This document shows, piece after piece, positions 1 to 64,000 of a DNA stretch of 64,000 nucleotides; positions within the stretch are counted from its first letter, which is position 1, and each line of letters starts with the position of its first letter. The stretch comes from Christiangramia lutea. GTDB taxonomy: Bacteria > Bacteroidota > Bacteroidia > Flavobacteriales > Flavobacteriaceae. The position numbers and the translations under genes are program-made. The stretch lies in the NCBI RefSeq assembly GCF_022489035.1, contig NZ_JAKVTV010000001.1, forward strand, positions 868,001-932,000, given 5' to 3'. Below the pieces are notes generated by a model. That model did not search any database, had not been told where the DNA came from, and saw only the letters and a program-made list of their open reading frames with translations.

Positions 1-1
1 G

Positions 2-2365
2 CCCAGATATTTATTCGCCTTCCTTTTCTTAAGCTCTGTCCTATCCCTTAATGCCCAAAAATCAGATCTTAGTGTAAAAAAGATCATGCAGGATACAGAC
101 TGGATGGGAAATTTCCCAAGCTCGGTGAAATGGGGAATACATAGCGAAAATATCTATTTCGATTATAATCCTGAAGGAAATCCGGCAGATTCTCTTTACC
201 GTGTAAGTATCAAAAACCCTGAAAAAATCGTTCAGGTTTCGGCAGAAGATCAAAGAAGTATGATTCCAACTTCTGGTGATTTCAACAGCTCTGGAAACAA
301 AACAGTTTATTCCAGGAATGGCGATATTTTCATTTATGACCTCGATTCCAGGGAAGAAAAAGAACTCCTGGATTTATCATTTTCGATTGAAGACCCTCAG
401 TTTCTTGCTGGAGACACAGCCCTTTCTTTTGAAGCAGAAATGAATGCCTTTAAATATGATCTTGAAACAGGAAGTATAACTCAGCTAACTCATTTTAAAT
501 CTGGTTCAGAAAAAAAGGAGGAAGAGAAGAAACTTTCGGATAAGGAAGAATGGTTAAAATCTGAAAATCTGGAACTTCTAAAGGTGGTGAATCAGCGAAA
601 ACTGGACAAAGAAAACTCTAAAGCATACCGTGAGTCCAATAAAGAAAAAGAAGACTTTATATTCTATCTTCAAGACAAAGAATTACGAAACCTGGAGGTT
701 TCACCAAATGCAAAATATGCAGGTTTCAGTTTAATAAAAAGAAAAACCGGAAAAGAGACCATAGTACCAGATTATGTTGATGAGAGTGGATATACTGTAG
801 ACCTGGATGCCCGCGAGAAGGTTGGAAACATGAACTATACTGCGGAACTGGCGCTTTACGATCTCGAAAGGGATACAGCATATGTAATAGATATCTCTGG
901 TCTTCCCGGTTTAAAGGATCTTCCAGAATATACCAAAGATTATCCCGATAAGGAATGGGAGGAAAAGGAAAGAGAAGTGATTCCCTCAAAATTTTACTTT
1001 TCTAATAATGGGGAGAAAGCCATGGTTAATTTAAGGTCCTCTGACAATAAAGACAGATGGATCGCCATGGTCGACCTTGAAAAAGGGACCTTAAAAACCA
1101 TTGAAAGGCAGCATGACGAAGCCTGGCTAGCCGGCCCTGGGATTGGCTACACCTATTATGGCCTTGCCGAAATGGGTTGGTTACCAGATAATGAACATAT
1201 CTATTTCCAGAGTGAAGAATCTGGTTATTCACACCTGTACATCCTGAATGTAAAAACAGGAAAAAAGAAGGACCTTACCCCTGGAGATTATGAGGTATTC
1301 GATCCAATGATTTCCAAGGATGGAAAACACTGGTATTTTACTTCTTCAAAGGTACACGCGGGAGAAAGACATTTCTATAAAATGCCGCTTATGGGAGGCA
1401 AAATGGTGCAACTTACCAAAATGACCGGAAAGAATGAGGTAAGACTTTCTCCGGACGAGGAAAACATGGCAATTCTACATTCCTATATGAATCAGCCGGA
1501 AGAATTGTTCCTTAAGAAAACAGATGAAAAGGCTGAAGCCAGGCAGATTACCAGCGGTAAGTCGCAAGAGTTTTCTTCCTATCCCTGGAGAGAACCGGAA
1601 TTGATAAAATTTGAAGCTCGTGATGGAGCGATGGTTCCGGCCAGGCTTTATGTTCCAGAGGAAAGCGTGAAGAACGATGCTGCAGTAGTTTTCGTTCATG
1701 GTGCGGGATACCTTCAGAATGCACATAAATGGTGGTCCAGTTACTTCAGGGAATATATGTTTCATAACCTGCTTACCGATCTTGGCTACACCGTGATCGA
1801 TATAGATTACCGTGGAAGCGCGGGATACGGAAGAGACTGGAGAACCGGCATCTATCGCCATATGGGCGGCAAAGACCTTACCGACCAGGTGGATGGTGTG
1901 AAATATCTTCTCGAAAATCATGATATAGACCTTTCAAAAGTGGGAATTTATGGGGGTAGCTATGGTGGGTTTATTACCCTAATGGCCATGTTCACCGAAG
2001 CCGAAACCTTTAAAGCCGGTGCAGCCCTTCGATCGGTAACAGATTGGGCGCATTACAATCATGGCTATACTTCCAACATTCTTAATGAGCCTTCTAAAGA
2101 TCCGATAGCTTACCGCAGGTCTTCACCAATCTATTTCGCTGAAGGCCTCGAAGGAGATCTTCTTATCGCTCATGGAATGATAGACACCAATGTGCATTTT
2201 CAGGATGTAGTTAGGCTTGCACAAAGACTTATCGAACTAGGCAAGGAAGACTGGGAAATGGCAGTTTATCCAGTAGAAGGACACGGATTTGTTGAGCCAA
2301 GTAGCTGGACCGACGAATACAGGAGAATACTGGAATTGTTCAACGAAAATTTATTGGAAAAATGA
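2..2365 (+). CDS. S9 family peptidase (prolyl oligopeptidase/DPP-IV type), 5' end missing
   Basis: A secreted serine peptidase expected to cleave short peptides in the periplasm. The reading frame is open from base 2. The residues before the internal ATG at 86 form the hydrophobic end of a signal peptide finishing in L-N-A-Q, so the true start lies upstream of the window and the ATG at 86 is internal. Counting from that Met, the N-terminal two thirds look like a WD-type beta-propeller and the C-terminal third is an alpha/beta hydrolase. The nucleophile motif GGSYGG has Ser about residue 625, a candidate Asp about 700 (HGMIDTNV) and His about 733 (EGHGF), matching S9 spacing. Its stop overlaps the next start by 4 nt, implying translational coupling. 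Confidence 0.93.
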   Translation, partial: PRYLFAFLFLSSVLSLNAQKSDLSVKKIMQDTDWMGNFPSSVKWGIHSENIYFDYNPEGNPADSLYRVSIKNPEKIVQVSAEDQRSMIPTSGDFNSSGNKTVYSRNGDIFIYDLDSREEKELLDLSFSIEDPQFLAGDTALSFEAEMNAFKYDLETGSITQLTHFKSGSEKKEEEKKLSDKEEWLKSENLELLKVVNQRKLDKENSKAYRESNKEKEDFIFYLQDKELRNLEVSPNAKYAGFSLIKRKTGKETIVPDYVDESGYTVDLDAREKVGNMNYTAELALYDLERDTAYVIDISGLPGLKDLPEYTKDYPDKEWEEKEREVIPSKFYFSNNGEKAMVNLRSSDNKDRWIAMVDLEKGTLKTIERQHDEAWLAGPGIGYTYYGLAEMGWLPDNEHIYFQSEESGYSHLYILNVKTGKKKDLTPGDYEVFDPMISKDGKHWYFTSSKVHAGERHFYKMPLMGGKMVQLTKMTGKNEVRLSPDEENMAILHSYMNQPEELFLKKTDEKAEARQITSGKSQEFSSYPWREPELIKFEARDGAMVPARLYVPEESVKNDAAVVFVHGAGYLQNAHKWWSSYFREYMFHNLLTDLGYTVIDIDYRGSAGYGRDWRTGIYRHMGGKDLTDQVDGVKYLLENHDIDLSKVGIYGGSYGGFITLMAMFTEAETFKAGAALRSVTDWAHYNHGYTSNILNEPSKDPIAYRRSSPIYFAEGLEGDLLIAHGMIDTNVHFQDVVRLAQRLIELGKEDWEMAVYPVEGHGFVEPSSWTDEYRRILELFNENLLEK

Positions 2366-3588
2366 TGGATATAAAATATGTAAGAGAACAATTTCCTGCC
2401 CTTAGCAGAGATTTCATATTCATGGATAATGCCGGAGGCTCGCAGGTTTTAAAGAAGGTTGCAGAACGAATAAGCGGCTACCTATTGTATCATAATGTGC
2501 AGTTGGGTGCGTCTTACAAGGTTTCCGCAGAAGCCGGAAGGAAGCTAAAATACGCTACCTCCAAGATCGCTGAATTACTTAATACTTCTAAAGACGAAGA
2601 GGTGGTTATAGGTTCTTCCACCACCATGTTGCTCCGTATACTGAGTTTGACCATCAGCAAGCAGTGGGAAAATGGAGATGAGATCATCGTCACCGATACA
2701 GACCATGAGGCCAATGTTTCCCCCTGGATGGATCTTAGAGAACATGGTTTCAGGGTGAAAACATGGAAAGTGAATCGGGAAACGCTTGAACTTGAACTTA
2801 AGGATCTTAAGGAATTGATGACATCTAAAACCAGACTGGTAGCGGTAACCCATGCCTCAAATGTTTTGGGTACAATTAATCCGGTTAAAGAAATTGCGGA
2901 TGCTGTTCATGCAGCCGGAGCACTTATTTGTGTGGATGGAGTCGCGTATGCACCTCATCGAAAAGTAGATGTAAAAGAACTGAATGCAGATTTCTATACC
3001 TTCAGCTGGTATAAGACTTACGGACCTCACCTGGCAGTGATGTACGTTAAATATGAGGAACTCCTGAAACTCGATAGTTTTAACCATTATTTCATTGGTA
3101 AAGATTCAGTTCCTTATAAACTACAGCCGGGAAATTTCAATTTTGAACTCACCTACGGCACCCTGGGCATTATTGAATATTACGATGAAATGTACAGGCA
3201 TCATTTTAACGATACCAAGGTGAACTATTCTGAAAGGCTAAGCAAAACTTTCAAAATTATCTCTAAACATGAGGAAGAACTGGCTAGCTTGCTTCTTGAT
3301 TTTCTTAAAAAAATTCCTGAAATAAGAATTATTGGAAAAACTGATGCTTCATCAACTGTTCGAGTACCAACTATATCATTTGTGCATTCAAAACTAAAAA
3401 GCGATGAGATCGTAGGAAAGGTTGACGAACATGGGATTGGTATTAGATTTGGAGATTTTTACGCTAAAAAGCTTATAGAAACCCTGGATCTTGAGGAAAA
3501 TAATGGAGTGGTAAGAGTTAGTCTTGTACATTACAATACTCTTGAGGAAGTAAGAAAACTTATTAAAGTCTTCGAAGGCATATTTTAA
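2362..3588 (+). CDS. Class V aminotransferase, cysteine desulfurase-like
   Basis: A PLP-dependent fold-type I enzyme of 408 residues, related to the SufS/NifS-like group. The expected PLP lysine is about residue 218 in the motif SWYKTYGPH, and the region GSSTTMLL near residue 83 fits phosphate binding. The start ATG overlaps the stop of the upstream S9 peptidase (ATGATG junction), so the two are probably one transcript. No Suf or Isc scaffold genes are nearby, which argues against a housekeeping Fe-S role. The substrate is unknown; it could be a desulfurase or another amino-acid lyase or aminotransferase of the VC1184-like subfamily. Confidence 0.88.
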   Translation: MMDIKYVREQFPALSRDFIFMDNAGGSQVLKKVAERISGYLLYHNVQLGASYKVSAEAGRKLKYATSKIAELLNTSKDEEVVIGSSTTMLLRILSLTISKQWENGDEIIVTDTDHEANVSPWMDLREHGFRVKTWKVNRETLELELKDLKELMTSKTRLVAVTHASNVLGTINPVKEIADAVHAAGALICVDGVAYAPHRKVDVKELNADFYTFSWYKTYGPHLAVMYVKYEELLKLDSFNHYFIGKDSVPYKLQPGNFNFELTYGTLGIIEYYDEMYRHHFNDTKVNYSERLSKTFKIISKHEEELASLLLDFLKKIPEIRIIGKTDASSTVRVPTISFVHSKLKSDEIVGKVDEHGIGIRFGDFYAKKLIETLDLEENNGVVRVSLVHYNTLEEVRKLIKVFEGIF

Positions 3589-3598
3589 GTTAAAATAT

Positions 3599-4207
3599 CT
3601 AACGGTAACGCCCAAAAACCCGGTTAAACGGAACCTTTATGCCAGCGAAAATGGCATTCCTTCTAACCTGGCCATCTACGACTTCCAGTAGTTCGACCTG
3701 TGCCCCAAGTTCAAATGTTATTTCATTTCTTATCCTGTAAGAAGTAGATAATTTCATTGGAATGGTGATCACCCTGATGTCTTCTTCCTTAACAACCGAC
3801 CCATAATCTGGTATTTCCTGGATAAAAGCAGCCCCTACTCCGGCACCGAAATACCAGTTCTTTATATACCTGAAAGGATCGAAATTGATATAGGGCATGA
3901 AAGTGATCGAGTTGTAATATTCACCGCTTTCCAGCTCTGAAGAAGTAGTTCTTTGGAAATAGAGCTCTGTACCTAATCCCATTTTTGGCCTGAAGTAATA
4001 AATAAAGTATAGCCCTGCTGCAAAGTTCGGCTCAAAACCTGAATTCGAATATCCTTCAGCATCGGGTCCCTGGAAAACATTATTCGCGGCATACAGAGAA
4101 GTATGCTCATAATTAACCATAGGTCCTATTTCATAATCCCGGTATCTCTGGCTAAAACCTTGAATAGAGCATAGGATCAGAAGTACGAAAATCAACTTTT
4201 TCAACAT
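3599..4207 (-). CDS. Outer-membrane beta-barrel protein
   Basis: A protein of about 202 residues with an N-terminal Sec signal (MLKKLIFVLLILCS, then a G-F-S-Q cleavage region) followed by alternating aromatic/polar strands such as FAAGLYFIYYF and WYFGAGVGAAF, typical of small Bacteroidota beta-barrels. I chose the ATG at 4207. An upstream in-frame ATG at 4294 would put 29 charged residues before the signal peptide and would start inside a terminator hairpin. The sequence ends in arginine and tyrosine rather than a classical terminal Phe. It is convergent with the aminotransferase gene, 10 nt away. The role may be structural or transport; no specific substrate can be named. Confidence 0.75.
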   Translation of the reverse strand: MLKKLIFVLLILCSIQGFSQRYRDYEIGPMVNYEHTSLYAANNVFQGPDAEGYSNSGFEPNFAAGLYFIYYFRPKMGLGTELYFQRTTSSELESGEYYNSITFMPYINFDPFRYIKNWYFGAGVGAAFIQEIPDYGSVVKEEDIRVITIPMKLSTSYRIRNEITFELGAQVELLEVVDGQVRRNAIFAGIKVPFNRVFGRYR

Positions 4208-4264
4208 AAGTTCTTTGTTGGATTTACCATGATCCTGATATTTACAAGTATCGAATTTAAAGAA

Positions 4265-4310
4265 TAAGCCTGAATCTGTCAAGTTGATTCTCAACAGTTC
4301 AGGCTTTTTT
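4265..4310. terminator. Intrinsic terminator-like hairpin downstream of the GH97 gene
   Basis: The inverted repeat AAGCCTGAA (4265-4273) / TTCAGGCTT (4298-4306) encloses a smaller inverted repeat GTTGA/TCAAC. A T-run follows on the plus strand; on the minus strand the following sequence is less T-rich. It sits after the GH97 stop and before the outer-membrane protein start, so it most likely separates those two minus-strand genes. Confidence 0.55.
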
Positions 4311-4325
4311 ATTTTCTATTCAAGA

Positions 4326-6527
<2,202 letters not shown>

Positions 6528-7670
6528 TTATCCTATTGCCTGTTTCAAATCGGCTACAAGATCTTCTTCATCTTCTATCCCAACACTCAACCTGATTAGA
6601 GAATCCACCACTCCGGTTTTTGCTCTTTCTTCCTGAGGTATGGACGCATGGGTCATACTTGCAGGATGCCCGGCAAGGGATTCAACACCTCCCAGGGATT
6701 CTGCCAGTGTAAAAACCTTAAGGTTTTCCACAATCTTCGTAGCACTTTCCAAAGTGTTTTCCTTTGTAGTAAAGGAGATCATTCCCCCAAATCCAGACAT
6801 TTGCTTCTTGGCAATATCGTGATTTGGATGATCTTCAAAACCTGGCCAGTATACCTTATCAATCTTAGGATTAGACCTAAGGTATTTCGCAACGGCTTCA
6901 CCATTCTCACAGTGTCGCTGCATTCTTAGGTGTAAGGTCTTGATTCCACGTAAAACCAGGAAACTATCCTGAGGTCCGCAAACACCACCACTGGCATTTT
7001 GAATAAAATAAAGCTTATCTGCCAGTTCTTTATCTTTTACCACCAGGCTACCCATCACCACATCGCTATGACCTCCAAGATATTTAGTAGCACTATGCAT
7101 AATGATATCGGCTCCGAGGTCCAATGGTTGCTGAAGATACGGAGTAGCAAAAGTATTATCTACTGCCAGTAACAGATCGTGCTTTTTAGCAATTTTTGAA
7201 ACCGCTTCGATATCGATGATATTCATCATAGGGTTGGTAGGAGTTTCCACCCAGATAAGTTTTGTATTCTCATTGATATATTCCTCGATTCCTTCAGCAT
7301 CCTGCATCCCGATAAAGTGGAATTTTATACCCAATCCCTCAAAAATACTGGTAAACAACCTGTAGGATCCTCCGTAAAGATCGTTAGTAGAGATGATCTC
7401 ATCTCCGGGCTTGAACAATTTCATGACCGCATCTATAGCGGCAAGACCAGATCCAAATGCAAGTCCGAAATTCCCATTTTCGATACTCGCCAGAGACTTC
7501 TCCAGGGCTGTTCTGGTAGGGTTTCCGCTTCGGGAATATTCAAATCCTTTATGTCCTCCCGGAGTACTTTGTGAATAGGTACTTGTTTGATAAATTGGAG
7601 GCATCACCGAGCCATAAGCCGGATCTACATTATCCTGACCTCCATGTATGGTTTTAGTATTAAACTTCAT
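6528..7670 (-). CDS. metB: Cystathionine gamma-synthase/lyase family enzyme
   Basis: A PLP enzyme of trans-sulfuration, about 380 residues from the ATG at 7670. It either condenses an activated homoserine with cysteine or cleaves cystathionine; sequence alone does not separate MetB, MetC-like and Cgl members. The Cys/Met-metabolism signature is present: the PLP Lys is about residue 196 in HSATKYLGGHSD, with YSRSGNPTR near the N-terminus and SLAGHPASMTHA near the C-terminus. The ATG at 7670 follows a 97-nt leader from a good promoter at 7774-7805, so the in-frame extension to 7712 is not needed. A terminator follows it. Confidence 0.9.
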   Translation of the reverse strand: MKFNTKTIHGGQDNVDPAYGSVMPPIYQTSTYSQSTPGGHKGFEYSRSGNPTRTALEKSLASIENGNFGLAFGSGLAAIDAVMKLFKPGDEIISTNDLYGGSYRLFTSIFEGLGIKFHFIGMQDAEGIEEYINENTKLIWVETPTNPMMNIIDIEAVSKIAKKHDLLLAVDNTFATPYLQQPLDLGADIIMHSATKYLGGHSDVVMGSLVVKDKELADKLYFIQNASGGVCGPQDSFLVLRGIKTLHLRMQRHCENGEAVAKYLRSNPKIDKVYWPGFEDHPNHDIAKKQMSGFGGMISFTTKENTLESATKIVENLKVFTLAESLGGVESLAGHPASMTHASIPQEERAKTGVVDSLIRLSVGIEDEEDLVADLKQAIG

Positions 7671-7767
7671 TTCTGCTATAATTTTTAGTGATTTTTTCAG
7701 CTTTATTATCAACTGAAAAACGTTTTATTTTCCACCCGAACCGGGCTTCTTCCTCGAAAAAAAAATC
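7671..7767 (-). promoter_or_regulatory. Structured 5' leader of the metB-like gene
   Basis: Between the predicted transcription start near 7767 and the ATG at 7670, the minus-strand RNA can form a CCCG/CGGG hairpin and a longer stem TTTTTCAG/CTGAAAAA (plus-strand 7697-7724 region). Leaders before methionine genes often carry SAM riboswitches or attenuators, but I could not match this one to a known SAM class by eye. Confidence 0.35.
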
Positions 7768-7773
7768 GAAAAA

Positions 7774-7805
7774 CAAATGTAGTAAGCCTGTTGGGCAATC
7801 ACAAA
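7774..7805 (-). promoter_or_regulatory. Bacteroidota-type promoter for metB-like gene
   Basis: On the minus strand, TTTG (plus CAAA 7802-7805), a 20-nt spacer and TACATTTG (plus 7774-7781) match the Bacteroidota -33/-7 consensus TTTG-N19..21-TAnnTTTG exactly. Confidence 0.65.
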
Positions 7806-7846
7806 ATTGCCTTTACCTTTATCATGTTATTTAACACCTGATTCTC

Positions 7847-8623
7847 GTGAAAAGATTTTTGACCGCCTGTTTATCGATTTTATTATTAATTTCCTGTGCC
7901 GATGAGAAAAAAGGGAATAATTCTTTTAAGGAAAAAAACCTGAATTTCTTTTCCAGGACCGTCGAAAAAAACCTGGACGACTGCCTTCCGGAAGAAGGGA
8001 ACTGTACCTTTATAAGTCTTAAATTTCCCTTTGCCGATGAAAGTAAACCTGAAGCCGAAAAGATCAATAAAAAGATCGAAAACTTTATTGGGAAAACTGT
8101 AGACTTCCAGGAAGATTCTATAACTAAAAAACCTGAAGCTCTCGCAGAGAATTTCATAAAGGAATATAAAGAAACAGCCAGTGAATTCCCCGAGTATGAA
8201 CTACCCTGGGAAGCAACTATCAACGGAAAGATAAATTACCAATCTTCAGAAATAATATCCATCAAATTCGACACTTATATGTTCACTGGTGGAGCCCATG
8301 GTTACAGAAGCACCAATTTCCTTAATTTCGATGCACAAACTGGGGAAATCCTTACACCGGAAGATATTTTTATTGCAGAGTTTACAGACTATGTTGAAAA
8401 GGAATTCAGAAAAAAACAGGAGATCCCAATGGGAGCCAGCATAAACAGCACAGGAATGTTCTTTGAAAATGACGAGTTTCATTTACCGGAAAATATTGGT
8501 ATCTCAAAAGACAGCGTGGTCATGCATTACAACGCTTATGATATCGCTCCATATTCTGAAGGAATTTTTGTGCTTACCTATTCAAAAGAGGATGTAAAAC
8601 AGTTTCTGAAAATTAAGAAATAG
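7847..8623 (+). CDS. DUF3298/DUF4163-type lipoprotein (RsiV/PdaC C-terminal-like)
   Basis: A predicted lipoprotein of 258 residues starting at GTG 7847, with a lipobox LLISC (Cys about residue 17). The C-terminal half contains the typical DUF3298 segment TGGAHGYRSTNFLNF, followed by a LTPEDIF-like turn. The same fold occurs in the extracytoplasmic part of RsiV anti-sigma factors and in the PdaC deacetylase N-terminal region, where it can bind lysozyme or carbohydrate. No catalytic deacetylase domain is present here, so the protein is probably a periplasmic ligand-binding or envelope lipoprotein. Its neighbours do not specify a pathway. Confidence 0.8.
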   Translation: MKRFLTACLSILLLISCADEKKGNNSFKEKNLNFFSRTVEKNLDDCLPEEGNCTFISLKFPFADESKPEAEKINKKIENFIGKTVDFQEDSITKKPEALAENFIKEYKETASEFPEYELPWEATINGKINYQSSEIISIKFDTYMFTGGAHGYRSTNFLNFDAQTGEILTPEDIFIAEFTDYVEKEFRKKQEIPMGASINSTGMFFENDEFHLPENIGISKDSVVMHYNAYDIAPYSEGIFVLTYSKEDVKQFLKIKK

Positions 8624-8658
8624 TCATTAGCTACATTAGCAAAAAATGGAAAAGCCTT

Positions 8659-9012
8659 ATGAAAAAAGTATACTATCTATCTACCTGTGACACTTGCAAG
8701 AGGATTTTAAAAGAACTCAATTTATCAGATGATTTCGAGTTACAAGATATCAAGGCCGATAATATTACGGAAAGTCAATTAGATGAAATGCATAATTTCT
8801 CCGGAAGCTATGAGTCGCTTTTTAGTAAAAGGGCCAGGCTTTATAAAGAACGGGATCTTAAAAATAAGGACCTTACCGAAGCAGACTACAAAGACCTGAT
8901 CCTGGAACATTATACCTTTCTAAAAAGGCCTGTGATCATTAATAATAATGAGATTTTCATAGGAAATACCAAGAAAACAGTAGCATCGGCAAAAGAATCT
9001 GTTCATGAATAA
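8659..9012 (+). CDS. ArsC/Spx/YffB family thioredoxin-fold protein
   Basis: A 117-residue ArsC-family protein with an N-terminal CxxC (STCDTCKR, residues about 9-14) and the family's later region KRPVIINNNEIFIG. In this family the thioredoxin fold serves arsenate reduction or redox-sensing regulation of RNA polymerase (Spx). The CxxC is intact and no arsenic resistance genes adjoin, so a general redox or regulatory role is as likely as arsenate reduction. It overlaps the next gene by 8 nt and is probably co-transcribed with it. Confidence 0.82.
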   Translation: MKKVYYLSTCDTCKRILKELNLSDDFELQDIKADNITESQLDEMHNFSGSYESLFSKRARLYKERDLKNKDLTEADYKDLILEHYTFLKRPVIINNNEIFIGNTKKTVASAKESVHE

Positions 9013-9904
9013 CAGCCGATTGCTGGCTATTCTGGCCGCCTTCCTGGCAAGCGCCATTTACGGGGTAAATCACACTATCGCGAAAGGATTAATGCCTTTA
9101 TATATTGAACCCTTCGGATTCATTTTATTAAGAGTTTCAGGGGCTGCGGTCCTGTTTTGGGCAATTAGTCTATTTGCCCCTAAAGAAAAGATCGCTACCT
9201 CAGACTGGCCCCGAATACTGGGTTGTGCCATTTTTGGGATGGTTATTAACATGCTGTTCTTCTTTAAAGGACTAAGTCTTTCCACCCCAATAAACAGCTC
9301 TGTCATTATAACTTTATCTCCGGTCATGGTGCTAATCCTGGCATCCATTCTAATAAAGGAAAGGATCACGCTTTTAAAAACACTTGGGATCATTATAGGA
9401 ATGGCCGGCGCCCTGGTGCTGGTACTTTTTAGTACCGGAGAGAACTTCAACGCTCCCAATGTTCCTCTAGGAAATACACTTTTTATTGTTAATGCATTTT
9501 CCTACGGATTGTACCTTATTCTGGTAAAACCTCTGACTAAAAAATACCATCCTATCACGTTGATGAAATGGCTTTTCCTTATCGCAATTTTCATCAATCT
9601 ACCCGTAACTTATACCGAATTTATGGCGGTAGACTGGTTTGACCTTCCCTTTGATGCTATCTGGAAAATGGCTTTCGTTGTGATAGGCACCACTTTTATG
9701 ACCTATTTGCTGAATATTTACGCTCTTAAACAACTTTCCCCATCCACCATAAGTGCTTTTATTTATTTACAACCCTTGATCGCTATTACATTTGCGATAT
9801 CGGTAGGAGCAGACAAATTGACCTGGATAAAAGGACTGGCGGCAGCACTGGTATTCGTAGGTGTTTATATGGTTAGCATGAAAAAGACCCGAATAAAAGA
9901 GTAA
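9005..9904 (+). CDS. EamA/DMT family transporter
   Basis: An inner-membrane drug/metabolite exporter of 299 residues with about ten hydrophobic segments arranged as two EamA repeats. The second repeat begins near residue 150 (PLGNTLFIVNAFSYGLYL). Members export amino acids, metabolites or drugs; the substrate cannot be read from the sequence. The start overlaps the ArsC-like gene by 8 nt. A short symmetric hairpin directly follows the stop. Confidence 0.87.
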   Translation: MNNSRLLAILAAFLASAIYGVNHTIAKGLMPLYIEPFGFILLRVSGAAVLFWAISLFAPKEKIATSDWPRILGCAIFGMVINMLFFFKGLSLSTPINSSVIITLSPVMVLILASILIKERITLLKTLGIIIGMAGALVLVLFSTGENFNAPNVPLGNTLFIVNAFSYGLYLILVKPLTKKYHPITLMKWLFLIAIFINLPVTYTEFMAVDWFDLPFDAIWKMAFVVIGTTFMTYLLNIYALKQLSPSTISAFIYLQPLIAITFAISVGADKLTWIKGLAAALVFVGVYMVSMKKTRIKE

Positions 9905-9911
9905 CATTACA

Positions 9912-9931
9912 TTTTTCACCAGGGTGAAAAA
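9912..9931. terminator. Bidirectional terminator
   Basis: The perfect inverted repeat TTTTTCACC/GGTGAAAAA with a 2-nt loop separates the convergent EamA gene and the small lipoprotein gene. It overlaps the lipoprotein's stop codon. Confidence 0.7.
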
Positions 9932-10356
9932 ATACCATCGTTAAAAGTTATGGCCGCAATGATTATGATTACCACGAATATACCTGTAATTACCAATCCA
10001 ACAGTCCCTATGGTAGAAACCGTTTTATTCTTTTCCTGGATTTTCTCAATGTTTAAGGGCTCCAGCCCAAAAGCATATAATTTCCCGGTTTCACGCCCAA
10101 TCAATCCCATCTTTTGTAGCTCCTTTGAGGTCTTTGATTTTAACCTGGTCAAACCAAAATAGTCACCGTCCTCCTCTTCGATACTTTTAAATTTAAATTT
10201 ATCGCCACTTTCCGTGGTTATCCGAACATCCTTATTTAATTCTTCAGCCTGCTGAAGACTAATACTATCGTTATGATAAATACTGCAGCTTTGCAATAAA
10301 AAAACAAGACTAAGGATAGATGAGAGGAATCGGAAATGCTTTGAAGAACTTTTCAT
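9916..10356 (-). CDS. Hypothetical lipoprotein with C-terminal membrane segment
   Basis: A protein of 146 residues with a lipobox-like signal (VFLLQSCS, Cys about residue 24), a charged region around TTESGDKFKFKSIEEED, and a strongly hydrophobic C-terminal helix (TVGLVITGIFVVIIIIAAI). The combination of lipid anchor plus a C-terminal transmembrane helix is common in small Flavobacteriia proteins of unknown role. I do not recognise a family. It is monocistronic, convergent with the transporter gene and ending in a shared terminator. Confidence 0.72.
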   Translation of the reverse strand: MKSSSKHFRFLSSILSLVFLLQSCSIYHNDSISLQQAEELNKDVRITTESGDKFKFKSIEEEDGDYFGLTRLKSKTSKELQKMGLIGRETGKLYAFGLEPLNIEKIQEKNKTVSTIGTVGLVITGIFVVIIIIAAITFNDGIFSPW

Positions 10357-10444
10357 GATCTTGAAATTTTTGATGATTCAAGCCGGAAAGTTCAGTAGGG
10401 GAAATCACATTACTTAAAGTTAGTGATTATTTACGAATAAAGAA

Positions 10445-11086
10445 TCAGCTCGCCTGCCTGATAAGTTGTTTCAATTCATCTTCTGGAAGTAAATTTTTCA
10501 CACCTTTTTTATGCCGAAAATAATTCAAAAGTTCCTCCTCACTTATACTGTAAATATCCTTAAGTCCTCGAATAATGGTGAGTAGGTACTGTTCATCAGG
10601 CCGGTTGATCTCATCTTTCAGAAATACTTCGCTGGTAAATGTGACTATAGGTGCGCCATTTTTTTCTCCTAAATAGAGTAACAATCCATAACGCCCTTCT
10701 TCCAGACAATTATAATATCCTTTTTCCCTTAGCTCCTGAAAATCTATCTGGATCTCTCCTTGAAATTTAAGCTCCTGACTTACCAGGTCTATAAACTGTC
10801 CGGAATTAATCAGGTAAGTTCGACCAAGTGTGTTAGCAGAGATATTCTCTTCCGGATTCAGAAAACATATACCACCCCCATTCCAGGTTGGAGATTCCTT
10901 GGCAAAATACATTTCATAATCTATGGAGATAGTCCCGGTTTGCCTGGGACTGGATTTATCTTCACAACCTTTAAAATGTTTTAAAGCTCCAGGCGGCGTT
11001 CCTCCATTTATATAGCAGAGAAATCTTTCTTCCCTGATATTAGAACCATAACATGCATACCAAACTTCGCTGATCCCTTCTGTCAT
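10445..11086 (-). CDS. Gamma-glutamylcyclotransferase-fold protein
   Basis: A protein of 213 residues opening with WYACYGSNI (residues about 9-17), the substrate-loop signature of the GGCT/AIG2-like fold. The remainder (NGGGICFLNPE, GRTYLINSGQF) fits a longer bacterial version of that fold. Family members act on gamma-glutamyl amines or related peptides; the true substrate here is unknown. The start lies 6 nt from the end of the thioesterase gene on the same strand, so the pair are probably co-transcribed with the thioesterase first. Confidence 0.7.
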   Translation of the reverse strand: MTEGISEVWYACYGSNIREERFLCYINGGTPPGALKHFKGCEDKSSPRQTGTISIDYEMYFAKESPTWNGGGICFLNPEENISANTLGRTYLINSGQFIDLVSQELKFQGEIQIDFQELREKGYYNCLEEGRYGLLLYLGEKNGAPIVTFTSEVFLKDEINRPDEQYLLTIIRGLKDIYSISEEELLNYFRHKKGVKNLLPEDELKQLIRQAS

Positions 11087-11092
11087 ATAAAC

Positions 11093-11590
11093 TTACAGGT
11101 TCTGAAGTTCTTCAGGAGAAATATTTTCAGGTCTTTTTCCAAATTTCCGCGTATCCTCCTTTGTTAGCGTTCTAAAGTCTTTTGATTTAGGAGTATGATC
11201 TAACTGCTCAAAAAGTTCCTCTGGCAATGAGGTTAGTTTACGTTTTTCCAGGTCTATCCAGGAACCCATCATCTCGCAGGTAGCGCAATTATTCCCATTA
11301 TGATCGAAGATCTTATGAATAAATTCGAAATACATCCCGTCTTGAGAAAGGCCGCTTAATTCTAAGCTAACGGTCACTGGCTCTCCTGCAAAGATTTCCT
11401 TAAAATAATAGATATGTTCGTAAAAAACGATAGGACCAAGGTTATGATGAGATAGTTGTTTATGGCCAAATCCGTTTTCAGTTAAGAAACTCATCCTGGT
11501 ATGGCTCATGAAATTTACAAAAGCAGAGTTCGCTAAATGCCTGTTAGCATCGAGATCGCTCCATCTAATCTCGAACTTTTTAGTATACAT
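11093..11590 (-). CDS. Acyl-CoA thioesterase, 4HBT hotdog family
   Basis: A single-hotdog thioesterase of about 165 residues. The N-terminal motif RWSDLDANRHLANSAFVNFM carries the conserved Asp and helix of 4-hydroxybenzoyl-CoA-thioesterase-like enzymes, which release acyl groups from CoA. I used the ATG at 11590; the six codons upstream start from TTG and add a lysine-rich tail. The gene lies just upstream of the GGCT-fold gene on the minus strand. The acyl chain specificity is unknown. Confidence 0.82.
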   Translation of the reverse strand: MYTKKFEIRWSDLDANRHLANSAFVNFMSHTRMSFLTENGFGHKQLSHHNLGPIVFYEHIYYFKEIFAGEPVTVSLELSGLSQDGMYFEFIHKIFDHNGNNCATCEMMGSWIDLEKRKLTSLPEELFEQLDHTPKSKDFRTLTKEDTRKFGKRPENISPEELQNL

Positions 11591-11674
11591 GATCTTCAAT
11601 TTTTTCAAAACTAATAATTAAACCTGTGTGTACATACCTTATTTTCCCTAAGTTTATTTTAAAATTTGAAAGGG

Positions 11675-12640
11675 ATGCCGTTGATAAAAGCAAATTATAA
11701 TCCGCCAGGGATTTTTAGAAGTGCAGATGCATCTACCATTTATGCAGGAACAATAAGGAAAGTGGACATCCCTAATTTCGAACGTGAACGAATAGACTTA
11801 AGTGATGGTGATTTCATAGATCTGGACTGGAGCAAGACACCTTCAGGAAATTCTGAGAAATTAGTGATCCTGCTTCATGGATTGGCAGGTAAAGCAGACC
11901 GACCTTATATGAAAGGCATGGCCCGTGCTTTTAATAAAAATAAGTGGGATGCCGTAGGTATGAATTTCAGGGGCTGCAGCCAGGAAATCAATCGTTTATA
12001 TCGAAGCTATCACGCCGGTGCCAGCGAAGACTTGGCAGAGGTAATGACACATGTGCTTGCCTTGAAAAGATATCAGAAGATCGCCTTAGTCGGTTTTAGT
12101 CTTGGAGGAAACATGCTGATGAAATATCTTGGTGAAGACCGTAGTCTTCCTGAGAATGTGGTTGGAGCCGTTGGAATTTCAGTCCCTTGTGACCTGGCCG
12201 GCTCTTTAGGAGCTATAAGCAGAATGAGGAATTTTGTTTACTCAAAAAGATTTGAACTGAACCTGAAACAACACCTTAACACCAGGGCTGAAAAATTCCC
12301 AGATCAGCTTCAGAAAAAAGACATTTCAGCTTGTAGCTCACTTCGGGATATAGATGACCTGTACACTTCAAAAGCTCATGGATATAAAGATGCCGCTGAT
12401 TATTACGAACAAACCAGTGCACTAAATTATCTGGAAGGCATTAACAGGCCAACCTTAATGATCAATGCTAAAAATGACAGTTTTCTTTCTAATGACTGTT
12501 ACCCGGTAAAAATTGCAGAGGAATCTAAACATTTTCACCTGGAAATTCCCGAATATGGCGGTCATGTAGGTTTTGTTACCCGCAATGCTCTTTACTATCA
12601 TGAAAAACGTGCGGTAGATTTTATCGAATCCCTTTTATAA
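11675..12640 (+). CDS. YheT-like alpha/beta hydrolase
   Basis: A cytosolic alpha/beta-fold hydrolase of about 321 residues. It shows the oxyanion segment LLHGLAGKADRPY, the YheT-specific NFRGCS, and the nucleophile elbow GFSLGGN (Ser about residue 152). A late Asp (NAKNDSFLS) and His (YGGHVGF) complete a plausible triad. YheT-group proteins are carboxylesterase-like with unknown natural substrates. The ATG at 11675 is preferred to an in-frame TTG 9 nt upstream; either is possible. Confidence 0.85.
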   Translation: MPLIKANYNPPGIFRSADASTIYAGTIRKVDIPNFERERIDLSDGDFIDLDWSKTPSGNSEKLVILLHGLAGKADRPYMKGMARAFNKNKWDAVGMNFRGCSQEINRLYRSYHAGASEDLAEVMTHVLALKRYQKIALVGFSLGGNMLMKYLGEDRSLPENVVGAVGISVPCDLAGSLGAISRMRNFVYSKRFELNLKQHLNTRAEKFPDQLQKKDISACSSLRDIDDLYTSKAHGYKDAADYYEQTSALNYLEGINRPTLMINAKNDSFLSNDCYPVKIAEESKHFHLEIPEYGGHVGFVTRNALYYHEKRAVDFIESLL

Positions 12641-12665
12641 TTGGGCTTATCCGATACTGATTCGA

Positions 12666-12695
12666 TTGGAGATGCTATAGAATTGATTATCTTTG
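12666..12695 (+). promoter_or_regulatory. Promoter of the yicC-gmk-nadD operon
   Basis: TTG (12666-12668), a 19-nt spacer and TATCTTTG (12688-12695) fit the Bacteroidota consensus; the yicC ATG follows 22 nt later. Confidence 0.6.
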
Positions 12696-12717
12696 CCCAA
12701 GCTATTAAAATTCAGGC

Positions 12718-13575
12718 ATGATTCAATCTATGACAGGCTTCGGGAAAAGCATCACCCAAATTCCCAACAAGAAAATCACGGTAGAGCTAAAGTCGCTTAA
12801 CAGTAAGAATTTTGACCTGAATGCGCGCATTCCTTCTCAGTACAGGGAAAAGGAACTGGATCTTCGCAATATCATTTCAAACTCACTGGGTCGCGGAAAA
12901 GTAGATCTCTCTATTTATGTTGAATACACCGGGGAACAAACCTCTACGAATGTCAATACCGAAGTGGTTAAGAATTACATGAACCAGCTGAGGGACATTG
13001 TTAATGCGAGTGAGGTGGAACTTTTGAAAATGGCCGTAAAAATGCCTGATTCATTGAAAACCGAAAGAGATGAGATCGATGAGGAGGAATTCAAGGCTAT
13101 AGAAGGAGCGGTTAAAGATGCTCTTACCGAAATAAACGGCTTTAGGAACGATGAAGGAAAAGCTCTTGAAAAGGACCTCAACCTTAGAATATCTAATATC
13201 AAATCCCTTCTGGAGGAGGTGATCAAGATTGATCCAGATCGTGTTGAGGCTGTGAGGGAAAGGATAAGAAAGGGTATAGAAGAGATCAAGGAACAGGCAG
13301 ACGAGAGCCGGTTTGAACAGGAGATCGTATATTATATCGAAAAATTCGATATTACTGAAGAAAAGGTAAGGCTTGACAATCACCTTGATTATTTTCAAAA
13401 GACACTAAATACAGAAGACTCCAATGGCCGGAAACTGGCATTCATTTCCCAGGAAATAGGTCGTGAAATAAACACTATCGGAAGTAAATCTAATTATGCC
13501 CCCATGCAACAGCTGGTGGTGCAAATGAAGGATGAACTGGAAAAGATCAAAGAACAAATTCTAAACATACTCTAA
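12718..13575 (+). CDS. yicC: YicC/YloC family endoribonuclease-like protein
   Basis: A protein of 285 residues opening with the family hallmark MIQSMTGFGK and KITVELKSLNSK, and ending with the DUF1732 region (NTIGSKSNYA, VVQMKDELEKIKEQ). YicC proteins are associated with RNA turnover and stationary-phase growth in enterobacteria. It stands directly before gmk with no spacer, an arrangement conserved in many phyla, and heads a three-gene operon with its own promoter. Confidence 0.93.
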   Translation: MIQSMTGFGKSITQIPNKKITVELKSLNSKNFDLNARIPSQYREKELDLRNIISNSLGRGKVDLSIYVEYTGEQTSTNVNTEVVKNYMNQLRDIVNASEVELLKMAVKMPDSLKTERDEIDEEEFKAIEGAVKDALTEINGFRNDEGKALEKDLNLRISNIKSLLEEVIKIDPDRVEAVRERIRKGIEEIKEQADESRFEQEIVYYIEKFDITEEKVRLDNHLDYFQKTLNTEDSNGRKLAFISQEIGREINTIGSKSNYAPMQQLVVQMKDELEKIKEQILNIL

Positions 13576-14163
13576 ATGAGCGAAGGTAAACTAATCGTAT
13601 TTTCAGCTCCATCTGGATCAGGTAAAACCACGATAGTACGTCACTTATTAAGACACCCGGAATTGAAACTGGATTTTTCCATTTCAGCAACTTCCCGCGA
13701 ACCTCGTGGAAATGAAGAAGATGGAAAAGATTATTATTTCCTGTCTTTAGAAGATTTCAAGCAGAAAATAAAGAATGATGAATTCCTGGAATGGGAAGAA
13801 GTGTACCGTGATAACTTCTACGGAACCCTGAAAAGCGAGGTTGAACGTATCTGGAAAGAAGGCAAGCATGTTATTTTTGATATAGACGTGGTTGGAGGCC
13901 TGGACATTAAAAAGATACACCCCGACAAAACCCTTGCGGTTTTCGTGAAACCACCTAGTATAGAAGAATTGAAGATACGTCTTAAAAAGAGAAAGACTGA
14001 AAGTGATGATAAGATTAACATGCGGGTAGCCAAAGCTTCTATTGAACTGGCAACCGCACCTCAGTTCGATTTCATTATCGAAAACAACCACCTTGGTACC
14101 GCTTTAAAGGAAGCTTACAGCTTGGTTTCGAATTATGTTGGCGCTGAAAAACCTGAGAAATGA
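13576..14163 (+). CDS. gmk: Guanylate kinase
   Basis: A cytosolic enzyme converting GMP to GDP with ATP, 195 residues, normal length. The P-loop APSGSGKTT is at residues about 11-19 and the GMP-binding segment SATSREPRGNEEDGKDYYF follows. It begins one base after the yicC stop and overlaps nadD by 4 nt (ATGA). Confidence 0.96.
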   Translation: MSEGKLIVFSAPSGSGKTTIVRHLLRHPELKLDFSISATSREPRGNEEDGKDYYFLSLEDFKQKIKNDEFLEWEEVYRDNFYGTLKSEVERIWKEGKHVIFDIDVVGGLDIKKIHPDKTLAVFVKPPSIEELKIRLKKRKTESDDKINMRVAKASIELATAPQFDFIIENNHLGTALKEAYSLVSNYVGAEKPEK

Positions 14164-14747
14164 ACAGAAAGGTAGGCTTGTTCTTCGGAACTTTTAATCC
14201 TATTCATACCGGGCATCTGATCATTGCCAATCACATGGCCGAATATTCAGACCTGGAGGAGGTCTGGCTGGTAGTTACTCCACATAATCCTCATAAAAAG
14301 AAAAGCACACTGCTGGATAACAATCACAGGTTGGAAATGGTTTATCGAGCCTGCGAAACGTATGAAAGATTAAAACCGAGCAATATCGAATTTGGGTTGC
14401 CACAACCAAATTATACTGTGAAAACCCTTGCACATCTACAGGAAAAGTTTCCTACCAACGATTTCTGCCTAATTATGGGAGAAGATAATTTGAAGACCTT
14501 CCATAAATGGAAAAATAGTGATGTCATCCTTGAAAATCACGAGATCTATGTATATCCAAGGATAGCATCTGGAGAAGTAGACGCTAAGTATAAAGATCAT
14601 CCAAAAATTAAAAGAATAGATGCTCCTATAGTAGAAATATCTTCAACTTTTATTAGAAAATCTATAAAGGAATTGAAGAATGTAAGGCCCTTACTAAATG
14701 ATAAGGTATGGGAGTTCATCGACCAGATGAACTTTTACAGGAAATAA
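14160..14747 (+). CDS. nadD: Nicotinate-nucleotide adenylyltransferase
   Basis: It makes deamido-NAD from nicotinate mononucleotide and ATP, 195 residues. The nucleotidyltransferase signature FFGTFNPIHTGHL includes the HxGH-type motif (HTGH), and the C-terminal ISSTFIRKSI matches the ISSTxIR motif. It is the last gene of the yicC-gmk-nadD operon, with a 4-nt overlap with gmk. Confidence 0.95.
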   Translation: MNRKVGLFFGTFNPIHTGHLIIANHMAEYSDLEEVWLVVTPHNPHKKKSTLLDNNHRLEMVYRACETYERLKPSNIEFGLPQPNYTVKTLAHLQEKFPTNDFCLIMGEDNLKTFHKWKNSDVILENHEIYVYPRIASGEVDAKYKDHPKIKRIDAPIVEISSTFIRKSIKELKNVRPLLNDKVWEFIDQMNFYRK

Positions 14748-14751
14748 AACA

Positions 14752-14890
14752 AAGACTGTTTAAAAACCCTTTTTGGATCTTCATTTTAGCTGATTGAACC
14801 TACTTTTCTCATTGTGGAACTACAAGCTATAGAACGTCGACTGCTCTCAGTGTAACATCCTCAAAATTTCTAAACAGTCTTTTCTTTATT
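14752..14890. other. Long-range inverted repeat enclosing about 107 nt; possible structured RNA
   Basis: A perfect 12-bp inverted repeat AAAGACTGTTTA (14752-14763) / TAAACAGTCTTT (14871-14882) brackets about 107 nt between the convergent nadD and LysM genes. The plus-strand side is followed by TTCTTTATTTATCTTTT, so transcripts from nadD could terminate there. The interior is less AT-rich than typical spacers here (for example GAACGTCGACTGCTCTCAG). It has no open reading frame of note. Confidence 0.45.
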
Positions 14891-15378
14891 TATCTTTTGT
14901 CACCTAATGGTGGAATCCTTAATACCTGACCTGGATAGATCTTGTCTGGATCCTGCAACATTGGTTTATTAGCTTCGAATATCAAAGGATATTGATTAGG
15001 ATCTCCATAATGCTCTTTAGAGATCTTACTTAAGCTATCCCCTCTTTCAACCGTGTGGAAAATAGCTTCAGGCTCAACATTTTCAACATCCATTCTATCA
15101 TCTACCTGAGAAATGCCTTCAGAGTTACCAACTACCAAAATGATCTTTTCCCTCGTTGACTGGTCCAGGGCTCTCCCAGAAACCACGGCCATATCATTTT
15201 CAATATTAATTTTTAAATTTTCAGCTTTAAGATTCAGGTCATCGATAGTTTGTTCCAACTTCCTGGCAGCCTTATCATTTTCTCTTTTAACATCTTTGGT
15301 TCCCGCTTCGGCTGCAGAAGGTTTGTCAATTCCAAACACCTTTTTTCCTGCATCTTTAATAAATGAAAATATACCCAT
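14890..15378 (-). CDS. lysM: BON-LysM protein (Kbp/YgaU-like)
   Basis: A protein of 162 residues without a signal peptide. It has a BON domain at about residues 40-100 (NLKAENLKINIEND, ISQVDDRMDVE) and a C-terminal LysM domain (VERGDSLSKISKEHYG, YPGQVLRIP). The architecture and length equal E. coli YgaU (Kbp), a potassium-binding stress protein also annotated lysM. It is a single gene on the minus strand. No dependable promoter was found, though CACTTTTG upstream resembles a -7 box. Confidence 0.85.
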   Translation of the reverse strand: MGIFSFIKDAGKKVFGIDKPSAAEAGTKDVKRENDKAARKLEQTIDDLNLKAENLKINIENDMAVVSGRALDQSTREKIILVVGNSEGISQVDDRMDVENVEPEAIFHTVERGDSLSKISKEHYGDPNQYPLIFEANKPMLQDPDKIYPGQVLRIPPLGDKR

Positions 15379-15478
15379 TCTTTTGATTTATAGTTAGTTA
15401 TTAAATGTACAAAAGTGAAACTGGTTTAAAACTAAAAGCATTCCTAAAATTTTCCAAAAACTTCGAGTCATTGAATTA

Positions 15479-15508
15479 AAAAAACCGCCTCTCACGAAAC
15501 GGTTTTTT
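15479..15508. terminator. Orphan terminator-like hairpin
   Basis: AAAAAACCG / CGGTTTTTT with a 12-nt loop; symmetric, so it could act on either strand. No annotated gene reads into it. Confidence 0.5.
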
Positions 15509-15697
15509 CAACTAAATAACCAACCAAAAAAACTAAGTACGTTCTCCTTAAAAAGATAAACAGGAGAACAATTAAATAACGAACCTAAAGTATTTAGATT
15601 GTATATACCTGCCTACATCTAGTGTTAAAATCTAAAACTTACCATTACAATAGTTTTTGCAAGCGCTCGAAATAATTCGAAAACCTTTAAATCCCTG

Positions 15698-15715
15698 TAA
15701 ATTTGACTATTTTTG
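15698..15715 (+). promoter_or_regulatory. Two candidate -7 boxes upstream of gpsA
   Basis: TAAATTTG (15698-15705) and TATTTTTG (15708-15715) both match TAnnTTTG; neither has a clear TTG element at the right distance upstream. The gpsA ATG is at 15735. Confidence 0.35.
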
Positions 15716-15734
15716 AATCAGAGAATGAAAAGAT

Positions 15735-16730
15735 ATGAATAAAACACCCAGTTTTGGCGTAATTGGAGGCGGTAGTTGGGCTACTGCCATTGTGAAAATG
15801 TTATGTGAGAACCTGGATAAGGTTAATTGGTATATGCGTAGTGTGTATGCCTTGGAGCATATCAAAAAACAGGAACACAACCCCAATTATCTTAGCTCAG
15901 TAGAATTTAACGTTAATCAGCTGAACCTAAGTAATGATATTAACGAAGTGGTTAAAGCTTCAGATTATATCATTTTTGCAATTCCATCTGCATTCTTAAA
16001 ACGTGAGCTGGATAATTTAACTGAATCATTGACGGATAAAGTTGTCTTTTCAGCAATTAAAGGGATAGTCCCAGAGTCCAGCTTGATCGTTGGCGAACAT
16101 TTCAACCAGTATTTTGAGGTTCCTATGGAAAATATCGGGGTACTTACGGGACCATGTCACGCTGAAGAGGTTGCCTTGGAAAGACTTTCCTATTTAACCG
16201 TAGCCTGCCAGGACGAAAAAAAGGCCGAGATCGTTGCTGGCTATCTGGGAAGTGATTATATAACCTGTAAGATTAGTGATGATGTAATTGGAACCGAATA
16301 TGCAGCGGTGCTTAAAAACATTTATGCTATTGCTGCAGGAATAGCACACGGGCTTGGTTATGGAGATAATTTCCAAAGCGTACTTATGAGTAACGCCATA
16401 CGGGAAATGAAGAAATTTATCAAGAAGGTACACAAGATGAAAAGAAACATCAATGATTCTGCCTACCTGGGCGACCTTCTGGTAACCGGCTACTCTGTAT
16501 TTAGCCGAAACCGTATGTTCGGAAATATGATAGGTAAGGGCTATACTGTGAAAAGTGCTCAAATGGAAATGAGCATGATCGCTGAAGGATATTATGCAAC
16601 CGAAAGTGCCTATAAGATCAACAAGGAAAAGAAGGCCAAAACGCCTATTATCAATGCAGTATATGCCATCTTGTACGAAGGAAAGAATCCTAAAGCAGTA
16701 TTCAACAAGCTGGTAGATAAACTTGATTAA
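15735..16730 (+). CDS. gpsA: NAD(P)H-dependent glycerol-3-phosphate dehydrogenase
   Basis: It reduces dihydroxyacetone phosphate to sn-glycerol-3-phosphate for phospholipid synthesis, 331 residues. The dinucleotide motif VIGGGSWATA is at residues about 9-18, TGPCHAEEVA follows near residue 140, and the catalytic region KNIYAIAAGIAHGLGYGDN near residue 195 contains the conserved lysine. It is a single-gene unit. Confidence 0.95.
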   Translation: MNKTPSFGVIGGGSWATAIVKMLCENLDKVNWYMRSVYALEHIKKQEHNPNYLSSVEFNVNQLNLSNDINEVVKASDYIIFAIPSAFLKRELDNLTESLTDKVVFSAIKGIVPESSLIVGEHFNQYFEVPMENIGVLTGPCHAEEVALERLSYLTVACQDEKKAEIVAGYLGSDYITCKISDDVIGTEYAAVLKNIYAIAAGIAHGLGYGDNFQSVLMSNAIREMKKFIKKVHKMKRNINDSAYLGDLLVTGYSVFSRNRMFGNMIGKGYTVKSAQMEMSMIAEGYYATESAYKINKEKKAKTPIINAVYAILYEGKNPKAVFNKLVDKLD

Positions 16731-16854
16731 AAATAGGTTTTTTCCTACCTAGAAATGTATAGTTGACTGATTTTTAAACTTTTCGACGATTTTATTATGA
16801 AATATATAGATTTTAGTTATACTTTTACCTTATCAAATCTATTTAACCAATCTT

Positions 16855-17484
16855 ATGAAAACACAATTTCTTAGCCTGAGCTTAATCGCTGCACTGGCAT
16901 TTACCTCCTGTCAATCTGATGTTAATTCCGAAAGTCCCGAGGAAATTAACGAAGTTCAGAAATCTCTGAAAGAAGTGAAACACGATTTTAATAAAATCCA
17001 TGAGATGCCTTTAACGGGAGTCGAAGGAAACGGTGGTTTTAGATTACATGAGCCTGGTTATTTCCAGGGAGCTTTAGCCGATTGTGATACGTATCAACAT
17101 TATGAAGGTGGCTCAGAGCTTATGGTGATCCAGAACCAACCTCAATCTTACCACGGTGAAGTTGAAGTAAATAACATAAAACTGAATGAGCAATTGAATA
17201 TTTGTGGTACCGTGATGGTGCACAATGATGTTAAAGTAAATTATGCCGGAGTATTTAACGTTGGTGGTGAAATGATCACCGAAGGAAATGTTCACGTAAT
17301 TTACGGAGGCCACCTGGTAGTTGAAGGAAAACTGATTATTGAAGGAGATCTTACTCTTGGCAACGGTGCTACTCTGGAATTTTTAGGAGATGAGAGCTCT
17401 ATTGAAGTTCTTGGAAATGCCAAGATCCATAAGAAAGCTAATATTGGTGGAAAGTTCAAAGATGTATCTCAGAAGATAAAATAA
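16855..17484 (+). CDS. Bactofilin-like beta-helix lipoprotein, unknown function
   Basis: A predicted lipoprotein of 209 residues with a lipobox near ALAFTSCQ (Cys about residue 19). The second half is a run of short repeats of the type NVHVIYGGHLVVEGKLIIEG, about ten residues each with alternating small and hydrophobic residues. That is the pattern of a right-handed beta-helix, as in bactofilins and polymer-forming proteins. The middle region is aromatic and asparagine-rich. Known bactofilins are cytoplasmic; an exported, lipid-anchored version would be unusual. Monocistronic, ending in a strong terminator. Confidence 0.75.
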   Translation: MKTQFLSLSLIAALAFTSCQSDVNSESPEEINEVQKSLKEVKHDFNKIHEMPLTGVEGNGGFRLHEPGYFQGALADCDTYQHYEGGSELMVIQNQPQSYHGEVEVNNIKLNEQLNICGTVMVHNDVKVNYAGVFNVGGEMITEGNVHVIYGGHLVVEGKLIIEGDLTLGNGATLEFLGDESSIEVLGNAKIHKKANIGGKFKDVSQKIK

Positions 17485-17505
17485 TTTGTCTTTCATACTT
17501 AAACG

Positions 17506-17538
17506 AAAAAAGCTTCCCGGTAACAGGAAGCTTTTTTT
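17506..17538. terminator. Bidirectional terminator
   Basis: AAAAAAGCTTCC / GGAAGCTTTTTT with an 8-nt loop lies between the beta-helix lipoprotein (+) and the gene at 17559-17954 (-). Confidence 0.85.
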
Positions 17539-17558
17539 ATCGTATATACCATAGCACC

Positions 17559-17954
17559 TTACTCAGCCAGAATCCCTTCTTCAGGAATTACCGGCAGTTT
17601 CGCAGCAGCACTTTCTTTGATGCTATTCGGCTTAAAAATGAAGGTTTTCTCCATCATTTTGGAACCTTCAAAATAACTTATCTTGAATTCGTTATTTAAC
17701 TGAAGAACCTCATCCTGTAAATATTCCACCTTAGCAAAACTTTTGGCCGGAAGAACCTCCAGCTTATGTCTCATGAGCGAAGTCTCTCTTTTCTTATCGA
17801 AACCTTTTGAAACTATTAGCACCATCTCGATTGGCTTCCCGGTATTATTAATCAGGTAAACGTTCCACTCGTAAACCTCGAATTCTTCATTAAAAACCTT
17901 AACCGCAGCCAGGTGTACATTTTTAACTTCAGGTATGTCAATATCCTTTTTCAA
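17559..17954 (-). CDS. Conserved hypothetical protein downstream of pheS
   Basis: A cytosolic-looking protein of 131 residues, no signal peptide, with a compact alternating-strand pattern (EVYEWNVYLINNTGKPIEMVLIVSKGF). I do not recognise a named family. It follows pheS by 11 nt on the same strand and so is likely co-transcribed, which may explain occasional mis-annotation of such genes as tRNA synthetase parts. It carries no aminoacylation motif. Confidence 0.75.
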   Translation of the reverse strand: MKKDIDIPEVKNVHLAAVKVFNEEFEVYEWNVYLINNTGKPIEMVLIVSKGFDKKRETSLMRHKLEVLPAKSFAKVEYLQDEVLQLNNEFKISYFEGSKMMEKTFIFKPNSIKESAAAKLPVIPEEGILAE

Positions 17955-17965
17955 TCTGGTTCTAT

Positions 17966-18985
17966 TTAAAGTGCCGATTTAAACTGCTCAAGAAAACGTA
18001 GATCATTTTCATAAAACATACGTATATCCTCTATTTGATACAATAACATGGCGATCCTTTCTATTCCCATTCCAAAAGCGAAACCAGAATATTCCTGCGG
18101 ATCAATATTACAGTTTCTCAAAACATTAGGGTCAACCATTCCGCAACCCATAATTTCAAGCCAGCCTGTGCCTTTTGTTATTCTATAATCTGTCTCTGTT
18201 TCCAGTCCCCAGTAAACATCAACCTCGGCACTAGGCTCGGTAAACGGGAAGTAAGAAGGTCGCAACCTTATTTTTGATTTTCCGAATAGCTGTTTGGTGA
18301 AATAAAGAATGGTTTGCTTCATATCGGCGAAAGACACATCCTTATCTATATACAAACCTTCCACCTGGTGGAAAATACAGTGAGACCTCGCAGAAATAGC
18401 TTCATTACGGAAAACCCTTCCCGGAGAAATCGTTCTAATAGGTGGTTTGTTATCCTCCATATATCTCACCTGTACAGATGATGTATGAGTTCTTAGTAAA
18501 ATATCTGGATTGGTTTGAATAAAGAAGGTATCCTGCATATCTCTTGCCGGATGATATTCCGGAAGATTCAGAGCTGTAAAATTATGCCAGTCGTCTTCCA
18601 TTTCAGGACCTTCAGAAACATTGAAGCCTATATTCGAAAAGATCTCGGTTATCTGGTTCTTTACGATTGAAATAGGGTGCCGTGAGCCAATTTCCACCGG
18701 TTCTGCCGGCCTGGAAAGATCTCCATAAACACCTTTTTCCTCCTGAGTACTCTCCAACTGCTCCTTCAGACTATTTACCTTATCCTGAGCAGCGGTTTTT
18801 AGCTGGTTTATACTTTGTCCAAAATCCTTCTTTTCTTCGTTCGGAACATTTTTGAACTCAGCGAAAAATTCATTCAGAATTCCCTTTTTCCCGAGATATT
18901 TAATTCGGAAAGCCTCAATTTCATCTTTTGTCCTGGCATTAAAGCTTTCAACATCAGCGATATGTCCTTTAATTTTATCGATCAT
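17966..18985 (-). CDS. pheS: Phenylalanine--tRNA ligase alpha subunit
   Basis: Catalytic subunit of the heterotetrameric PheRS, 339 residues. It shows an N-terminal coiled-coil (about 1-90), then class II motif 2 ([25 protein letters not shown]) and motif 3 ([21 protein letters not shown]). The substrate-binding segment [12 protein letters not shown] is present. The pheT partner is not adjacent in this window, as is often the case in Bacteroidota. Confidence 0.96.
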
Positions 18986-19007
18986 AGGTGATTTCGTTTC
19001 GGAAGCG

Positions 19008-19015
19008 CAAATTTA
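19008..19015 (-). promoter_or_regulatory. -7 promoter box for pheS
   Basis: On the minus strand TAAATTTG matches TAnnTTTG and lies 22 nt before the pheS ATG. A TTG is present 22 nt upstream, slightly outside the usual spacing. Confidence 0.4.
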
Positions 19016-19060
19016 ATAAAATTTAAAGCTTAACCTCCAATTTAAGAGGCTTATTCAATT

Positions 19061-19756
19061 TTATCTGTTTTCCTTTACGGTTTGCACTGGAAGCTTATCC
19101 AGGTAGATATATTTAATAAGGAAAAATACAGATAATGCCCCGAAGGCATGCCATAGCCAATGCGTTCCCATAGGAATGAGGTAGACCACCCTGTCTAAAA
19201 TTCTGAAACTAATAGCCAGTCCAAAGCTTAGGAATGCCAGTAAAACGTAAACCCAGTTATGAAGTTTCGTGGTATAGAAATAGGTTAGGATTGGAAGTAA
19301 TAACCCTAAAGCAGTTGCAATATATCCTATGGAAGTTTGCATTTCAGCAGGCCAGGGAATCATTCTTATCCCAAAAACGAGAAATAATATTATTAATATC
19401 AGAACTATTCTTTTTAGAAGACCCATTTTCAACTTGATACTGTAGTATACCGAAACAGCCAGGCAAAGAATAACAATTGGCAGCCAGTCCATATACATCC
19501 ACACATCGTGACTTCTGGTGGCATGATAAACCGTACCTCCAATAAATCCCAAAAATAGAACCGGAAGACACCAGGCCAGGAAACGGTGATTACTATAATC
19601 TTTATAAACCTTAAGAGAAAAGTGTATTATGATTATTAAAAAAAAAATATTACTGAAAGTGTTGAACGGCTCTACCGGAAGCCTTCCAGCAAGTGTTTCC
19701 TGATAGATGGGACCGCTATCCTGCGGAAAAGAAAGTACACTTAACCACAGCATCAT
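19061..19756 (-). CDS. Ceramidase-like (CREST superfamily) integral membrane protein
   Basis: A protein of 231 residues with about seven hydrophobic helices. Motifs EPFNTFSNIFF near residue 30, a conserved His-Ala-Thr-Arg-Ser segment near 80, WMYMDWLP near 90 and THWLWHAFGA near 205 supply the Ser/Asp/His metal-site residues of alkaline ceramidases and other CREST-family membrane hydrolases. Substrate is inferred only: Flavobacteriia make sphingolipids and sulfonolipids, so an amide hydrolase for such lipids is plausible. Its start is directly adjacent to the stop of the upstream gene at 19757, so the pair is an operon. Confidence 0.78.
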   Translation of the reverse strand: MMLWLSVLSFPQDSGPIYQETLAGRLPVEPFNTFSNIFFLIIIIHFSLKVYKDYSNHRFLAWCLPVLFLGFIGGTVYHATRSHDVWMYMDWLPIVILCLAVSVYYSIKLKMGLLKRIVLILIILFLVFGIRMIPWPAEMQTSIGYIATALGLLLPILTYFYTTKLHNWVYVLLAFLSFGLAISFRILDRVVYLIPMGTHWLWHAFGALSVFFLIKYIYLDKLPVQTVKENR

Positions 19757-20113
19757 TTATGAAATGTATTCTTTTTCCATAAAATATTGCACAATTGCTT
19801 CTTTCATTAAAACCGACTGTTCTCCCGCCTTCAGCGTTGGCAATTGTTCCTTTACCTTGAAATGTGGCCAGCCATCTTCGTCATAAAAATCGAATTCATA
19901 ATAGCCATAAGGCTCCAGTAAGGTACAAATAGCAATATGCATAAGGTCAAGTTTATGATCTTTCTTATATCTTCGGTGAAGCTGTCCTAATTCCTGAACC
20001 CCAATGAGATAAATGATAGCATCCAGCTCCATTAATTCACCATCGGCAAATTGATCAGAAAGTTTCTTCTGAACCTTATTCCATCTGTCTTTTAATTGTT
20101 CATCTCTCGCCAT
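19757..20113 (-). CDS. Conserved hypothetical protein
   Basis: A soluble acidic protein of 118 residues, helical at the N-terminus (WNKVQKKLSDQFADGELMELDAI) with an aspartate/aromatic-rich centre (YYEFDFYDEDGWPHF). It resembles a small Bacteroidota-specific family of unknown role. It is the first gene of a two-gene unit with the ceramidase-like protein, its stop abutting that start. Confidence 0.72.
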   Translation of the reverse strand: MARDEQLKDRWNKVQKKLSDQFADGELMELDAIIYLIGVQELGQLHRRYKKDHKLDLMHIAICTLLEPYGYYEFDFYDEDGWPHFKVKEQLPTLKAGEQSVLMKEAIVQYFMEKEYIS

Positions 20114-20146
20114 ATTGCAAAGATACCATCTAGATTTAATAATTAT

Positions 20147-20154
20147 TATATTTG
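20147..20154 (+). promoter_or_regulatory. -7 promoter box immediately before cvpA
   Basis: TATATTTG matches TAnnTTTG and ends only 4 nt before the ATG, so transcription from it would yield a leaderless or nearly leaderless mRNA. Confidence 0.4.
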
Positions 20155-20158
20155 ATTT

Positions 20159-20683
20159 ATGAATACTGTAGATATTATTTTAAGCCTTGTACTTCTCTAT
20201 GGTTTGGTAAGAGGCTTTTTTCGGGGACTACTAACAGAACTCGCCTCACTCATTGGAATAGTCGCCGGAATATACGGGGCTATTCATTTCTCCCATTTTA
20301 TTGGCAACTTTCTTTCTTCTCAAGTAGACTGGAAGGTGGAATATATTAATCTAATTAGCTTCGCTATCACCTTCGTCCTTATAGTTTTTCTTGTTTCCCT
20401 TGCCGGAAAAATGCTTACAAAGGTTGCAGGATTCGCAGCCCTGGGAATAGTTAATAAGCTCCTTGGAGGGGTTTTCGGCTTGATAAAATCGGCGTTTGTG
20501 GCCAGCGTGATCATTATGTTCTTTAAGGCAACCAATGAAAGGATCGAAATAGTGGAAGATGAAACCCTGGAGGATTCCATACTTTATAATCCAGTTGAAA
20601 GTATCGCTCCGGTAATTCTTCCATCCATAATCAAACAGGTAGAGGAAAGAGACCTTTTGGACGACAATTACAAACTTTCATAA
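20159..20683 (+). CDS. cvpA: CvpA family membrane protein
   Basis: An inner-membrane protein of 174 residues with four hydrophobic segments and the N-terminal family signature DIILSLVLLYGLVRGFFRG, followed by a glycine-rich second helix (IAGIYGAIHFS). CvpA proteins were first linked to colicin V production and purF expression, and in other bacteria to envelope stability; the biochemical role is unknown. It is monocistronic here, divergent from the 19757-20113 gene. Confidence 0.88.
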   Translation: MNTVDIILSLVLLYGLVRGFFRGLLTELASLIGIVAGIYGAIHFSHFIGNFLSSQVDWKVEYINLISFAITFVLIVFLVSLAGKMLTKVAGFAALGIVNKLLGGVFGLIKSAFVASVIIMFFKATNERIEIVEDETLEDSILYNPVESIAPVILPSIIKQVEERDLLDDNYKLS

Positions 20684-20689
20684 TGAAAA

Positions 20690-20723
20690 GATCCGGAACA
20701 AAGCTGAGGCTCTATCCCGGATC
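20690..20723 (-). terminator. Terminator after carbonic anhydrase
   Basis: GATCCGG / CCGGATC stem followed on the minus strand by TTTTCATT, located between the convergent cvpA and carbonic anhydrase genes. Confidence 0.6.
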
Positions 20724-20746
20724 AGTCACAATTCAAACATTCTTAT

Positions 20747-21370
20747 TTAAAGAGGCATTACCTTTCCTGTGGAAATCGAGTAAACACCTCCAACAATTTT
20801 TATTTCACCGTTATCTTCCATTTCTTTCAGGATCGGGCTTTTCTCCCTGATACGGTCTATGGTCATTTTTACGTTGTTTTCTACAACTCCAGCAACAAAT
20901 GAATTGTTAGAAGAATTTCGTTCTCCATCAGTTTTAGTTGCTTCTACCGCTGGTTCTATATTACTTAGTAAATGTGTGATATTTCCCAGTTCTACGTGGT
21001 CACAGGCGGCTTTAACGGCACCGCATGCTTCATGACCTAATACCATTACCAGTTTACTTCCGGCAACCTTACAGGAGTACTCCATACTTCCCAGGATATC
21101 GGTATTTTCAAAGTTTCCTGCCACGCGAGCCGCAAAAATATCCCCTACTCCCTGGTCAAAGATCGTTTCTAAAGGCACTCGCGAATCTATACATCCCAGT
21201 ACAACAGCCTGGGGCCATTGTCCTCCGCTTGTTTTTTCGATCTGGCTGGAATAATCTCTTTCGAGCATTTTATTTTCAGTAAACCTTTTGTTGCCCTCCA
21301 TCAAATCGTTTAACACGTCGTCTGGACTTAGTTTAGATTGTTTTTCTTTATCTATAATATTTTTGATCAT
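20747..21370 (-). CDS. Beta-class carbonic anhydrase
   Basis: A zinc enzyme interconverting CO2 and bicarbonate, 207 residues, cytosolic. The zinc ligands and Asp-Arg dyad are visible: VVLGCIDSRVP (Cys, Asp, Arg) and VLGHEACGAVKAA (His, Cys). An N-terminal helical arm precedes them. It lies 32 nt downstream of the SulP transporter gene on the same strand, so the pair probably functions together in bicarbonate uptake or pH control. Confidence 0.94.
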   Translation of the reverse strand: MIKNIIDKEKQSKLSPDDVLNDLMEGNKRFTENKMLERDYSSQIEKTSGGQWPQAVVLGCIDSRVPLETIFDQGVGDIFAARVAGNFENTDILGSMEYSCKVAGSKLVMVLGHEACGAVKAACDHVELGNITHLLSNIEPAVEATKTDGERNSSNNSFVAGVVENNVKMTIDRIREKSPILKEMEDNGEIKIVGGVYSISTGKVMPL

Positions 21371-21402
21371 AATTATAATTTTTAGTGTAACACTGGTTTA
21401 AT

Positions 21403-22980
21403 TTAAGCCGGCTTTTTCTCTAATTTAAAAAACTGCTGATAACTCTCAGGATTCTCTACGGTCCCTCTTTCTGAAACCACCTTGATATTGATATTGCGTT
21501 CTTCGGCCTTAATCTTAAAGTCATCCAGAATTTCAATAATATCATTATCCAGGTACCTGGTCTTTCTAACATCCATTATCAAATGAGAATTTTCATCCAG
21601 CTTGTTCAATTCCTTGATAATTGCACCCTTGTTAATAAAAGTAACCTCTTCAGCCAGGGTCATTTTAACTGTATGGTTTCCATCATCCTGCTTTTCAATA
21701 TGAAGGAAGTAGGAGTTTTGGTAAGACTTAATAAGGATAACTACAATTCCTACGGCTAGTCCCATTCCAATTCCAATAAGCAGGTCTCCAAATACAATTC
21801 CAAGTATAGTTACCATAAATGGAATGAATTGTTTCCAACCTTTAATGTACATTTCCTTGAATAGGGCCGGTTTTGCCAGTTTATATCCTACAAGAAAAAG
21901 AATTGCAGCCAATACTGATAGAGGAATGTAATTAAGAATATTAGGAATAATCAATATTGAAATCAATAAAAGAAATCCGTGTATTATTGCCGACATCTTT
22001 GTTTGTCCTCCAGACTGAATATTTGCAGAACTCCTAACGATAACCTGTGTAATTGGCAATCCACCAATCATCCCTGATATTAGGTTACCAGTACCCTGAG
22101 CAAACAATTCCCTGTTTGTTGGGGTTGTTCTTTTATGCGGATCTAATTTATCTGTGGCTTCAACACAAAGCAGTGTTTCTAAACTGGCAACCAGAGCAAT
22201 GGTAAAACCAGTGATCCATATTTGTAAAGTTCCTATCATTTCAAAGGATGGAAGCGTAAACTGTCCAACGAATGAATCGAAACTATCTGGAACCGGAACA
22301 TTCACTAAATGATCCTTGGACACTGCAAGTGTTTCTGAATCCTTTGTCACGAGATAATAAACAATTCCAGCCACAACTGCCACCAAAGGCCCCTGCACCA
22401 ACTTAAAGAACTTTCCTTTTTTCGATAATACGGCCTCCCATAATATAAGGATAGTCATACCAATTATTGCGATTAGGGTTGCTCCCGGGCTAATATTATT
22501 AAACATATTAAATATTTCGGAAAAGGTGTTTTCACCGTCTACCTGGAAAAATGCCCAGTCTCCCTGTGGATCGCTATCGTATCCGAAAAAGTGAGGAATC
22601 TGTTTAAGGATAATGATAATACCAATACCGGTAAGCATTCCCTTGATCACAGAATTAGGAAAGTAATAACCAATGATCCCAGCCTTAAGTAGTCCAAATC
22701 CAATCTGGATAGCACCACCAATTACCACGGCTAGAAGTAAATTTTCATAACCAAGGTTGGTAATCGCAGCTAGTACGATTGCGGCTAGTCCGGCTGCAGG
22801 TCCACTTACCCCGAGGCTTGAACCACTAATTGCTCCTACTACTATACCCCCTATGATACCAGCAATTAGGCCTGAGAATAGTGGTGCTCCACTGGCTAAA
22901 GCAATACCAAGACATAACGGGATAGCTACGAAAAACACGACAATACTCGCCGGAAAATCTTTATTAAGATGTTTAAACAT
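21403..22980 (-). CDS. SulP family anion transporter with STAS domain
   Basis: An inner-membrane transporter of 525 residues. About twelve to fourteen hydrophobic segments include the SulP core (FVAIPLCLGIALASGAPLF, GSSLGVSGPAAGLAA). A C-terminal STAS domain follows from about residue 420 (MTLAEEVTFINKGAIIKEL, LIMDVRKTRYLDNDI). SulP members carry sulfate, bicarbonate or other anions. The adjacent carbonic anhydrase favours bicarbonate, as in BicA-like systems, but this is inference. Confidence 0.92.
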   Translation of the reverse strand: MFKHLNKDFPASIVVFFVAIPLCLGIALASGAPLFSGLIAGIIGGIVVGAISGSSLGVSGPAAGLAAIVLAAITNLGYENLLLAVVIGGAIQIGFGLLKAGIIGYYFPNSVIKGMLTGIGIIIILKQIPHFFGYDSDPQGDWAFFQVDGENTFSEIFNMFNNISPGATLIAIIGMTILILWEAVLSKKGKFFKLVQGPLVAVVAGIVYYLVTKDSETLAVSKDHLVNVPVPDSFDSFVGQFTLPSFEMIGTLQIWITGFTIALVASLETLLCVEATDKLDPHKRTTPTNRELFAQGTGNLISGMIGGLPITQVIVRSSANIQSGGQTKMSAIIHGFLLLISILIIPNILNYIPLSVLAAILFLVGYKLAKPALFKEMYIKGWKQFIPFMVTILGIVFGDLLIGIGMGLAVGIVVILIKSYQNSYFLHIEKQDDGNHTVKMTLAEEVTFINKGAIIKELNKLDENSHLIMDVRKTRYLDNDIIEILDDFKIKAEERNINIKVVSERGTVENPESYQQFFKLEKKPA

Positions 22981-23040
22981 AATACACTTGTTTTTACAGG
23001 CTGATAAACCTGTATATAGAATTTTATAAATAAGAATTTT

Positions 23041-23058
23041 GGGATCATTTATGATCCC
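23041..23058. promoter_or_regulatory. Perfect palindrome upstream of the SulP gene
   Basis: GGGATCAT-TT-ATGATCCC is an 8+2+8 perfect inverted repeat in the 117-nt spacer between the small protein gene and the SulP start. No T-run follows on the minus strand, so an operator is as likely as a terminator. Confidence 0.4.
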
Positions 23059-23097
23059 CCGAAAACCGAATGGTTTCCAAAAAGGTCAATAGAATCG

Positions 23098-23388
23098 TTA
23101 CCCTAACTTGGGTGGTGGAGATGAGATGGAAAGAAATACCAGATAGGCATTTTCTTTATACCAATGCCCGTCCTCCTTCTTTGTTTGAAGAAAAAGTATG
23201 CTCTCATAATTTGAGAGCATTTCTTCAATATTGTATTCTAAATTGATCTGGTTCTTGGTAGAACTCTCTTCCTCATTTACATTAAAAGCAATAGAAATAT
23301 CCACATTTCTGTCTACTAATGCAATTACGGAAGGTGTAAACAAAAAGGTTATGAATATAAATGCTAATATGTATGAGAATATCTTCAC
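23098..23388 (-). CDS. Small exported or membrane-anchored hypothetical protein
   Basis: A protein of 96 residues with one N-terminal hydrophobic segment (FSYILAFIFITFLFTPSVIALV), then an acidic region (NVNEEESSTKNQINLEYNIEE) and a proline-rich end. It resembles short Flavobacteriia proteins of unknown role with a signal or anchor followed by an acidic stretch. It sits between the Bat operon and the SulP gene with its own spacers on both sides. Confidence 0.6.
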   Translation of the reverse strand: MKIFSYILAFIFITFLFTPSVIALVDRNVDISIAFNVNEEESSTKNQINLEYNIEEMLSNYESILFLQTKKEDGHWYKENAYLVFLSISSPPPKLG

Positions 23389-23464
23389 AGCGTCAAAAAT
23401 AAGAGAATTTTGACAATTAGCTGAAAAATATTAAATCTATTGGTTAAAGCCTTAAAGAAATTAA

Positions 23465-24214
23465 TTATAATTTTCTCAAATCATTGGTGTTCACCCAACC
23501 CTGGACTCCGTTGGCTAACTCAATTCTGGACCATTCCTGATAATCCTCAAGAATCTTCGCTTTAGTTCCCTCATGTAGCTGAAAACTTGCATCTCCCCGT
23601 AAATTGGGCTCATCTCTTACCTCGATCTCCTCTTCAAAAATAATAGCGTATTGATTATCCTGAATGTAAGACTGTTGCTGGAAAGCAAAAACAACTGAAA
23701 AAATACAGAATGCCAGGAATAACATGGAACCGGCAAAAAACAATCTTTTGTAGATAGGGGTATATGAAAAATAATAGAGCAGGAAAAGTGCTACAAATAA
23801 TATTGAAAATAGGATCGCAACTACGGCCCAGGTTGAAAAGCTGAAAATCGATATTATTCCATTAACCCACTGGCTCATCCCGGTTTGCTCTACCGCTTCA
23901 ATATCATCGATAGCCATATTACGGGCAAACTCTATATTATTCCTAATATCTTCATCCTTAGGATCTAATTGTAAGGCCTTTTCATAATAGTAGATACTAG
24001 GGGCTACATGGTTCATTTTATAATGAGCATTACCAAGATTATAGTATAACTCTGCAGACATCTCTCCATTGGCCAAGATCTCTTCGTAAGACCTAATAGC
24101 AGCATCGTAATTTCCGTTCTGGTAAGCTGAGTTGGCTTTTTCAAAAATTTCCTCATTCTGGGCAATGCTGGAAAAACTTAAAAACAGACTAAATATTAAG
24201 ATCAACTTTTTCAT
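23465..24214 (-). CDS. batE: BatE-like TPR/SH3 membrane protein
   Basis: The last gene of the Bat operon, 249 residues. It has a signal peptide (MKKLILIFSLFLSFSSIAQ), two TPR units (about 20-95: NSAYQNGNYDAAIRSYEE, LQLDPKDEDIRNNIEFAR), two transmembrane helices (about 120-175), and a C-terminal bacterial SH3 domain ending WVNTNDLRKL. BatE in Bacteroides is part of the aerotolerance operon, proposed to act in periplasmic stress or protein export. It is 2 nt from batD. Confidence 0.88.
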   Translation of the reverse strand: MKKLILIFSLFLSFSSIAQNEEIFEKANSAYQNGNYDAAIRSYEEILANGEMSAELYYNLGNAHYKMNHVAPSIYYYEKALQLDPKDEDIRNNIEFARNMAIDDIEAVEQTGMSQWVNGIISIFSFSTWAVVAILFSILFVALFLLYYFSYTPIYKRLFFAGSMLFLAFCIFSVVFAFQQQSYIQDNQYAIIFEEEIEVRDEPNLRGDASFQLHEGTKAKILEDYQEWSRIELANGVQGWVNTNDLRKL

Positions 24215-24216
24215 AA

Positions 24217-25974
24217 TTACAGTTGTTTATCAAGAGTTGAAATTACATTTACGGCTTTGTCATAATCCTGTTGCATAGCATCTGATGATGCCGGTGTAAA
24301 CCTGGCAAATTCACAACTTTCAAGAAGCGAGATAAATTCAGCATTTGTCCCGTCATCCACACCTTTCTGTTTGAGAATGGAAGAGATCCTGTCTTTACTC
24401 ATTTCGCTAGTCTGAATACTAAGCTTAGCTTTTAAATAATTATGCATGGAACGCTCAAGGGACAAATAGAATTCTTTTTGATCTCCAAGGTTCTTTTTAG
24501 CTTCTGAAAGATACTTACGAGCAAGCTTATCGGCCTTTCTAATGCGATTTCCTTTCACATCCTTAGCCCGTTGTTCTCTCTTCTTTCCGAATAAAATGAA
24601 TAAAGGAATAGCTGCTAAAGGAAGTACCAGTGCCCCCCAGAATGCAACAGAACCAAGAAAATCGTCAGAACCTATTGGTTTAAGGTTCGTATTTAGCTTT
24701 ATGAATCTAAACTGGTTTCCGTCCAGTACAATTTTTTGCTTTCCAATTCCCGACATACCTGAAGGCTCATTTCCTGCCAGTGGGCCTCTGTCAACGTTAA
24801 TAAGGATCTCTTCAGAACTCAATGTTTTATAAGTTTCTGAAGATGGATCGAAATAGGAGAATGAAAGTGCCGGAATAGGATATTTACCCTGACGGGTTGG
24901 TACTACAGTATAAGTCTGAGAAATGGTTCCCTGCATCCCGTTCAGGTTTGTGTTCACATTTTCCCTGCGTTCTGGATCATACATTTCAAGTGAAGCTGGT
25001 GCGGTAAGTTCAGGAAGGTCGAATAGTTTCAAATTTCCGTTCCCTCTAACCTCAACTTTCGCCTGAAGGCTTTCCCCGGCATTTAGACTGTTCTTACTGG
25101 TGGTTACCTTAAAATCAAATTTCCCAACAGCACCAGTGAAATCTGCCGGTTTACCCGCTGGTAAAGATTTAACCTTGATCTTTTTATTATTGGCGGCAAC
25201 CGTTTTATTTACCGTTTTATAAATTCGGCTACCAAAAATATCCCGTCTTTCGCTCGGAACGTCCACTGCGATCGATAACGTCAAAGGCTCAATATTCAAT
25301 TCACCAGTTTTCTGGGGATAAAGAATAGTTTTTCTAAGAACCACGTAGCGATAAGGCTCCCCTTCATATTCACCATTTTCAACCCTTAATTGCTGAATAT
25401 CGATACTCTGGCTCCAGAAATCATTATACTTTGGACTGTCAAGTTCGCGCCAGTTACTTACACTAACCCGCGGACTTACATAGAGCTTATATACTACAGT
25501 TAAAGCTTCATTCAAATAAGGGTTAGCATTAGATACTTCTGCTACCAGATGAAGGTTATCTTCCGCGATGACCTCTGAACTATCGCCATCAGTAGGCTTA
25601 TCTACTGCGGAAGTGATGGTGACATCTATGGGCGATGTCTTATAGGTTTTATCATCTATGATAATTTCAGCCTGACCAATGGTAAGATTTCCCGTTTTCT
25701 TAGGCTGAAGATAAAAACTGTAGGTTTTGGAATACTCCATTTTACCATTCAAAAAGCTTTGACTCACCTTTTGATTCGGGCCGCCTACCACGGTAAAATC
25801 TGAAAAGGACGGTGGAATAAAATTATCCCCGTCTTTATTCATTTCAAAATCTATCCTAAGCCGTTCATTAATTCCCAGCTTTTCTCTGCTTACCTTGGAT
25901 TCAAACCTAACCTGGGCCTGAATTATGCCGGAAGCACACAATAAAAAACCTAAAATTAAATACTTCAATTTCAT
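24217..25974 (-). CDS. batD: BatD family protein
   Basis: A protein of 585 residues with a signal peptide ending in Q-A-Q, several Ig-like beta domains typical of BatD (VRFESKVSREKLGINERLRIDFEM and TSKNSLNAGESLQAKVEVRGNGN), a transmembrane helix near residue 445 (VAFWGALVLPLAAIPLFILF) and a cytosolic helical tail. It links the VWA proteins of the Bat complex to the periplasm by inference. It is separated from batC by about 50 nt, and tightly linked to batE. Confidence 0.9.
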   Translation of the reverse strand: MKLKYLILGFLLCASGIIQAQVRFESKVSREKLGINERLRIDFEMNKDGDNFIPPSFSDFTVVGGPNQKVSQSFLNGKMEYSKTYSFYLQPKKTGNLTIGQAEIIIDDKTYKTSPIDVTITSAVDKPTDGDSSEVIAEDNLHLVAEVSNANPYLNEALTVVYKLYVSPRVSVSNWRELDSPKYNDFWSQSIDIQQLRVENGEYEGEPYRYVVLRKTILYPQKTGELNIEPLTLSIAVDVPSERRDIFGSRIYKTVNKTVAANNKKIKVKSLPAGKPADFTGAVGKFDFKVTTSKNSLNAGESLQAKVEVRGNGNLKLFDLPELTAPASLEMYDPERRENVNTNLNGMQGTISQTYTVVPTRQGKYPIPALSFSYFDPSSETYKTLSSEEILINVDRGPLAGNEPSGMSGIGKQKIVLDGNQFRFIKLNTNLKPIGSDDFLGSVAFWGALVLPLAAIPLFILFGKKREQRAKDVKGNRIRKADKLARKYLSEAKKNLGDQKEFYLSLERSMHNYLKAKLSIQTSEMSKDRISSILKQKGVDDGTNAEFISLLESCEFARFTPASSDAMQQDYDKAVNVISTLDKQL

Positions 25975-26026
25975 CTTTTTTCCTCCTATAAGGTCACCTC
26001 TTTTTGTCGAACATTATGCAAAAATG

Positions 26027-26899
26027 TTACCAATCTTTATCTGATTTCGTTTTAACTCCTTTGGCCTTTTCAGCGTTTATCTTATCCTGCACTTTCTTCT
26101 CCTCATTGTTCATCGCTTCAAGTAACCTGTTTATTTGCTGAGGAGATAATTGCCCCTGGGTTGGTCGTTGCTGTTGTTGCTTTTCTTTATCTCCTTGTTC
26201 AGGCTCCTTCTTTTCACCTTCTCCCTCGTCCTTTTGCTTATCTTCATTCTCATCACCCTCTTCCTTATCCTTTTCGTTCTCTCCTTCGTCCTTAGGCTTC
26301 TGATCCTGCTGCTCATCCTCTCCACCTTCACCATCCTGGTTCTGCTCCTTGTTCTGCTGATCCTGATTTTTGTCTTTATTATTCTCGTCCTGTTTATTCT
26401 GATCCTGATCTCCCTGCTGGTTTTGCTGCTCTTTCTCAAGCTTTTTCTTGGCCAGTGCCAGATTATACCTGGTTTCCTCATCGGTAGGATCATTTCGAAG
26501 AGCATTTTTAAAAGCATCTACTGCTTGCTGATAATTCTTTTGTTGCATGTAAGAATTACCGAGATTATGATAAATACGATGCCTTTCAGATTTTGTTGCA
26601 GCGATCTCAGCTGCCTGTTTTAGACGTTCTTCGGCATTCAGGGATTTTTCCTTGTTGTAATACAAGTTTCCCATATTATACTTTGCATTCGTATTAGAAG
26701 GATCTTTTGCTATTGCTTTTCGGTAAGAAGCCTCGGCACTGGCAAAATCGTTTTCAGACAAGGCATCCTGTGCCTCAGCAATCAAATTGTTGGATTCTTT
26801 AGCCAGTTTTTTTGGATTTTCCTGGGCTCTTAACCCAAAGGCACCTATTAGCGAAATCACCGCTAATATCAATAGTTTTTGAGTTTTATTTTGATCCAT
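26027..26899 (-). CDS. batC: BatC-like TPR protein with acidic/Gln-rich tail
   Basis: A protein of about 290 residues: signal peptide, three to four TPR repeats (about 30-160; ASYRKAIAKDPSNTNAKYNMG, AFKNALRNDPTDEETRYNLA), then a low-complexity stretch of Q, D, E, N and K (about 165-250). The conserved C-terminal motif LSPQQINRLLEAMNNEEKKVQ ends it, as in other BatC proteins. I chose the ATG at 26899, which overlaps batB by 14 nt, over the Arg-rich extension to 26926. The low-complexity tail causes spurious long open frames on both strands. Confidence 0.87.
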   Translation of the reverse strand: MDQNKTQKLLILAVISLIGAFGLRAQENPKKLAKESNNLIAEAQDALSENDFASAEASYRKAIAKDPSNTNAKYNMGNLYYNKEKSLNAEERLKQAAEIAATKSERHRIYHNLGNSYMQQKNYQQAVDAFKNALRNDPTDEETRYNLALAKKKLEKEQQNQQGDQDQNKQDENNKDKNQDQQNKEQNQDGEGGEDEQQDQKPKDEGENEKDKEEGDENEDKQKDEGEGEKKEPEQGDKEKQQQQRPTQGQLSPQQINRLLEAMNNEEKKVQDKINAEKAKGVKTKSDKDW

Positions 26900-27950
26900 C
26901 TTTCGCTCCTTTCTTCTTTCTCTCATTGAAGAGATTCAATTTACGCAACCATGCCGTACTACGCTCAAGTACAAAGATATCAAGAAATAATAATGCCAAA
27001 GCGATTCCAAGGAATAACTGGAAATGAGATTTGAAATCGGCAAATTGTTTGGCTTCAAATTCAGTTTTTTCAATATTCTGTAATTCTTCGGTGATCCTTT
27101 CAGTCACTTCACTGGTCACATTTCCGCTGATATAACTTCCTTCGGTCGCTTCAGCTATTTCTTGTAAAGTAGCCGGATTTAGCTTAGTGATCACGGTTTC
27201 TCCCCGGTTATCCTTTTTATAGTTCTGAATTACCCCGTTTCGTTTTATAGGAATAGGCCCGCCTTTATCAGTTCCCACACCAATGGTAAAGATCCTTATA
27301 CCCATTTCGGAAGCCTGTTCCGTAAACTCCTCTACATTTCCTTCATGGTCTTCTCCATCACTAATAATGATTAAAACCCGGTTGGTTTGCTGGGCATCAT
27401 CATAATAGGTGGTAGCAAGTTCTATGGCATCTCCAATGGCGGTACCTTGAGAAGAGATCATATCTGTATTCAAAGCCTGAAGGAACATCCTGGCCGCCGA
27501 ATAATCTGTGGTAATTGGTAATTGCGGATAAGCTCCGCCGGCATAGGCGATCAAGCCAACTCTGTCGCTGCCCAGGCTATTTAAGATCTGGCTAACCAGT
27601 TGCTTTGATTTCTCGATCCTGCTCGGTGCAATATCTTCCGCGTCCATACTTTTGGAGACATCAATAGCGAAGACTATATCCACCCCTTCCCTTTTTACAG
27701 TTTTAAGCTTGGTTCCCATTTTGGGATTAACCAGGGCAAGGGTTAAGCTAGCCAGGGCCAGCAGAAATAATACGAGTTTTATGATTGGTTTAGACCGGGA
27801 CCGGTTGGGCGCCAGGTGCTTTAACAGGTTTCTGCTGGCAAATTTCTTTCGGGTCCTGCTCTGCCAGAAGATAAAGATCAGGAATAAGAAAATTATCACC
27901 GGGATAACCAGCAATAACCAAAACCATATTTTTTCTTCCAGTACAAACAT
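26886..27950 (-). CDS. batB: BatB VWA-domain protein
   Basis: A membrane protein of 354 residues with two N-terminal transmembrane helices (about 8-30 and 55-75), a von Willebrand factor A domain with the MIDAS motif AIDVSKSMD (DxSxS, about residue 94), and a C-terminal helix. The MIDAS is complete, so a metal-dependent ligand interaction is expected. It is 1 nt from batA and overlaps batC. Confidence 0.92.
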   Translation of the reverse strand: MFVLEEKIWFWLLLVIPVIIFLFLIFIFWQSRTRKKFASRNLLKHLAPNRSRSKPIIKLVLFLLALASLTLALVNPKMGTKLKTVKREGVDIVFAIDVSKSMDAEDIAPSRIEKSKQLVSQILNSLGSDRVGLIAYAGGAYPQLPITTDYSAARMFLQALNTDMISSQGTAIGDAIELATTYYDDAQQTNRVLIIISDGEDHEGNVEEFTEQASEMGIRIFTIGVGTDKGGPIPIKRNGVIQNYKKDNRGETVITKLNPATLQEIAEATEGSYISGNVTSEVTERITEELQNIEKTEFEAKQFADFKSHFQLFLGIALALLFLDIFVLERSTAWLRKLNLFNERKKKGAKDGSK

Positions 27951-27951
27951 C

Positions 27952-28956
27952 CTAAATAAAACTTCTGAATATTGTGAGTCTAAGTATAATTTCGAAGAGC
28001 AACAAACCTGCAGCCAATAACACTAGCGGTCTGAATTTTTCATCATAATTATAATATCTAAATTCTTCGATTTCGGTCTTCTCCAGGGAATCGATTTCGG
28101 CATAGATCTCTTCCAGTTTTTCATTATCGGTCGCCCGGAAATATTTTCCTCCGGTCGCCGAGGCAATATTTTCAAGAAGTTCTTCATCGATCTCCACCTG
28201 AACCCTTCCATATTGCATCCTTCCACTCGCTGACATATTGATAGGGGAAAGCGCCATTCCGTTACTTCCCACTCCAATCGTATACACCTTTATTCCAAAT
28301 TCAACAGCAAGTTCACTAGCGGTATTAGGGTCGATAAAACCTGAATTATTTACACCGTCGGTAAGCAAAATAATAACCTTACTTTCCGCTTTACTGTCCT
28401 TAAGTCTGTTTACCGCTGTTGCCAGTCCGGAGCCAATGGCGGTCCCGTTTTCCAGCACATTATTATATTCAATATCTTCGAGAGCCCTGAGAACTATAGC
28501 CTTATCGCTTGTAATTGGTGTTTTGGTAAAGCTTTCTCCGGCATATGCAACCAGCCCTATTCGATCTCCGGGCCTGTCTTTCACGAATTCTTCAGCTACA
28601 GCTTTAAGCGCATCCAGCCTGTTAGGCTGAAGGTCTCTGGCCAGCATACTGGCAGAAACATCAATTGCCATAACAATATCGATACCCTGGGAGCTGCTGG
28701 TTTCAGTTGAAACATCTACAGTCCTTGGTCTGGCCATAGCGACAATGATAAATGAAAGGGCGAGAAGCCTGAGCAGAAATAGAACCGGTCTCAATTTTGG
28801 CAGAATCCCAGATTTTACCTTAAAGCCTTTGGTAGAAGATATTCTTAACTCTGCAGATTGCTTATTTCTTTTCCAGAAATACCAGGCAACCGCAAGCGGA
28901 AGCAGCAGGAATAACCAGAAGAATTCCGGATTTTCGAATGTGAAATTAGCAAACAT
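27952..28956 (-). CDS. batA: BatA VWA-domain protein
   Basis: A membrane protein of 334 residues, paralogous to BatB, with an N-terminal transmembrane pair, a VWA domain with MIDAS motif AIDVSASM (about residue 95) and a C-terminal hydrophobic helix (FRPLVLLAAGLLLFEIILR). The MIDAS Asp-Ser-Ser residues are intact. BatA and BatB are thought to form a membrane complex in the aerotolerance operon. Its start codon shares a base with the upstream gene's stop. Confidence 0.93.
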   Translation of the reverse strand: MFANFTFENPEFFWLFLLLPLAVAWYFWKRNKQSAELRISSTKGFKVKSGILPKLRPVLFLLRLLALSFIIVAMARPRTVDVSTETSSSQGIDIVMAIDVSASMLARDLQPNRLDALKAVAEEFVKDRPGDRIGLVAYAGESFTKTPITSDKAIVLRALEDIEYNNVLENGTAIGSGLATAVNRLKDSKAESKVIILLTDGVNNSGFIDPNTASELAVEFGIKVYTIGVGSNGMALSPINMSASGRMQYGRVQVEIDEELLENIASATGGKYFRATDNEKLEEIYAEIDSLEKTEIEEFRYYNYDEKFRPLVLLAAGLLLFEIILRLTIFRSFI

Positions 28957-30602
28957 TATTCGTTCAGATTATTTATTTCCACCGAGTTGATTATACGTTG
29001 TGTTATTTCAGGAGCATATTGATCATTTTCATTATAGATAACGATGATCTGTTCAAATCCACCTTTTTCGGCAAAGTTCAAAATCTCATATTGTTTCGGA
29101 ATCGACTCACCGGTTACAGGATTTTCGGCTTCAAGGGTTCCAAAGATCTTAGTACCCTTCGTCCCGTTTACCGTGGTGAAATCTTCCTCTTTCATGATAA
29201 TATTCCGAGCTCCCTGACCCTCAAGATTTGTATAAATCCCATCAATAGCTTTCTTAGCATCAAATTTCACCTCACCCTGAAACTTGATGGTACTCAGAGT
29301 TACGTAGAAATTACTAAGGAAACTTCCGAAAATAAAGGTTTCAGACCCAACCATCATCTGCTCTACATCCTGAGGCATTTCTATCTCGCCACGTACTAAT
29401 ACCTCTGGGGTTGTCACGGAAACCGATGGATTCCCGTACTCACTTCTTATCCATTCACCCTCCAGTAATTCTTTTGTTGGATGTCCCAGGTAAGTATCTT
29501 TCACGTAAGTATAACCCTTGGTCGCGATAAGGGTTGAAATTCCTACAATTATCACAAGCACTCCTGCAGCGACCCCAAGAATAATGCGTCGTTTTTTTCT
29601 TTTTCTGGCCTGTTCCTCGAGGAATGCTTCATCCTGAAGCAATTCTTCTTCGGTTGGTTCGGGAACAGATGCGCGAAGGTCATCTATGACATGCTGTGTT
29701 TTTGAACGATCCTCTTTTGCCGTGATCACATCGGGTTTCGATCGTGCAAATTTCGCAAGGTCGGCACGCCTTAAGATCTTTTCAAAATCCCTGATAGTTC
29801 CTTCAGATAAATTCAGTTTTCCCTTACTTTTCTGATCTTCCAGGTAAATTATCAATTCATCTGTAGTTCTCTCGAGTCCGTGATCATAAATTTTTCTATC
29901 GAGATATTTACGTACTGCAAAACTTAATTGGGAGTAATATTCCTTTATCTCCCTTTTTTCGAGGTACTGAGCTTCATCCAGCTTTTTAAGCTCGGCCATG
30001 GCATCCTCGTAAGGTGGTAATTCATATTCCTCTGCATCTTTTTTCTTCTTCCTGATAATCAAAAAAGCAACCAGGCCGGCAAGAAGCAGGATTCCCAGCA
30101 ACCACAATATCCAGTCTGGAATATTAAACCCAGTTGGAACCTCCACCGAAGGTTTTATGGGATAAAGGTTCTGCTTGGTAGTATCTACAACAACATCATT
30201 CACCTTAATCTCGATAGAATCGGTATAAAATGAATTGCTCTCTATAATTACTTCCTGTCTGGGAATTACATACCTGCCAGAATCGAACTGGGTTAGGAAG
30301 TATTCCTTTAGGAGGCGGTAATTACCATTTTCTCTTAGAGTATCGGCATCCAGCGATTCTACCATCTCCAGAGGTGAAAAGGTTTCTCCCTCCGGAAAAA
30401 CAACCAGCTCATCTGGATTAGAATTTACCTGAATCTGATACTTTATCTGCTCCCCAATCTTTATAGTGGTAGAATCAACCTCTGCCGTCACTTGTTGTGC
30501 AGCAGCCGACCCTGCGGTTAAAATGAAGCATAGAAAAACCAGTAAGGTCTGAAAACCGGGGGATTTTAATTTTGAATATATATCTGTAGTTTTTCTAAAC
30601 AT
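28956..30602 (-). CDS. BatD-like/DUF4381-like Bat operon membrane protein
   Basis: A protein of 548 residues: a signal peptide (cleavage near A-A-A-Q), a BatD-like beta domain (QQVTAEVDSTTIKIGEQIKYQIQ), a transmembrane helix near 170 followed by KKKK, and a cytosolic helical segment like DUF4381 (ELKKLDEAQYLEKREIKEYYSQLSF). A second transmembrane helix near 340 precedes an unusual C-terminal domain of about 170 residues. It stands where the extra Bat gene between DUF58 and batA is found in Flavobacteriia. Function unknown; probably couples the DUF58/VWA proteins to the periplasm. Confidence 0.82.
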   Translation of the reverse strand: MFRKTTDIYSKLKSPGFQTLLVFLCFILTAGSAAAQQVTAEVDSTTIKIGEQIKYQIQVNSNPDELVVFPEGETFSPLEMVESLDADTLRENGNYRLLKEYFLTQFDSGRYVIPRQEVIIESNSFYTDSIEIKVNDVVVDTTKQNLYPIKPSVEVPTGFNIPDWILWLLGILLLAGLVAFLIIRKKKKDAEEYELPPYEDAMAELKKLDEAQYLEKREIKEYYSQLSFAVRKYLDRKIYDHGLERTTDELIIYLEDQKSKGKLNLSEGTIRDFEKILRRADLAKFARSKPDVITAKEDRSKTQHVIDDLRASVPEPTEEELLQDEAFLEEQARKRKKRRIILGVAAGVLVIIVGISTLIATKGYTYVKDTYLGHPTKELLEGEWIRSEYGNPSVSVTTPEVLVRGEIEMPQDVEQMMVGSETFIFGSFLSNFYVTLSTIKFQGEVKFDAKKAIDGIYTNLEGQGARNIIMKEEDFTTVNGTKGTKIFGTLEAENPVTGESIPKQYEILNFAEKGGFEQIIVIYNENDQYAPEITQRIINSVEINNLNE

Positions 30603-30608
30603 TTTCTT

Positions 30609-31475
30609 TTAAGCTCTTCTTTTAAAATAGCCCAGCAATTTTTTGACGTAACTCTCGTCTGTTCGGTTATTGATGGTGCCTGCACCACTCACCGAAAAAC
30701 TCTGGTGAAAATAATTCACCCGATCATGATAATATTTTGAATAAGCCCTGCGAACAGATTTCGAACCGGTATCTACCGTGATATACTCACCCGTCTCCTC
30801 ATCCTGCATTTGCACCATTCCCAGGTTCGGGATAGATTCCTCCATTTTATCAAAAACTCTGATACCGGTAACATCATGCTTTCCGGAAGCGATCTTGAGA
30901 GTGTGCTGGTAATCTTCTGCCATAAAATCTGAAAGCAGAAATACGATCGCCTTATTTTTCATCACATTAGATAGATATTTTAAGGCTCCGGTGATATCGG
31001 TATTTTTTCCATCAGGCTGAAATTCGAGAAGCTCCCGAATGATTCGCAAAACGTGAGATCTTCCTTTTTTTGGCGGTATATATAGTTCTATACGGTCTGA
31101 AAACAGCATCAAACCAATCTTGTCATTATTATTTGTTGCTGAAAAGGCCAGGGTGGCCGCGATCTCTGTGATCACTTCCTTCTTGATCTGTTCCTGGGTA
31201 CCGAACATTTCAGAACCTGAAACATCTACCATTAACATCATGGTGAGCTCCCTTTCCTCTTCAAAGACCTTTACAAAAGGCTCATTATAGCGCGCAGTAA
31301 CGTTCCAGTCTATACTTCTCACATCATCTCCAAACTGGTATTGCCTTACCTCACTAAAGGTCATTCCACGTCCCTTAAAGGTAGAATGATATTCCCCGCC
31401 AAAGACATGATCGCTCAGCCTGCGGGTCTTTATTTCGATCTTTCTAACTTTTTTAAGGAGGTCCTTTGTATTCAT
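30609..31475 (-). CDS. DUF58 domain protein of the Bat operon
   Basis: A cytosolic protein of about 288 residues. The DUF58 core GGEYHSTFKGRGMTFSEVRQY and DVRSIDWNVTAR precedes a VWA-like fold with MVDVSGSEMFG (a DxSxS-type MIDAS). DUF58 proteins regularly follow MoxR ATPases. I placed the start at the ATG at 31475; extending to 31541 would translate an ACTG-repeat-rich spacer into 22 atypical residues. It lies between moxR and the BatD-like gene. Confidence 0.88.
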   Translation of the reverse strand: MNTKDLLKKVRKIEIKTRRLSDHVFGGEYHSTFKGRGMTFSEVRQYQFGDDVRSIDWNVTARYNEPFVKVFEEERELTMMLMVDVSGSEMFGTQEQIKKEVITEIAATLAFSATNNNDKIGLMLFSDRIELYIPPKKGRSHVLRIIRELLEFQPDGKNTDITGALKYLSNVMKNKAIVFLLSDFMAEDYQHTLKIASGKHDVTGIRVFDKMEESIPNLGMVQMQDEETGEYITVDTGSKSVRRAYSKYYHDRVNYFHQSFSVSGAGTINNRTDESYVKKLLGYFKRRA

Positions 31476-31573
31476 TTTTTTCAGTGGGCAGTTTTCAGTC
31501 TCAGTGCGCAGCCCCAGCTCGAATTTAACTGTTGAATTCACTGCATATTGTGACTGCCGGCTGCTTACTAAGT
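31476..31573. repeat. ACTG/CAGT-rich degenerate spacer
   Basis: A 98-nt spacer between moxR and the DUF58 gene with many occurrences of ACTG or its complement CAGT, including several irregularly spaced GCAGT/ACTGC cores. Its composition differs from the neighbouring coding sequence and it has no good reading frame. Confidence 0.4.
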
Positions 31574-32578
31574 TTAAGGTACTTCAATTTCGTTTACGAT
31601 CTTGTTGATAAGATCTTCTGAAGTAATATTTTCAGCTTCGGCTTCATAGGTGATCCCAATCCTGTGACGCAGTACATCATGGACCACAGCGCGGACATCT
31701 TCCGGTATCACATAGCCCCTGCGCTTTAAAAATGCATAACATTTTGAAGCAGTAGCCAGGTTAATACTACCTCGGGGAGAGGCCCCGAAACTGATCAAAG
31801 GTTTAATGTCTTCAAGATTATATTTCTCAGGAGTTCTGGTAGCAAAGACGATATCGAGGATATATTTCTCAATTTTCTCATCCATATAAACTTCACGCAC
31901 GGCGCTCTGTGCTCTAAGGATCTGTTCAAGATCTACAACAGGGTTCACTTTTTCAAAGGCACCTTTTAAATTGGCCCTTATGATCAAATGTTCCTCGGCC
32001 ATTTGAGGATAGTTAATCACGGTTTTTAGCATGAACCTGTCTACCTGGGCTTCAGGTAATGGGTAAGTTCCTTCCTGCTCAACAGGGTTTTGGGTAGCCA
32101 TTACCAAAAATGGTTTATCCAGACGAAAAGTCTCATCTCCAATGGTTACCTGTTTTTCCTGCATTGCCTCCAGTAAAGCTGATTGAACCTTAGCGGGTGC
32201 CCGGTTGATTTCATCTGCAAGGACAAAATTTGCAAAAATAGGTCCCTTTTTAATGCTGAAATCGTTCACTTTCATGTTATAGATCATAGTACCAACTACA
32301 TCGGCTGGCAAGAGATCTGGAGTGAACTGAATACGGCTGAAGCTTCCATGCACAGCCTGGGATAAAGTATTAATGGCTAAAGTTTTTGCCAATCCGGGTA
32401 CACCTTCCAGTAGAATATGTCCCTGACCCAGCAAACCAATAAGTAAGCGCTCCACCATATGTTTCTGCCCTACGATCACTTTATTCATTTCGCGGGTAAG
32501 CAGGTCTACAAAAGCACTTTCCTTTTCAATTTTCTCGTTAATACTGGCAATATCAACAGATGAATCGTTTTCCATCAT
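31574..32578 (-). CDS. moxR: MoxR family AAA+ ATPase
   Basis: First gene of the Bat operon, 334 residues, cytosolic. Walker A GVPGLAKT (about residue 60), Walker B VLADEINRAPAK (about 120), sensor 1 ATQNPVEQEGTYPLPEAQVDRF and the lid region ISFGASPRGS are all visible. MoxR ATPases act as chaperones that remodel VWA-domain partners, here BatA, BatB and the DUF58 protein. A well-formed promoter lies upstream. Confidence 0.95.
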   Translation of the reverse strand: MMENDSSVDIASINEKIEKESAFVDLLTREMNKVIVGQKHMVERLLIGLLGQGHILLEGVPGLAKTLAINTLSQAVHGSFSRIQFTPDLLPADVVGTMIYNMKVNDFSIKKGPIFANFVLADEINRAPAKVQSALLEAMQEKQVTIGDETFRLDKPFLVMATQNPVEQEGTYPLPEAQVDRFMLKTVINYPQMAEEHLIIRANLKGAFEKVNPVVDLEQILRAQSAVREVYMDEKIEKYILDIVFATRTPEKYNLEDIKPLISFGASPRGSINLATASKCYAFLKRRGYVIPEDVRAVVHDVLRHRIGITYEAEAENITSEDLINKIVNEIEVP

Positions 32579-32599
32579 GATTTTCAGATTTTGATGTCG

Positions 32600-32631
32600 T
32601 GAATATACGTACTTGTTGTAAGCGTCGCAAA
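32600..32631 (-). promoter_or_regulatory. Promoter of the moxR-bat operon
   Basis: On the minus strand TTTG (plus CAAA 32628-32631), a 20-nt spacer and TATATTCA (plus 32600-32607). The -7 box deviates from TAnnTTTG at the last two bases. The same TATATTCA variant precedes three copies of the small-RNA array at 61.8-62.2 kb. Confidence 0.5.
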
Positions 32632-32679
32632 TTGAAAATTTATTGGATTTTGGGTTGTTAAAAATAAGTTAAAATAAAA

Positions 32680-32703
32680 AGGCAGCACCCTAAGGTACTG
32701 CCT
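32680..32703 (-). terminator. Terminator of the DUF4382 gene
   Basis: AGGCAG / CTGCCT stem extended by ACC/GGT, followed on the minus strand by TTTTTATTTT; 28 nt after the DUF4382 stop. Confidence 0.75.
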
Positions 32704-32731
32704 AAATCTCAAAATTCTGGTTATAGAAATA

Positions 32732-33577
32732 TTAGAGACTTAACTCTCCAAGATCGGTTGTCTCGTTAGGTTTTACTTCAACGGTTCCAATAGCGTAGGT
32801 ATCCAGGTTGGCATCTGCCTCAGGAATTACTTCAAGACTATATACTCCGGCAGGAACTCCGTTCAATGAGAAGTTTCCTTCTTCATCGGTATAGGCTGAA
32901 ACCGTAGTAGACTCACCAGTAAGTACAACAAGGCTTTGAACCGACATTTCAAGATCTGCCGGCAACACAATTGCTCCAACCACAACACCGGCATCAGCTT
33001 CTGCTGAAAGTCTTATCACGGGTTTAAGGTTGAAACCACCATTACCAGTAGCAACAATAGATTTGTCTACATCAAAATCAAGAAGAAAAGCATAGTTTTC
33101 ACCTTCTTCAAAATCCTGGTTTAACTGAAGCTTTAATCCAGACTGTTCAGCACTAGGTGTATTTAGTGGTTGTTCAACACCATCTACTATTACAGTGTTC
33201 TCAGACCCTAAAATTAAACGCATCTGGCTCACATATCCTGCAGGCACCTCGGTATCTGCAAGCAATTGAGAAACACCTCCGGTTAATTCCAATAGGTCAT
33301 AAACACCGGTTTGTACGTCTCCAACGCTTACCCATCCGTCACCATCTACATCAGCTTCAGCATCCATTTCATTTTCTGACTGAACCTGAATTTCGATATC
33401 TTCGACATCTACGAACACTGCGTCAAAATCCCCGGGAGCATCAGTCATTCTAACTGTTAGGTTAGCGCTACCTCCGGTAGCAGTTTCACTATCATCATCA
33501 CTACAACTTGTTAATCCTAAAGAAATGAAAGTTGCGATCATTACACTTTTAAAAGTTACATTTTTCAAGTATCTCAT
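32732..33577 (-). CDS. DUF4382 lipoprotein with carboxypeptidase-regulatory-like domain
   Basis: A predicted lipoprotein of 281 residues with lipobox LGLTSCS (Cys about residue 25), an acidic linker, a DUF4382 domain (about 38-190: ANLTVRMTDAPGDFDAVFVDVEDIEIQ) and a C-terminal Ig-like domain (EEGNFSLNGVPAGVYSLEVIPEA). The Asp-rich composition suggests calcium or surface ligand binding, which is inference. Three 10-bp direct repeats lie upstream. It is a single-gene unit with its own terminator. Confidence 0.85.
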   Translation of the reverse strand: MRYLKNVTFKSVMIATFISLGLTSCSDDDSETATGGSANLTVRMTDAPGDFDAVFVDVEDIEIQVQSENEMDAEADVDGDGWVSVGDVQTGVYDLLELTGGVSQLLADTEVPAGYVSQMRLILGSENTVIVDGVEQPLNTPSAEQSGLKLQLNQDFEEGENYAFLLDFDVDKSIVATGNGGFNLKPVIRLSAEADAGVVVGAIVLPADLEMSVQSLVVLTGESTTVSAYTDEEGNFSLNGVPAGVYSLEVIPEADANLDTYAIGTVEVKPNETTDLGELSL

Positions 33578-33643
33578 AAGTAGATTTTATTAGTTCTGGC
33601 TGGAAAACGGCAAGCACCGTGCAAGATTTCCATGAGTCTTTTT

Positions 33644-33670
33644 ATTTAACGAAATTTAACGGAACTTAAC
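33644..33670 (-). promoter_or_regulatory. Three 10-bp direct repeats upstream of the DUF4382 lipoprotein
   Basis: TTAAC occurs at 33646, 33656 and 33666 with exactly 10-nt spacing; on the minus strand the units read GTTAAGTTCC, GTTAAATTTC and GTTAAATAAA. Spacing of about one helical turn suggests binding sites on one face of the DNA. They lie about 70-95 nt before the start codon. Confidence 0.35.
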
Positions 33671-33739
33671 CATGCTTTAATAGATGATCGCAATTTGATC
33701 CACAATACTTTTATACATTAGAAAACAAATTCAACTAAG

Positions 33740-34489
33740 ATGAAAACTGCCTTGATAACCGGCGCTACCAGTGGGATTGGAAAATCTACAGCCATTAGGT
33801 TCGCTTCGGAAGGATTGAAACTTATATTATGCGGAAGACGCCAGGAACGCCTGGAAGAGCTTAAAAACTCCCTGGGTGTGGAAACTTCGGTACACATCCT
33901 CAATTTTGATGTGAGGAAAAGGGAGGAAGTTCTACAAAGCATCGATTCACTGCCTCCGGAATTTAAGAACATCGATATTCTTATCAATAACGCGGGGAAT
34001 GCCCACGGACTGGAACCCATTCAATCTGGATGTATGGACGACTGGGACGCTATGATGGATATTAATGTAAAAGGATTACTTTACGTAAGTAAGGCCATTA
34101 TACCCGGAATGCTGGAAAGGCAGTCTGGTCATATCATTAACATTGGCTCAACTGCCGGGAAAGAAGTTTACCCTAATGGTAATGTTTACTGCGCCAGTAA
34201 GTATGCGGTTGATGCCATTAACCAGGGAATGAGAATAGACCTTAATGGAAACGGCATTCGAGTGGGAGCTGTAAATCCTGGACTCACACAAACCGAGTTC
34301 AGCGATGTAAGATTCAAGGGAAATTCAGAAAAAGCTGAAAAAGTGTACCAGGGGTTTGAGGCTTTACAACCGGAAGATATCGCAGACATTATTCATTTTG
34401 TAGTTACCAGGCCATATCACGTAAATATTGCCGATCTTACCGTTATGCCCACTGCCCAGGCATCGAGTACGATCGTTCATAAGAATTGA
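33740..34489 (+). CDS. SDR family NAD(P)-dependent oxidoreductase
   Basis: A classical short-chain dehydrogenase of 249 residues, close to the YdfG-like serine/3-hydroxy-acid group. Cofactor motif TGATSGIG at residues about 7-14, an NNAGNA motif near 85, catalytic Ser in NIGSTAG near 140 and YCASKYA (Tyr/Lys) near 155. The Arg-Arg after the second strand (CGRRQE) favours NADPH. The substrate is unknown. The stop codon marks the left edge of the inverted repeat around the following gene. Confidence 0.9.
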   Translation: MKTALITGATSGIGKSTAIRFASEGLKLILCGRRQERLEELKNSLGVETSVHILNFDVRKREEVLQSIDSLPPEFKNIDILINNAGNAHGLEPIQSGCMDDWDAMMDINVKGLLYVSKAIIPGMLERQSGHIINIGSTAGKEVYPNGNVYCASKYAVDAINQGMRIDLNGNGIRVGAVNPGLTQTEFSDVRFKGNSEKAEKVYQGFEALQPEDIADIIHFVVTRPYHVNIADLTVMPTAQASSTIVHKN

Positions 34490-34928
34490 TTATTTTTTAT
34501 TCTTATTATTTATTCAGTTATGGCTCACTACCAAAATTTTGAAGAACTGGAGATTTACAAACTGGCAAGGGCTCAATGCATGAAAGTTTGGAAATTGATA
34601 AACGAAACAGATTTATCTAAAGATTATAAGCTAAAAGATCAAATTAATGGTTCTTCTGGCTCAGTAATGGACAATATTGCCGAGGGCTTTGGAAGAGGTG
34701 GCAATAAGGAATTTATTCAATTTTTGAGTTTTGCAAGAGGATCCAATCACGAAACTATAGCCCAATTGCAGCGAGCGCTTGATAGAAATTATATTTCACT
34801 AGATGAGTATAATAAGCTATTGGACAAATCAGAACTTCTTAATGAACAAATTTCTAAATTCATGAACTACTTAAAATCTTCAGATAGAAAAGGCTCGAAA
34901 TACGATTAATAAATAATGAGAATAATCA
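34487..34928. mobile_element. Four-helix-bundle gene bracketed by an imperfect inverted repeat (putative minimal element)
   Basis: Left arm 34487-34514 (TGATTATT ... CTTATTATTTATT) and right arm 34908-34928, whose complement reads TGATTATTCTCATTATTTATT. They match at 20 of 21 positions if a 7-nt insertion in the left arm is allowed. The arms begin at or next to the SDR and four-helix-bundle stop codons. Both are AT-only tracts, so chance similarity is possible. No transposase is present. Confidence 0.4.
34520..34909 (+). CDS. Four-helix bundle protein (S23/23S rRNA intervening-sequence family)
   Basis: A protein of 129 residues, all-helical, with the family signature FEELEIYKLAR near the start and SGSVMDNIAEGFGRG and FARGSNHETIAQLQRAL in the middle. 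Relatives are encoded in 23S rRNA intervening sequences, in diversity-generating retroelements (Avd) and as scattered free-standing genes of unknown role. It lies between unrelated housekeeping genes and is bounded by an AT-rich inverted repeat, suggesting insertion. Confidence 0.88.
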   Translation: MAHYQNFEELEIYKLARAQCMKVWKLINETDLSKDYKLKDQINGSSGSVMDNIAEGFGRGGNKEFIQFLSFARGSNHETIAQLQRALDRNYISLDEYNKLLDKSELLNEQISKFMNYLKSSDRKGSKYD

Positions 34929-34942
34929 ATAACTAATAATCT

Positions 34943-36079
34943 GTGATCAACAAACGCCTACTTATCAAAAACCTGCTCGCCCATAACGACGAGAACAGCT
35001 TTTATGATAAAAAGCGTCAGCTGAATATTGGTGAAAAAGAAGGCAAAGCGAAATTCCTGAAGCATATCTGTGCTCTTTCCAATTCAAATCCCGAAAACAA
35101 TTCTTACATAGTTATTGGTGTTGAAGATGAAGATAACCGTATTGTAGGCATAGATTTCTTCGACGATAGCAAGATTCAGAATCTGGTGAACGCCTATTTA
35201 AGCAATCCACCAATCATATCCTATGAAAATATTCCTTTCCCACATCTTCCGGGCAATCTGGTAGTAGGATTGGTCACTATCAGGCCCAATTATGGTAAGA
35301 TTTGTTCTTTCAGAAAAAATATATGGAAATATTATGGCGGATCGGTCTTTCTGCGGGATGGCAGCATAAGCATGCCCAAGGTGTTCGATATTGAGATCAA
35401 GGATGTAAACTCAGCTTTGGTTGCTTCCATCGAAAATCATTCTCATAATAACATTGAATACACTTTAGACGGGGTCTTCGATTTTATGCAAAAGAGGCGG
35501 GACTATAATCCAAAATATAAGGTATTCAAGGAGTATTTTGTGGTGTGCTGGGCAGGAAAGGAGAAAAAGATCAAGAACGAAACCTATTTTTCCAGGGTTG
35601 ATATTGAACTTATAAACGAACAGGTAAAACTTTTCTATTCAGATCTGGATGAAGTAAGTATCGAACAGGACAAGAACCAGTTTAAGATCATAGAATATGT
35701 GCACCTGGGACTTCATGACCAGTTTAAGTATTACCCTCTCGAGGAAGTGGTAATAAGGTTTCGGGATAATGCTACTTATGAAATTCACAGTCAGTTGTTG
35801 TTCGTTCCGCCCGAATTTGACAGGAAAACCCTATACCATATCTACAACTCCAATCAGGCACTAATTAGAAAACTTAAAATGGGACAGGAACTGAACAATC
35901 TGGAAAAGAAAGACATCAAAAACCTACCTTCTACTTTTTTATTATGTTATTTAAACAATTTTACCGAAGCTTTAACCAAACTGGAGGAAGCCAAACCTTA
36001 TCTTAAAGCGTATAATAAAGAAGTATACCAGTCTTATAAGGAGAGTATGCGAATTTTAAGAAAGGTAAAATATAATTAG
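34943..36079 (+). CDS. AlbA_2/Schlafen-type domain protein
   Basis: A protein of 378 residues starting at GTG 34943. The N-terminal half resembles the AlbA_2 (Schlafen-group) fold: ICALSNSNPENNSYIVIGVEDED near residue 45, with the usual ATP-binding annotation. The C-terminal half has no domain I recognise but contains a tetratricopeptide-like helical end (NNFTEALTKLEEAKPYLKAY). A metallophosphoesterase gene starts 1 nt after its stop. Possible roles range from nucleic-acid binding or cleavage to regulation; none is proven. Confidence 0.72.
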   Translation: MINKRLLIKNLLAHNDENSFYDKKRQLNIGEKEGKAKFLKHICALSNSNPENNSYIVIGVEDEDNRIVGIDFFDDSKIQNLVNAYLSNPPIISYENIPFPHLPGNLVVGLVTIRPNYGKICSFRKNIWKYYGGSVFLRDGSISMPKVFDIEIKDVNSALVASIENHSHNNIEYTLDGVFDFMQKRRDYNPKYKVFKEYFVVCWAGKEKKIKNETYFSRVDIELINEQVKLFYSDLDEVSIEQDKNQFKIIEYVHLGLHDQFKYYPLEEVVIRFRDNATYEIHSQLLFVPPEFDRKTLYHIYNSNQALIRKLKMGQELNNLEKKDIKNLPSTFLLCYLNNFTEALTKLEEAKPYLKAYNKEVYQSYKESMRILRKVKYN

Positions 36080-36080
36080 A

Positions 36081-36809
36081 ATGTCTAGAACACTGGTATT
36101 CGGAGATCTTCACGGCGGCCTAAAGGCTTTGATACAATTATTGGAAAAAATAAATCTTTCACCCAACGATGTATTGATCTTTCTGGGTGATTATGTAGAT
36201 GGATGGAGTGATTCTGCCAATACAGTTTCATATCTAATTGAACTTGCCCGGCAAAATTCCTGTGTTTTCGTAAGGGGAAACCATGATGATCTGGTTCATA
36301 AATGGCTGGAAACGGGAGAGATGAATCAAAAGTGGCTGGAACATGGCGGGCAATCCAGCCTGGATGCTTATCGTAATTTTACTCAGGAAGAAAAAGAGAG
36401 GCATAAGCAGTTCTTCAGGGAAATGGTTAATTATTATCACGATAAAAAAGACCGTTTATTCGTTCATGCTGGATTTACCAATCTTCATGGCCCGGAACTG
36501 GAATACTATGAAACCGGTTTTTACTGGGATCGTACCTTATGGGAAATGGCGCTCTCAATTGATAAAGATCTTAAACCGGGAGATGATTTTTATCCGAAAA
36601 GATTTCAGCTTTTTAATGAAATATACATAGGGCATACCCCGGTTACAAGAATCGGAGAGACTACTCCGGTAAAAAAAGCCAATATCTGGAATGTAGATAC
36701 AGGAGCAGCATTTAAAGGTCCAATTTCGGCTCTAGATATAGATACTAAAGAATTATACCAAAGTGATCCCGTCCACACTTTCTACCCCGATGAGCAGGGA
36801 AGAAATTAG
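36081..36809 (+). CDS. PPP-family metallophosphoesterase
   Basis: A protein of 242 residues with all three PPP signature motifs: VFGDLHGG (residues about 6-13), FLGDYVDGW (about 36-44) and RGNHDD (about 70-75). A later conserved His is in YIGHTP. These bind two metals and catalyse phosphoester hydrolysis, as in bacterial serine/threonine phosphatases or diadenosine tetraphosphatases. The start is 1 nt from the AlbA_2 gene, so co-expression is likely. Confidence 0.88.
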   Translation: MSRTLVFGDLHGGLKALIQLLEKINLSPNDVLIFLGDYVDGWSDSANTVSYLIELARQNSCVFVRGNHDDLVHKWLETGEMNQKWLEHGGQSSLDAYRNFTQEEKERHKQFFREMVNYYHDKKDRLFVHAGFTNLHGPELEYYETGFYWDRTLWEMALSIDKDLKPGDDFYPKRFQLFNEIYIGHTPVTRIGETTPVKKANIWNVDTGAAFKGPISALDIDTKELYQSDPVHTFYPDEQGRN

Positions 36810-36936
36810 GCTTTATTTATTACGTCCTCTTAAAGACTATTCATATATTTGAAGTTCAATCCGTTCCAATCCAGATAGAAGTTTAGTGAACTGGTTTAGG
36901 TAATGGAGGTTTACCCTATAAAAGAAAAGAATTAAG

Positions 36937-37941
36937 ATGGCTTTAAGCAACATTAGATTAGAAGTGATGAATACTGTCGAAAAATCCGTGCAGGGTTTTA
37001 TCGACAAATATCTTATTCCTGTTGATGACATCTGGCAACCTACAGATATGCTTCCTAATCTTCAAAGTGAAGAAGGATTTGAAGAAGTACACCAGATTAG
37101 AGAGGAAGCAAAGGAATTAGGCTATGATTTTTGGGTGGTTCTGGTTGCCGATATGGTTACTGAAGAGGCACTGCCTACATACGAATCCTGGCTTATGGAT
37201 ATGGAAGGTGTGGAACAGCACGGAAAACAACGTGGGGAACAGAATGCCTGGGCAAAGTGGGTTAGACACTGGACCGGTGAAGAGAACCGCCATGGAGACA
37301 CCCTGAATAAATACCTTTACCTTTCTGGTAGGGTAGACATGAAGGAAATCGAAAAGACTACTCAGCACCTTATAAATGATGGTTTCGATATTGGAACCGG
37401 AAGAGACCCTTACCGAAATTTTGTGTATACAAGTTTCCAGGAACTTGCCACCAATATTTCTCACAAACGTGTTGGACAGCTGGCTAAGAAGAAAGGAAAC
37501 AAAATGCTTGGTAAAATGTGTAATATCATCGCCGGTGATGAGATGAGACACTATATGGCATACCGAGAGTTTGTTAAAACAATTTTTGAACACGATCCAA
37601 GTGAGATGATGCTTGCTTATGTTGATATGATGAAGAAAAAGATCGTAATGCCGGCTCAGTTCATTCGCGAATCCGGACAGGGAATTGCTGAAGCATTTGA
37701 GAATTTCTCTAATGCAGCTCAACGTCTAGGTGTTTACACTACCTACGATTATATTGATATTCTTAAGAAACTTAACACTTACTGGGAGATCGACAAAATG
37801 AGATCCTTGACCGACGAGGCTGAAAAAGCTCGTGATTACCTGATGGCTCTTCCAGACAGGATGACCAGGATCGCAGACCGTATCGCGATTCCTCAGGATC
37901 AGCATAAATTTAAATGGGTTGAAGCAAACGGAATGGTTTAA
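36937..37941 (+). CDS. Acyl-ACP desaturase
   Basis: A soluble di-iron enzyme introducing a double bond into acyl-ACP, 334 residues. Ferritin-like ligands are visible: EENRHGDTL (about residue 111) and DEMRHYMAYREF (about residue 199). Unsaturated fatty acids help membrane fluidity, so this gene likely contributes to cold adaptation (inference). It stands alone and is bounded by a strong bidirectional terminator. Confidence 0.92.
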   Translation: MALSNIRLEVMNTVEKSVQGFIDKYLIPVDDIWQPTDMLPNLQSEEGFEEVHQIREEAKELGYDFWVVLVADMVTEEALPTYESWLMDMEGVEQHGKQRGEQNAWAKWVRHWTGEENRHGDTLNKYLYLSGRVDMKEIEKTTQHLINDGFDIGTGRDPYRNFVYTSFQELATNISHKRVGQLAKKKGNKMLGKMCNIIAGDEMRHYMAYREFVKTIFEHDPSEMMLAYVDMMKKKIVMPAQFIRESGQGIAEAFENFSNAAQRLGVYTTYDYIDILKKLNTYWEIDKMRSLTDEAEKARDYLMALPDRMTRIADRIAIPQDQHKFKWVEANGMV

Positions 37942-37962
37942 ACAACCTGGAGATATAAAATG

Positions 37963-37995
37963 AAAAAAGCCTGCTATATCCTAGCAGGCTTTTTT
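37963..37995. terminator. Bidirectional terminator
   Basis: AAAAAAGCCTGCTA / TAGCAGGCTTTTTT, 14-bp stem with a 5-nt loop, between the convergent desaturase and DUF1232 genes. Confidence 0.9.
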
Positions 37996-38016
37996 ATGCT
38001 TTTATGGGAATATTAA

Positions 38017-38418
38017 TTAAGAATTCTGCACACTTCCATCTTTCCAAAGCTTGTAGGTGGCAAGATCCTTTTCCATCAAATTCAGGCAAAATGCAACTAC
38101 AGCTGCATCATCCAAGTAACCTAAAACAGGTATAAAATCAGGGATCAGGTCTATAGGTGAGAGTACATATAATAAGGCAGCTCCGGCTGCAGCAACTATA
38201 TTAAAAGGAATTTCGCGATATGCTCCACTGGCATAATCTTTCACCAGTGAAAATAACAGGATCGCATCATCCATATATCTTTTTAATTTTCCTTTGCTTT
38301 CAAATTTGTTTAGGATACTCTCTTCCTTATCAATAACCTTCTTTACATCATCCTTCTCAAAATTCTCGGTTCTTTTAGAATGTTCTTCTCTTATTTCTTC
38401 TTCAGAAAATTTACCCAT
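38017..38418 (-). CDS. YkvA family (DUF1232) membrane protein
   Basis: A protein of 133 residues: an N-terminal charged helical region of about 70 residues, then the DUF1232 core with a short hydrophobic pair and the motif LYVLSPIDLIPDFIPVLGYLDDAAVV. The P-x-D-L-I-P-D segment is the family hallmark. The role is unknown; YkvA-like proteins are widespread, small and membrane-associated. Monocistronic, sharing the terminator with the desaturase. Confidence 0.88.
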   Translation of the reverse strand: MGKFSEEEIREEHSKRTENFEKDDVKKVIDKEESILNKFESKGKLKRYMDDAILLFSLVKDYASGAYREIPFNIVAAAGAALLYVLSPIDLIPDFIPVLGYLDDAAVVAFCLNLMEKDLATYKLWKDGSVQNS

Positions 38419-38547
38419 ATCAATTGTGATTTTTCAATAATGCCGAAAATAAAAATTAATCAAACCGAAGACAAGTTTAGCCTTCCAATTTAAGTTCGAT
38501 TTAACTTTGAGACATCACTTTAGAGCTCTAGAACTCAGGATAAAAAA

Positions 38548-38569
38548 AGCCCCGATAAAAACCGGGGCT
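38548..38569 (-). terminator. Terminator of the aldehyde dehydrogenase gene
   Basis: AGCCCCG / CGGGGCT stem with an 8-nt loop, followed on the minus strand by seven T residues; 24 nt after the stop. Confidence 0.85.
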
Positions 38570-38592
38570 CCAATTACACTTAATTGACTAAA

Positions 38593-40146
38593 CTACAAGT
38601 CAAACTTTATCCCTTGTGCAAGGGGTAATTCTGTGGTATAATTAATAGTGTTCGTTTGTCTTCTCATATATATCTTCCAGGCATCAGAACCACTTTCGCG
38701 TCCGCCACCGGTTTCTTTTTCACCACCAAAGGCTCCACCAATTTCAGCTCCGGAAGTACCAATATTAACATTGGCAATTCCACAATCTGAACCTTCCGCT
38801 GAAAGGAATCTTTCGGCTTCTCTAAGGTTATTGGTCATAATTGCCGAAGAAAGTCCTTGCTTCACTCCGTTCTGAAGCTCAAGCGCATTGCTTACATCTC
38901 CCTTATATTTCATGATATAAAGCACCGGTGCGAAAGTTTCGTGCTGCACGATCTCGAAATGATTTTCAGCTTCGGCGATGGCAGGTTTTACGTAGCATCC
39001 GCTTTCGTAACCTTCACCTTCAAGCACCCCTCCTTCAACAAGCACCTTTCCGCCTTCTTCTACTACTTTATCTAAAGCAGCCTGGTAATTCTTCACGGCG
39101 TCTTTATCGATTAACGGACCAACATGGTTATTCTCATCAAGCGGATTACCAATTCTTATTTGCTTATATGCATTTACGATCGCATCTTTTACTTTATCAT
39201 ATACATCTTCGTGAACAATTAGCCTCCTGGTGGAAGTACAACGTTGTCCACAGGTGCCAACTGCTCCAAATACAGCACCTATCACTGTATTCTTGATATT
39301 GGCATCTGGAGTTACGATAATGGCGTTATTCCCACCTAGTTCTAGAAGCGATTTTCCAAGTCTGGCAGCAACAGCTTGTGCAACTATTTTACCCATTCTG
39401 ATTGAACCAGTAGCCGAAATAAGCGGTACACGCTCATCTTTGGTCATCATTTCACCTACTTTATAATCACCGGTGATCAAGCTAGAAATTCCAGCAGGTA
39501 CATTGTTTTCTGCAAAAATTCTGGCTGCAATATTCTGGCAGGCCACTGAAGTCATTGGGGTCTTTTCAGATCCCTTCCAGATACAGGCGTCTCCACATAC
39601 CCAGGCCAAAGCCGTGTTCCACGACCAAACCGCTACCGGGAAGTTAAAAGCAGAAATAATTCCCACTACTCCTAACGGGTGATATTGCTCGTACATACGG
39701 TGTCCTGGACGTTCACTATGCATGGTTAGTCCATAAAGTTGCCTGGATAAACCAACTGCAAAATCGCAGATGTCTATCATTTCCTGAACCTCTCCTAGAC
39801 CTTCCTGGTAAGATTTTCCCATCTCATAAGAAACCAGCTTTCCAAGTGGTTCTTTCAGTCTTCTTAGCTCATCATTGAATTGTCTTACCACTTCACCTCT
39901 TTGCGGTGCCGTCCAGGTTCTCCACTCTTTAAAGCCTTTTTCAGCAGCAGTAATTACCTTTTCATAATCTTCTTTAGTGGTTGATTTTACCTTTCCTATC
40001 AGGGCTCCATCAACAGGAGAGTAAGATTCTATTATTTCACCGTTACTAAACCAGTCGGTTCCGGTGGATGTTCCGTTATTGATGTCTTTTAAACCTAAAT
40101 CTTTCAGGGCTTGTTTAATCCCGAATTCTTCAGCGATTTTGCTCAT
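38593..40146 (-). CDS. amaB: Aldehyde dehydrogenase, ALDH7 (aminoadipate-semialdehyde) type
   Basis: An NAD-dependent dehydrogenase of 517 residues. The catalytic Cys is in GTCGQRCTSTRR and the general-base Glu in LLELGGNNA. The TSTRR continuation and the N-terminal YSPVDG segment are typical of ALDH7, which oxidises alpha-aminoadipate semialdehyde (piperideine-6-carboxylate) in lysine breakdown. No other lysine catabolic gene is adjacent, so the assignment rests on family resemblance. The next gene upstream on the minus strand, about 60 nt away, is an unrelated dioxygenase. Confidence 0.88.
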   Translation of the reverse strand: MSKIAEEFGIKQALKDLGLKDINNGTSTGTDWFSNGEIIESYSPVDGALIGKVKSTTKEDYEKVITAAEKGFKEWRTWTAPQRGEVVRQFNDELRRLKEPLGKLVSYEMGKSYQEGLGEVQEMIDICDFAVGLSRQLYGLTMHSERPGHRMYEQYHPLGVVGIISAFNFPVAVWSWNTALAWVCGDACIWKGSEKTPMTSVACQNIAARIFAENNVPAGISSLITGDYKVGEMMTKDERVPLISATGSIRMGKIVAQAVAARLGKSLLELGGNNAIIVTPDANIKNTVIGAVFGAVGTCGQRCTSTRRLIVHEDVYDKVKDAIVNAYKQIRIGNPLDENNHVGPLIDKDAVKNYQAALDKVVEEGGKVLVEGGVLEGEGYESGCYVKPAIAEAENHFEIVQHETFAPVLYIMKYKGDVSNALELQNGVKQGLSSAIMTNNLREAERFLSAEGSDCGIANVNIGTSGAEIGGAFGGEKETGGGRESGSDAWKIYMRRQTNTINYTTELPLAQGIKFDL

Positions 40147-40206
40147 TAATTTGCGTTTTTATCGATTAATTTGTGTAGTTATTGCGAAAATAGGAAAAAA
40201 TAAGCT

Positions 40207-40749
40207 CTATTCCACGTCTGCTGTGAATCGGGAATCTACCGGCATAACCTCCCCGCAATTATCACAGGTTCTCAGGTCATCGCTATTATAAAAATGCCTG
40301 AAATGCTTAAGAAAATCGGTTTCAATATCCTGAAGTGGAAAATACACTTCATATAATTTATGGTTACAGTTATCGCAGAACCACATAAGCCCATCCTTAC
40401 CTTCTTCGCCAATACGCTTACGCTCCACAACCAGGCCAATCGAGTTCTCCCCTCGTTCCGGCGAATGCGGGACCTTAGCCGGGTGAAGGTACATGTCTCC
40501 CGGTCCCAGCTCCATGGTTCGCTTACGGCTATCTTCCTGAATATGCACTTTAATATTTCCTTCCAGCTGGTAAAAAAGTTCTTCGGTTTCATTGTAATGG
40601 TAATCCTTACGGGCATTTGGCCCGGCTACGATCATTACAATATAATCTCCCGATTCTTTGTATAGGTTTCGATTTCCCACCGGCGGTTTTAAACTCTCCC
40701 GGTTCTGCTCGATCCATTTATTTAAATTAAAAGGTCCATCTACTGGCAT
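40207..40749 (-). CDS. nbaC: 3-Hydroxyanthranilate 3,4-dioxygenase
   Basis: A cupin of about 180 residues opening the ring of 3-hydroxyanthranilate. Iron ligands are in DYHYNETEELFYQLEG (His, Glu) and VPHSPER (His). The bacterial type carries a second, rubredoxin-like iron site, seen here as FCDNCN and CDNCGEV. I set the start at the ATG at 40749 (MPVDGPFNLNKW); the codon three upstream is TTG. Other kynurenine-pathway genes are not adjacent. Confidence 0.93.
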   Translation of the reverse strand: MPVDGPFNLNKWIEQNRESLKPPVGNRNLYKESGDYIVMIVAGPNARKDYHYNETEELFYQLEGNIKVHIQEDSRKRTMELGPGDMYLHPAKVPHSPERGENSIGLVVERKRIGEEGKDGLMWFCDNCNHKLYEVYFPLQDIETDFLKHFRHFYNSDDLRTCDNCGEVMPVDSRFTADVE

Positions 40750-40808
40750 AATTTCCAATTTTCACTAAAATTAATCATTCCAAACCAGAAAAGGCTCATT
40801 ATCACGTT

Positions 40809-40912
40809 AATTTGGGCGCCTGCCAGAGGCACCGCGCTATTCGCTGCAAGTCCTCGCTCCCTACAAAAAGCCGGGCTGCGGGCTTTCCGCTACTATCGCT
40901 GGCGCAAATCAA
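40809..40912. repeat. GC-rich REP-like palindromic intergenic element
   Basis: A block much more GC-rich than its AT-rich surroundings. Outer arms TTTGGGCGCC (40811-40820) and GGCGCAAAT (40901-40909) pair with one bulge, and the interior has further GC-rich stems (GCCGGGCTGCGGGC region). No reading frame fits. This composition and position recall repetitive extragenic palindromes in Flavobacteriia. Confidence 0.55.
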
Positions 40913-40983
40913 CCAAAATTGCCTTGTTTACCGGCATTTACCTTCAATTTTTATTAAATTCCAGCAAATTTAAATCCCAGAAC

Positions 40984-42045
40984 ATGAAAAAACTCTTTTT
41001 CCTATTCAGTATAATCCTATTCATAGGTTGTAACGATCAAAAAGCAAGCGATTCTCAAGATAATGAAGTACAAAAGACCAAAACCGAACAGGATTCCATT
41101 CCTAATTTTGGAATTGTGATACATGGTGGAGCAGGAACCATTTTAAAGGAAAATATGAGCGATTCTCTTGAGCAGGCTTATAAAGCTAAACTTGAAGAAG
41201 CCATCAAAACCGGGCACGAGATACTCGCCAATGGAGGTACAGCGATTGAAGCAGTTCAAAGAACCATAAATGTGATGGAAGACAGCCCGCTATTCAATTC
41301 GGCTAAAGGAGCTGTTTTTACGAATGAAGGAAAAAATGAACTGGATGCTTCAATTATGGATGGAGAAACCCTCAATGCAGGCGCTGTGGCCGGAGTTACC
41401 AATGTGAAAAACCCTATCAATCTTGCTTATGAAGTCATGACAAATTCTGAACATGTATTGCTTTCTGGTAAGGGAGCCGAGCAGTTCGCAAAAGAGCAAG
41501 GTCTGGAGATCGTGGATCCAGAATATTTCTACACCAAAAACCGCTACAAATCTATGGAAAGAGCGAAAGAGCGCGAAAAAGAAAAGAATAATAAAACCGC
41601 CTTTTACGATTCGTTTATAAAAGATGAAAAATTCGGAACTGTAGGCTGTGCGGCTTTAGACAAGAATGGAAATCTTGCTGCAGGTACCTCGACAGGGGGA
41701 ATGACCAACAAAAAATATAATCGCATTGGAGACTCCCCTATCATTGGTGCTGGAACCTACGCCAACAACAAGACCTGTGCTATTTCCAGTACCGGTTGGG
41801 GAGAGTATTTCATCCGCGGAGTTGTTGCTTATGACATTTCAGCTATGATGGAATATAAAGGCTTATCGCTACAGGAAGCCGCTGCTGAAGTAATCCAGAA
41901 AAAACAACCAGAACTGGGAGGAAATGGTGGAATTATTGCTATAGACCATCTAGGCAATGTGGCGATGGAATTCAATACTGCCGGGATGTACCGGGCAACA
42001 ATGAATAAGAAGGGAGAACTGGAAATAGGTATCTATTCAAAATAA
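40984..42045 (+). CDS. iaaA: Isoaspartyl peptidase/L-asparaginase (Ntn hydrolase), lipoprotein form
   Basis: A protein of about 353 residues with a lipobox signal (FIGC, Cys about residue 16) and a plant-type asparaginase fold. The segment HGGAGTI lies near the beginning of the mature chain and the autocatalytic Thr is expected in KFGTVGCAALD, about residue 220. It is processed into alpha and beta subunits and removes beta-aspartyl residues from peptides. The start is the ATG at 40984; the longer frame from 40924 would add a non-signal N-terminus. Export by a lipid anchor implies a periplasmic role. Confidence 0.92.
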   Translation: MKKLFFLFSIILFIGCNDQKASDSQDNEVQKTKTEQDSIPNFGIVIHGGAGTILKENMSDSLEQAYKAKLEEAIKTGHEILANGGTAIEAVQRTINVMEDSPLFNSAKGAVFTNEGKNELDASIMDGETLNAGAVAGVTNVKNPINLAYEVMTNSEHVLLSGKGAEQFAKEQGLEIVDPEYFYTKNRYKSMERAKEREKEKNNKTAFYDSFIKDEKFGTVGCAALDKNGNLAAGTSTGGMTNKKYNRIGDSPIIGAGTYANNKTCAISSTGWGEYFIRGVVAYDISAMMEYKGLSLQEAAAEVIQKKQPELGGNGGIIAIDHLGNVAMEFNTAGMYRATMNKKGELEIGIYSK

Positions 42046-42068
42046 ATTGGTTTTAAATAATAATAAGT

Positions 42069-42094
42069 AGGCTCGCTTTAGGCGGGCCTTATTT
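42069..42094 (+). terminator. Terminator after the isoaspartyl peptidase gene
   Basis: AGGCTCGC / GCGGGCCT, 8-bp stem with one G-T wobble and 5-nt loop, followed by TTATTTAATT. Confidence 0.65.
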
Positions 42095-42157
42095 AATTCT
42101 ACCAATCAACAATTGTCAAGGACTTTAATAATGATTAACAAAACTTTAGTTTATTTA

Positions 42158-42175
42158 GTTCGGTAACTTCCGAAC
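42158..42175 (+). promoter_or_regulatory. Palindromic operator upstream of the GbsR/MarR-RND operon
   Basis: GTTCGG-TAACTT-CCGAAC, a perfect 6+6+6 inverted repeat, lies over the expected -33 region of the promoter box at 42184. Binding by the encoded regulator, giving autorepression, is the simplest inference. Confidence 0.6.
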
Positions 42176-42183
42176 CAATTAAA

Positions 42184-42191
42184 TAATTTTG
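42184..42191 (+). promoter_or_regulatory. -7 promoter box of the RND efflux operon
   Basis: TAATTTTG matches TAnnTTTG; TTCG 21 nt upstream is a one-mismatch -33 element inside the palindrome. The regulator ATG follows at 42209. Confidence 0.5.
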
Positions 42192-42208
42192 CAGTTCAAA
42201 TTTTTAAA

Positions 42209-42691
42209 ATGGACTGTTGCTCCCCTGAAAAACAAAAACTGATTGAAGAAGTCGGGCTGCATTTTGAGAAGACTCAGAATATGGCACCCCTGGCTGCTCG
42301 TATCTATGCCATCATGATACTGTCTCCTAACGACGGGCATACTTTTGAAGAGATCATGATGATCACAGAAGCCAGCAAGAGTTCAGTTTCCACACAACTA
42401 AATCTGCTAATGCAGACAAAAAAGGTGGATTATTTCACAAAACCCGGCGATAGAAAAAGGTATTTCAAGGCTAGCCGGGCTTATTTGAAAAATACTCTGA
42501 AAGAATATCTGGAGAACATTTCAGAAGAGATAAAAATGGTGGAAAAGATCATAAAATTTAATTCTACCTACAATACTGAAAAATTTGAAAGAGATGGTCA
42601 CATTCCCAAAATGTTCAGGGAGTATCTAATTGCCCAAAAAGAAAACCTGGAAACTACCATTCAGCGAGTTTCAGAATTTGAAAATCACTAA
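42209..42691 (+). CDS. GbsR/MarR-type transcriptional regulator
   Basis: A winged-helix regulator of 160 residues. The helix-turn-helix is about residues 48-70 (TFEEIMMITEASKSSVSTQLNLLMQT), with the wing DRKRYFKAS following. A C-terminal helical region (about 95-155) would make the dimer. It lacks an obvious ligand site, though the N-terminal MDCC provides a Cys pair. It starts the efflux operon and sits behind a palindrome, indicating local repression of the pump. Confidence 0.88.
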   Translation: MDCCSPEKQKLIEEVGLHFEKTQNMAPLAARIYAIMILSPNDGHTFEEIMMITEASKSSVSTQLNLLMQTKKVDYFTKPGDRKRYFKASRAYLKNTLKEYLENISEEIKMVEKIIKFNSTYNTEKFERDGHIPKMFREYLIAQKENLETTIQRVSEFENH

Positions 42692-42706
42692 GAATCTAAA
42701 ATTGCT

Positions 42707-43840
42707 ATGAAAAAGAGAAAGTATTTTCTAATTGTAATTGCTTTAACCAGCCTCGCTGGACTGGTTTCCTGTGGTGAGGGAAATTCAAACGAAAAGTCGG
42801 CTTCCTCCGGGCCACCTCCCACCTATCCTGTCCTGGAAGTTCCGCGTAGAACTATTACTTCTTTTAATTCTTATCCTGCGACCATTGAAGGTTCAGTGAA
42901 CAGTGATGTGAGAGCGAAGGTATCTGGTTATATCACCGATGTTCTGGTTGAAGAAGGTGAAGATGTGAAAAAAGGACAGTTATTATTCAAACTGGAAACA
43001 GAATCTCTGAACCAGGATGCTGAAGCTGCCAAAGCCAATGTAAATGCCGCCCGCGTAGAAGTAGAAAAACTAAAACCTCTGGTTGAAAAAGACATAATTA
43101 GTGAAGTTCAGCTGGAAACTGCGAAGGCTCAATTGGAACAGGCTAAAAGTAACTACAACAGTATCGTAGCCAATATTGGTTATGCCAATATTAAAAGTCC
43201 GGTAGACGGGGTTGTTGGAAAAATAAATTATAGAAAAGGGGCATTGGTAAGTCCGCAGGACCAAATGTCGCTCACACAGGTCTCATCTATAGAAGATGTG
43301 TACGCGATCTTTTCTATGAACGAAAAGGATTTTCTCGATTTCATGAGTGATGCTGAAGGAAAAACAACTTCAGAAAAAATACGGAATACTCCTGAAATTA
43401 GCCTGATCATGGCTAACTCCAGGGAATATGAAAATAAAGGTAAGATCGAGACGATTTCCGGAAATATCGATGAACAAACAGGTACAGTTTCTTTCAGGGC
43501 AAAATTTGAGAATAATGGCCTTCTTAGAAACGGTAGCAGTGGAACAGTAAAAGTTCCAAAAACTTACGATAAAGCGATAGTGGTGCCCAGTCTGTCCACC
43601 TACGAAAGACAGGGACAAACCTTTGTTTATAAAATTGCAGCCGACACCTTAACCTCAAGTGCCATTGATATCCTCACAGAAGTAAAAAACCTGTATGTAA
43701 TAAGTGAAGAAGACGGAGTTAAGGAAGGAGATCTTATCCTGGCCCAGGGTACTGGAAAAGTTAGACCGGGCATGAAGATAACTCCGGAAAAAGTAAGCCT
43801 GGATAGTATTACAGGTTCTTTTGAACAGGTATTCAAATAA
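42707..43840 (+). CDS. RND efflux periplasmic adaptor subunit (lipoprotein)
   Basis: A membrane-fusion protein of 377 residues, with lipobox LVSCGEG (Cys about residue 22). The order is beta-barrel/lipoyl segment (SDVRAKVSGYITDVLVEEGEDVKKGQLLFKLE), an alpha-hairpin (about 105-150), the lipoyl return (NIKSPVDGVVGKINYRKGALV) and a C-terminal membrane-proximal domain. It bridges the inner-membrane pump to the outer-membrane channel. It is 15 nt after the regulator and 6 nt before the pump gene. Confidence 0.93.
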   Translation: MKKRKYFLIVIALTSLAGLVSCGEGNSNEKSASSGPPPTYPVLEVPRRTITSFNSYPATIEGSVNSDVRAKVSGYITDVLVEEGEDVKKGQLLFKLETESLNQDAEAAKANVNAARVEVEKLKPLVEKDIISEVQLETAKAQLEQAKSNYNSIVANIGYANIKSPVDGVVGKINYRKGALVSPQDQMSLTQVSSIEDVYAIFSMNEKDFLDFMSDAEGKTTSEKIRNTPEISLIMANSREYENKGKIETISGNIDEQTGTVSFRAKFENNGLLRNGSSGTVKVPKTYDKAIVVPSLSTYERQGQTFVYKIAADTLTSSAIDILTEVKNLYVISEEDGVKEGDLILAQGTGKVRPGMKITPEKVSLDSITGSFEQVFK

Positions 43841-43846
43841 GGAATT

Positions 43847-46800
43847 ATGCTAAAGACTTTTATAGAACGTCCCGTACTATCTACCGTAATTTCGATCATT
43901 ATCGTGATTCTGGGTGTATTGGGCCTATCTCAACTTCCGGTAACCCAGTACCCTGATATAGCACCACCAACGGTACAGGTAAGCGCCTCGTATCCTGGAG
44001 CAAATGCCGAAACCATCGTGGAGAGTGTGATCATCCCTATCGAAGAACAGATAAACGGTGTGGAAGGGATGAAATATATCACTTCCAGCGCCAGTAATAA
44101 TGGAACGGCCAACATCCAGGTTTTCTTTGAACAGGGATACGATCCAGACATTGCAGCGGTAAATGTTCAAAACAGGGTGGCACGAGCAAATGCGGTCCTT
44201 CCTTCAGAAGTGATTCGTTCTGGGGTTACTACTACAAAGGCGCAGAATTCAGCACTATTATATGCCGGGATCTATTCTACAAATCCCGATTTTGATGACA
44301 CTTTTCTGCAGAATTACCTCAACATAAATATTAAACCAGAGCTTCAAAGAATCAATGGAGTTGGAGATGTCACGATCTTTGGAGGTAAGGATTATGCGAT
44401 GAGGATCTGGCTGGATCCGGCAAAAATGGCCAATTATGGCCTGGTTCCTTCAGATGTGACCGCAGCTATTGGTGAACAGAGTTTAGAGGCGGCTGCAGGT
44501 TCATTAGGACAAAATGCAGGTGAATCTTTTGAATACGTTCTTAAATATGGAGGTAGATATAAGACGGTTGAAGAATATGCCGATGTGATCATAAAAGCCC
44601 AGGAAAACGGAGAATTATTGCGCCTTAAAGATGTGGGAACCGTAGAACTAGGTGCGCAATCCTATTCATCGCTTTCAAAGTCCAAAGGCTATCCTGCTTT
44701 AAGTTTCGGGGTATTTCAAACTCCGGGTTCAAATGCCCAGGAGATCATCGAAGAGATCTATGTTCAGCTCGATGAGATGAAAAAAGACTTTCCAGAAGGA
44801 GTAGATTATATTGTTAATTACGATACAAATAAATTCCTTACCGCTTCGATCTCTAAGGTACAAACAACCCTTATCGAAGCCTTTTTACTGGTATTCCTGG
44901 TAGTTTTCGTATTCCTTCAGGATCTAAAATCGACACTTATACCGGCTATTGCCGTTCCGGTATCTATCATAGGTACTTTTTTCTTTTTGAATTTACTCGG
45001 GTATTCCATCAACCTGCTTACCTTATTTGCTTTAGTGCTGGCTATTGGAATCGTGGTGGATGATGCCATTGTAGTAGTTGAGGCTGTACATGCTAAACTT
45101 GAAGAAGGTGAGAAAAACCCTAAAAAAGCTTCAGTTTCGGCGATGAGCGAAATTGCAGGCGCGATTGTTTCTATCACCCTGGTAATGGCCGCGGTATTTA
45201 TTCCTATTACTTTTATACAGGGACCTGCCGGAGTCTTTTATGAGCAGTTTGGAGTTACTTTGATTATAGCTATCCTTATTTCTGCCGTGAATGCTCTTAC
45301 TCTTAGTCCGGCATTATGTGCGATATTTCTGAAGCCTGAAAAAGAGGAGGATAAAAAGAAAAACCTTTTACAAAAATTCTATGCAGCCTTTGATGCCGGT
45401 TTTGAAGCTACTAAAAACAAATATGTAAAGTCTCTTGGCTTCCTTACACGCAATAAATGGGTGAGTTTTGCAATCCTGGGAGTTGCCGCAGGACTCATTT
45501 TCTGGGCAAACAGCTCGATCCCTTCAGGGTTTGTGCCTACTGAAGACCGTGGTGTAATATTCGTCAACGGAGACCTGCCACCAGGTTCCTCATTAGATCG
45601 ATCTTTTGAAACAACTCAGATCCTTTACGACCAGATCCAGGATGTTGAAGGTGTGAGAACGGCCACCGTAATTGCGGGAAGAAACTTTTTTTCGGGCGCG
45701 GGTAGTTCGAACTTTATGGGATTCATCATTCTTGAAGACTGGGAAAACCGGGAAACCGAAGAAACCAGTATAGATAATATCATCGCTAAGCTGAATCAGA
45801 AATCGGGAAGTATTAGTGATGCCAAAATAATCTATTTCACCCCTCCATCGGTTCCTGGGTTTGGTAGTGCAGACGGATTTGAAATGCAATTACTGGACAG
45901 GGAAGCAGGTAGCCTGGAAGATCTGGATGAGACCGCAAACACTTTTGTAAGCAACCTTATTCAACAACCGGAAGTTGCCTATGCATCCAACCCGTTTAGC
46001 ACCAACTACCCACAGTTGAGAATAGATATAAATACTGCCAAGGCAATGCAGGCTGGGGTTGGAGTGAACGACATACTTTCTGCACTACAGGGATATGTTG
46101 GAGGGATTTATACGGCGAATTTCAGCCGTTTCGGTAAGCAATTTCGTGTTTTTGTACAGTCTTTACCTGAGGACAGGATCTCCACGGAAAGCCTCAACAG
46201 CATGTTTGTAAGGACTTCGGAAGGACAGATGTCCCCGGTTTCTCAATTTGTAACTCTGAATAGGATCTATGGTCCGCAAAGCATAAGCCGTTTCAACCTT
46301 TTCAATGCAGTAGCTATAAATGGTACGGCGATGCCAGGTTTTAGCTCCGGAGGTGCTATCGATGCGATTCAAAGGACCGCAAATGATGTTTTACCAAATG
46401 GTTACGATGTTGCCTTTTCAGGATTAACCAGGGAAGAGATCGCTTCTTCAGGACAGGCAGGGATCATCTTCGCCTTAAGTATTGTTTTTGTATACTTCCT
46501 GCTGGCTGCACAATATGAAAGCTATTTATTGCCATTTTCGGTGATCCTCTCTTTACCTATTGGAGTCGCAGGGGCCTTCCTTGCAACCTGGCTTACTGAT
46601 AATCAGAATAATATTTATTTCCAGATCGCATTAATAATGCTGATCGGCTTACTGGCGAAAAATGCCATCCTGATCGTTGAATTTGCCCGGCAACGAAGGT
46701 ACGACGGACTTTCTATTACCGAAGCAGCCATAGACGGAGCAAAGGTAAGATTAAGACCTATTCTTATGACCTCTTTTGCCTTTATCCTTGGGCTATTACC

Positions 46801-46978
46801 TCTTGTTCTGGCAAGTGGTGTTGGTGCTGAAGGTAACCGTTCCATTGGAACAGGTGCAGCAGGGGGATTACTGATAGGAACCGTATTCGGGGTATTCGTT
46901 ATCCCGGTACTATTCATCGTCTTTCAGTGGCTACAGGAAAAGGTGGGTAAGAAACCCGAAACCGTAAAAAATGATTAA
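43847..46978 (+). CDS. RND efflux inner-membrane pump (HAE1/AcrB family)
   Basis: A pump of 1043 residues, normal length for AcrB. The N-terminal FIERPVLSTVISIIIVILG and the proton-relay segment LAIGIVVDDAIVVVEAVH (Asp-Asp about residue 406) are present. The second half repeats the topology, ending ILMTSFAFILGLLPLVLASG and a final helix. The usual Lys in the C-terminal half is in GLLAKNAILIVEFA. It exports hydrophobic compounds or drugs by proton antiport in a tripartite complex. Confidence 0.96.
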   Translation: MLKTFIERPVLSTVISIIIVILGVLGLSQLPVTQYPDIAPPTVQVSASYPGANAETIVESVIIPIEEQINGVEGMKYITSSASNNGTANIQVFFEQGYDPDIAAVNVQNRVARANAVLPSEVIRSGVTTTKAQNSALLYAGIYSTNPDFDDTFLQNYLNINIKPELQRINGVGDVTIFGGKDYAMRIWLDPAKMANYGLVPSDVTAAIGEQSLEAAAGSLGQNAGESFEYVLKYGGRYKTVEEYADVIIKAQENGELLRLKDVGTVELGAQSYSSLSKSKGYPALSFGVFQTPGSNAQEIIEEIYVQLDEMKKDFPEGVDYIVNYDTNKFLTASISKVQTTLIEAFLLVFLVVFVFLQDLKSTLIPAIAVPVSIIGTFFFLNLLGYSINLLTLFALVLAIGIVVDDAIVVVEAVHAKLEEGEKNPKKASVSAMSEIAGAIVSITLVMAAVFIPITFIQGPAGVFYEQFGVTLIIAILISAVNALTLSPALCAIFLKPEKEEDKKKNLLQKFYAAFDAGFEATKNKYVKSLGFLTRNKWVSFAILGVAAGLIFWANSSIPSGFVPTEDRGVIFVNGDLPPGSSLDRSFETTQILYDQIQDVEGVRTATVIAGRNFFSGAGSSNFMGFIILEDWENRETEETSIDNIIAKLNQKSGSISDAKIIYFTPPSVPGFGSADGFEMQLLDREAGSLEDLDETANTFVSNLIQQPEVAYASNPFSTNYPQLRIDINTAKAMQAGVGVNDILSALQGYVGGIYTANFSRFGKQFRVFVQSLPEDRISTESLNSMFVRTSEGQMSPVSQFVTLNRIYGPQSISRFNLFNAVAINGTAMPGFSSGGAIDAIQRTANDVLPNGYDVAFSGLTREEIASSGQAGIIFALSIVFVYFLLAAQYESYLLPFSVILSLPIGVAGAFLATWLTDNQNNIYFQIALIMLIGLLAKNAILIVEFARQRRYDGLSITEAAIDGAKVRLRPILMTSFAFILGLLPLVLASGVGAEGNRSIGTGAAGGLLIGTVFGVFVIPVLFIVFQWLQEKVGKKPETVKND

Positions 46979-47000
46979 TCAATTCAGGAAATTGGATAAA

Positions 47001-48398
47001 ATGAAGTCAATATTTAATCTGAAAATACTTATTGCAGGCTTTACTCTTATCAGTCTTCAGTCCTGCTTTGTTGCGAAAGATTATGAACAACCTGAAGTAG
47101 TACAAGAAGAAAAGTTCAGGACAGATAATATTGAACAGGATACTCTGAATATGGCCAATGTTTCCTGGAAAGAAATGTTTACCGATCCGCTTCTTCAGGA
47201 ATATATAGAGACCGGGCTGGAAAACAATATCGATATCAGGATCGCCCTGCAACAAATCATTGCTGCCGAAGCCTATGTAAAACAAGGGAAAGCAGGTTAT
47301 CTCCCCAGTCTGAACGGAGACGCTACATTCACCCACCAGGAATTATCTGAAAACAGCCAGTTTGGATCTCTTTTTAGTTCAGTAAACCAGTACCAGCTTA
47401 GTGCAAGTCTTTCGTGGGAAGCAGATATATGGGGAAAGATCAGAAGTCAGAAACGTGCCTTGGATGCCAGTTACCTGCAAAGTATTGCGGCACATCAGGC
47501 GGTCAAGACCAGGCTTATCGCTTCGATCGCTTCCACCTATTACCAGTTGCTAGCTCTAGATGAGCAGATAAGGATCACCGAAGAAACAGTTGCCACACGA
47601 GAAAAAAGCCTGGATGCTACCCAGGCCCTTAAGGAAGCCGGCAATCTTACTGAAGTTGGAGTGAAGCAAACCGAAGCCCAGTACTATACTGCTAAAGCAA
47701 TTCTTATAGACCTTAATAATGAAGAAAGATTACTTGAGAATACTCTTTCTATCCTGCTAGGTCAGGCACCTATGAAGATCGAAAGGACAGATCTAGATGA
47801 ACAGGAGATCACTACAGAGCTTAATATTGGTGTTCCCGTACAACTTTTAAGGAACAGGCCAGATGTTATTGCTGCAGAATATGACCTTATGAATGCCTTT
47901 GAGCTTACCAATGTGGCCCGAAGTAATTTTTACCCGTCTCTTACCTTATCGGCCACCGGTGGACTTCAGGCACTTGAAGCCGAAGATCTATTTAGTGTAA
48001 ATTCTTTATTTGCCACGGTGATTGGCGGTCTTGCCCAGCCCATTTTAAATGGAAGAAGGATACGAACAGAGTTCGAAGTTTCTGAAGCACAACAGGAACA
48101 AGCCAGGCTGGAATTCCGCAGGGCGATCTTAACCGCCAGCAAAGAAGTTTCAGATGCTTTATACTCATACGAAGCTTCCACAGAAAAAATAGAAGTAAAA
48201 CAGAAAGAATTTGAAGCCTATGACCTGGCCACAGATTATTCGGAGGAATTACTGGTAAATGGCCTTGCGAATTACCTGGAAGTGTTAACGGCGAGAGAGA
48301 ATGCACTTAATTCAAGCCTCGACCTAACTAATGCCAGGTATAATCAGTTAAAATCTATAGTAGATCTATATGAGGCCCTGGGTGGAGGCTGGAAATAA
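47001..48398 (+). CDS. TolC-like outer-membrane channel (NodT family)
   Basis: A lipoprotein of about 465 residues (lipobox near SLQSC, Cys about 22) closing the tripartite efflux system. Two OEP repeats: ENNIDIRIALQQIIAAEAYVK and RNRPDVIAAEYDLMNAFELTNVARSNFYPSLTLSA. The C-terminal region LATDYSEELLVNGLANYLEVLTARENALN is the usual second-repeat helix. I used the ATG at 47001; an in-frame ATG at 46971 overlaps the pump stop by 8 nt and is an alternative. Confidence 0.94.
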   Translation: MKSIFNLKILIAGFTLISLQSCFVAKDYEQPEVVQEEKFRTDNIEQDTLNMANVSWKEMFTDPLLQEYIETGLENNIDIRIALQQIIAAEAYVKQGKAGYLPSLNGDATFTHQELSENSQFGSLFSSVNQYQLSASLSWEADIWGKIRSQKRALDASYLQSIAAHQAVKTRLIASIASTYYQLLALDEQIRITEETVATREKSLDATQALKEAGNLTEVGVKQTEAQYYTAKAILIDLNNEERLLENTLSILLGQAPMKIERTDLDEQEITTELNIGVPVQLLRNRPDVIAAEYDLMNAFELTNVARSNFYPSLTLSATGGLQALEAEDLFSVNSLFATVIGGLAQPILNGRRIRTEFEVSEAQQEQARLEFRRAILTASKEVSDALYSYEASTEKIEVKQKEFEAYDLATDYSEELLVNGLANYLEVLTARENALNSSLDLTNARYNQLKSIVDLYEALGGGWK

Positions 48399-48423
48399 AT
48401 TTATTGTTAGTTGTTGGTTGAAT

Positions 48424-48461
48424 GTGACCCTAGCATTTGTGATTCTAGGGTCACTTTTTTT
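48424..48461 (+). terminator. Terminator of the RND efflux operon
   Basis: GTGACCCTAG / CTAGGGTCAC, perfect 10-bp stem with an 11-nt loop and seven T residues. Confidence 0.9.
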
Positions 48462-48524
48462 AACCGATCCTTAATGAAGGATTTGAAGTCTTATTCTTAA
48501 ATTGTATCTACAAATTGAAAAAAT

Positions 48525-48821
48525 ATGAAAAGCAGTTTTAGTGAAATCATTAAGAGTGAAACGCCGGTTTTGATAGATTTTCATGCAGACTGGTGTGGAC
48601 CCTGTAAAACCTTGGCGCCAATTCTTAAGGAAGTTAAAGATGAATTAGGTGACCAGGTGAAAATCGTAAAAATTGATGTTGATAAAAATCAAGAATTAGC
48701 TATCAGGTACCAGGTACGTGGAGTACCTACCATGATTCTGTTCAAGAATGGGGAACAAAAGTGGAGACAATCTGGAGTAGTACCTAAACATGAAATTTCC
48801 GGAATTATAAAATCGGTTTAA
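48525..48821 (+). CDS. trxA: Thioredoxin
   Basis: A protein of 98 residues with the redox site [12 protein letters not shown] (Cys pair about residues 23/26) and the cis-Pro in RGVPTMILF. Cytosolic disulfide reductase. Its TAA stop at 48819-48821 overlaps the opposite-strand stop of the DUF5996 gene (48818-48820), so the two convergent genes share bases and no terminator lies between them. Confidence 0.93.
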
Positions 48822-49747
48822 AGTTCGCTGAGAGGCGGAACCTTAAAACCTTCAATATCCCATTCTGCCTGTTCTGCTCCGGCAACATAGGCACTTTCAA
48901 GAAATTCTAACAAAACTTTTCGCGGGTTGTCCATTTCGAGTAGATCGGCATAGGTAAGCGCGGCCATAGGAGTGCCATTATTTATGATCCAATTTGCTTT
49001 ATCTGGTTCTAAAGTTTTAGAATCCAGACCATCAGGTGATGGATAAGTATAGGAATAAAATGCAGGTTCCTGAATATTCTCGTCTCCTGCCCAGAAACCA
49101 AAACTTATACATTCATGGCTATAGGCATCTTTATCTGAAATCCTCGAATCCTTAGGCATCGGAGGTGCTTTTTTTCCGGAAAACCTGGTCACGGCGATAT
49201 CCATGGAATGCCAGTAAAGATGAACGGGACAGGTCTTACCATAAAACCTGCCACTAAATTCCTTAAATACTGAGCTTACCCATAAAAAGGTCTTCCAGTA
49301 GGTCATAGCATAACTTTTACTGTAATGCTGCAAATCCTCTATTTCTGAGAACCTTTTTTCAATTCCTAAATCAAAAGGCCGTCCATTGATCTTAACATCG
49401 ATATCCAACTCTTTCAAAATGCTAATTAGGTAATTATAAAAATCGGAAACACTTAGATGTTTTTCCAATCTGAAAGATCTTATTTCTGCAGTGCTGGTAA
49501 AAACCTCAACCCTGTTCTCGAGAATATTCAGGGTTACTGAAAATGATTCGAAACCATCCCGGAACGGTACAGGTCCTGTAGTAAAACCTTTTTCATTTAC
49601 ATAGAGAGTAGTGTACCACCAATGATTTTTACGCGGTGTAAAACACATCCTGATCTTTCCCATTATTTGAAAGAATAAATGCAGGGTAAGTTTTTTCTTT
49701 TCGTTCCCCAAATATTTTAATTCCGGTAATTGGTTGGTTTGTCTCAT
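48818..49747 (-). CDS. DUF5996 family protein
   Basis: A soluble protein of 309 residues matching DUF5996: [21 protein letters not shown] near 38, a [17 protein letters not shown] segment near 175 and an [27 protein letters not shown] region near 215, where His, Trp and aromatic residues cluster. Function unknown. It ends in a stop shared with trxA and lies 3 nt downstream of the YCII lipoprotein gene's stop-to-start boundary, in a run of minus-strand genes from 51398. Confidence 0.82.
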
Positions 49748-49750
49748 GAT

Positions 49751-50254
49751 CTATTTCAATTTTCCCCCTTTGGCGACCCACCATGGATGCACCTCTACTT
49801 TCAACCTACCTGCCTTCACCATGGGATCGAGATTTGCAAGGCTATCTGCCTCTTTCAAGGTTGCAGTATTATAAACCACAATTCCACGAAGGTCACCATC
49901 ATCTCCCATTGGTCCGGTAAGGCTGGTGTAACCTTCCTTATACATTCTCGACAAATGAGCCAGGTGTTGTTTTTGCAATTCTGCAGCTTCGGTCGAATCC
50001 TGGCTACGGGTAGCGCCAGATTTTAAAAATACCATATAATATTGTTGCATTAAATAGGTAGTATCCCCATCTTTATAACTAAAAGTCTGGTACCCATCCT
50101 TTTTTAACCTCTCTTCAATTGCAGCAACATCTTGTGTTGATACTGAATCTTTTTCAACCTCAATAGCCTTCTCTCCCTCTGTTGTGTTTTTTTCAGATTT
50201 TTCAGCGCAGGCTATGATTGTTGTAAACAAGATCAGGTATAGGACTCTTTTCAT
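49751..50254 (-). CDS. YCII-domain lipoprotein
   Basis: A protein of 167 residues with a lipobox-like signal (FTTIIACAEKS, Cys about residue 16), an acidic linker, and a YCII domain from about residue 70: QQYYMVFLKSGATRSQDS, LQKQHLAHLSRMYKEG, TGPMGDDGDLRGIVVYN and DPMVKAGRLKVEVHPWW. The conserved His/Asp pair of the ferredoxin-like fold is present. YCII proteins are usually cytosolic; a lipid-anchored one is less usual. It overlaps the CYTH gene by 1 nt. Confidence 0.82.
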   Translation of the reverse strand: MKRVLYLILFTTIIACAEKSEKNTTEGEKAIEVEKDSVSTQDVAAIEERLKKDGYQTFSYKDGDTTYLMQQYYMVFLKSGATRSQDSTEAAELQKQHLAHLSRMYKEGYTSLTGPMGDDGDLRGIVVYNTATLKEADSLANLDPMVKAGRLKVEVHPWWVAKGGKLK

Positions 50255-50724
50255 TATTTCCAGTTTTTGTAAGGTTTATTAATAAGGTTTGAATTATAAT
50301 ACTCAAGACTTCCGGTCACTTCTGTACCCAGCCAGGAAGGCTTTATAAAAGTCTCATTTTCGTCCTGTAGTTCTACTTCTGCCAGAACAAGCCCCTGGTT
50401 ATCTTCAAGAAACTCGTCGATCTCATAGGTATGGTTACCATGATCTACTTCATACCTGTACTTTTCAATTTTACCTGGCTCGCAGATCTTCAAAAGTTCC
50501 CGGGCATCAACTACATCAATTTCCTTCTCCCATTCAAAACGCGACAACCCATTTTCAGAAGATTTACCTTTTATAGTCATCAAGGCAGTATCTCCGCTAA
50601 TCCTGATCCTAATGGTTCTTTCAAGATGGGTGTTTAGATATGCCTGGACAAAAAGAGTCTTTTTTTTAGATTCCCTTTTATAATCATTCGATTTTACCAG
50701 GAATTTCCTTTCGATCTCAATCAT
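50254..50724 (-). CDS. CYTH domain protein (triphosphate tunnel metalloenzyme)
   Basis: A protein of 156 residues with the defining ExExK motif as MIEIERKFLV at the N-terminus, and alternating charged beta-strand residues (RTIRIRISGDTALMTIKGK, EWEKEIDVVDARE, YRYEVDHGNHTYEIDEF). TTM enzymes hydrolyse inorganic triphosphate or thiamine triphosphate, or make cAMP; the short length favours a phosphatase. It shares an A with the upstream gene stop and starts the YCII-containing run. Confidence 0.87.
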   Translation of the reverse strand: MIEIERKFLVKSNDYKRESKKKTLFVQAYLNTHLERTIRIRISGDTALMTIKGKSSENGLSRFEWEKEIDVVDARELLKICEPGKIEKYRYEVDHGNHTYEIDEFLEDNQGLVLAEVELQDENETFIKPSWLGTEVTGSLEYYNSNLINKPYKNWK

Positions 50725-51398
50725 TAACTTTTATATTTCTCTGCGATCATTTCTATTTCATCTGATTCTATCCTCCCACAACGATAATCATTATTGGCCA
50801 GATAGATCATGGCATCTACGATAATTTCAGGTTTTATACTTCTGTATTTTTTCAGTTTTCCAACCAGTAGATGATCTCCCCAAAGCATGATCTTTTTCCA
50901 GATATACTCCATAGGCCTGCTCTCTTCACGTTGACCTCCTATTAACGAAGGGCGTAAGATATAGGTATTTAAAATACGTCTTTCCATAACGGCGCCTTCC
51001 ATTTCTCCCTTAACCCGGTTATAGAAAAACCGGCTATCCTCATTGGCTCCCATGGCAGAAATCACCTGGAAGGTCCTGATCTGGTTTTGCTGAGATAATT
51101 TTGCCGCGGTAGCGGGAATCCCGAAATCGACCATTCTATAGGTATCATTATCAGGAGTTTTTTTCTGAGTACTCCCAATGCAACAAAAAACCTCATCAGC
51201 CGTGAAAAGATTACTGAACTTTTCGAGCTCAAATAGGTCGATTAGATATTCTTCTATTTTTTCATCCTTGATCTTTACATGATTTCGGCTAAAAACTTTG
51301 ATCTTTCTATACCGTTCATCCTTAACCAGTCTGTCCAGAAGAATACTGCCCGTTAAACCGGTAGCACCTAAAATTATTGCAGTTTTGGCCTGGCTCAT
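50724..51398 (-). CDS. NAD(P)-binding oxidoreductase (HTATIP2-like SDR)
   Basis: An atypical short-chain dehydrogenase of 224 residues with the Rossmann motif ILGATGLTGS at residues about 9-18 and the later segment FQVISAMGANEDSRFFYNRVKGEME carrying a Tyr/Lys pair. Related to HTATIP2/TIP30-like proteins of uncertain substrate. First gene of the minus-strand run 51398-48818; it shares one base with the CYTH gene. Confidence 0.85.
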   Translation of the reverse strand: MSQAKTAIILGATGLTGSILLDRLVKDERYRKIKVFSRNHVKIKDEKIEEYLIDLFELEKFSNLFTADEVFCCIGSTQKKTPDNDTYRMVDFGIPATAAKLSQQNQIRTFQVISAMGANEDSRFFYNRVKGEMEGAVMERRILNTYILRPSLIGGQREESRPMEYIWKKIMLWGDHLLVGKLKKYRSIKPEIIVDAMIYLANNDYRCGRIESDEIEMIAEKYKS

Positions 51399-51433
51399 CT
51401 GTAAGATTTAAATATTTACACTAAGATATTATA

Positions 51434-51441
51434 TAAATTTG
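51434..51441 (+). promoter_or_regulatory. -7 promoter box immediately before dinB
   Basis: TAAATTTG matches TAnnTTTG and ends 4 nt before the GTG start, so the transcript would start at or near the coding region. No SOS-box or TTG element is evident. Confidence 0.35.
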
Positions 51442-51445
51442 CAAG

Positions 51446-52537
51446 GTGGAAAAACTTCGCAAAATTATCCATATAGACATGGATGCCTTTTATGCATCTG
51501 TAGAACAACTGGACAACCCTGAACTTCGTGATAAGCCAATTGCGGTTGGTGGAAGTTCCCAGCGCGGCGTAGTTAGTGCTGCTAGCTATGAAGCTAGAAA
51601 GTTTGGGGTAAGAAGTGCTATGAGCAGTGTTATTGCTAAACGAAATTGTCCAGAACTTATTTTCGTTAAACCCAGATTTGAGAGATACAAAGAAATATCT
51701 CAGCAGATAAGGGAGATTTTTCACGAGTTTACAGACCTGGTAGAACCTCTGTCTCTTGATGAAGCATATTTAGACGTAACCAAAAACAAAATAGGATTAC
51801 CCAGCGCTACCCTTATTGCTAAACAAATAAGGAATCGCATCAAAGAAAAGACAGGGCTAAATGCTTCTGCAGGAATTTCGATAAACAAATTCATCGCTAA
51901 GGTGGCCAGCGACGTGAACAAACCAAATGGACAGAAAACCGTTCCCCCTGAGGAAGTTCTGCAATTTCTGGAAGACCTTGATATTAGAAAGTTTTATGGT
52001 GTGGGAAAAGTTACTGCTGAAAAAATGTACCGCCTGGGAATTTTTAATGGTAAGGATCTTAAAGAAAAGACCGAAGAGTATCTTTCCGAACATTTCGGAA
52101 AAAGCGGATCTCACTTTTACAATGTGGTAAGAGGCATACATCACAGCGAGGTAAAGCCGCACAGGATAAGGAAATCTCTTGGTGCCGAAAGGACTTTTAG
52201 AGAAAACATATCTTCAGAGATCTTTATGCTGGAGAGACTTGAGAATATTTCCGAAGAAATTGAGCGAAGGTTGAATAATAGTAAAGTTGCTGGAAAAACG
52301 ATCACTTTAAAGATCAAGTACAGCGATTTTACCCTGCAAACCAGAAGTAAGACCATCAATTATTATATTAGTGACAAGGATCTTATCCTGGAGATCGCAA
52401 AAGAGTTGCTTTACCAGGAAAAAATGAAAGATTCAGTACGTCTTCTGGGAATCTCTCTTTCCAATTTGAATACAGAGAAAAAGGGATCAGAAGAAGAAAA
52501 AAAAGAGATTTCGGTTCAGTTAAAATTTAAGTTTTAA
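51446..52537 (+). CDS. dinB: DNA polymerase IV
   Basis: A Y-family translesion polymerase of 363 residues starting at GTG 51446. Catalytic motifs: HIDMDAFYASVEQ at the N-terminus and SLDEAYLDVT near residue 104 with the Asp-Glu pair. The helix-hairpin-helix region KFYGVGKVTAEKMYRLGI is present, and the little-finger domain follows. The C-terminus ends VQLKFKF; no clear beta-clamp-binding pentapeptide is seen. An SOS operator could not be recognised. Confidence 0.94.
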   Translation: MEKLRKIIHIDMDAFYASVEQLDNPELRDKPIAVGGSSQRGVVSAASYEARKFGVRSAMSSVIAKRNCPELIFVKPRFERYKEISQQIREIFHEFTDLVEPLSLDEAYLDVTKNKIGLPSATLIAKQIRNRIKEKTGLNASAGISINKFIAKVASDVNKPNGQKTVPPEEVLQFLEDLDIRKFYGVGKVTAEKMYRLGIFNGKDLKEKTEEYLSEHFGKSGSHFYNVVRGIHHSEVKPHRIRKSLGAERTFRENISSEIFMLERLENISEEIERRLNNSKVAGKTITLKIKYSDFTLQTRSKTINYYISDKDLILEIAKELLYQEKMKDSVRLLGISLSNLNTEKKGSEEEKKEISVQLKFKF

Positions 52538-52543
52538 GAAATT

Positions 52544-53050
52544 GTGAGAAGCTTCCCGGGAATTGTTTTTATTCTTTCATTAATCTTTATGTCATGTTCA
52601 GAAGAACATAAGGCTTACAATTTACCCGAGAATGCTTCATCTTTGCTTCACGGTGACAGTCTTAAAACCTGGAAAATTGCCCGAGGATATAACAACGATG
52701 TTCGAATGAATATGGGGCCTTGCTTTATGAATTACAGACAAACTTATAAATTAAATGGAGTTGTTCTGGACAATAATGAAGAAAACAGAGATTGTGGGAG
52801 CTCTCTTAAGGGACAATGGAAGTTCAAAAAGAATAAAAAAGGAGAGCCTTATTTAAAAATCACCAGTCCGGATATTCCTCAGTTAATGAATACCGATAAG
52901 GATTATAAATATTTCAAAATTCTAAAACTGACGCGAGACACCTTAAAACTATCTTTTAAACACGCACAGTACGGAAATACAAAAAGAACTATTACAGATA
53001 TTCTAGTTCGGGAAGATCTTGATATTGGCGACCGATATTTTCACCACTAA
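52544..53050 (+). CDS. Hypothetical lipoprotein, lipocalin-like composition
   Basis: A protein of 168 residues from GTG 52544 with a lipobox (FILSLIFMSCS, Cys about 18) and a beta-rich mature region with KTWKIARGYNNDVRMNMGPCFMNYRQTY. A DCGSSLKGQWKFKK segment puts two Cys residues (about 64 and 86) in the mature chain, which may form a disulfide. The pattern resembles small lipocalin-like lipoproteins of Bacteroidota. It is 6 nt after dinB and may be co-transcribed. Function unknown. Confidence 0.72.
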   Translation: MRSFPGIVFILSLIFMSCSEEHKAYNLPENASSLLHGDSLKTWKIARGYNNDVRMNMGPCFMNYRQTYKLNGVVLDNNEENRDCGSSLKGQWKFKKNKKGEPYLKITSPDIPQLMNTDKDYKYFKILKLTRDTLKLSFKHAQYGNTKRTITDILVREDLDIGDRYFHH

Positions 53051-53053
53051 AAA

Positions 53054-53085
53054 ACCGGAAACCTATCTATAGATAAATCTCCGGT
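53054..53085 (-). terminator. Terminator after pyruvate kinase
   Basis: ACCGGA / TCCGGT stem closing a symmetric inner stem TATCTATAGATA, followed on the minus strand by T-rich sequence. Confidence 0.7.
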
Positions 53086-53108
53086 CTCATACTTTAATTG
53101 AAATCTGG

Positions 53109-54539
53109 TTATTCTATTTCAGAAACCCTAAGCGTATTTACCATCCCTTTAGCGGTAATTGGCATTGCTGCAAGGTTTATTGTAAAATCTCCAACCTCTA
53201 CAAATTTGAAGTTTTTGGCCATAGAACTTATATCTTCAATGGTTTCATCTGTACTTACGAATTTATCGTAATAAAAGGCTTTTACTCCCCAAAGAAGACT
53301 AAGCTGATTCAATATTCTTTTATTTGAGGTAAAGACAAGTATATGAGCCTCTGGTCTCCATGCCGAGATCTGAAATGCTGTATAACCGCTATTGGTAAGG
53401 GTACATATAGCTTTGGCTTTTATCTCATTGGCCATATGTGCGGCGTGATAGCAAACCGCTTTGGTGATGTAACGTTTGGTTTTAACATGAGGCGGCTCAT
53501 GAGGAACCTTGATAAGAGGTGAATTTTCTACACTTTCTAAGATCTGGGACATTTTCTGGATCACCTGAACCGGATACTGCCCAACTGATGTTTCTCCACT
53601 TAGCATCACGGCATCTGCACCATCCATTACCGAGTTTGCCACGTCGTTAACCTCAGCCCTGGTTGGTGTAAGGCTGGTGATCATGGTTTCCATCATTTGA
53701 GTTGCAATGATTACCGGGATTCTTGCTTTTTTGGCAGTTAATACCAGTTTTTTCTGGATAAGTGGAACTTCCTGAGCTGGAATTTCAACTCCAAGGTCTC
53801 CTCGAGCAACCATAAGTCCGTCGCAATAAGCCACGATCTTATCAATATTTTCAACTCCTTCAGGCTTTTCGATCTTCGCTATGATCGGGATCTTATGCTC
53901 TGTATGTTTTTTTATTAAGTTCTGAAGTTCAATAAGGTCTTCAGCATGTCTCACAAATGACAGCGCGATCCAGTCTACATCCATTTCGCAAGCGAAAATG
54001 GCATCTCTCACATCTTTTTCGGTTAGAGCTGGAAGGGAAATATTTGTATTGGGAAGATTTACTCCTTTTTTAGATTTTAGAGGTCCCCCCTGGATCACTT
54101 TTGTTTTTACCTCGTTCTTTTTATTGGTGCTAACAACCTCGAAAATAAGTTTTCCGTCATCAAGAAGAATCCTTTCCCCAGCCTTTACGTCTCGAGGAAA
54201 TGAATCGTAATTCATAAACACTCTTTCGGCCGTACCTTTAAATTCTTTTCCGGTTGCAAAAACAATCTGGTCTCCTTCATTAACTACAACCTCTTCCTTC
54301 ATAACACCTACCCGAAGTTTAGGTCCCTGAAGGTCTCCCAGGATCGCTGCATTAAATCCGTCCTCCTCATTAAGCTCACGAATCATTCTGATTCTTTCTT
54401 TAACATCATCGTAATTGGCATGAGAGAAGTTAATACGAAATACATTTACACCTTCCTGCAACATTTTTCTTAAGACATCCTTACTACTGGTTGCAGGGCC
54501 CAGCGTGGCGACTATTTTTGTTTTCTTGTTGGTAGGCAT
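53109..54539 (-). CDS. pyk: Pyruvate kinase
   Basis: Last step of glycolysis, phosphoenolpyruvate to pyruvate, 476 residues. N-terminal ATLGPATSS and FRINFSHANY, active-site IIAKIEKPEGVENID (Lys about residue 222) and the Mg-binding VARGDLGVEIP all present. Cytosolic. It is the last gene in the minus-strand group acpP-fabF-rnc-IPExxxVDY-pyk, sharing its start base with the IPExxxVDY gene's stop. Confidence 0.97.
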   Translation of the reverse strand: MPTNKKTKIVATLGPATSSKDVLRKMLQEGVNVFRINFSHANYDDVKERIRMIRELNEEDGFNAAILGDLQGPKLRVGVMKEEVVVNEGDQIVFATGKEFKGTAERVFMNYDSFPRDVKAGERILLDDGKLIFEVVSTNKKNEVKTKVIQGGPLKSKKGVNLPNTNISLPALTEKDVRDAIFACEMDVDWIALSFVRHAEDLIELQNLIKKHTEHKIPIIAKIEKPEGVENIDKIVAYCDGLMVARGDLGVEIPAQEVPLIQKKLVLTAKKARIPVIIATQMMETMITSLTPTRAEVNDVANSVMDGADAVMLSGETSVGQYPVQVIQKMSQILESVENSPLIKVPHEPPHVKTKRYITKAVCYHAAHMANEIKAKAICTLTNSGYTAFQISAWRPEAHILVFTSNKRILNQLSLLWGVKAFYYDKFVSTDETIEDISSMAKNFKFVEVGDFTINLAAMPITAKGMVNTLRVSEIE

Positions 54540-55024
54540 TATTCGAAAATTAGATTTTGTTTGGATTTTAATTTTTCTACATCAACAGCATAAGCTCCCT
54601 GTACTCCTGGGATCTGTCCAATTTTATTAAGTAACCTGGTAAATTCTTTTGGATGAATTTCTTCACCCAATTTCAGAAAGTAATCTACCTTCCCATATTC
54701 TGGTATAAGATTTACTTCCTGTGGACTTAGTTCTTCTTCTTCAAAAAGTGACCCAGAACTTAAAATTCTTTTAGGTTCTCCCTTGAATTTGTTAGACACA
54801 AGGTCCAGGCTATAGTATGAATTTGGGTCTTTGTGTGAATACAAGGCGTAAAAAGCATTATATTCTTGATGGTTAAAGTCAATATCCTGTCTTTCTCTTT
54901 CGAGTTTGACCTTGATATATTTATTTATGAAATACGCCATTTTATATCCTTCAAGAGAGGAATAAATGGCGATTAAATAAAAACTTTCATCTTCAACTTC
55001 CAGAAGCATTTTATGCGATTGCAT
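54539..55024 (-). CDS. IPExxxVDY family protein
   Basis: A protein of 161 residues named for the motif LIPEYGKVDYFLKL, here about residues 106-119. The rest is soluble, with an N-terminal aromatic stretch (SFYLIAIYSSLEGYKMAYFINKY). The family is restricted to Bacteroidota, with unknown function, and typically lies between rnc and pyk, as here. One base is shared with the pyk start. A link to RNA processing or fatty-acid supply is only suggested by context. Confidence 0.85.
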   Translation of the reverse strand: MQSHKMLLEVEDESFYLIAIYSSLEGYKMAYFINKYIKVKLERERQDIDFNHQEYNAFYALYSHKDPNSYYSLDLVSNKFKGEPKRILSSGSLFEEEELSPQEVNLIPEYGKVDYFLKLGEEIHPKEFTRLLNKIGQIPGVQGAYAVDVEKLKSKQNLIFE

Positions 55025-55138
55025 AAATCTATACTTTAAGATTTAAAGATACTATTTGATTAACAAAATGAAGATTTTATGGCCTAAAAATTCACAAATA
55101 TTTACGAAAACGTTATAGTTTAAGGCAAATCATTAAAA

Positions 55139-55870
55139 TTATTCAATTTTGTTCTGAAGAGCATAGTAAGCTCGTTTAGAGGCCTTTTCTTCAGCCTTCT
55201 TTTTCGAGGTGGCCCTTGCTTTCGCTACAACTCTATTGTTGATTCTTAGTTTAACCGCGAAATGTTTAAGCTCATCATTCCCGGTGTCTTCGTATACCTC
55301 ATAATCGAACTCCTTCTTCTCCTTCTGGCACCATTCTATCACTAAACTTTTATAACTTATAACTTTCCCTTCCAGTTGTTCAATATCAACATAAGGATCT
55401 ATTACCCGTTCATAGATGAAACGTTTGCAGTATTTATAGCCCCGGTCCAGGTAAATTGCTCCTACGAGGGCTTCAAAAAGATTCCCATGGATATTCACAC
55501 CAAATTGTTCTTTAGAAATATTCGTTTGAACATGATTTATAAGCCCAAGGTCTTTCCCTAGTTCGTTCAAATGCTTTCGGCTAACAACTTTAGACCTCAT
55601 TTTGGTTAGATAACCTTCATTTCCCCCAGGCACCGCTTTAAATAGATGAGAAGCAACAACGGCACTTAGCATAGCGTCACCCAAAAATTCCATTCTTTCG
55701 AAGTTAATGGCATTTCCTTCCTCGTCCTTTCTATTCAGAGAACGGTGGGTGAATGCTTTCTTATAATGAGTGAGGGACTTGGGTTTAAACCCAAGAATTT
55801 GAGTTAGTATATTAAAAAAATTCCCGCCTTGTGAAGAGCGGGAATTTAATATGTTTCGAATAACACTCAT
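55139..55870 (-). CDS. rnc: Ribonuclease III
   Basis: Double-stranded RNA endonuclease, 243 residues. The catalytic signature NFERMEFLGDAMLS (residues about 58-71) and the second acidic site LFEALVGAIYLDRG (about 132-145) are present, with a dsRNA-binding domain at the C-terminus (about 170-240; LRINNRVVAKARATSKKKAEEKAS). It starts 4 nt after the fabF stop, in the acpP-fabF-rnc order that is common in bacteria. Confidence 0.95.
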   Translation of the reverse strand: MSVIRNILNSRSSQGGNFFNILTQILGFKPKSLTHYKKAFTHRSLNRKDEEGNAINFERMEFLGDAMLSAVVASHLFKAVPGGNEGYLTKMRSKVVSRKHLNELGKDLGLINHVQTNISKEQFGVNIHGNLFEALVGAIYLDRGYKYCKRFIYERVIDPYVDIEQLEGKVISYKSLVIEWCQKEKKEFDYEVYEDTGNDELKHFAVKLRINNRVVAKARATSKKKAEEKASKRAYYALQNKIE

Positions 55871-55873
55871 TGT

Positions 55874-57127
55874 TTATTCGTCCAGTTTCTTAAATACAAC
55901 ACAGGCATTATGTCCACCAAACCCGAAAGTATTACTCATAACGACATTAACATCTCTTTTCTGAGCTTTATTTAAAGTAAGATTAAGCTCTGGATCGATA
56001 TTTTCGTCGATATGTTCGTGATTTATTGTTGGAGGAACAATCCCATGTTTCATGGAAAGTATAGCCGCTATTGCCTCTATGGCTCCTGCAGCACCCAATA
56101 AATGCCCGGTCATGGATTTCGTAGAGTTGATATTGATATTTTTTGCATGCTCTCCAAAAACTTTGGAAATTGCTTTTAGCTCGGCTACATCACCAAGAGG
56201 TGTTGAAGTACCGTGCGTATTGATCGCATCTACATCTTCCGGTTTTAATCCGGCATTTCTAAGGCAATTTTTCATCACCGCTACTACTCCGTCACCTTCC
56301 GGATGAGGGGCAGTCATGTGGTAAGCATCAGAAGATAATCCTCCGCCCAGCACTTCGGCATAGATCTTTGCACCTCGGGCTTTCGCATGCTCATATTCTT
56401 CAAGTATAAGCGCACCTCCACCTTCACCTAGTACAAATCCATCCCTGGTTGCGTCAAATGGTCTGGAAGCAGTTTCCGGACTATCATTACGAGTAGAAAG
56501 GGCATGCATTGCGTTAAATCCACCCATTCCTGCGATGGTCACCGCTGCTTCAGAACCACCAGATACGATCACATCGCTGTGACCAAGTCTGATATTGTTC
56601 AGTGCATCTATCATAGCGTTTGCAGAAGAGGCACATGCAGATACCGTTGTATAATTCGCCCCCATAAATCCATGTTTGATCGAAATATTACCAGGGGCAA
56701 TATCTGCGATCATCTTAGGAATAAAAAATGGGTTGAATCTTGGTGAACCGTCTCCCTCTGCAAAATTGATCACCTCATTCTGGAAGGTTTCCAGACCTCC
56801 TATCCCAGCACCCCAAATTACGCCAACGCGAAATTTGTCTACCGTATCAAGGTCTATACCTGAATCCTGAATAGCCTCATCTGCAGATACCATTGCATAC
56901 TGAGCAAATCTATCTAGCTTCCTAGCTTCCTTACGATCAAAATGATCTAGCGGATTAAAGTTTTTGAGTTCGCAAGCGAATTTAGTTTTGAACTTTTCGG
57001 TATCAAAATAAGTGATAGGAGCACTACCACTTTTACCATTTACAAGTCCATCCCAATATTCCTCTAAATTGTTACCAATTGGGGTTAAGGCACCAAGGCC
57101 TGTAACTACTACTCGCTTTAACTCCAT
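55874..57127 (-). CDS. fabF: 3-Oxoacyl-[ACP] synthase II
   Basis: Chain-elongating condensing enzyme, 417 residues. Catalytic Cys in SACASSANAM (about residue 164), His residues in NTHGTSTPLGD and GHLLGAAGAIEA, and the terminal NTFGFGGHNAC. It lies 13 nt after acpP and 3 nt before rnc. Conserved fatty-acid synthesis cluster. Confidence 0.97.
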   Translation of the reverse strand: MELKRVVVTGLGALTPIGNNLEEYWDGLVNGKSGSAPITYFDTEKFKTKFACELKNFNPLDHFDRKEARKLDRFAQYAMVSADEAIQDSGIDLDTVDKFRVGVIWGAGIGGLETFQNEVINFAEGDGSPRFNPFFIPKMIADIAPGNISIKHGFMGANYTTVSACASSANAMIDALNNIRLGHSDVIVSGGSEAAVTIAGMGGFNAMHALSTRNDSPETASRPFDATRDGFVLGEGGGALILEEYEHAKARGAKIYAEVLGGGLSSDAYHMTAPHPEGDGVVAVMKNCLRNAGLKPEDVDAINTHGTSTPLGDVAELKAISKVFGEHAKNININSTKSMTGHLLGAAGAIEAIAAILSMKHGIVPPTINHEHIDENIDPELNLTLNKAQKRDVNVVMSNTFGFGGHNACVVFKKLDE

Positions 57128-57140
57128 ATGGTGTGTTGAT

Positions 57141-57377
57141 TTATTTTTTAGCGTCTTCGATATATGAAATTGCCTGACCTACAGTAGCAATGTTCTCTGC
57201 CTGATCGTCTGGGATTTGAATGTCAAATTCCTTTTCGAATTCCATGATCAATTCTACTGTGTCTAGTGAATCAGCACCCAAGTCGTTGGTGAAGCTGGCT
57301 TCGTTTACAACTTCATTCTCGTCAACTCCCAATTTGTCAACGATAATAGCTTTTACTCTTGATGCAATGTCTGACAT
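57141..57377 (-). CDS. acpP: Acyl carrier protein
   Basis: Acidic carrier of 78 residues for fatty-acid synthesis. The phosphopantetheine-bearing Ser is in [15 protein letters not shown] (about residue 37). It heads the acpP-fabF-rnc operon and its promoter lies about 30 nt upstream. Confidence 0.97.
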
Positions 57378-57406
57378 AATTTTTTATTTTAATTTTGATT
57401 AGGTGG

Positions 57407-57414
57407 CAAAAATA
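57407..57414 (-). promoter_or_regulatory. -7 promoter box of the acpP operon
   Basis: On the minus strand TATTTTTG matches TAnnTTTG, 29 nt before the acpP ATG. No clear -33 TTG. Confidence 0.4.
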
Positions 57415-57488
57415 AAAAACTTTATTTTAAAACCGATTTTTAGTCCAAAAATGTGACGGTAATTTACACAAAATTCATTGAAAGCCTT

Positions 57489-57496
57489 TAATTTTG
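57489..57496 (+). promoter_or_regulatory. -7 promoter box of purN-rnhA
   Basis: TAATTTTG matches TAnnTTTG and lies 28 nt before the purN start. It is divergent from the acpP promoter box about 75 nt away. Confidence 0.4.
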
Positions 57497-57524
57497 CGTC
57501 CTAATAAATGTTAACAACCTTATT

Positions 57525-58121
57525 TTGAGCGACAAAGCAAGTGCAAAAAAGAAGAAGATCGTAATTTTTGCTTCAGGTTCAGGCACTAACGCCGAAAATA
57601 TCATCAAATATTTCCAAAATTCAGATAGCACTAGAGTACTCGCTGTTTTTTCGAATAAGAAATTTGCCGGCGCCCTGGAACGAGCACATAAATTAAATAT
57701 TAAGGCTCTACATTTTGACAGGGATGCTTTTTATAAATCCAATGAAATTCTTAACCTTCTAAAGGACATGAATCCAGACCTAATAGTTCTGGCGGGATTC
57801 CTATGGCTATTCCCATCTAATATTATTAAACAATTCCCAGACAGGATCATTAATATTCATCCAGCTTTACTCCCAAAATATGGAGGGAAAGGAATGTATG
57901 GCTCCAAGGTTCATGAAACCATTATTGCTGAAAAGGAAAAAGAAAGCGGGATTACCATTCACTATGTGAACGAGAAATATGATGAAGGTCAAACGATTTT
58001 CCAGGCCACTACCACGATCTCTGAAAATGATACTCCAGAGACTCTGGCTGAAAAAATACACTCCTTGGAATACAGGCATTTCCCTAAGGTAATTCAGCAA
58101 CTACTAGATGAAAAGAATTAG
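57525..58121 (+). CDS. purN: Phosphoribosylglycinamide formyltransferase
   Basis: Third step of purine synthesis, transferring a formyl group from 10-formyl-THF to GAR; 198 residues, TTG start at 57525. The N-terminal IVIFASGSGTNAENI binds phosphate and the catalytic region IINIHPALLPKYGGKGMYG contains the His of the N-H-P type motif, with an Asp later in YDEGQTIF. It overlaps rnhA by 1 nt. Confidence 0.94.
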   Translation: MSDKASAKKKKIVIFASGSGTNAENIIKYFQNSDSTRVLAVFSNKKFAGALERAHKLNIKALHFDRDAFYKSNEILNLLKDMNPDLIVLAGFLWLFPSNIIKQFPDRIINIHPALLPKYGGKGMYGSKVHETIIAEKEKESGITIHYVNEKYDEGQTIFQATTTISENDTPETLAEKIHSLEYRHFPKVIQQLLDEKN

Positions 58122-58585
58122 TGCAGACACCTAAAGTTCATATATATACCGATGGTGCCGCCAGAGGCAATCCAGGTCCGGGTGGTTTTGGAATTGTAAT
58201 GGAATGGGTTGGAAAGCCCTACCGGAAAGAATTTGCACAGGGATTTAAGCTTACCACTAATAATAGAATGGAATTGATGGCTGTGATAGTGGCTTTGAGC
58301 AAACTTAAAAATCCTGGAACACCTGCTAAAGTCTTTACAGATTCCAAATATGTCGCAGATGCAGTGAATAAGGGATGGGTCTTTGGCTGGGAAAAGAAAA
58401 ATTTCGTGAATCGCAAAAATTCGGATCTATGGCAGGCATTTTTGAAAGTTTACCGAAGGCACGAGGTGCAGTTTCAATGGATTAAAGGCCATAATGACCA
58501 TCCTCAAAATGAAAGATGCGACGCTCTGGCCGTCATTGCTTCTAAAGGAAAGAATCTTCTTGAAGATACCGGCTATAAAGCTTAA
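58121..58585 (+). CDS. rnhA: Ribonuclease HI
   Basis: It removes RNA from RNA-DNA hybrids, 154 residues, GTG start sharing a base with the purN stop. Active-site acidic residues: IYTDGAARGNPGPGG (Asp), NNRMELMAV (Glu), FTDSKYVADA (Asp) and NERCDALA (Asp). The usual basic protrusion (GWEKKNFVNRKN) is present. Confidence 0.96.
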   Translation: MQTPKVHIYTDGAARGNPGPGGFGIVMEWVGKPYRKEFAQGFKLTTNNRMELMAVIVALSKLKNPGTPAKVFTDSKYVADAVNKGWVFGWEKKNFVNRKNSDLWQAFLKVYRRHEVQFQWIKGHNDHPQNERCDALAVIASKGKNLLEDTGYKA

Positions 58586-58629
58586 CATTTCACAACTAAA
58601 TTGAGGTTTATACCTTGAAAAACAAACTG

Positions 58630-58637
58630 TATATTTG
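58630..58637 (+). promoter_or_regulatory. -7 promoter box of the PfkB kinase gene
   Basis: TATATTTG matches TAnnTTTG. It covers an in-frame TTG at 58635, which argues for the ATG at 58659 as the true start. Confidence 0.4.
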
Positions 58638-58658
58638 CAGCGTTATTTAAAACCTATT

Positions 58659-59582
58659 ATGAGCAAATTACTTATTGTTGGAACTGTTGCGTTCGATGCT
58701 ATTGAAACTCCTTTTGGAAAAACCGATAAGATACTCGGCGGTGCCGCTACCTATATTGGCTTGTCAGCTTCAAATTTTGATGTGGAAAGCGCGGTTGTTT
58801 CTGTAGTTGGAGAAGATTTCCCAAATGAATATATGGAGCTGCTGAAAAAGAACAATATAAACATAGAAGGTGTTGAAGTTGTTGAAGGAGGTAAAACTTT
58901 CTTCTGGAGTGGAAAATATCACAACGACCTTAATACCAGAGATACTTTAGACACTCAGTTAAATGTACTTGCAGATTTCAAACCTGTAGTTCCTGAATCC
59001 TACAAAGATTCTGAATTCGTAATGCTTGGAAACCTACACCCTTTAGTACAATTAAGCGTCCTTGAACAAGTTGAGAACCCTAAGCTTGTAGTTCTAGACA
59101 CTATGAATTTCTGGATGGATAATGCTTTGGAAGACCTTATGAAGGTGATCAAAAAAGTTGATGTAATAACGATAAATGATGAAGAGGCGAGACAACTTTC
59201 TGGAGAATATTCACTGGTAAAGGCAGCAAGAAAGATCGAAGAAATGGGTCCTAAATATGTTGTGATCAAGAAAGGAGAACACGGCGCCTTATTATTCAAT
59301 CAGGATAAAATCTTTTTTGCTCCGGCCCTGCCGTTAGAAGAAGTATTTGATCCTACCGGGGCTGGCGATACTTTTGCAGGAGGCTTTATAGGTTATCTTG
59401 CCAGGACTGGTGATGTTTCCTTTGAGAACATGAAGAGTGCAATTATTTACGGCTCTAACCTGGCCAGCTTCTGCGTAGAGAAATTCGGAACCGAAAGAAT
59501 GCAATCCCTAACCGGTGAGCAGGTAAATGAGAGGCTTGAAGAATTCAAGAGATTGACCCAATTCGAAACACAACTAGATTAA
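58659..59582 (+). CDS. PfkB family sugar/nucleoside kinase
   Basis: A ribokinase-fold enzyme of 307 residues. N-terminal LIVGTVAFDAIETPFG and GGAATYIGL near residue 28 are substrate-side motifs; the C-terminal anion-hole DPTGAGDTFAGGF (about residue 230) has the catalytic Asp. The phosphate acceptor may be a sugar or nucleoside such as adenosine. It sits between rnhA and purF, so a role near purine metabolism is conceivable but not proven. Confidence 0.88.
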   Translation: MSKLLIVGTVAFDAIETPFGKTDKILGGAATYIGLSASNFDVESAVVSVVGEDFPNEYMELLKKNNINIEGVEVVEGGKTFFWSGKYHNDLNTRDTLDTQLNVLADFKPVVPESYKDSEFVMLGNLHPLVQLSVLEQVENPKLVVLDTMNFWMDNALEDLMKVIKKVDVITINDEEARQLSGEYSLVKAARKIEEMGPKYVVIKKGEHGALLFNQDKIFFAPALPLEEVFDPTGAGDTFAGGFIGYLARTGDVSFENMKSAIIYGSNLASFCVEKFGTERMQSLTGEQVNERLEEFKRLTQFETQLD

Positions 59583-59588
59583 TATAAC

Positions 59589-59613
59589 GCCCTGTAATTT
59601 CAGGGCTTTTTTT
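59589..59613 (+). terminator. Terminator after the PfkB gene
   Basis: GCCCTG / CAGGGC 6-bp stem with a 6-nt loop followed by seven T residues. Confidence 0.85.
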
Positions 59614-59651
59614 GTGACAAACACAATAAAATTCCTAAAGGAAACTTAGAT

Positions 59652-61550
59652 ATGAGTGATGCTTTAAAACACGAATGCGGAATTGCACATATAAGGCTTT
59701 TAAAACCTCTTGATTACTACAAGGAAAAATACGGCACAGCATTTTACGGGGTCAACAAGATGTATCTCTTAATGGAGAAACAGCATAACCGTGGACAGGA
59801 CGGTGCCGGTTTTGCAAGCATTAAACTCAATACCATTCCCGGAGAACGATACATCAGCAGGGTTCGTTCGAACAAAGCTCAGCCTATTCAGGATATTTTT
59901 GAGCAGATCAACCAGAGGATCAACGATGAAATTCAGGCAAACCCGGAATATGCTAACGACACTGAATTGCAAAAAAGATACATCCCTTATCTAGGGGAGG
60001 TCTTCCTTGGACACGTTAGGTATGGAACCTTTGGAAAGAACAGCATAGAAAGCGTTCATCCTTTCCTTAGGCAGAACAACTGGATGCACCGTAACCTTAT
60101 TGTTGCGGGTAACTTCAATATGACCAATGTTAACAGGTTATTCAATAACCTGGTAGAATTAGGTCAGCATCCAAAAGAAAGAGCAGATACGGTTACCGTA
60201 ATGGAAAAGATTGGACATTTCCTGGATTCAGAAGTTCGTAAACTTTATAAAAAATTGAAAAAGGAAGGCTATTCCAAAGTTGAGGCCTCACCTATTATAG
60301 CTGAACAACTGAACGTTGCCAAAATTCTGAAAAAATCTTCCAAGAACTGGGATGGTGGTTATGCTATGGCCGGTTTAATTGGTCACGGTGATTCTTTTGT
60401 ATTAAGGGATCCGGCAGGAATTAGACCAGCATATTACTATAAGGATGATGAAGTTGTTGTGGTCGCTTCAGAAAGACCGGTAATTCAAACCGTATTCAAT
60501 GTAGATTTCAATGAAGTTCATGAGTTACCACCTGGAAATGCCATTATCACCAAAAAGAATGGTAATGTATCTATTAAGAAGATAATTGAACCTCTAGAAA
60601 GAAAGGCCTGTTCTTTTGAACGGATCTATTTCTCCAGAGGTAGTGATGCTGAGATCTACGAAGAGCGAAAAATGCTGGGTAGGCTTTTAATGCCAGATGT
60701 TCTGAAGTCTATTGAGCATGACACTTTAAAAACGGTGTTCTCATTTATTCCCAATACAGCTGAAACTTCTTTTTATGGAATGGTGGAAGCAGCCCAGGAT
60801 GAACTGAACAAACAAAAGAACGAAGCTATCCTGGAGGAAAAAGACACCTTAACCGATGCCAGATTACAGGAAATCCTTTCTCACCGCTTAAGGACAGAGA
60901 AAATCGCCATCAAGGATGTAAAACTTAGGACCTTTATTACAGAAGACAGCAGCCGGGACGACCTGGTAGCCCATGTTTATGATGTGACCTATGGAGTGGT
61001 AAAACCAGAAGACAACCTGGTTATTATAGATGATAGTATCGTTAGGGGAACTACTCTGAAGAAAAGTATTATCAAAATGATGGACAGGCTTAAGCCCAGA
61101 AAGATCATTGTTGTTTCTTCGGCTCCGCAAATAAGATACCCAGATTGCTACGGAATAGACATGGCAAGACTAGAGGACCTAGTCGCCTTTAGAGCTGCCC
61201 TGGAATTATTGAAGGAACAGGGCAAATACGACATCGTTGATGAAGTGTATAATAAATGTAAGGAACAGGTAGACCTTGATGATAACCAAGTACAGAATTT
61301 TGTTAAAGAGATCTATGATCCATTCACCGATGAACAAATTTCTGATAAGATCTCTGAATTGTTATGTGATGAGGATGTAAATGCTGATGTAAAGGTTATC
61401 TACCAATCTGTAAAGAATTTACATAAAGCCTGTCCTAAAAATCTTGGAGATTGGTATTTTACCGGGGATTACCCAACCCCTGGAGGTAATAGGGTAGTAA
61501 ACCGAGCATTTATAAACTTTTTCGAGGGAAATAAGGGACGAGCGTATTAA
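59652..61550 (+). CDS. purF: Amidophosphoribosyltransferase-like enzyme, long form
   Basis: Glutamine PRPP amidotransferase, first step of purine synthesis, 632 residues against about 470-510 for the usual enzyme. The glutaminase nucleophile Cys is residue 9 (ALKHECGIAH), implying removal of an eight-residue propeptide. The glutamine-site RGQDGAG and the PRPP motif NLVIIDDSIVRGTT are intact. The extra length is mostly insertions in the glutaminase half and a C-terminal tail of about 100 residues. Long forms of this type occur in Bacteroidota and may coexist with a standard PurF elsewhere. Confidence 0.9.
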   Translation: MSDALKHECGIAHIRLLKPLDYYKEKYGTAFYGVNKMYLLMEKQHNRGQDGAGFASIKLNTIPGERYISRVRSNKAQPIQDIFEQINQRINDEIQANPEYANDTELQKRYIPYLGEVFLGHVRYGTFGKNSIESVHPFLRQNNWMHRNLIVAGNFNMTNVNRLFNNLVELGQHPKERADTVTVMEKIGHFLDSEVRKLYKKLKKEGYSKVEASPIIAEQLNVAKILKKSSKNWDGGYAMAGLIGHGDSFVLRDPAGIRPAYYYKDDEVVVVASERPVIQTVFNVDFNEVHELPPGNAIITKKNGNVSIKKIIEPLERKACSFERIYFSRGSDAEIYEERKMLGRLLMPDVLKSIEHDTLKTVFSFIPNTAETSFYGMVEAAQDELNKQKNEAILEEKDTLTDARLQEILSHRLRTEKIAIKDVKLRTFITEDSSRDDLVAHVYDVTYGVVKPEDNLVIIDDSIVRGTTLKKSIIKMMDRLKPRKIIVVSSAPQIRYPDCYGIDMARLEDLVAFRAALELLKEQGKYDIVDEVYNKCKEQVDLDDNQVQNFVKEIYDPFTDEQISDKISELLCDEDVNADVKVIYQSVKNLHKACPKNLGDWYFTGDYPTPGGNRVVNRAFINFFEGNKGRAY

Positions 61551-61593
61551 AAAATTCCTTTCAGCCGATAAAAATGCACTTAATCTAATATTC

Positions 61594-61624
61594 TTTGAGG
61601 GGCATACTTTTCTATTTACATTAG
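61594..61624 (+). promoter_or_regulatory. Promoter of array copy 1
   Basis: TTTG (61594-61597), a 19-nt spacer and TACATTAG (61617-61624), one mismatch from TAnnTTTG. The first hairpin of copy 1 begins 3 nt later. Confidence 0.55.
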
Positions 61625-61627
61625 CAT

Positions 61628-61700
61628 TGCCATAACATAAGTAGGTTAAGTTCATGGTAGATTTGGGGCAAAAAAAGGTGGATTCTTTCCGCCTTTTTTT
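61628..61700 (+). ncRNA. Tandem small RNA, copy 1
   Basis: A 73-nt element. Hairpin A: TGCCAT / ATGGTA around a 20-nt loop, using one G-U pair where other copies have A-U. An invariant linker (GATTTGGGGC) follows, then terminator hairpin B, seven A, GGTGGA, loop, TCCGCC and seven T. The loop and stem tip of hairpin B differ from the other copies, and pairing is retained. The promoter lies at a fixed 3-nt distance. Orientation is plus: on the minus strand the terminator would come first. Function unknown. Confidence 0.7.
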
Positions 61701-61815
61701 ATTTTCTGTAAAGGATAAAAAATCACTAAATCAATCCCATTTTTCTCTTTTACAGCACTTTAACTAGTATACAGGCATTTCGTCTAAAAATAAAAATTAT
61801 AAAACATATTCGTTC

Positions 61816-61823
61816 TATATTCA
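61816..61823 (+). promoter_or_regulatory. -7 box of array copy 2
   Basis: TATATTCA, 3 nt before the hairpin of copy 2; the same variant occurs at the moxR promoter. No clear -33 TTG. Confidence 0.4.
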
Positions 61824-61826
61824 CAA

Positions 61827-61901
61827 TACCATAGCATAAGTAGGTTAAGTTCATGGTAGATTTGGGGCAAAAAAAGGTGGAACTTGTTTCCGCCTTTTTT
61901 T
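61827..61901 (+). ncRNA. Tandem small RNA, copy 2
   Basis: A 75-nt copy, identical to copies 3 and 4 across its length. Hairpin A is TACCAT / ATGGTA; hairpin B has a 14-bp stem with one T-G wobble and the loop CTTGT, ending in seven T. It starts 202 nt before copy 3. The spacer following copy 1 and the spacer following this copy differ at only about six positions. Confidence 0.7.
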
Positions 61902-62017
61902 ATTTTCTGTAAAGGATAAAAAAATTACTAAATCAATCCCAATTTTATGTTTTACAGCATTTTAACTAGTATACAGGCATTTCGTCTAAAAATAAAAATT
62001 ATAAAACATATTCGTTC

Positions 62018-62025
62018 TATATTCA
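62018..62025 (+). promoter_or_regulatory. -7 box of array copy 3
   Basis: TATATTCA at the same 3-nt distance from hairpin A as in copy 2. Confidence 0.4.
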
Positions 62026-62028
62026 CAA

Positions 62029-62103
62029 TACCATAGCATAAGTAGGTTAAGTTCATGGTAGATTTGGGGCAAAAAAAGGTGGAACTTGTTTCCGCCTTTT
62101 TTT
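62029..62103 (+). ncRNA. Tandem small RNA, copy 3
   Basis: A 75-nt copy with the same hairpin A, linker and hairpin B as copy 2. The downstream sequence after the terminator is different from that after copies 1 and 2, showing that conservation follows the RNA, not the flanking DNA. Confidence 0.7.
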
Positions 62104-62218
62104 ATGGATTAAAGAAAAAAAGTCAGGATAAAAAACCATACAATTTTCTGTTTTTCAGTGTTTTACCTATTTTTTTTGCCTTTTGTCTAAAAAATTAATT
62201 CATATGAAATTTTCGTGT

Positions 62219-62226
62219 TATATTCA
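62219..62226 (+). promoter_or_regulatory. -7 box of array copy 4
   Basis: TATATTCA again 3 nt before hairpin A, although the rest of the spacer has diverged from the earlier ones. This selective conservation supports promoter function. Confidence 0.45.
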
Positions 62227-62229
62227 CAA

Positions 62230-62304
62230 TACCATAGCATAAGTAGGTTAAGTTCATGGTAGATTTGGGGCAAAAAAAGGTGGAACTTGTTTCCGCCTTT
62301 TTTT
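62230..62304 (+). ncRNA. Tandem small RNA, copy 4
   Basis: A 75-nt copy identical to copies 2 and 3. The upstream spacer is clearly diverged except near the promoter box, suggesting this copy is older than the duplication that made copies 2 and 3. The sod terminator begins about 30 nt downstream. Confidence 0.7.
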
Positions 62305-62335
62305 ATGGAATATCATTAAAATTAGATATAAAAAA

Positions 62336-62357
62336 AAGGCCACCAATTGGTGGCCTT
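62336..62357 (-). terminator. Terminator of the superoxide dismutase gene
   Basis: A perfect palindrome AAGGCCACC-AATT-GGTGGCCTT, followed on the minus strand by seven T residues. Confidence 0.9.
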
Positions 62358-62379
62358 AAAAATTTTATCTGGATCGAGA

Positions 62380-62988
62380 TTATTTTGCTTTTGCATATCT
62401 GCTAGAGACTTCTTTCCAATTAATCACATTAAAGAATGCGTCTATATATTCCGGACGCTTATTTTGGTAGTTCAAATAATATGCATGCTCCCAAACATCC
62501 AGTCCAAGAATAGGAGTACCACCACAACCAACACCAGGCATTATTGGATTATCCTGGTTAGGAGTAGAGCAGATCTCCACTTTTCCACCTTCATGAACAC
62601 ACAACCATGCCCATCCAGATCCAAACTGACCCGCTGCTGCTTTAGAAAATTCTTCCTTAAATGCTTCGAAAGACCCATAGGCGCTATCAATTGCACTGGC
62701 AAGCTCTCCTTCAGGTTTTCCTCCTCCCTCTGGAGACATGATCTCCCAGAACAAACTGTGGTTATAGAAACCACCTCCGTTATTACGAACTGCAGAATTA
62801 GACTTATCAAGATTTTTTAAAATATTCTCAATATTCTTACCCTCAAGTTCAGTACCTTCTATCGCGTTGTTCAATTTACTTGTGTAACCCGCGTGATGTT
62901 TTCCATGGTGAATTTCCATAGTTTTTGCATCTATATGTGGTTCCAATGCATCAAAAGCATATTTTAATTTTGGTAACTCAAAAGCCAT
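62380..62988 (-). CDS. sodA: Superoxide dismutase (Fe/Mn family)
   Basis: It converts superoxide to peroxide, 202 residues, cytosolic. Metal ligands: His in [12 protein letters not shown] (about 27), His in [11 protein letters not shown] (about 75), Asp and His in [22 protein letters not shown] (about 163 and 167). Whether the metal is Fe or Mn (or either) cannot be fixed from the sequence by eye. A single gene with its own promoter box and terminator. Confidence 0.95.
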
Positions 62989-63029
62989 AATTATCTTATT
63001 TTTTTAAGTGATTAGTATTTAAACTCACC

Positions 63030-63037
63030 CAAATTTA
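63030..63037 (-). promoter_or_regulatory. -7 promoter box of sod
   Basis: On the minus strand TAAATTTG matches TAnnTTTG; TTTC about 20 nt upstream is one base from the -33 TTTG. Confidence 0.45.
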
Positions 63038-63165
63038 GCTATTAGCCTATGTAATGGAAATTTTTTAGTGTTATAAAATACTTAAAAGCAATGCCTATTA
63101 AAAATCCATTTTTATTTTACTTTTAATTTTTAATATTTTTTCAAAACCCAATCATAACAAGCTAT

Positions 63166-64000
63166 TTGAAAAATTCCTTTAATATTTACAACGCCTCTGC
63201 TGGTTCGGGGAAGACCTTTACCCTGGTTAAAGAATACCTTTGCCTTCTCTTCAGGTCTAATAGAAAAGACAGGTACAAAAACATCCTGGCAATTACATTT
63301 ACCAATAAGGCCGTAGGGGAAATGAAAAAAAGGATCATTGAAAGCCTGGTAGAGTTTTCGCGAATTGATGAACTTTCGAACAACAGTGCCCTCCTATATG
63401 CAATTTCAGAGGAGACCGGCCTTTCCGCGAAAGAAATAAAAAGCAGGTCTACTGAAATTCTTAAAAGCATCATCCATAATTATGCGGCTTTTGAAATTTC
63501 CACTATAGATGGGTTTACTCATCGTGTGTTGAGGACTTTTGCCCGGGACCTGGGTATTCCCATGAATTTCGAAGTTGAACTCAGCACAGATGATATTCTT
63601 ATGGAAGCTGTGGAGAGTTTAATAAATCGGGCCGGAACCGATAAAAAACTTACCAAGGTTTTGATCGATTATACCTTGTCTAAAACAGATGATGACAAGA
63701 GCTGGGATATTAGCAGGGATCTTTTTAGCATCTCAAAACTTCTCATCAATGAGAATCACCAGAAGGCTATTCAGATTCTAAAGGATAAAACCCTAGAAGA
63801 TTTTGAAAAATTCAGTAAAAAACTAAGATCTGATATCAAGATTGCTGAAGAAACCTTAAAACTTTCAGCAGAATCTTTTTTCGACCTTATACAGTCAAAT
63901 GGAATTCAGGAATCTGATTTCAGCGGAAAATATGTCCCAAAGCATTTCGATAAGTTAAGGTCTGGCGCATCTGTAAATTTCAGTACCAAATGGGCTGAAA
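63166..64000 (+). CDS. UvrD/RecB-like DNA helicase, 3' end missing
   Basis: An open frame from TTG 63166 to the window edge, at least 278 residues. The N-terminus reads YNASAGSGKTFTLVKEYL, the Walker A motif of superfamily 1A helicases, followed by ITFTNKAVGEMKKRI (motif Ia) and ISTIDGFTHRVLRTFARDLG, as in AddA/RecB-type exonuclease subunits of Bacteroidota. The nuclease domain would lie beyond the window. The gene is cut off, so completeness cannot be judged. Confidence 0.85.
   Translation, partial: MKNSFNIYNASAGSGKTFTLVKEYLCLLFRSNRKDRYKNILAITFTNKAVGEMKKRIIESLVEFSRIDELSNNSALLYAISEETGLSAKEIKSRSTEILKSIIHNYAAFEISTIDGFTHRVLRTFARDLGIPMNFEVELSTDDILMEAVESLINRAGTDKKLTKVLIDYTLSKTDDDKSWDISRDLFSISKLLINENHQKAIQILKDKTLEDFEKFSKKLRSDIKIAEETLKLSAESFFDLIQSNGIQESDFSGKYVPKHFDKLRSGASVNFSTKWAE

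What the first reader, a model, noticed from the sequence alone, without database searches (positions are those of the whole stretch)
61594..62304. Four-copy tandem array of a promoter-to-terminator small RNA between purF and sod
The plus strand holds four copies (61628-61700, 61827-61901, 62029-62103, 62230-62304) of a 73-75 nt element. Each has a 5' hairpin with a 20-nt loop, an invariant linker and a strong terminator hairpin. Each is preceded, always 3 nt upstream, by a Bacteroidota-type -7 box; copy 1 also has a -33 TTTG at 19-nt spacing. The loops and linker are the most conserved parts, as expected for an RNA that pairs with targets or binds a protein. Several nearly identical, independently transcribed sRNAs suggest dosage control or graded response, as with redundant sRNA families in other bacteria. 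I do not recognise the family; it may correspond to a known computational motif of Flavobacteriia such as Flavo-1, which I could not check.
Basis: partly seen in the sequence, partly recalled or inferred. Interest (0 to 1): 0.88.

Follow-up and report, generated by a model that had tools for sequence, protein, structure and literature searches.

The report
Flavobacterial tandem antisense small-RNA genes
Between two ordinary genes this bacterium carries four near-identical genes for a tiny regulatory RNA that is kept through most of its bacterial family, and in many relatives the RNA is an almost perfect match to the messenger of an unstudied 40-residue protein, so it very probably switches that protein off.

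Summary
In detail: four 74-76 nt units, each with its own promoter and terminator, lie between purF and sod. They are sRNA genes, not a mobile repeat. A covariance model matches 205 of 249 Flavobacteriaceae genomes (200 at E<=1e-6), and the copies sit beside purF and/or sod in 76 of 80 named records. Rfam has no match. The terminator stem covaries; the 22-nt core is nearly invariant. Upstream of each copy is a tandem direct repeat (period 20 bp) resembling a LytTR-regulator operator; 16 of 18 exact copies in 12 genomes are at these genes.

Main new result: a target. 67 of 199 family genomes (E<=1e-6) carry, at the unlinked scoB/ABC-transporter locus, an undescribed 28-47 aa protein gene ("T1"). 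Its leader and first codons hold mostly 1-3 sites complementary to the core (predicted duplex -32 to -50 kcal/mol in the main type). Strong T1 occurs in 67 of 166 sRNA-positive and 0 of 33 sRNA-negative genomes. I infer multi-site antisense repression of translation.

In the window's own genus T1 was not found and targets are unproven: a preference for secreted-protein mRNAs also appeared in an sRNA-free control genome. No transcript was measured.

The parts
61628..61701 (+). sRNA gene copy 1 (core, linker, intrinsic terminator); exact transcription start not determined
61827..61902 (+). sRNA gene copy 2
62029..62104 (+). sRNA gene copy 3
62230..62305 (+). sRNA gene copy 4
61636..61657 (+). 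22-nt core of copy 1 (CATAAGTAGGTTAAGTTCATGG), the part complementary to T1 mRNAs of other genera; same core at 61835-61856 in copy 2
61594..61597 (+). -33 TTTG box of copy 1 only
61617..61624 (+). -7 box of copy 1 (TACATTAG)
61816..61823 (+). -7 box of copy 2 (TATATTCA)
62018..62025 (+). -7 box of copy 3
62219..62226 (+). -7 box of copy 4
61557..61590 (+). operator-like direct repeat upstream of copy 1 (weaker match in its distal half)
   Evidence: read from the sequence; not an exact match of the pattern
61759..61787 (+). LytTR-like direct-repeat operator of copy 2, period 20 bp
   Evidence: exact match (G000:C1:929759-929787)
61961..61989 (+). direct-repeat operator of copy 3
   Evidence: exact match (G000:C1:929961-929989)
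62162..62190 (+). direct-repeat operator of copy 4
   Evidence: exact match (G000:C1:930162-930190)
   Evidence: Pfam glutamine amidotransferase domains; the name purF is not from a call
62380..62988 (-). downstream convergent neighbour: Fe/Mn superoxide dismutase
62331..62366 (.). inverted repeat with flanking A and T runs between copy 4 and sod (shared terminator, probably of sod)
   Evidence: inference
32732..33577 (-). unproven target candidate in this window: DUF4382 lipoprotein gene whose start region pairs with the core (-30.0 kcal/mol)

Best explanation
Each copy is an independently transcribed trans-acting antisense sRNA of about 75 nt. A response regulator of the LytTR type probably binds the tandem direct repeat upstream of each copy and drives the array; copy 1, with a -33 box, may be less dependent on it. 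The invariant core (CAUAAGUAGGUUAAGUUYAUGG plus UAGAUUUGGGG) pairs with target mRNAs over the start codon and blocks initiation. In many relatives a target is the small-protein mRNA T1 at the scoB/ABC-transporter locus, whose leader and first codons hold mostly one to three sites, so several sRNAs can load on one message. Several tandem genes supply enough RNA for such a stoichiometric, chaperone-poor mechanism. In the window's own genus T1 was not found and the sRNA must act on other, unproven mRNAs. Shown by sequence: the genes, their conservation, terminator covariation, direct repeats, T1 complementarity and co-occurrence. Inferred: transcription, the regulator, repression, dosage.
For: Gene family: 4 of 4 copies only in the array in the own genome; 24 of 24 genus genomes, 8 of 12 other family genomes and 0 of 23 genomes of other families of the order with strong blastn matches; 205 of 249 family genomes by covariance model, 200 at E<=1e-6. 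Terminator: 6 of 9 pairs with changes on both sides, 100% of cells paired. Operator: repeat period 20 bp in 143 and 21 bp in 7 of 164 distinct upstreams; 16 of 18 exact matches in 12 genomes at sRNA copies, 0 in the 4 order-level genomes; half-site agrees with the AlgR 9-mer CCGTTCGTC (passages of PMC4064291) and the repeat spacing with LytTR repeats 11-13 bp apart (passages of PMC6193735); 7 LytTR proteins in the own genome. Target: 37 of 38 T1 leaders have at least one core-complementary site (up to 2 mismatches), 28 at least two; the reversed motif occurs in 3 of 38; duplexes -32.0 to -50.2 in the 33 main-type leaders and -20.3 to -28.1 in the 5 of the other type; sites end at or flank the start codon. 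T1 is coding: pairwise differences 0.30/0.16/0.46 at codon positions 1/2/3 in 32 sequences, third-position single changes 2338 synonymous against 427 not. Strong T1 in 67 of 166 sRNA-positive and 0 of 33 sRNA-negative genomes.
Against: No transcript or protein data. T1 was not found in the own genome, so it cannot explain the array in this window. Genome-wide target scans do not single out start codons: strong duplexes also exceed shuffles at internal ATGs and upstream regions. The secreted-gene preference in G000 (0 of 60 shuffles) and G014 (1 of 60) is also present in sRNA-lacking G159 (1 of 60). The pattern of the linker site gives 65 non-array matches against 46 for the reversed pattern in 14 genus genomes. 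Operator-pattern hits with one mismatch are no more frequent than the control. T1 co-occurrence is not corrected for phylogeny. The T1 energies used the U26 form of the core; 4 of 14 genomes checked have only C26 copies.
Confidence: 0.68

Rival explanations
1. The pair is an unlinked type I toxin-antitoxin-like circuit: T1 is a membrane-acting peptide kept silent by the sRNA, and the several sRNA copies guarantee an excess of antitoxin.
For: Small (28-47 aa) conserved protein with basic, hydrophobic C-terminus LTKKxFML; long antisense sites over the start codon; strong T1 never without sRNA in this sample, 0 of 33. Compare TimP/TimR, passages of PMC7667032.
Against: No clear transmembrane stretch by eye; fixed single locus across many genera rather than patchy; genes unlinked; the own genus keeps the sRNA without T1.
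Confidence: 0.15
2. The T1 mRNA is chiefly a sponge: its several sites and own promoter serve to titrate the sRNA, and the real targets are other mRNAs such as envelope-protein messages.
For: Two or more sites in 28 of 38 leaders; sRNA kept where T1 is not found; 6 of 20 ATG-type pattern hits in the genus are starts of signal-peptide or lipoprotein ORFs; window lipoprotein start pairs at -30.0, and 16 of 23 scored orthologues beat all but at most 4 of 100 shuffles.
Against: T1 is under coding constraint and one site covers its start codon; the secreted-target signal also occurs in an sRNA-free genome.
Confidence: 0.2
3. Protein-titrating RNA of the CsrB/RsmY kind: the invariant hairpin and linker bind an RNA-binding protein.
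For: Near-invariance of about 40 nt, including paired parts.
Against: The 5' arm is broken in some copies without compensation while the linear core stays; the repeated motif of the second locus turned out to be the complement of the core in a protein-coding mRNA; no RRM_1 protein in the own genome. Other RNA-binding proteins, Hfq included, were not searched.
Confidence: 0.08
4. A repeated DNA element (mobile or recombination repeat) that only looks like RNA genes.
For: Tandem units of about 200 bp; copies 2 and 3 are 92% identical over 202 nt.
Against: Conserved locus, covarying terminator, promoter and operator kept by each copy, no match in viral contigs.
Confidence: 0.02

Closest known systems
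FopS sRNA family of Bacteroides thetaiotaomicron (PMC11697453, passages seen)
   Same: Multicopy family of near-identical 65-70 nt sRNAs in a Bacteroidota, own promoters, 5' seed over target start codons, terminator at the 3' end.
   Different: FopS: 14 scattered copies, partner RbpB (RRM_1), SusC targets. Here: tandem array, no RRM_1 protein in the own genome, direct-repeat operator, small-protein target in relatives, restricted to Flavobacteriaceae in the genomes searched.
TimP/TimR of Salmonella and other type I pairs (PMC7667032, passages seen)
   Same: An sRNA base-pairs with the leader of a small-protein mRNA to stop its translation.
   Different: TimR lies next to timP on the other strand; here sRNA and T1 are unlinked, the sRNA is multicopy, and sites are repeated and extend over the start codon. 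Toxicity of T1 unknown.
Multicopy sRNAs driven by response regulators (Qrr, RsmX; recalled)
   Same: Several near-identical sRNA genes apparently under a dedicated response-regulator operator.
   Different: LytTR-like operator, tandem head-to-tail array, another target.
Rfp sRNAs of Flavobacterium psychrophilum (PMC9723704, passages seen)
   Same: sRNAs of the same bacterial family; Rfp11, 13, 15 and 18 are said to be conserved in other species.
   Different: Identity with this family could not be checked: purF is not mentioned in the main text and supplements were not available.

Membership tests
Flavo-1 RNA (Rfam; accession recalled as RF01705) | Match to the Rfam covariance model | tested here: not met
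   cmscan of window 60000-64000 listed all 31 matches up to E 10; Flavo-1 is not among them
FopS | Works with an RRM_1 protein (RbpB) | tested here: not met
   0 PF00076 matches in the own genome; the control rings in Bacteroides ihuae
FopS | R1' seed sequence | not tested
   The seed letters were not seen in the passages read
FopS | Multicopy, near-identical 65-75 nt sRNAs | tested here: met
   4 copies here; 1-6 copies per locus in 96 loci
Type I toxin-antitoxin | Antisense RNA complementary to the mRNA of a small protein | tested here: met
   37 of 38 T1 leaders with at least one site; not in the own genus
Type I toxin-antitoxin | Toxic hydrophobic protein | not testable with these tools
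   T1 has no Pfam match (4 sequences scanned) and no NCBIfam match (10 scanned); no toxicity data
Type I toxin-antitoxin | RNA and toxin encoded at one locus | tested here: not met
   sRNA at purF-sod; T1 beside scoB or the ABC gene in 30 of 30 loci
LytTR regulon | Tandem direct repeats of a CCGTTCGTC-like 9-mer, 11-13 bp apart, upstream of the promoter | tested here: met
   compared with passages
LytTR regulon | Binding by a LytTR protein | not testable with these tools
   7 LytTR proteins in the own genome; none assigned

The most novel reading that the evidence does not exclude
A riboregulatory circuit spread over most of Flavobacteriaceae: a tandem sRNA array at purF-sod, under a dedicated LytTR-like direct-repeat operator, silences an unlinked conserved small protein through repeated, nearly full-length antisense sites in its leader and coding sequence. 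The coding site is so conserved that it may fix the protein's N-terminal residues (NLPEQPT), i.e. an RNA constrains a protein sequence. T1's own promoter carries a related direct repeat, so sRNA and target may answer one signal (feed-forward loop).
Probability: 0.5. Interest if true: 0.78.

Novelty: new variant of a known kind. Interest (0 to 1): 0.66.

Why it matters
Post-transcriptional control in Flavobacteriaceae, a major marine and soil group, is almost unmapped. This gives an sRNA family with named loci, a predicted operator, and in many genera a specific target with sites long enough to test by simple compensating mutations. It also exposes a conserved small protein that Pfam and NCBIfam do not describe. 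The multicopy design in a genome without an RbpB-type RRM protein bears on why bacteria duplicate sRNA genes.

Tried and rejected
Rfam: weak matches (MicX, sraA, STnc40 and others) are all far below their gathering scores and follow the terminators. Homology outside the family: of the class-wide hits with E>=3.5e-6, the six inspected (L112-L117) are terminators without the core. Reading the second locus as a same-sense sRNA or protein-binding cluster was dropped when the opposite strand proved to be a coding mRNA with complementary sites. Chance complementarity in the own genome at C23:605217, C27:159674, C12:118348 and C1:862168 was inspected and set aside. A start-codon-specific genome-wide target signal failed its controls. 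Protein binding by RbpB-like RRM: no RRM_1 protein found. First T1 inspection looked at the wrong side of minus-strand loci; corrected. Covariation of core base 26 with T1 sites: only suggestive in 14 genomes, not used. Paper searches on the core letters (3 unrelated papers), on family plus purF/sod, multicopy flavobacterial sRNAs, type I pairs and LytTR with sRNA showed no report of this family in the listings; that is a limited library and F. columnare and F. psychrophilum supplementary sRNA tables could not be opened.

Full report
Observation. The window holds four copies of a 74-76 nt unit between a purF-like gene (59652-61550) and a superoxide dismutase gene on the other strand (62380-62988). 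The four are identical over core, linker and most of the terminator. Each folds better than 200 of 200 dinucleotide shuffles. In the own genome the only strong matches are these four.

Family. With blastn, 24 of 24 genus genomes and 8 of 12 genomes of other genera of the family have strong matches; none of 23 genomes of other families of the order does (best E 2e-4, over the terminator only). A covariance model (29 sequences) matches 205 of 249 family genomes at E<=0.001, 200 of them at E<=1e-6. In 198 class-wide genomes only four, all of this family, match below 1e-10; the six best others inspected are terminators without the core. No viral contig has the core.

Locus. Copies per locus run from 1 to 6. 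So the array is ancestral and fixed, not mobile. Exceptions: two dispersed copies in G028 (L068), one in G029 (L070), and an array split in two in G030 (L071, L072).

Structure. On 29 sequences the terminator stem has changes on both sides in 6 of 9 pairs with every cell paired, and exceeds all 500 shuffles; the 5' arm has 9 invariant pairs and 2 one-sided changes. In 385 distinct copies the 22-nt core is nearly invariant while the first six bases vary, at times breaking the 5' stem. The constraint is therefore on the linear core more than on the hairpin, as expected of an antisense region.

Control region. In 164 distinct upstreams a -7 box (TAnnTTnG) starts 13 nt before CCATA in 136, and a 14-bp element YAKTTYRTCTAAWA occurs twice, 20 bp apart in 143 and 21 bp in 7, with the nearer one 40 bp (114) or 41 bp (35) before the -7 box. 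There is no general -33 box; in the genus TTTG is present in 22 of 24 first copies and 4 of 50 later ones. The half-site fits the AlgR 9-mer CCGTTCGTC and the spacing fits LytTR repeats (passages read). In 12 genomes 16 of 18 exact matches of the pair lie at sRNA copies; with one mismatch the pattern is no more frequent than its control. The own genome has 7 LytTR proteins. Which one acts is not known.

Target. Blast matches at a second locus (G028, G029, G031, G032) first looked like a same-sense RNA with repeats. Read on the other strand it is a small gene, T1, whose leader and first codons are complementary to the sRNA core. A profile of ten T1 proteins matches 125 of 199 family genomes at E<=0.1 and 67 at E<=1e-6. 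All of 30 further T1 loci have scoB (25) or the oligopeptide ABC gene (28) beside them. T1 has no Pfam (4 sequences) or NCBIfam (10) match. Its C-terminal 24 codons evolve as coding sequence.

Of 38 distinct T1 leaders found in 64 loci examined, 37 have one or more core-complementary sites and 28 two or more, against 3 of 38 for the reversed motif. Typical places are about -60, -26 and +12 relative to the start codon. Predicted duplexes, with no penalty for folding of either RNA and with the U26 form of the core, are -32.0 to -50.2 kcal/mol in 33 NLP-type leaders and -20.3 to -28.1 in 5 leaders of a second type (MEAQ) whose sites are weaker. The +12 site encodes the conserved NLPEQPT. Strong T1 occurs in 67 of 166 sRNA-positive and 0 of 33 sRNA-negative genomes (Fisher 3.4e-7, not corrected for descent; the list of 199 handles was inferred from the numbering, and 4 of the 166 are weak sRNA matches). 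T1's promoter region carries a related 20-bp direct repeat: in 19 of 38 the sRNA half-site matrix scores above the 95th percentile of shuffled sequence, but the second half scores low; the same regulator is possible, not shown.

The window's own genus. T1 was not found in G000 by profile or pattern (one 1-mismatch hit in G001 not examined, none in the other 7 genomes). I tested other targets in about 400 kb of G000 plus the window. The core makes more strong duplexes at 403 start regions than any of 60 dinucleotide or 100 CAT-preserving shuffles, but also at internal ATGs and upstream regions, so this is not start-specific. Predicted secreted genes pair better, but this also holds in sRNA-lacking G159: the signal is not specific. 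Single candidates remain: the DUF4382 lipoprotein gene in this window (-30.0; 16 of 23 scored orthologues beat all but at most 4 of 100 shuffles) and an outer-membrane-protein-like gene with the site in G000 and G012. They are unproven.

Reading. The most economical account is a multicopy antisense sRNA, probably switched by a LytTR regulator, that blocks translation by pairing over start codons, with T1 as its clearest target in relatives. FopS of Bacteroides is the nearest known kind in design, but its RRM partner is missing here and the target class differs. TimP/TimR is the nearest in target type. Whether T1 is a toxin, a regulator or partly a sponge cannot be told from sequence.

Limits.

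Noticed in passing
L056:5811-5925 and L134 (complement of about 5468): An element beginning CCCCAAATCTACCATAACT and continuing into a long inverted repeat (..CTGTTTTTATAG../..ATAAAAACAGCATAGGGCGCA) lies in two genera, once beside mobilisation-type genes. It carries one site complementary to the sRNA core; no match in plasmids or viral contigs.
   Followed up: partly
window 32732-33577 (-): DUF4382 lipoprotein gene with strong predicted pairing of its start codon region to the sRNA core.
   Followed up: partly
L068 (G028), L070 (G029), L071/L072 (G030): Copies away from purF-sod and an array split in two about 18 kb apart: rare dispersal or rearrangement of the array.
   Followed up: no
L083, third copy: A degenerate copy (TCATGACATAAGTAGGTTAAGTTTATGTTTAG) with a different terminator: possibly a diverging paralogue.
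   Followed up: no
window 61694-62097: Copies 2 and 3 with their spacers are 92% identical over 202 nt, a recent duplication or gene conversion.
   Followed up: no
L054 (G028): The T1 reading frame there is shifted relative to its relatives although the sRNA sites are kept.
   Followed up: no
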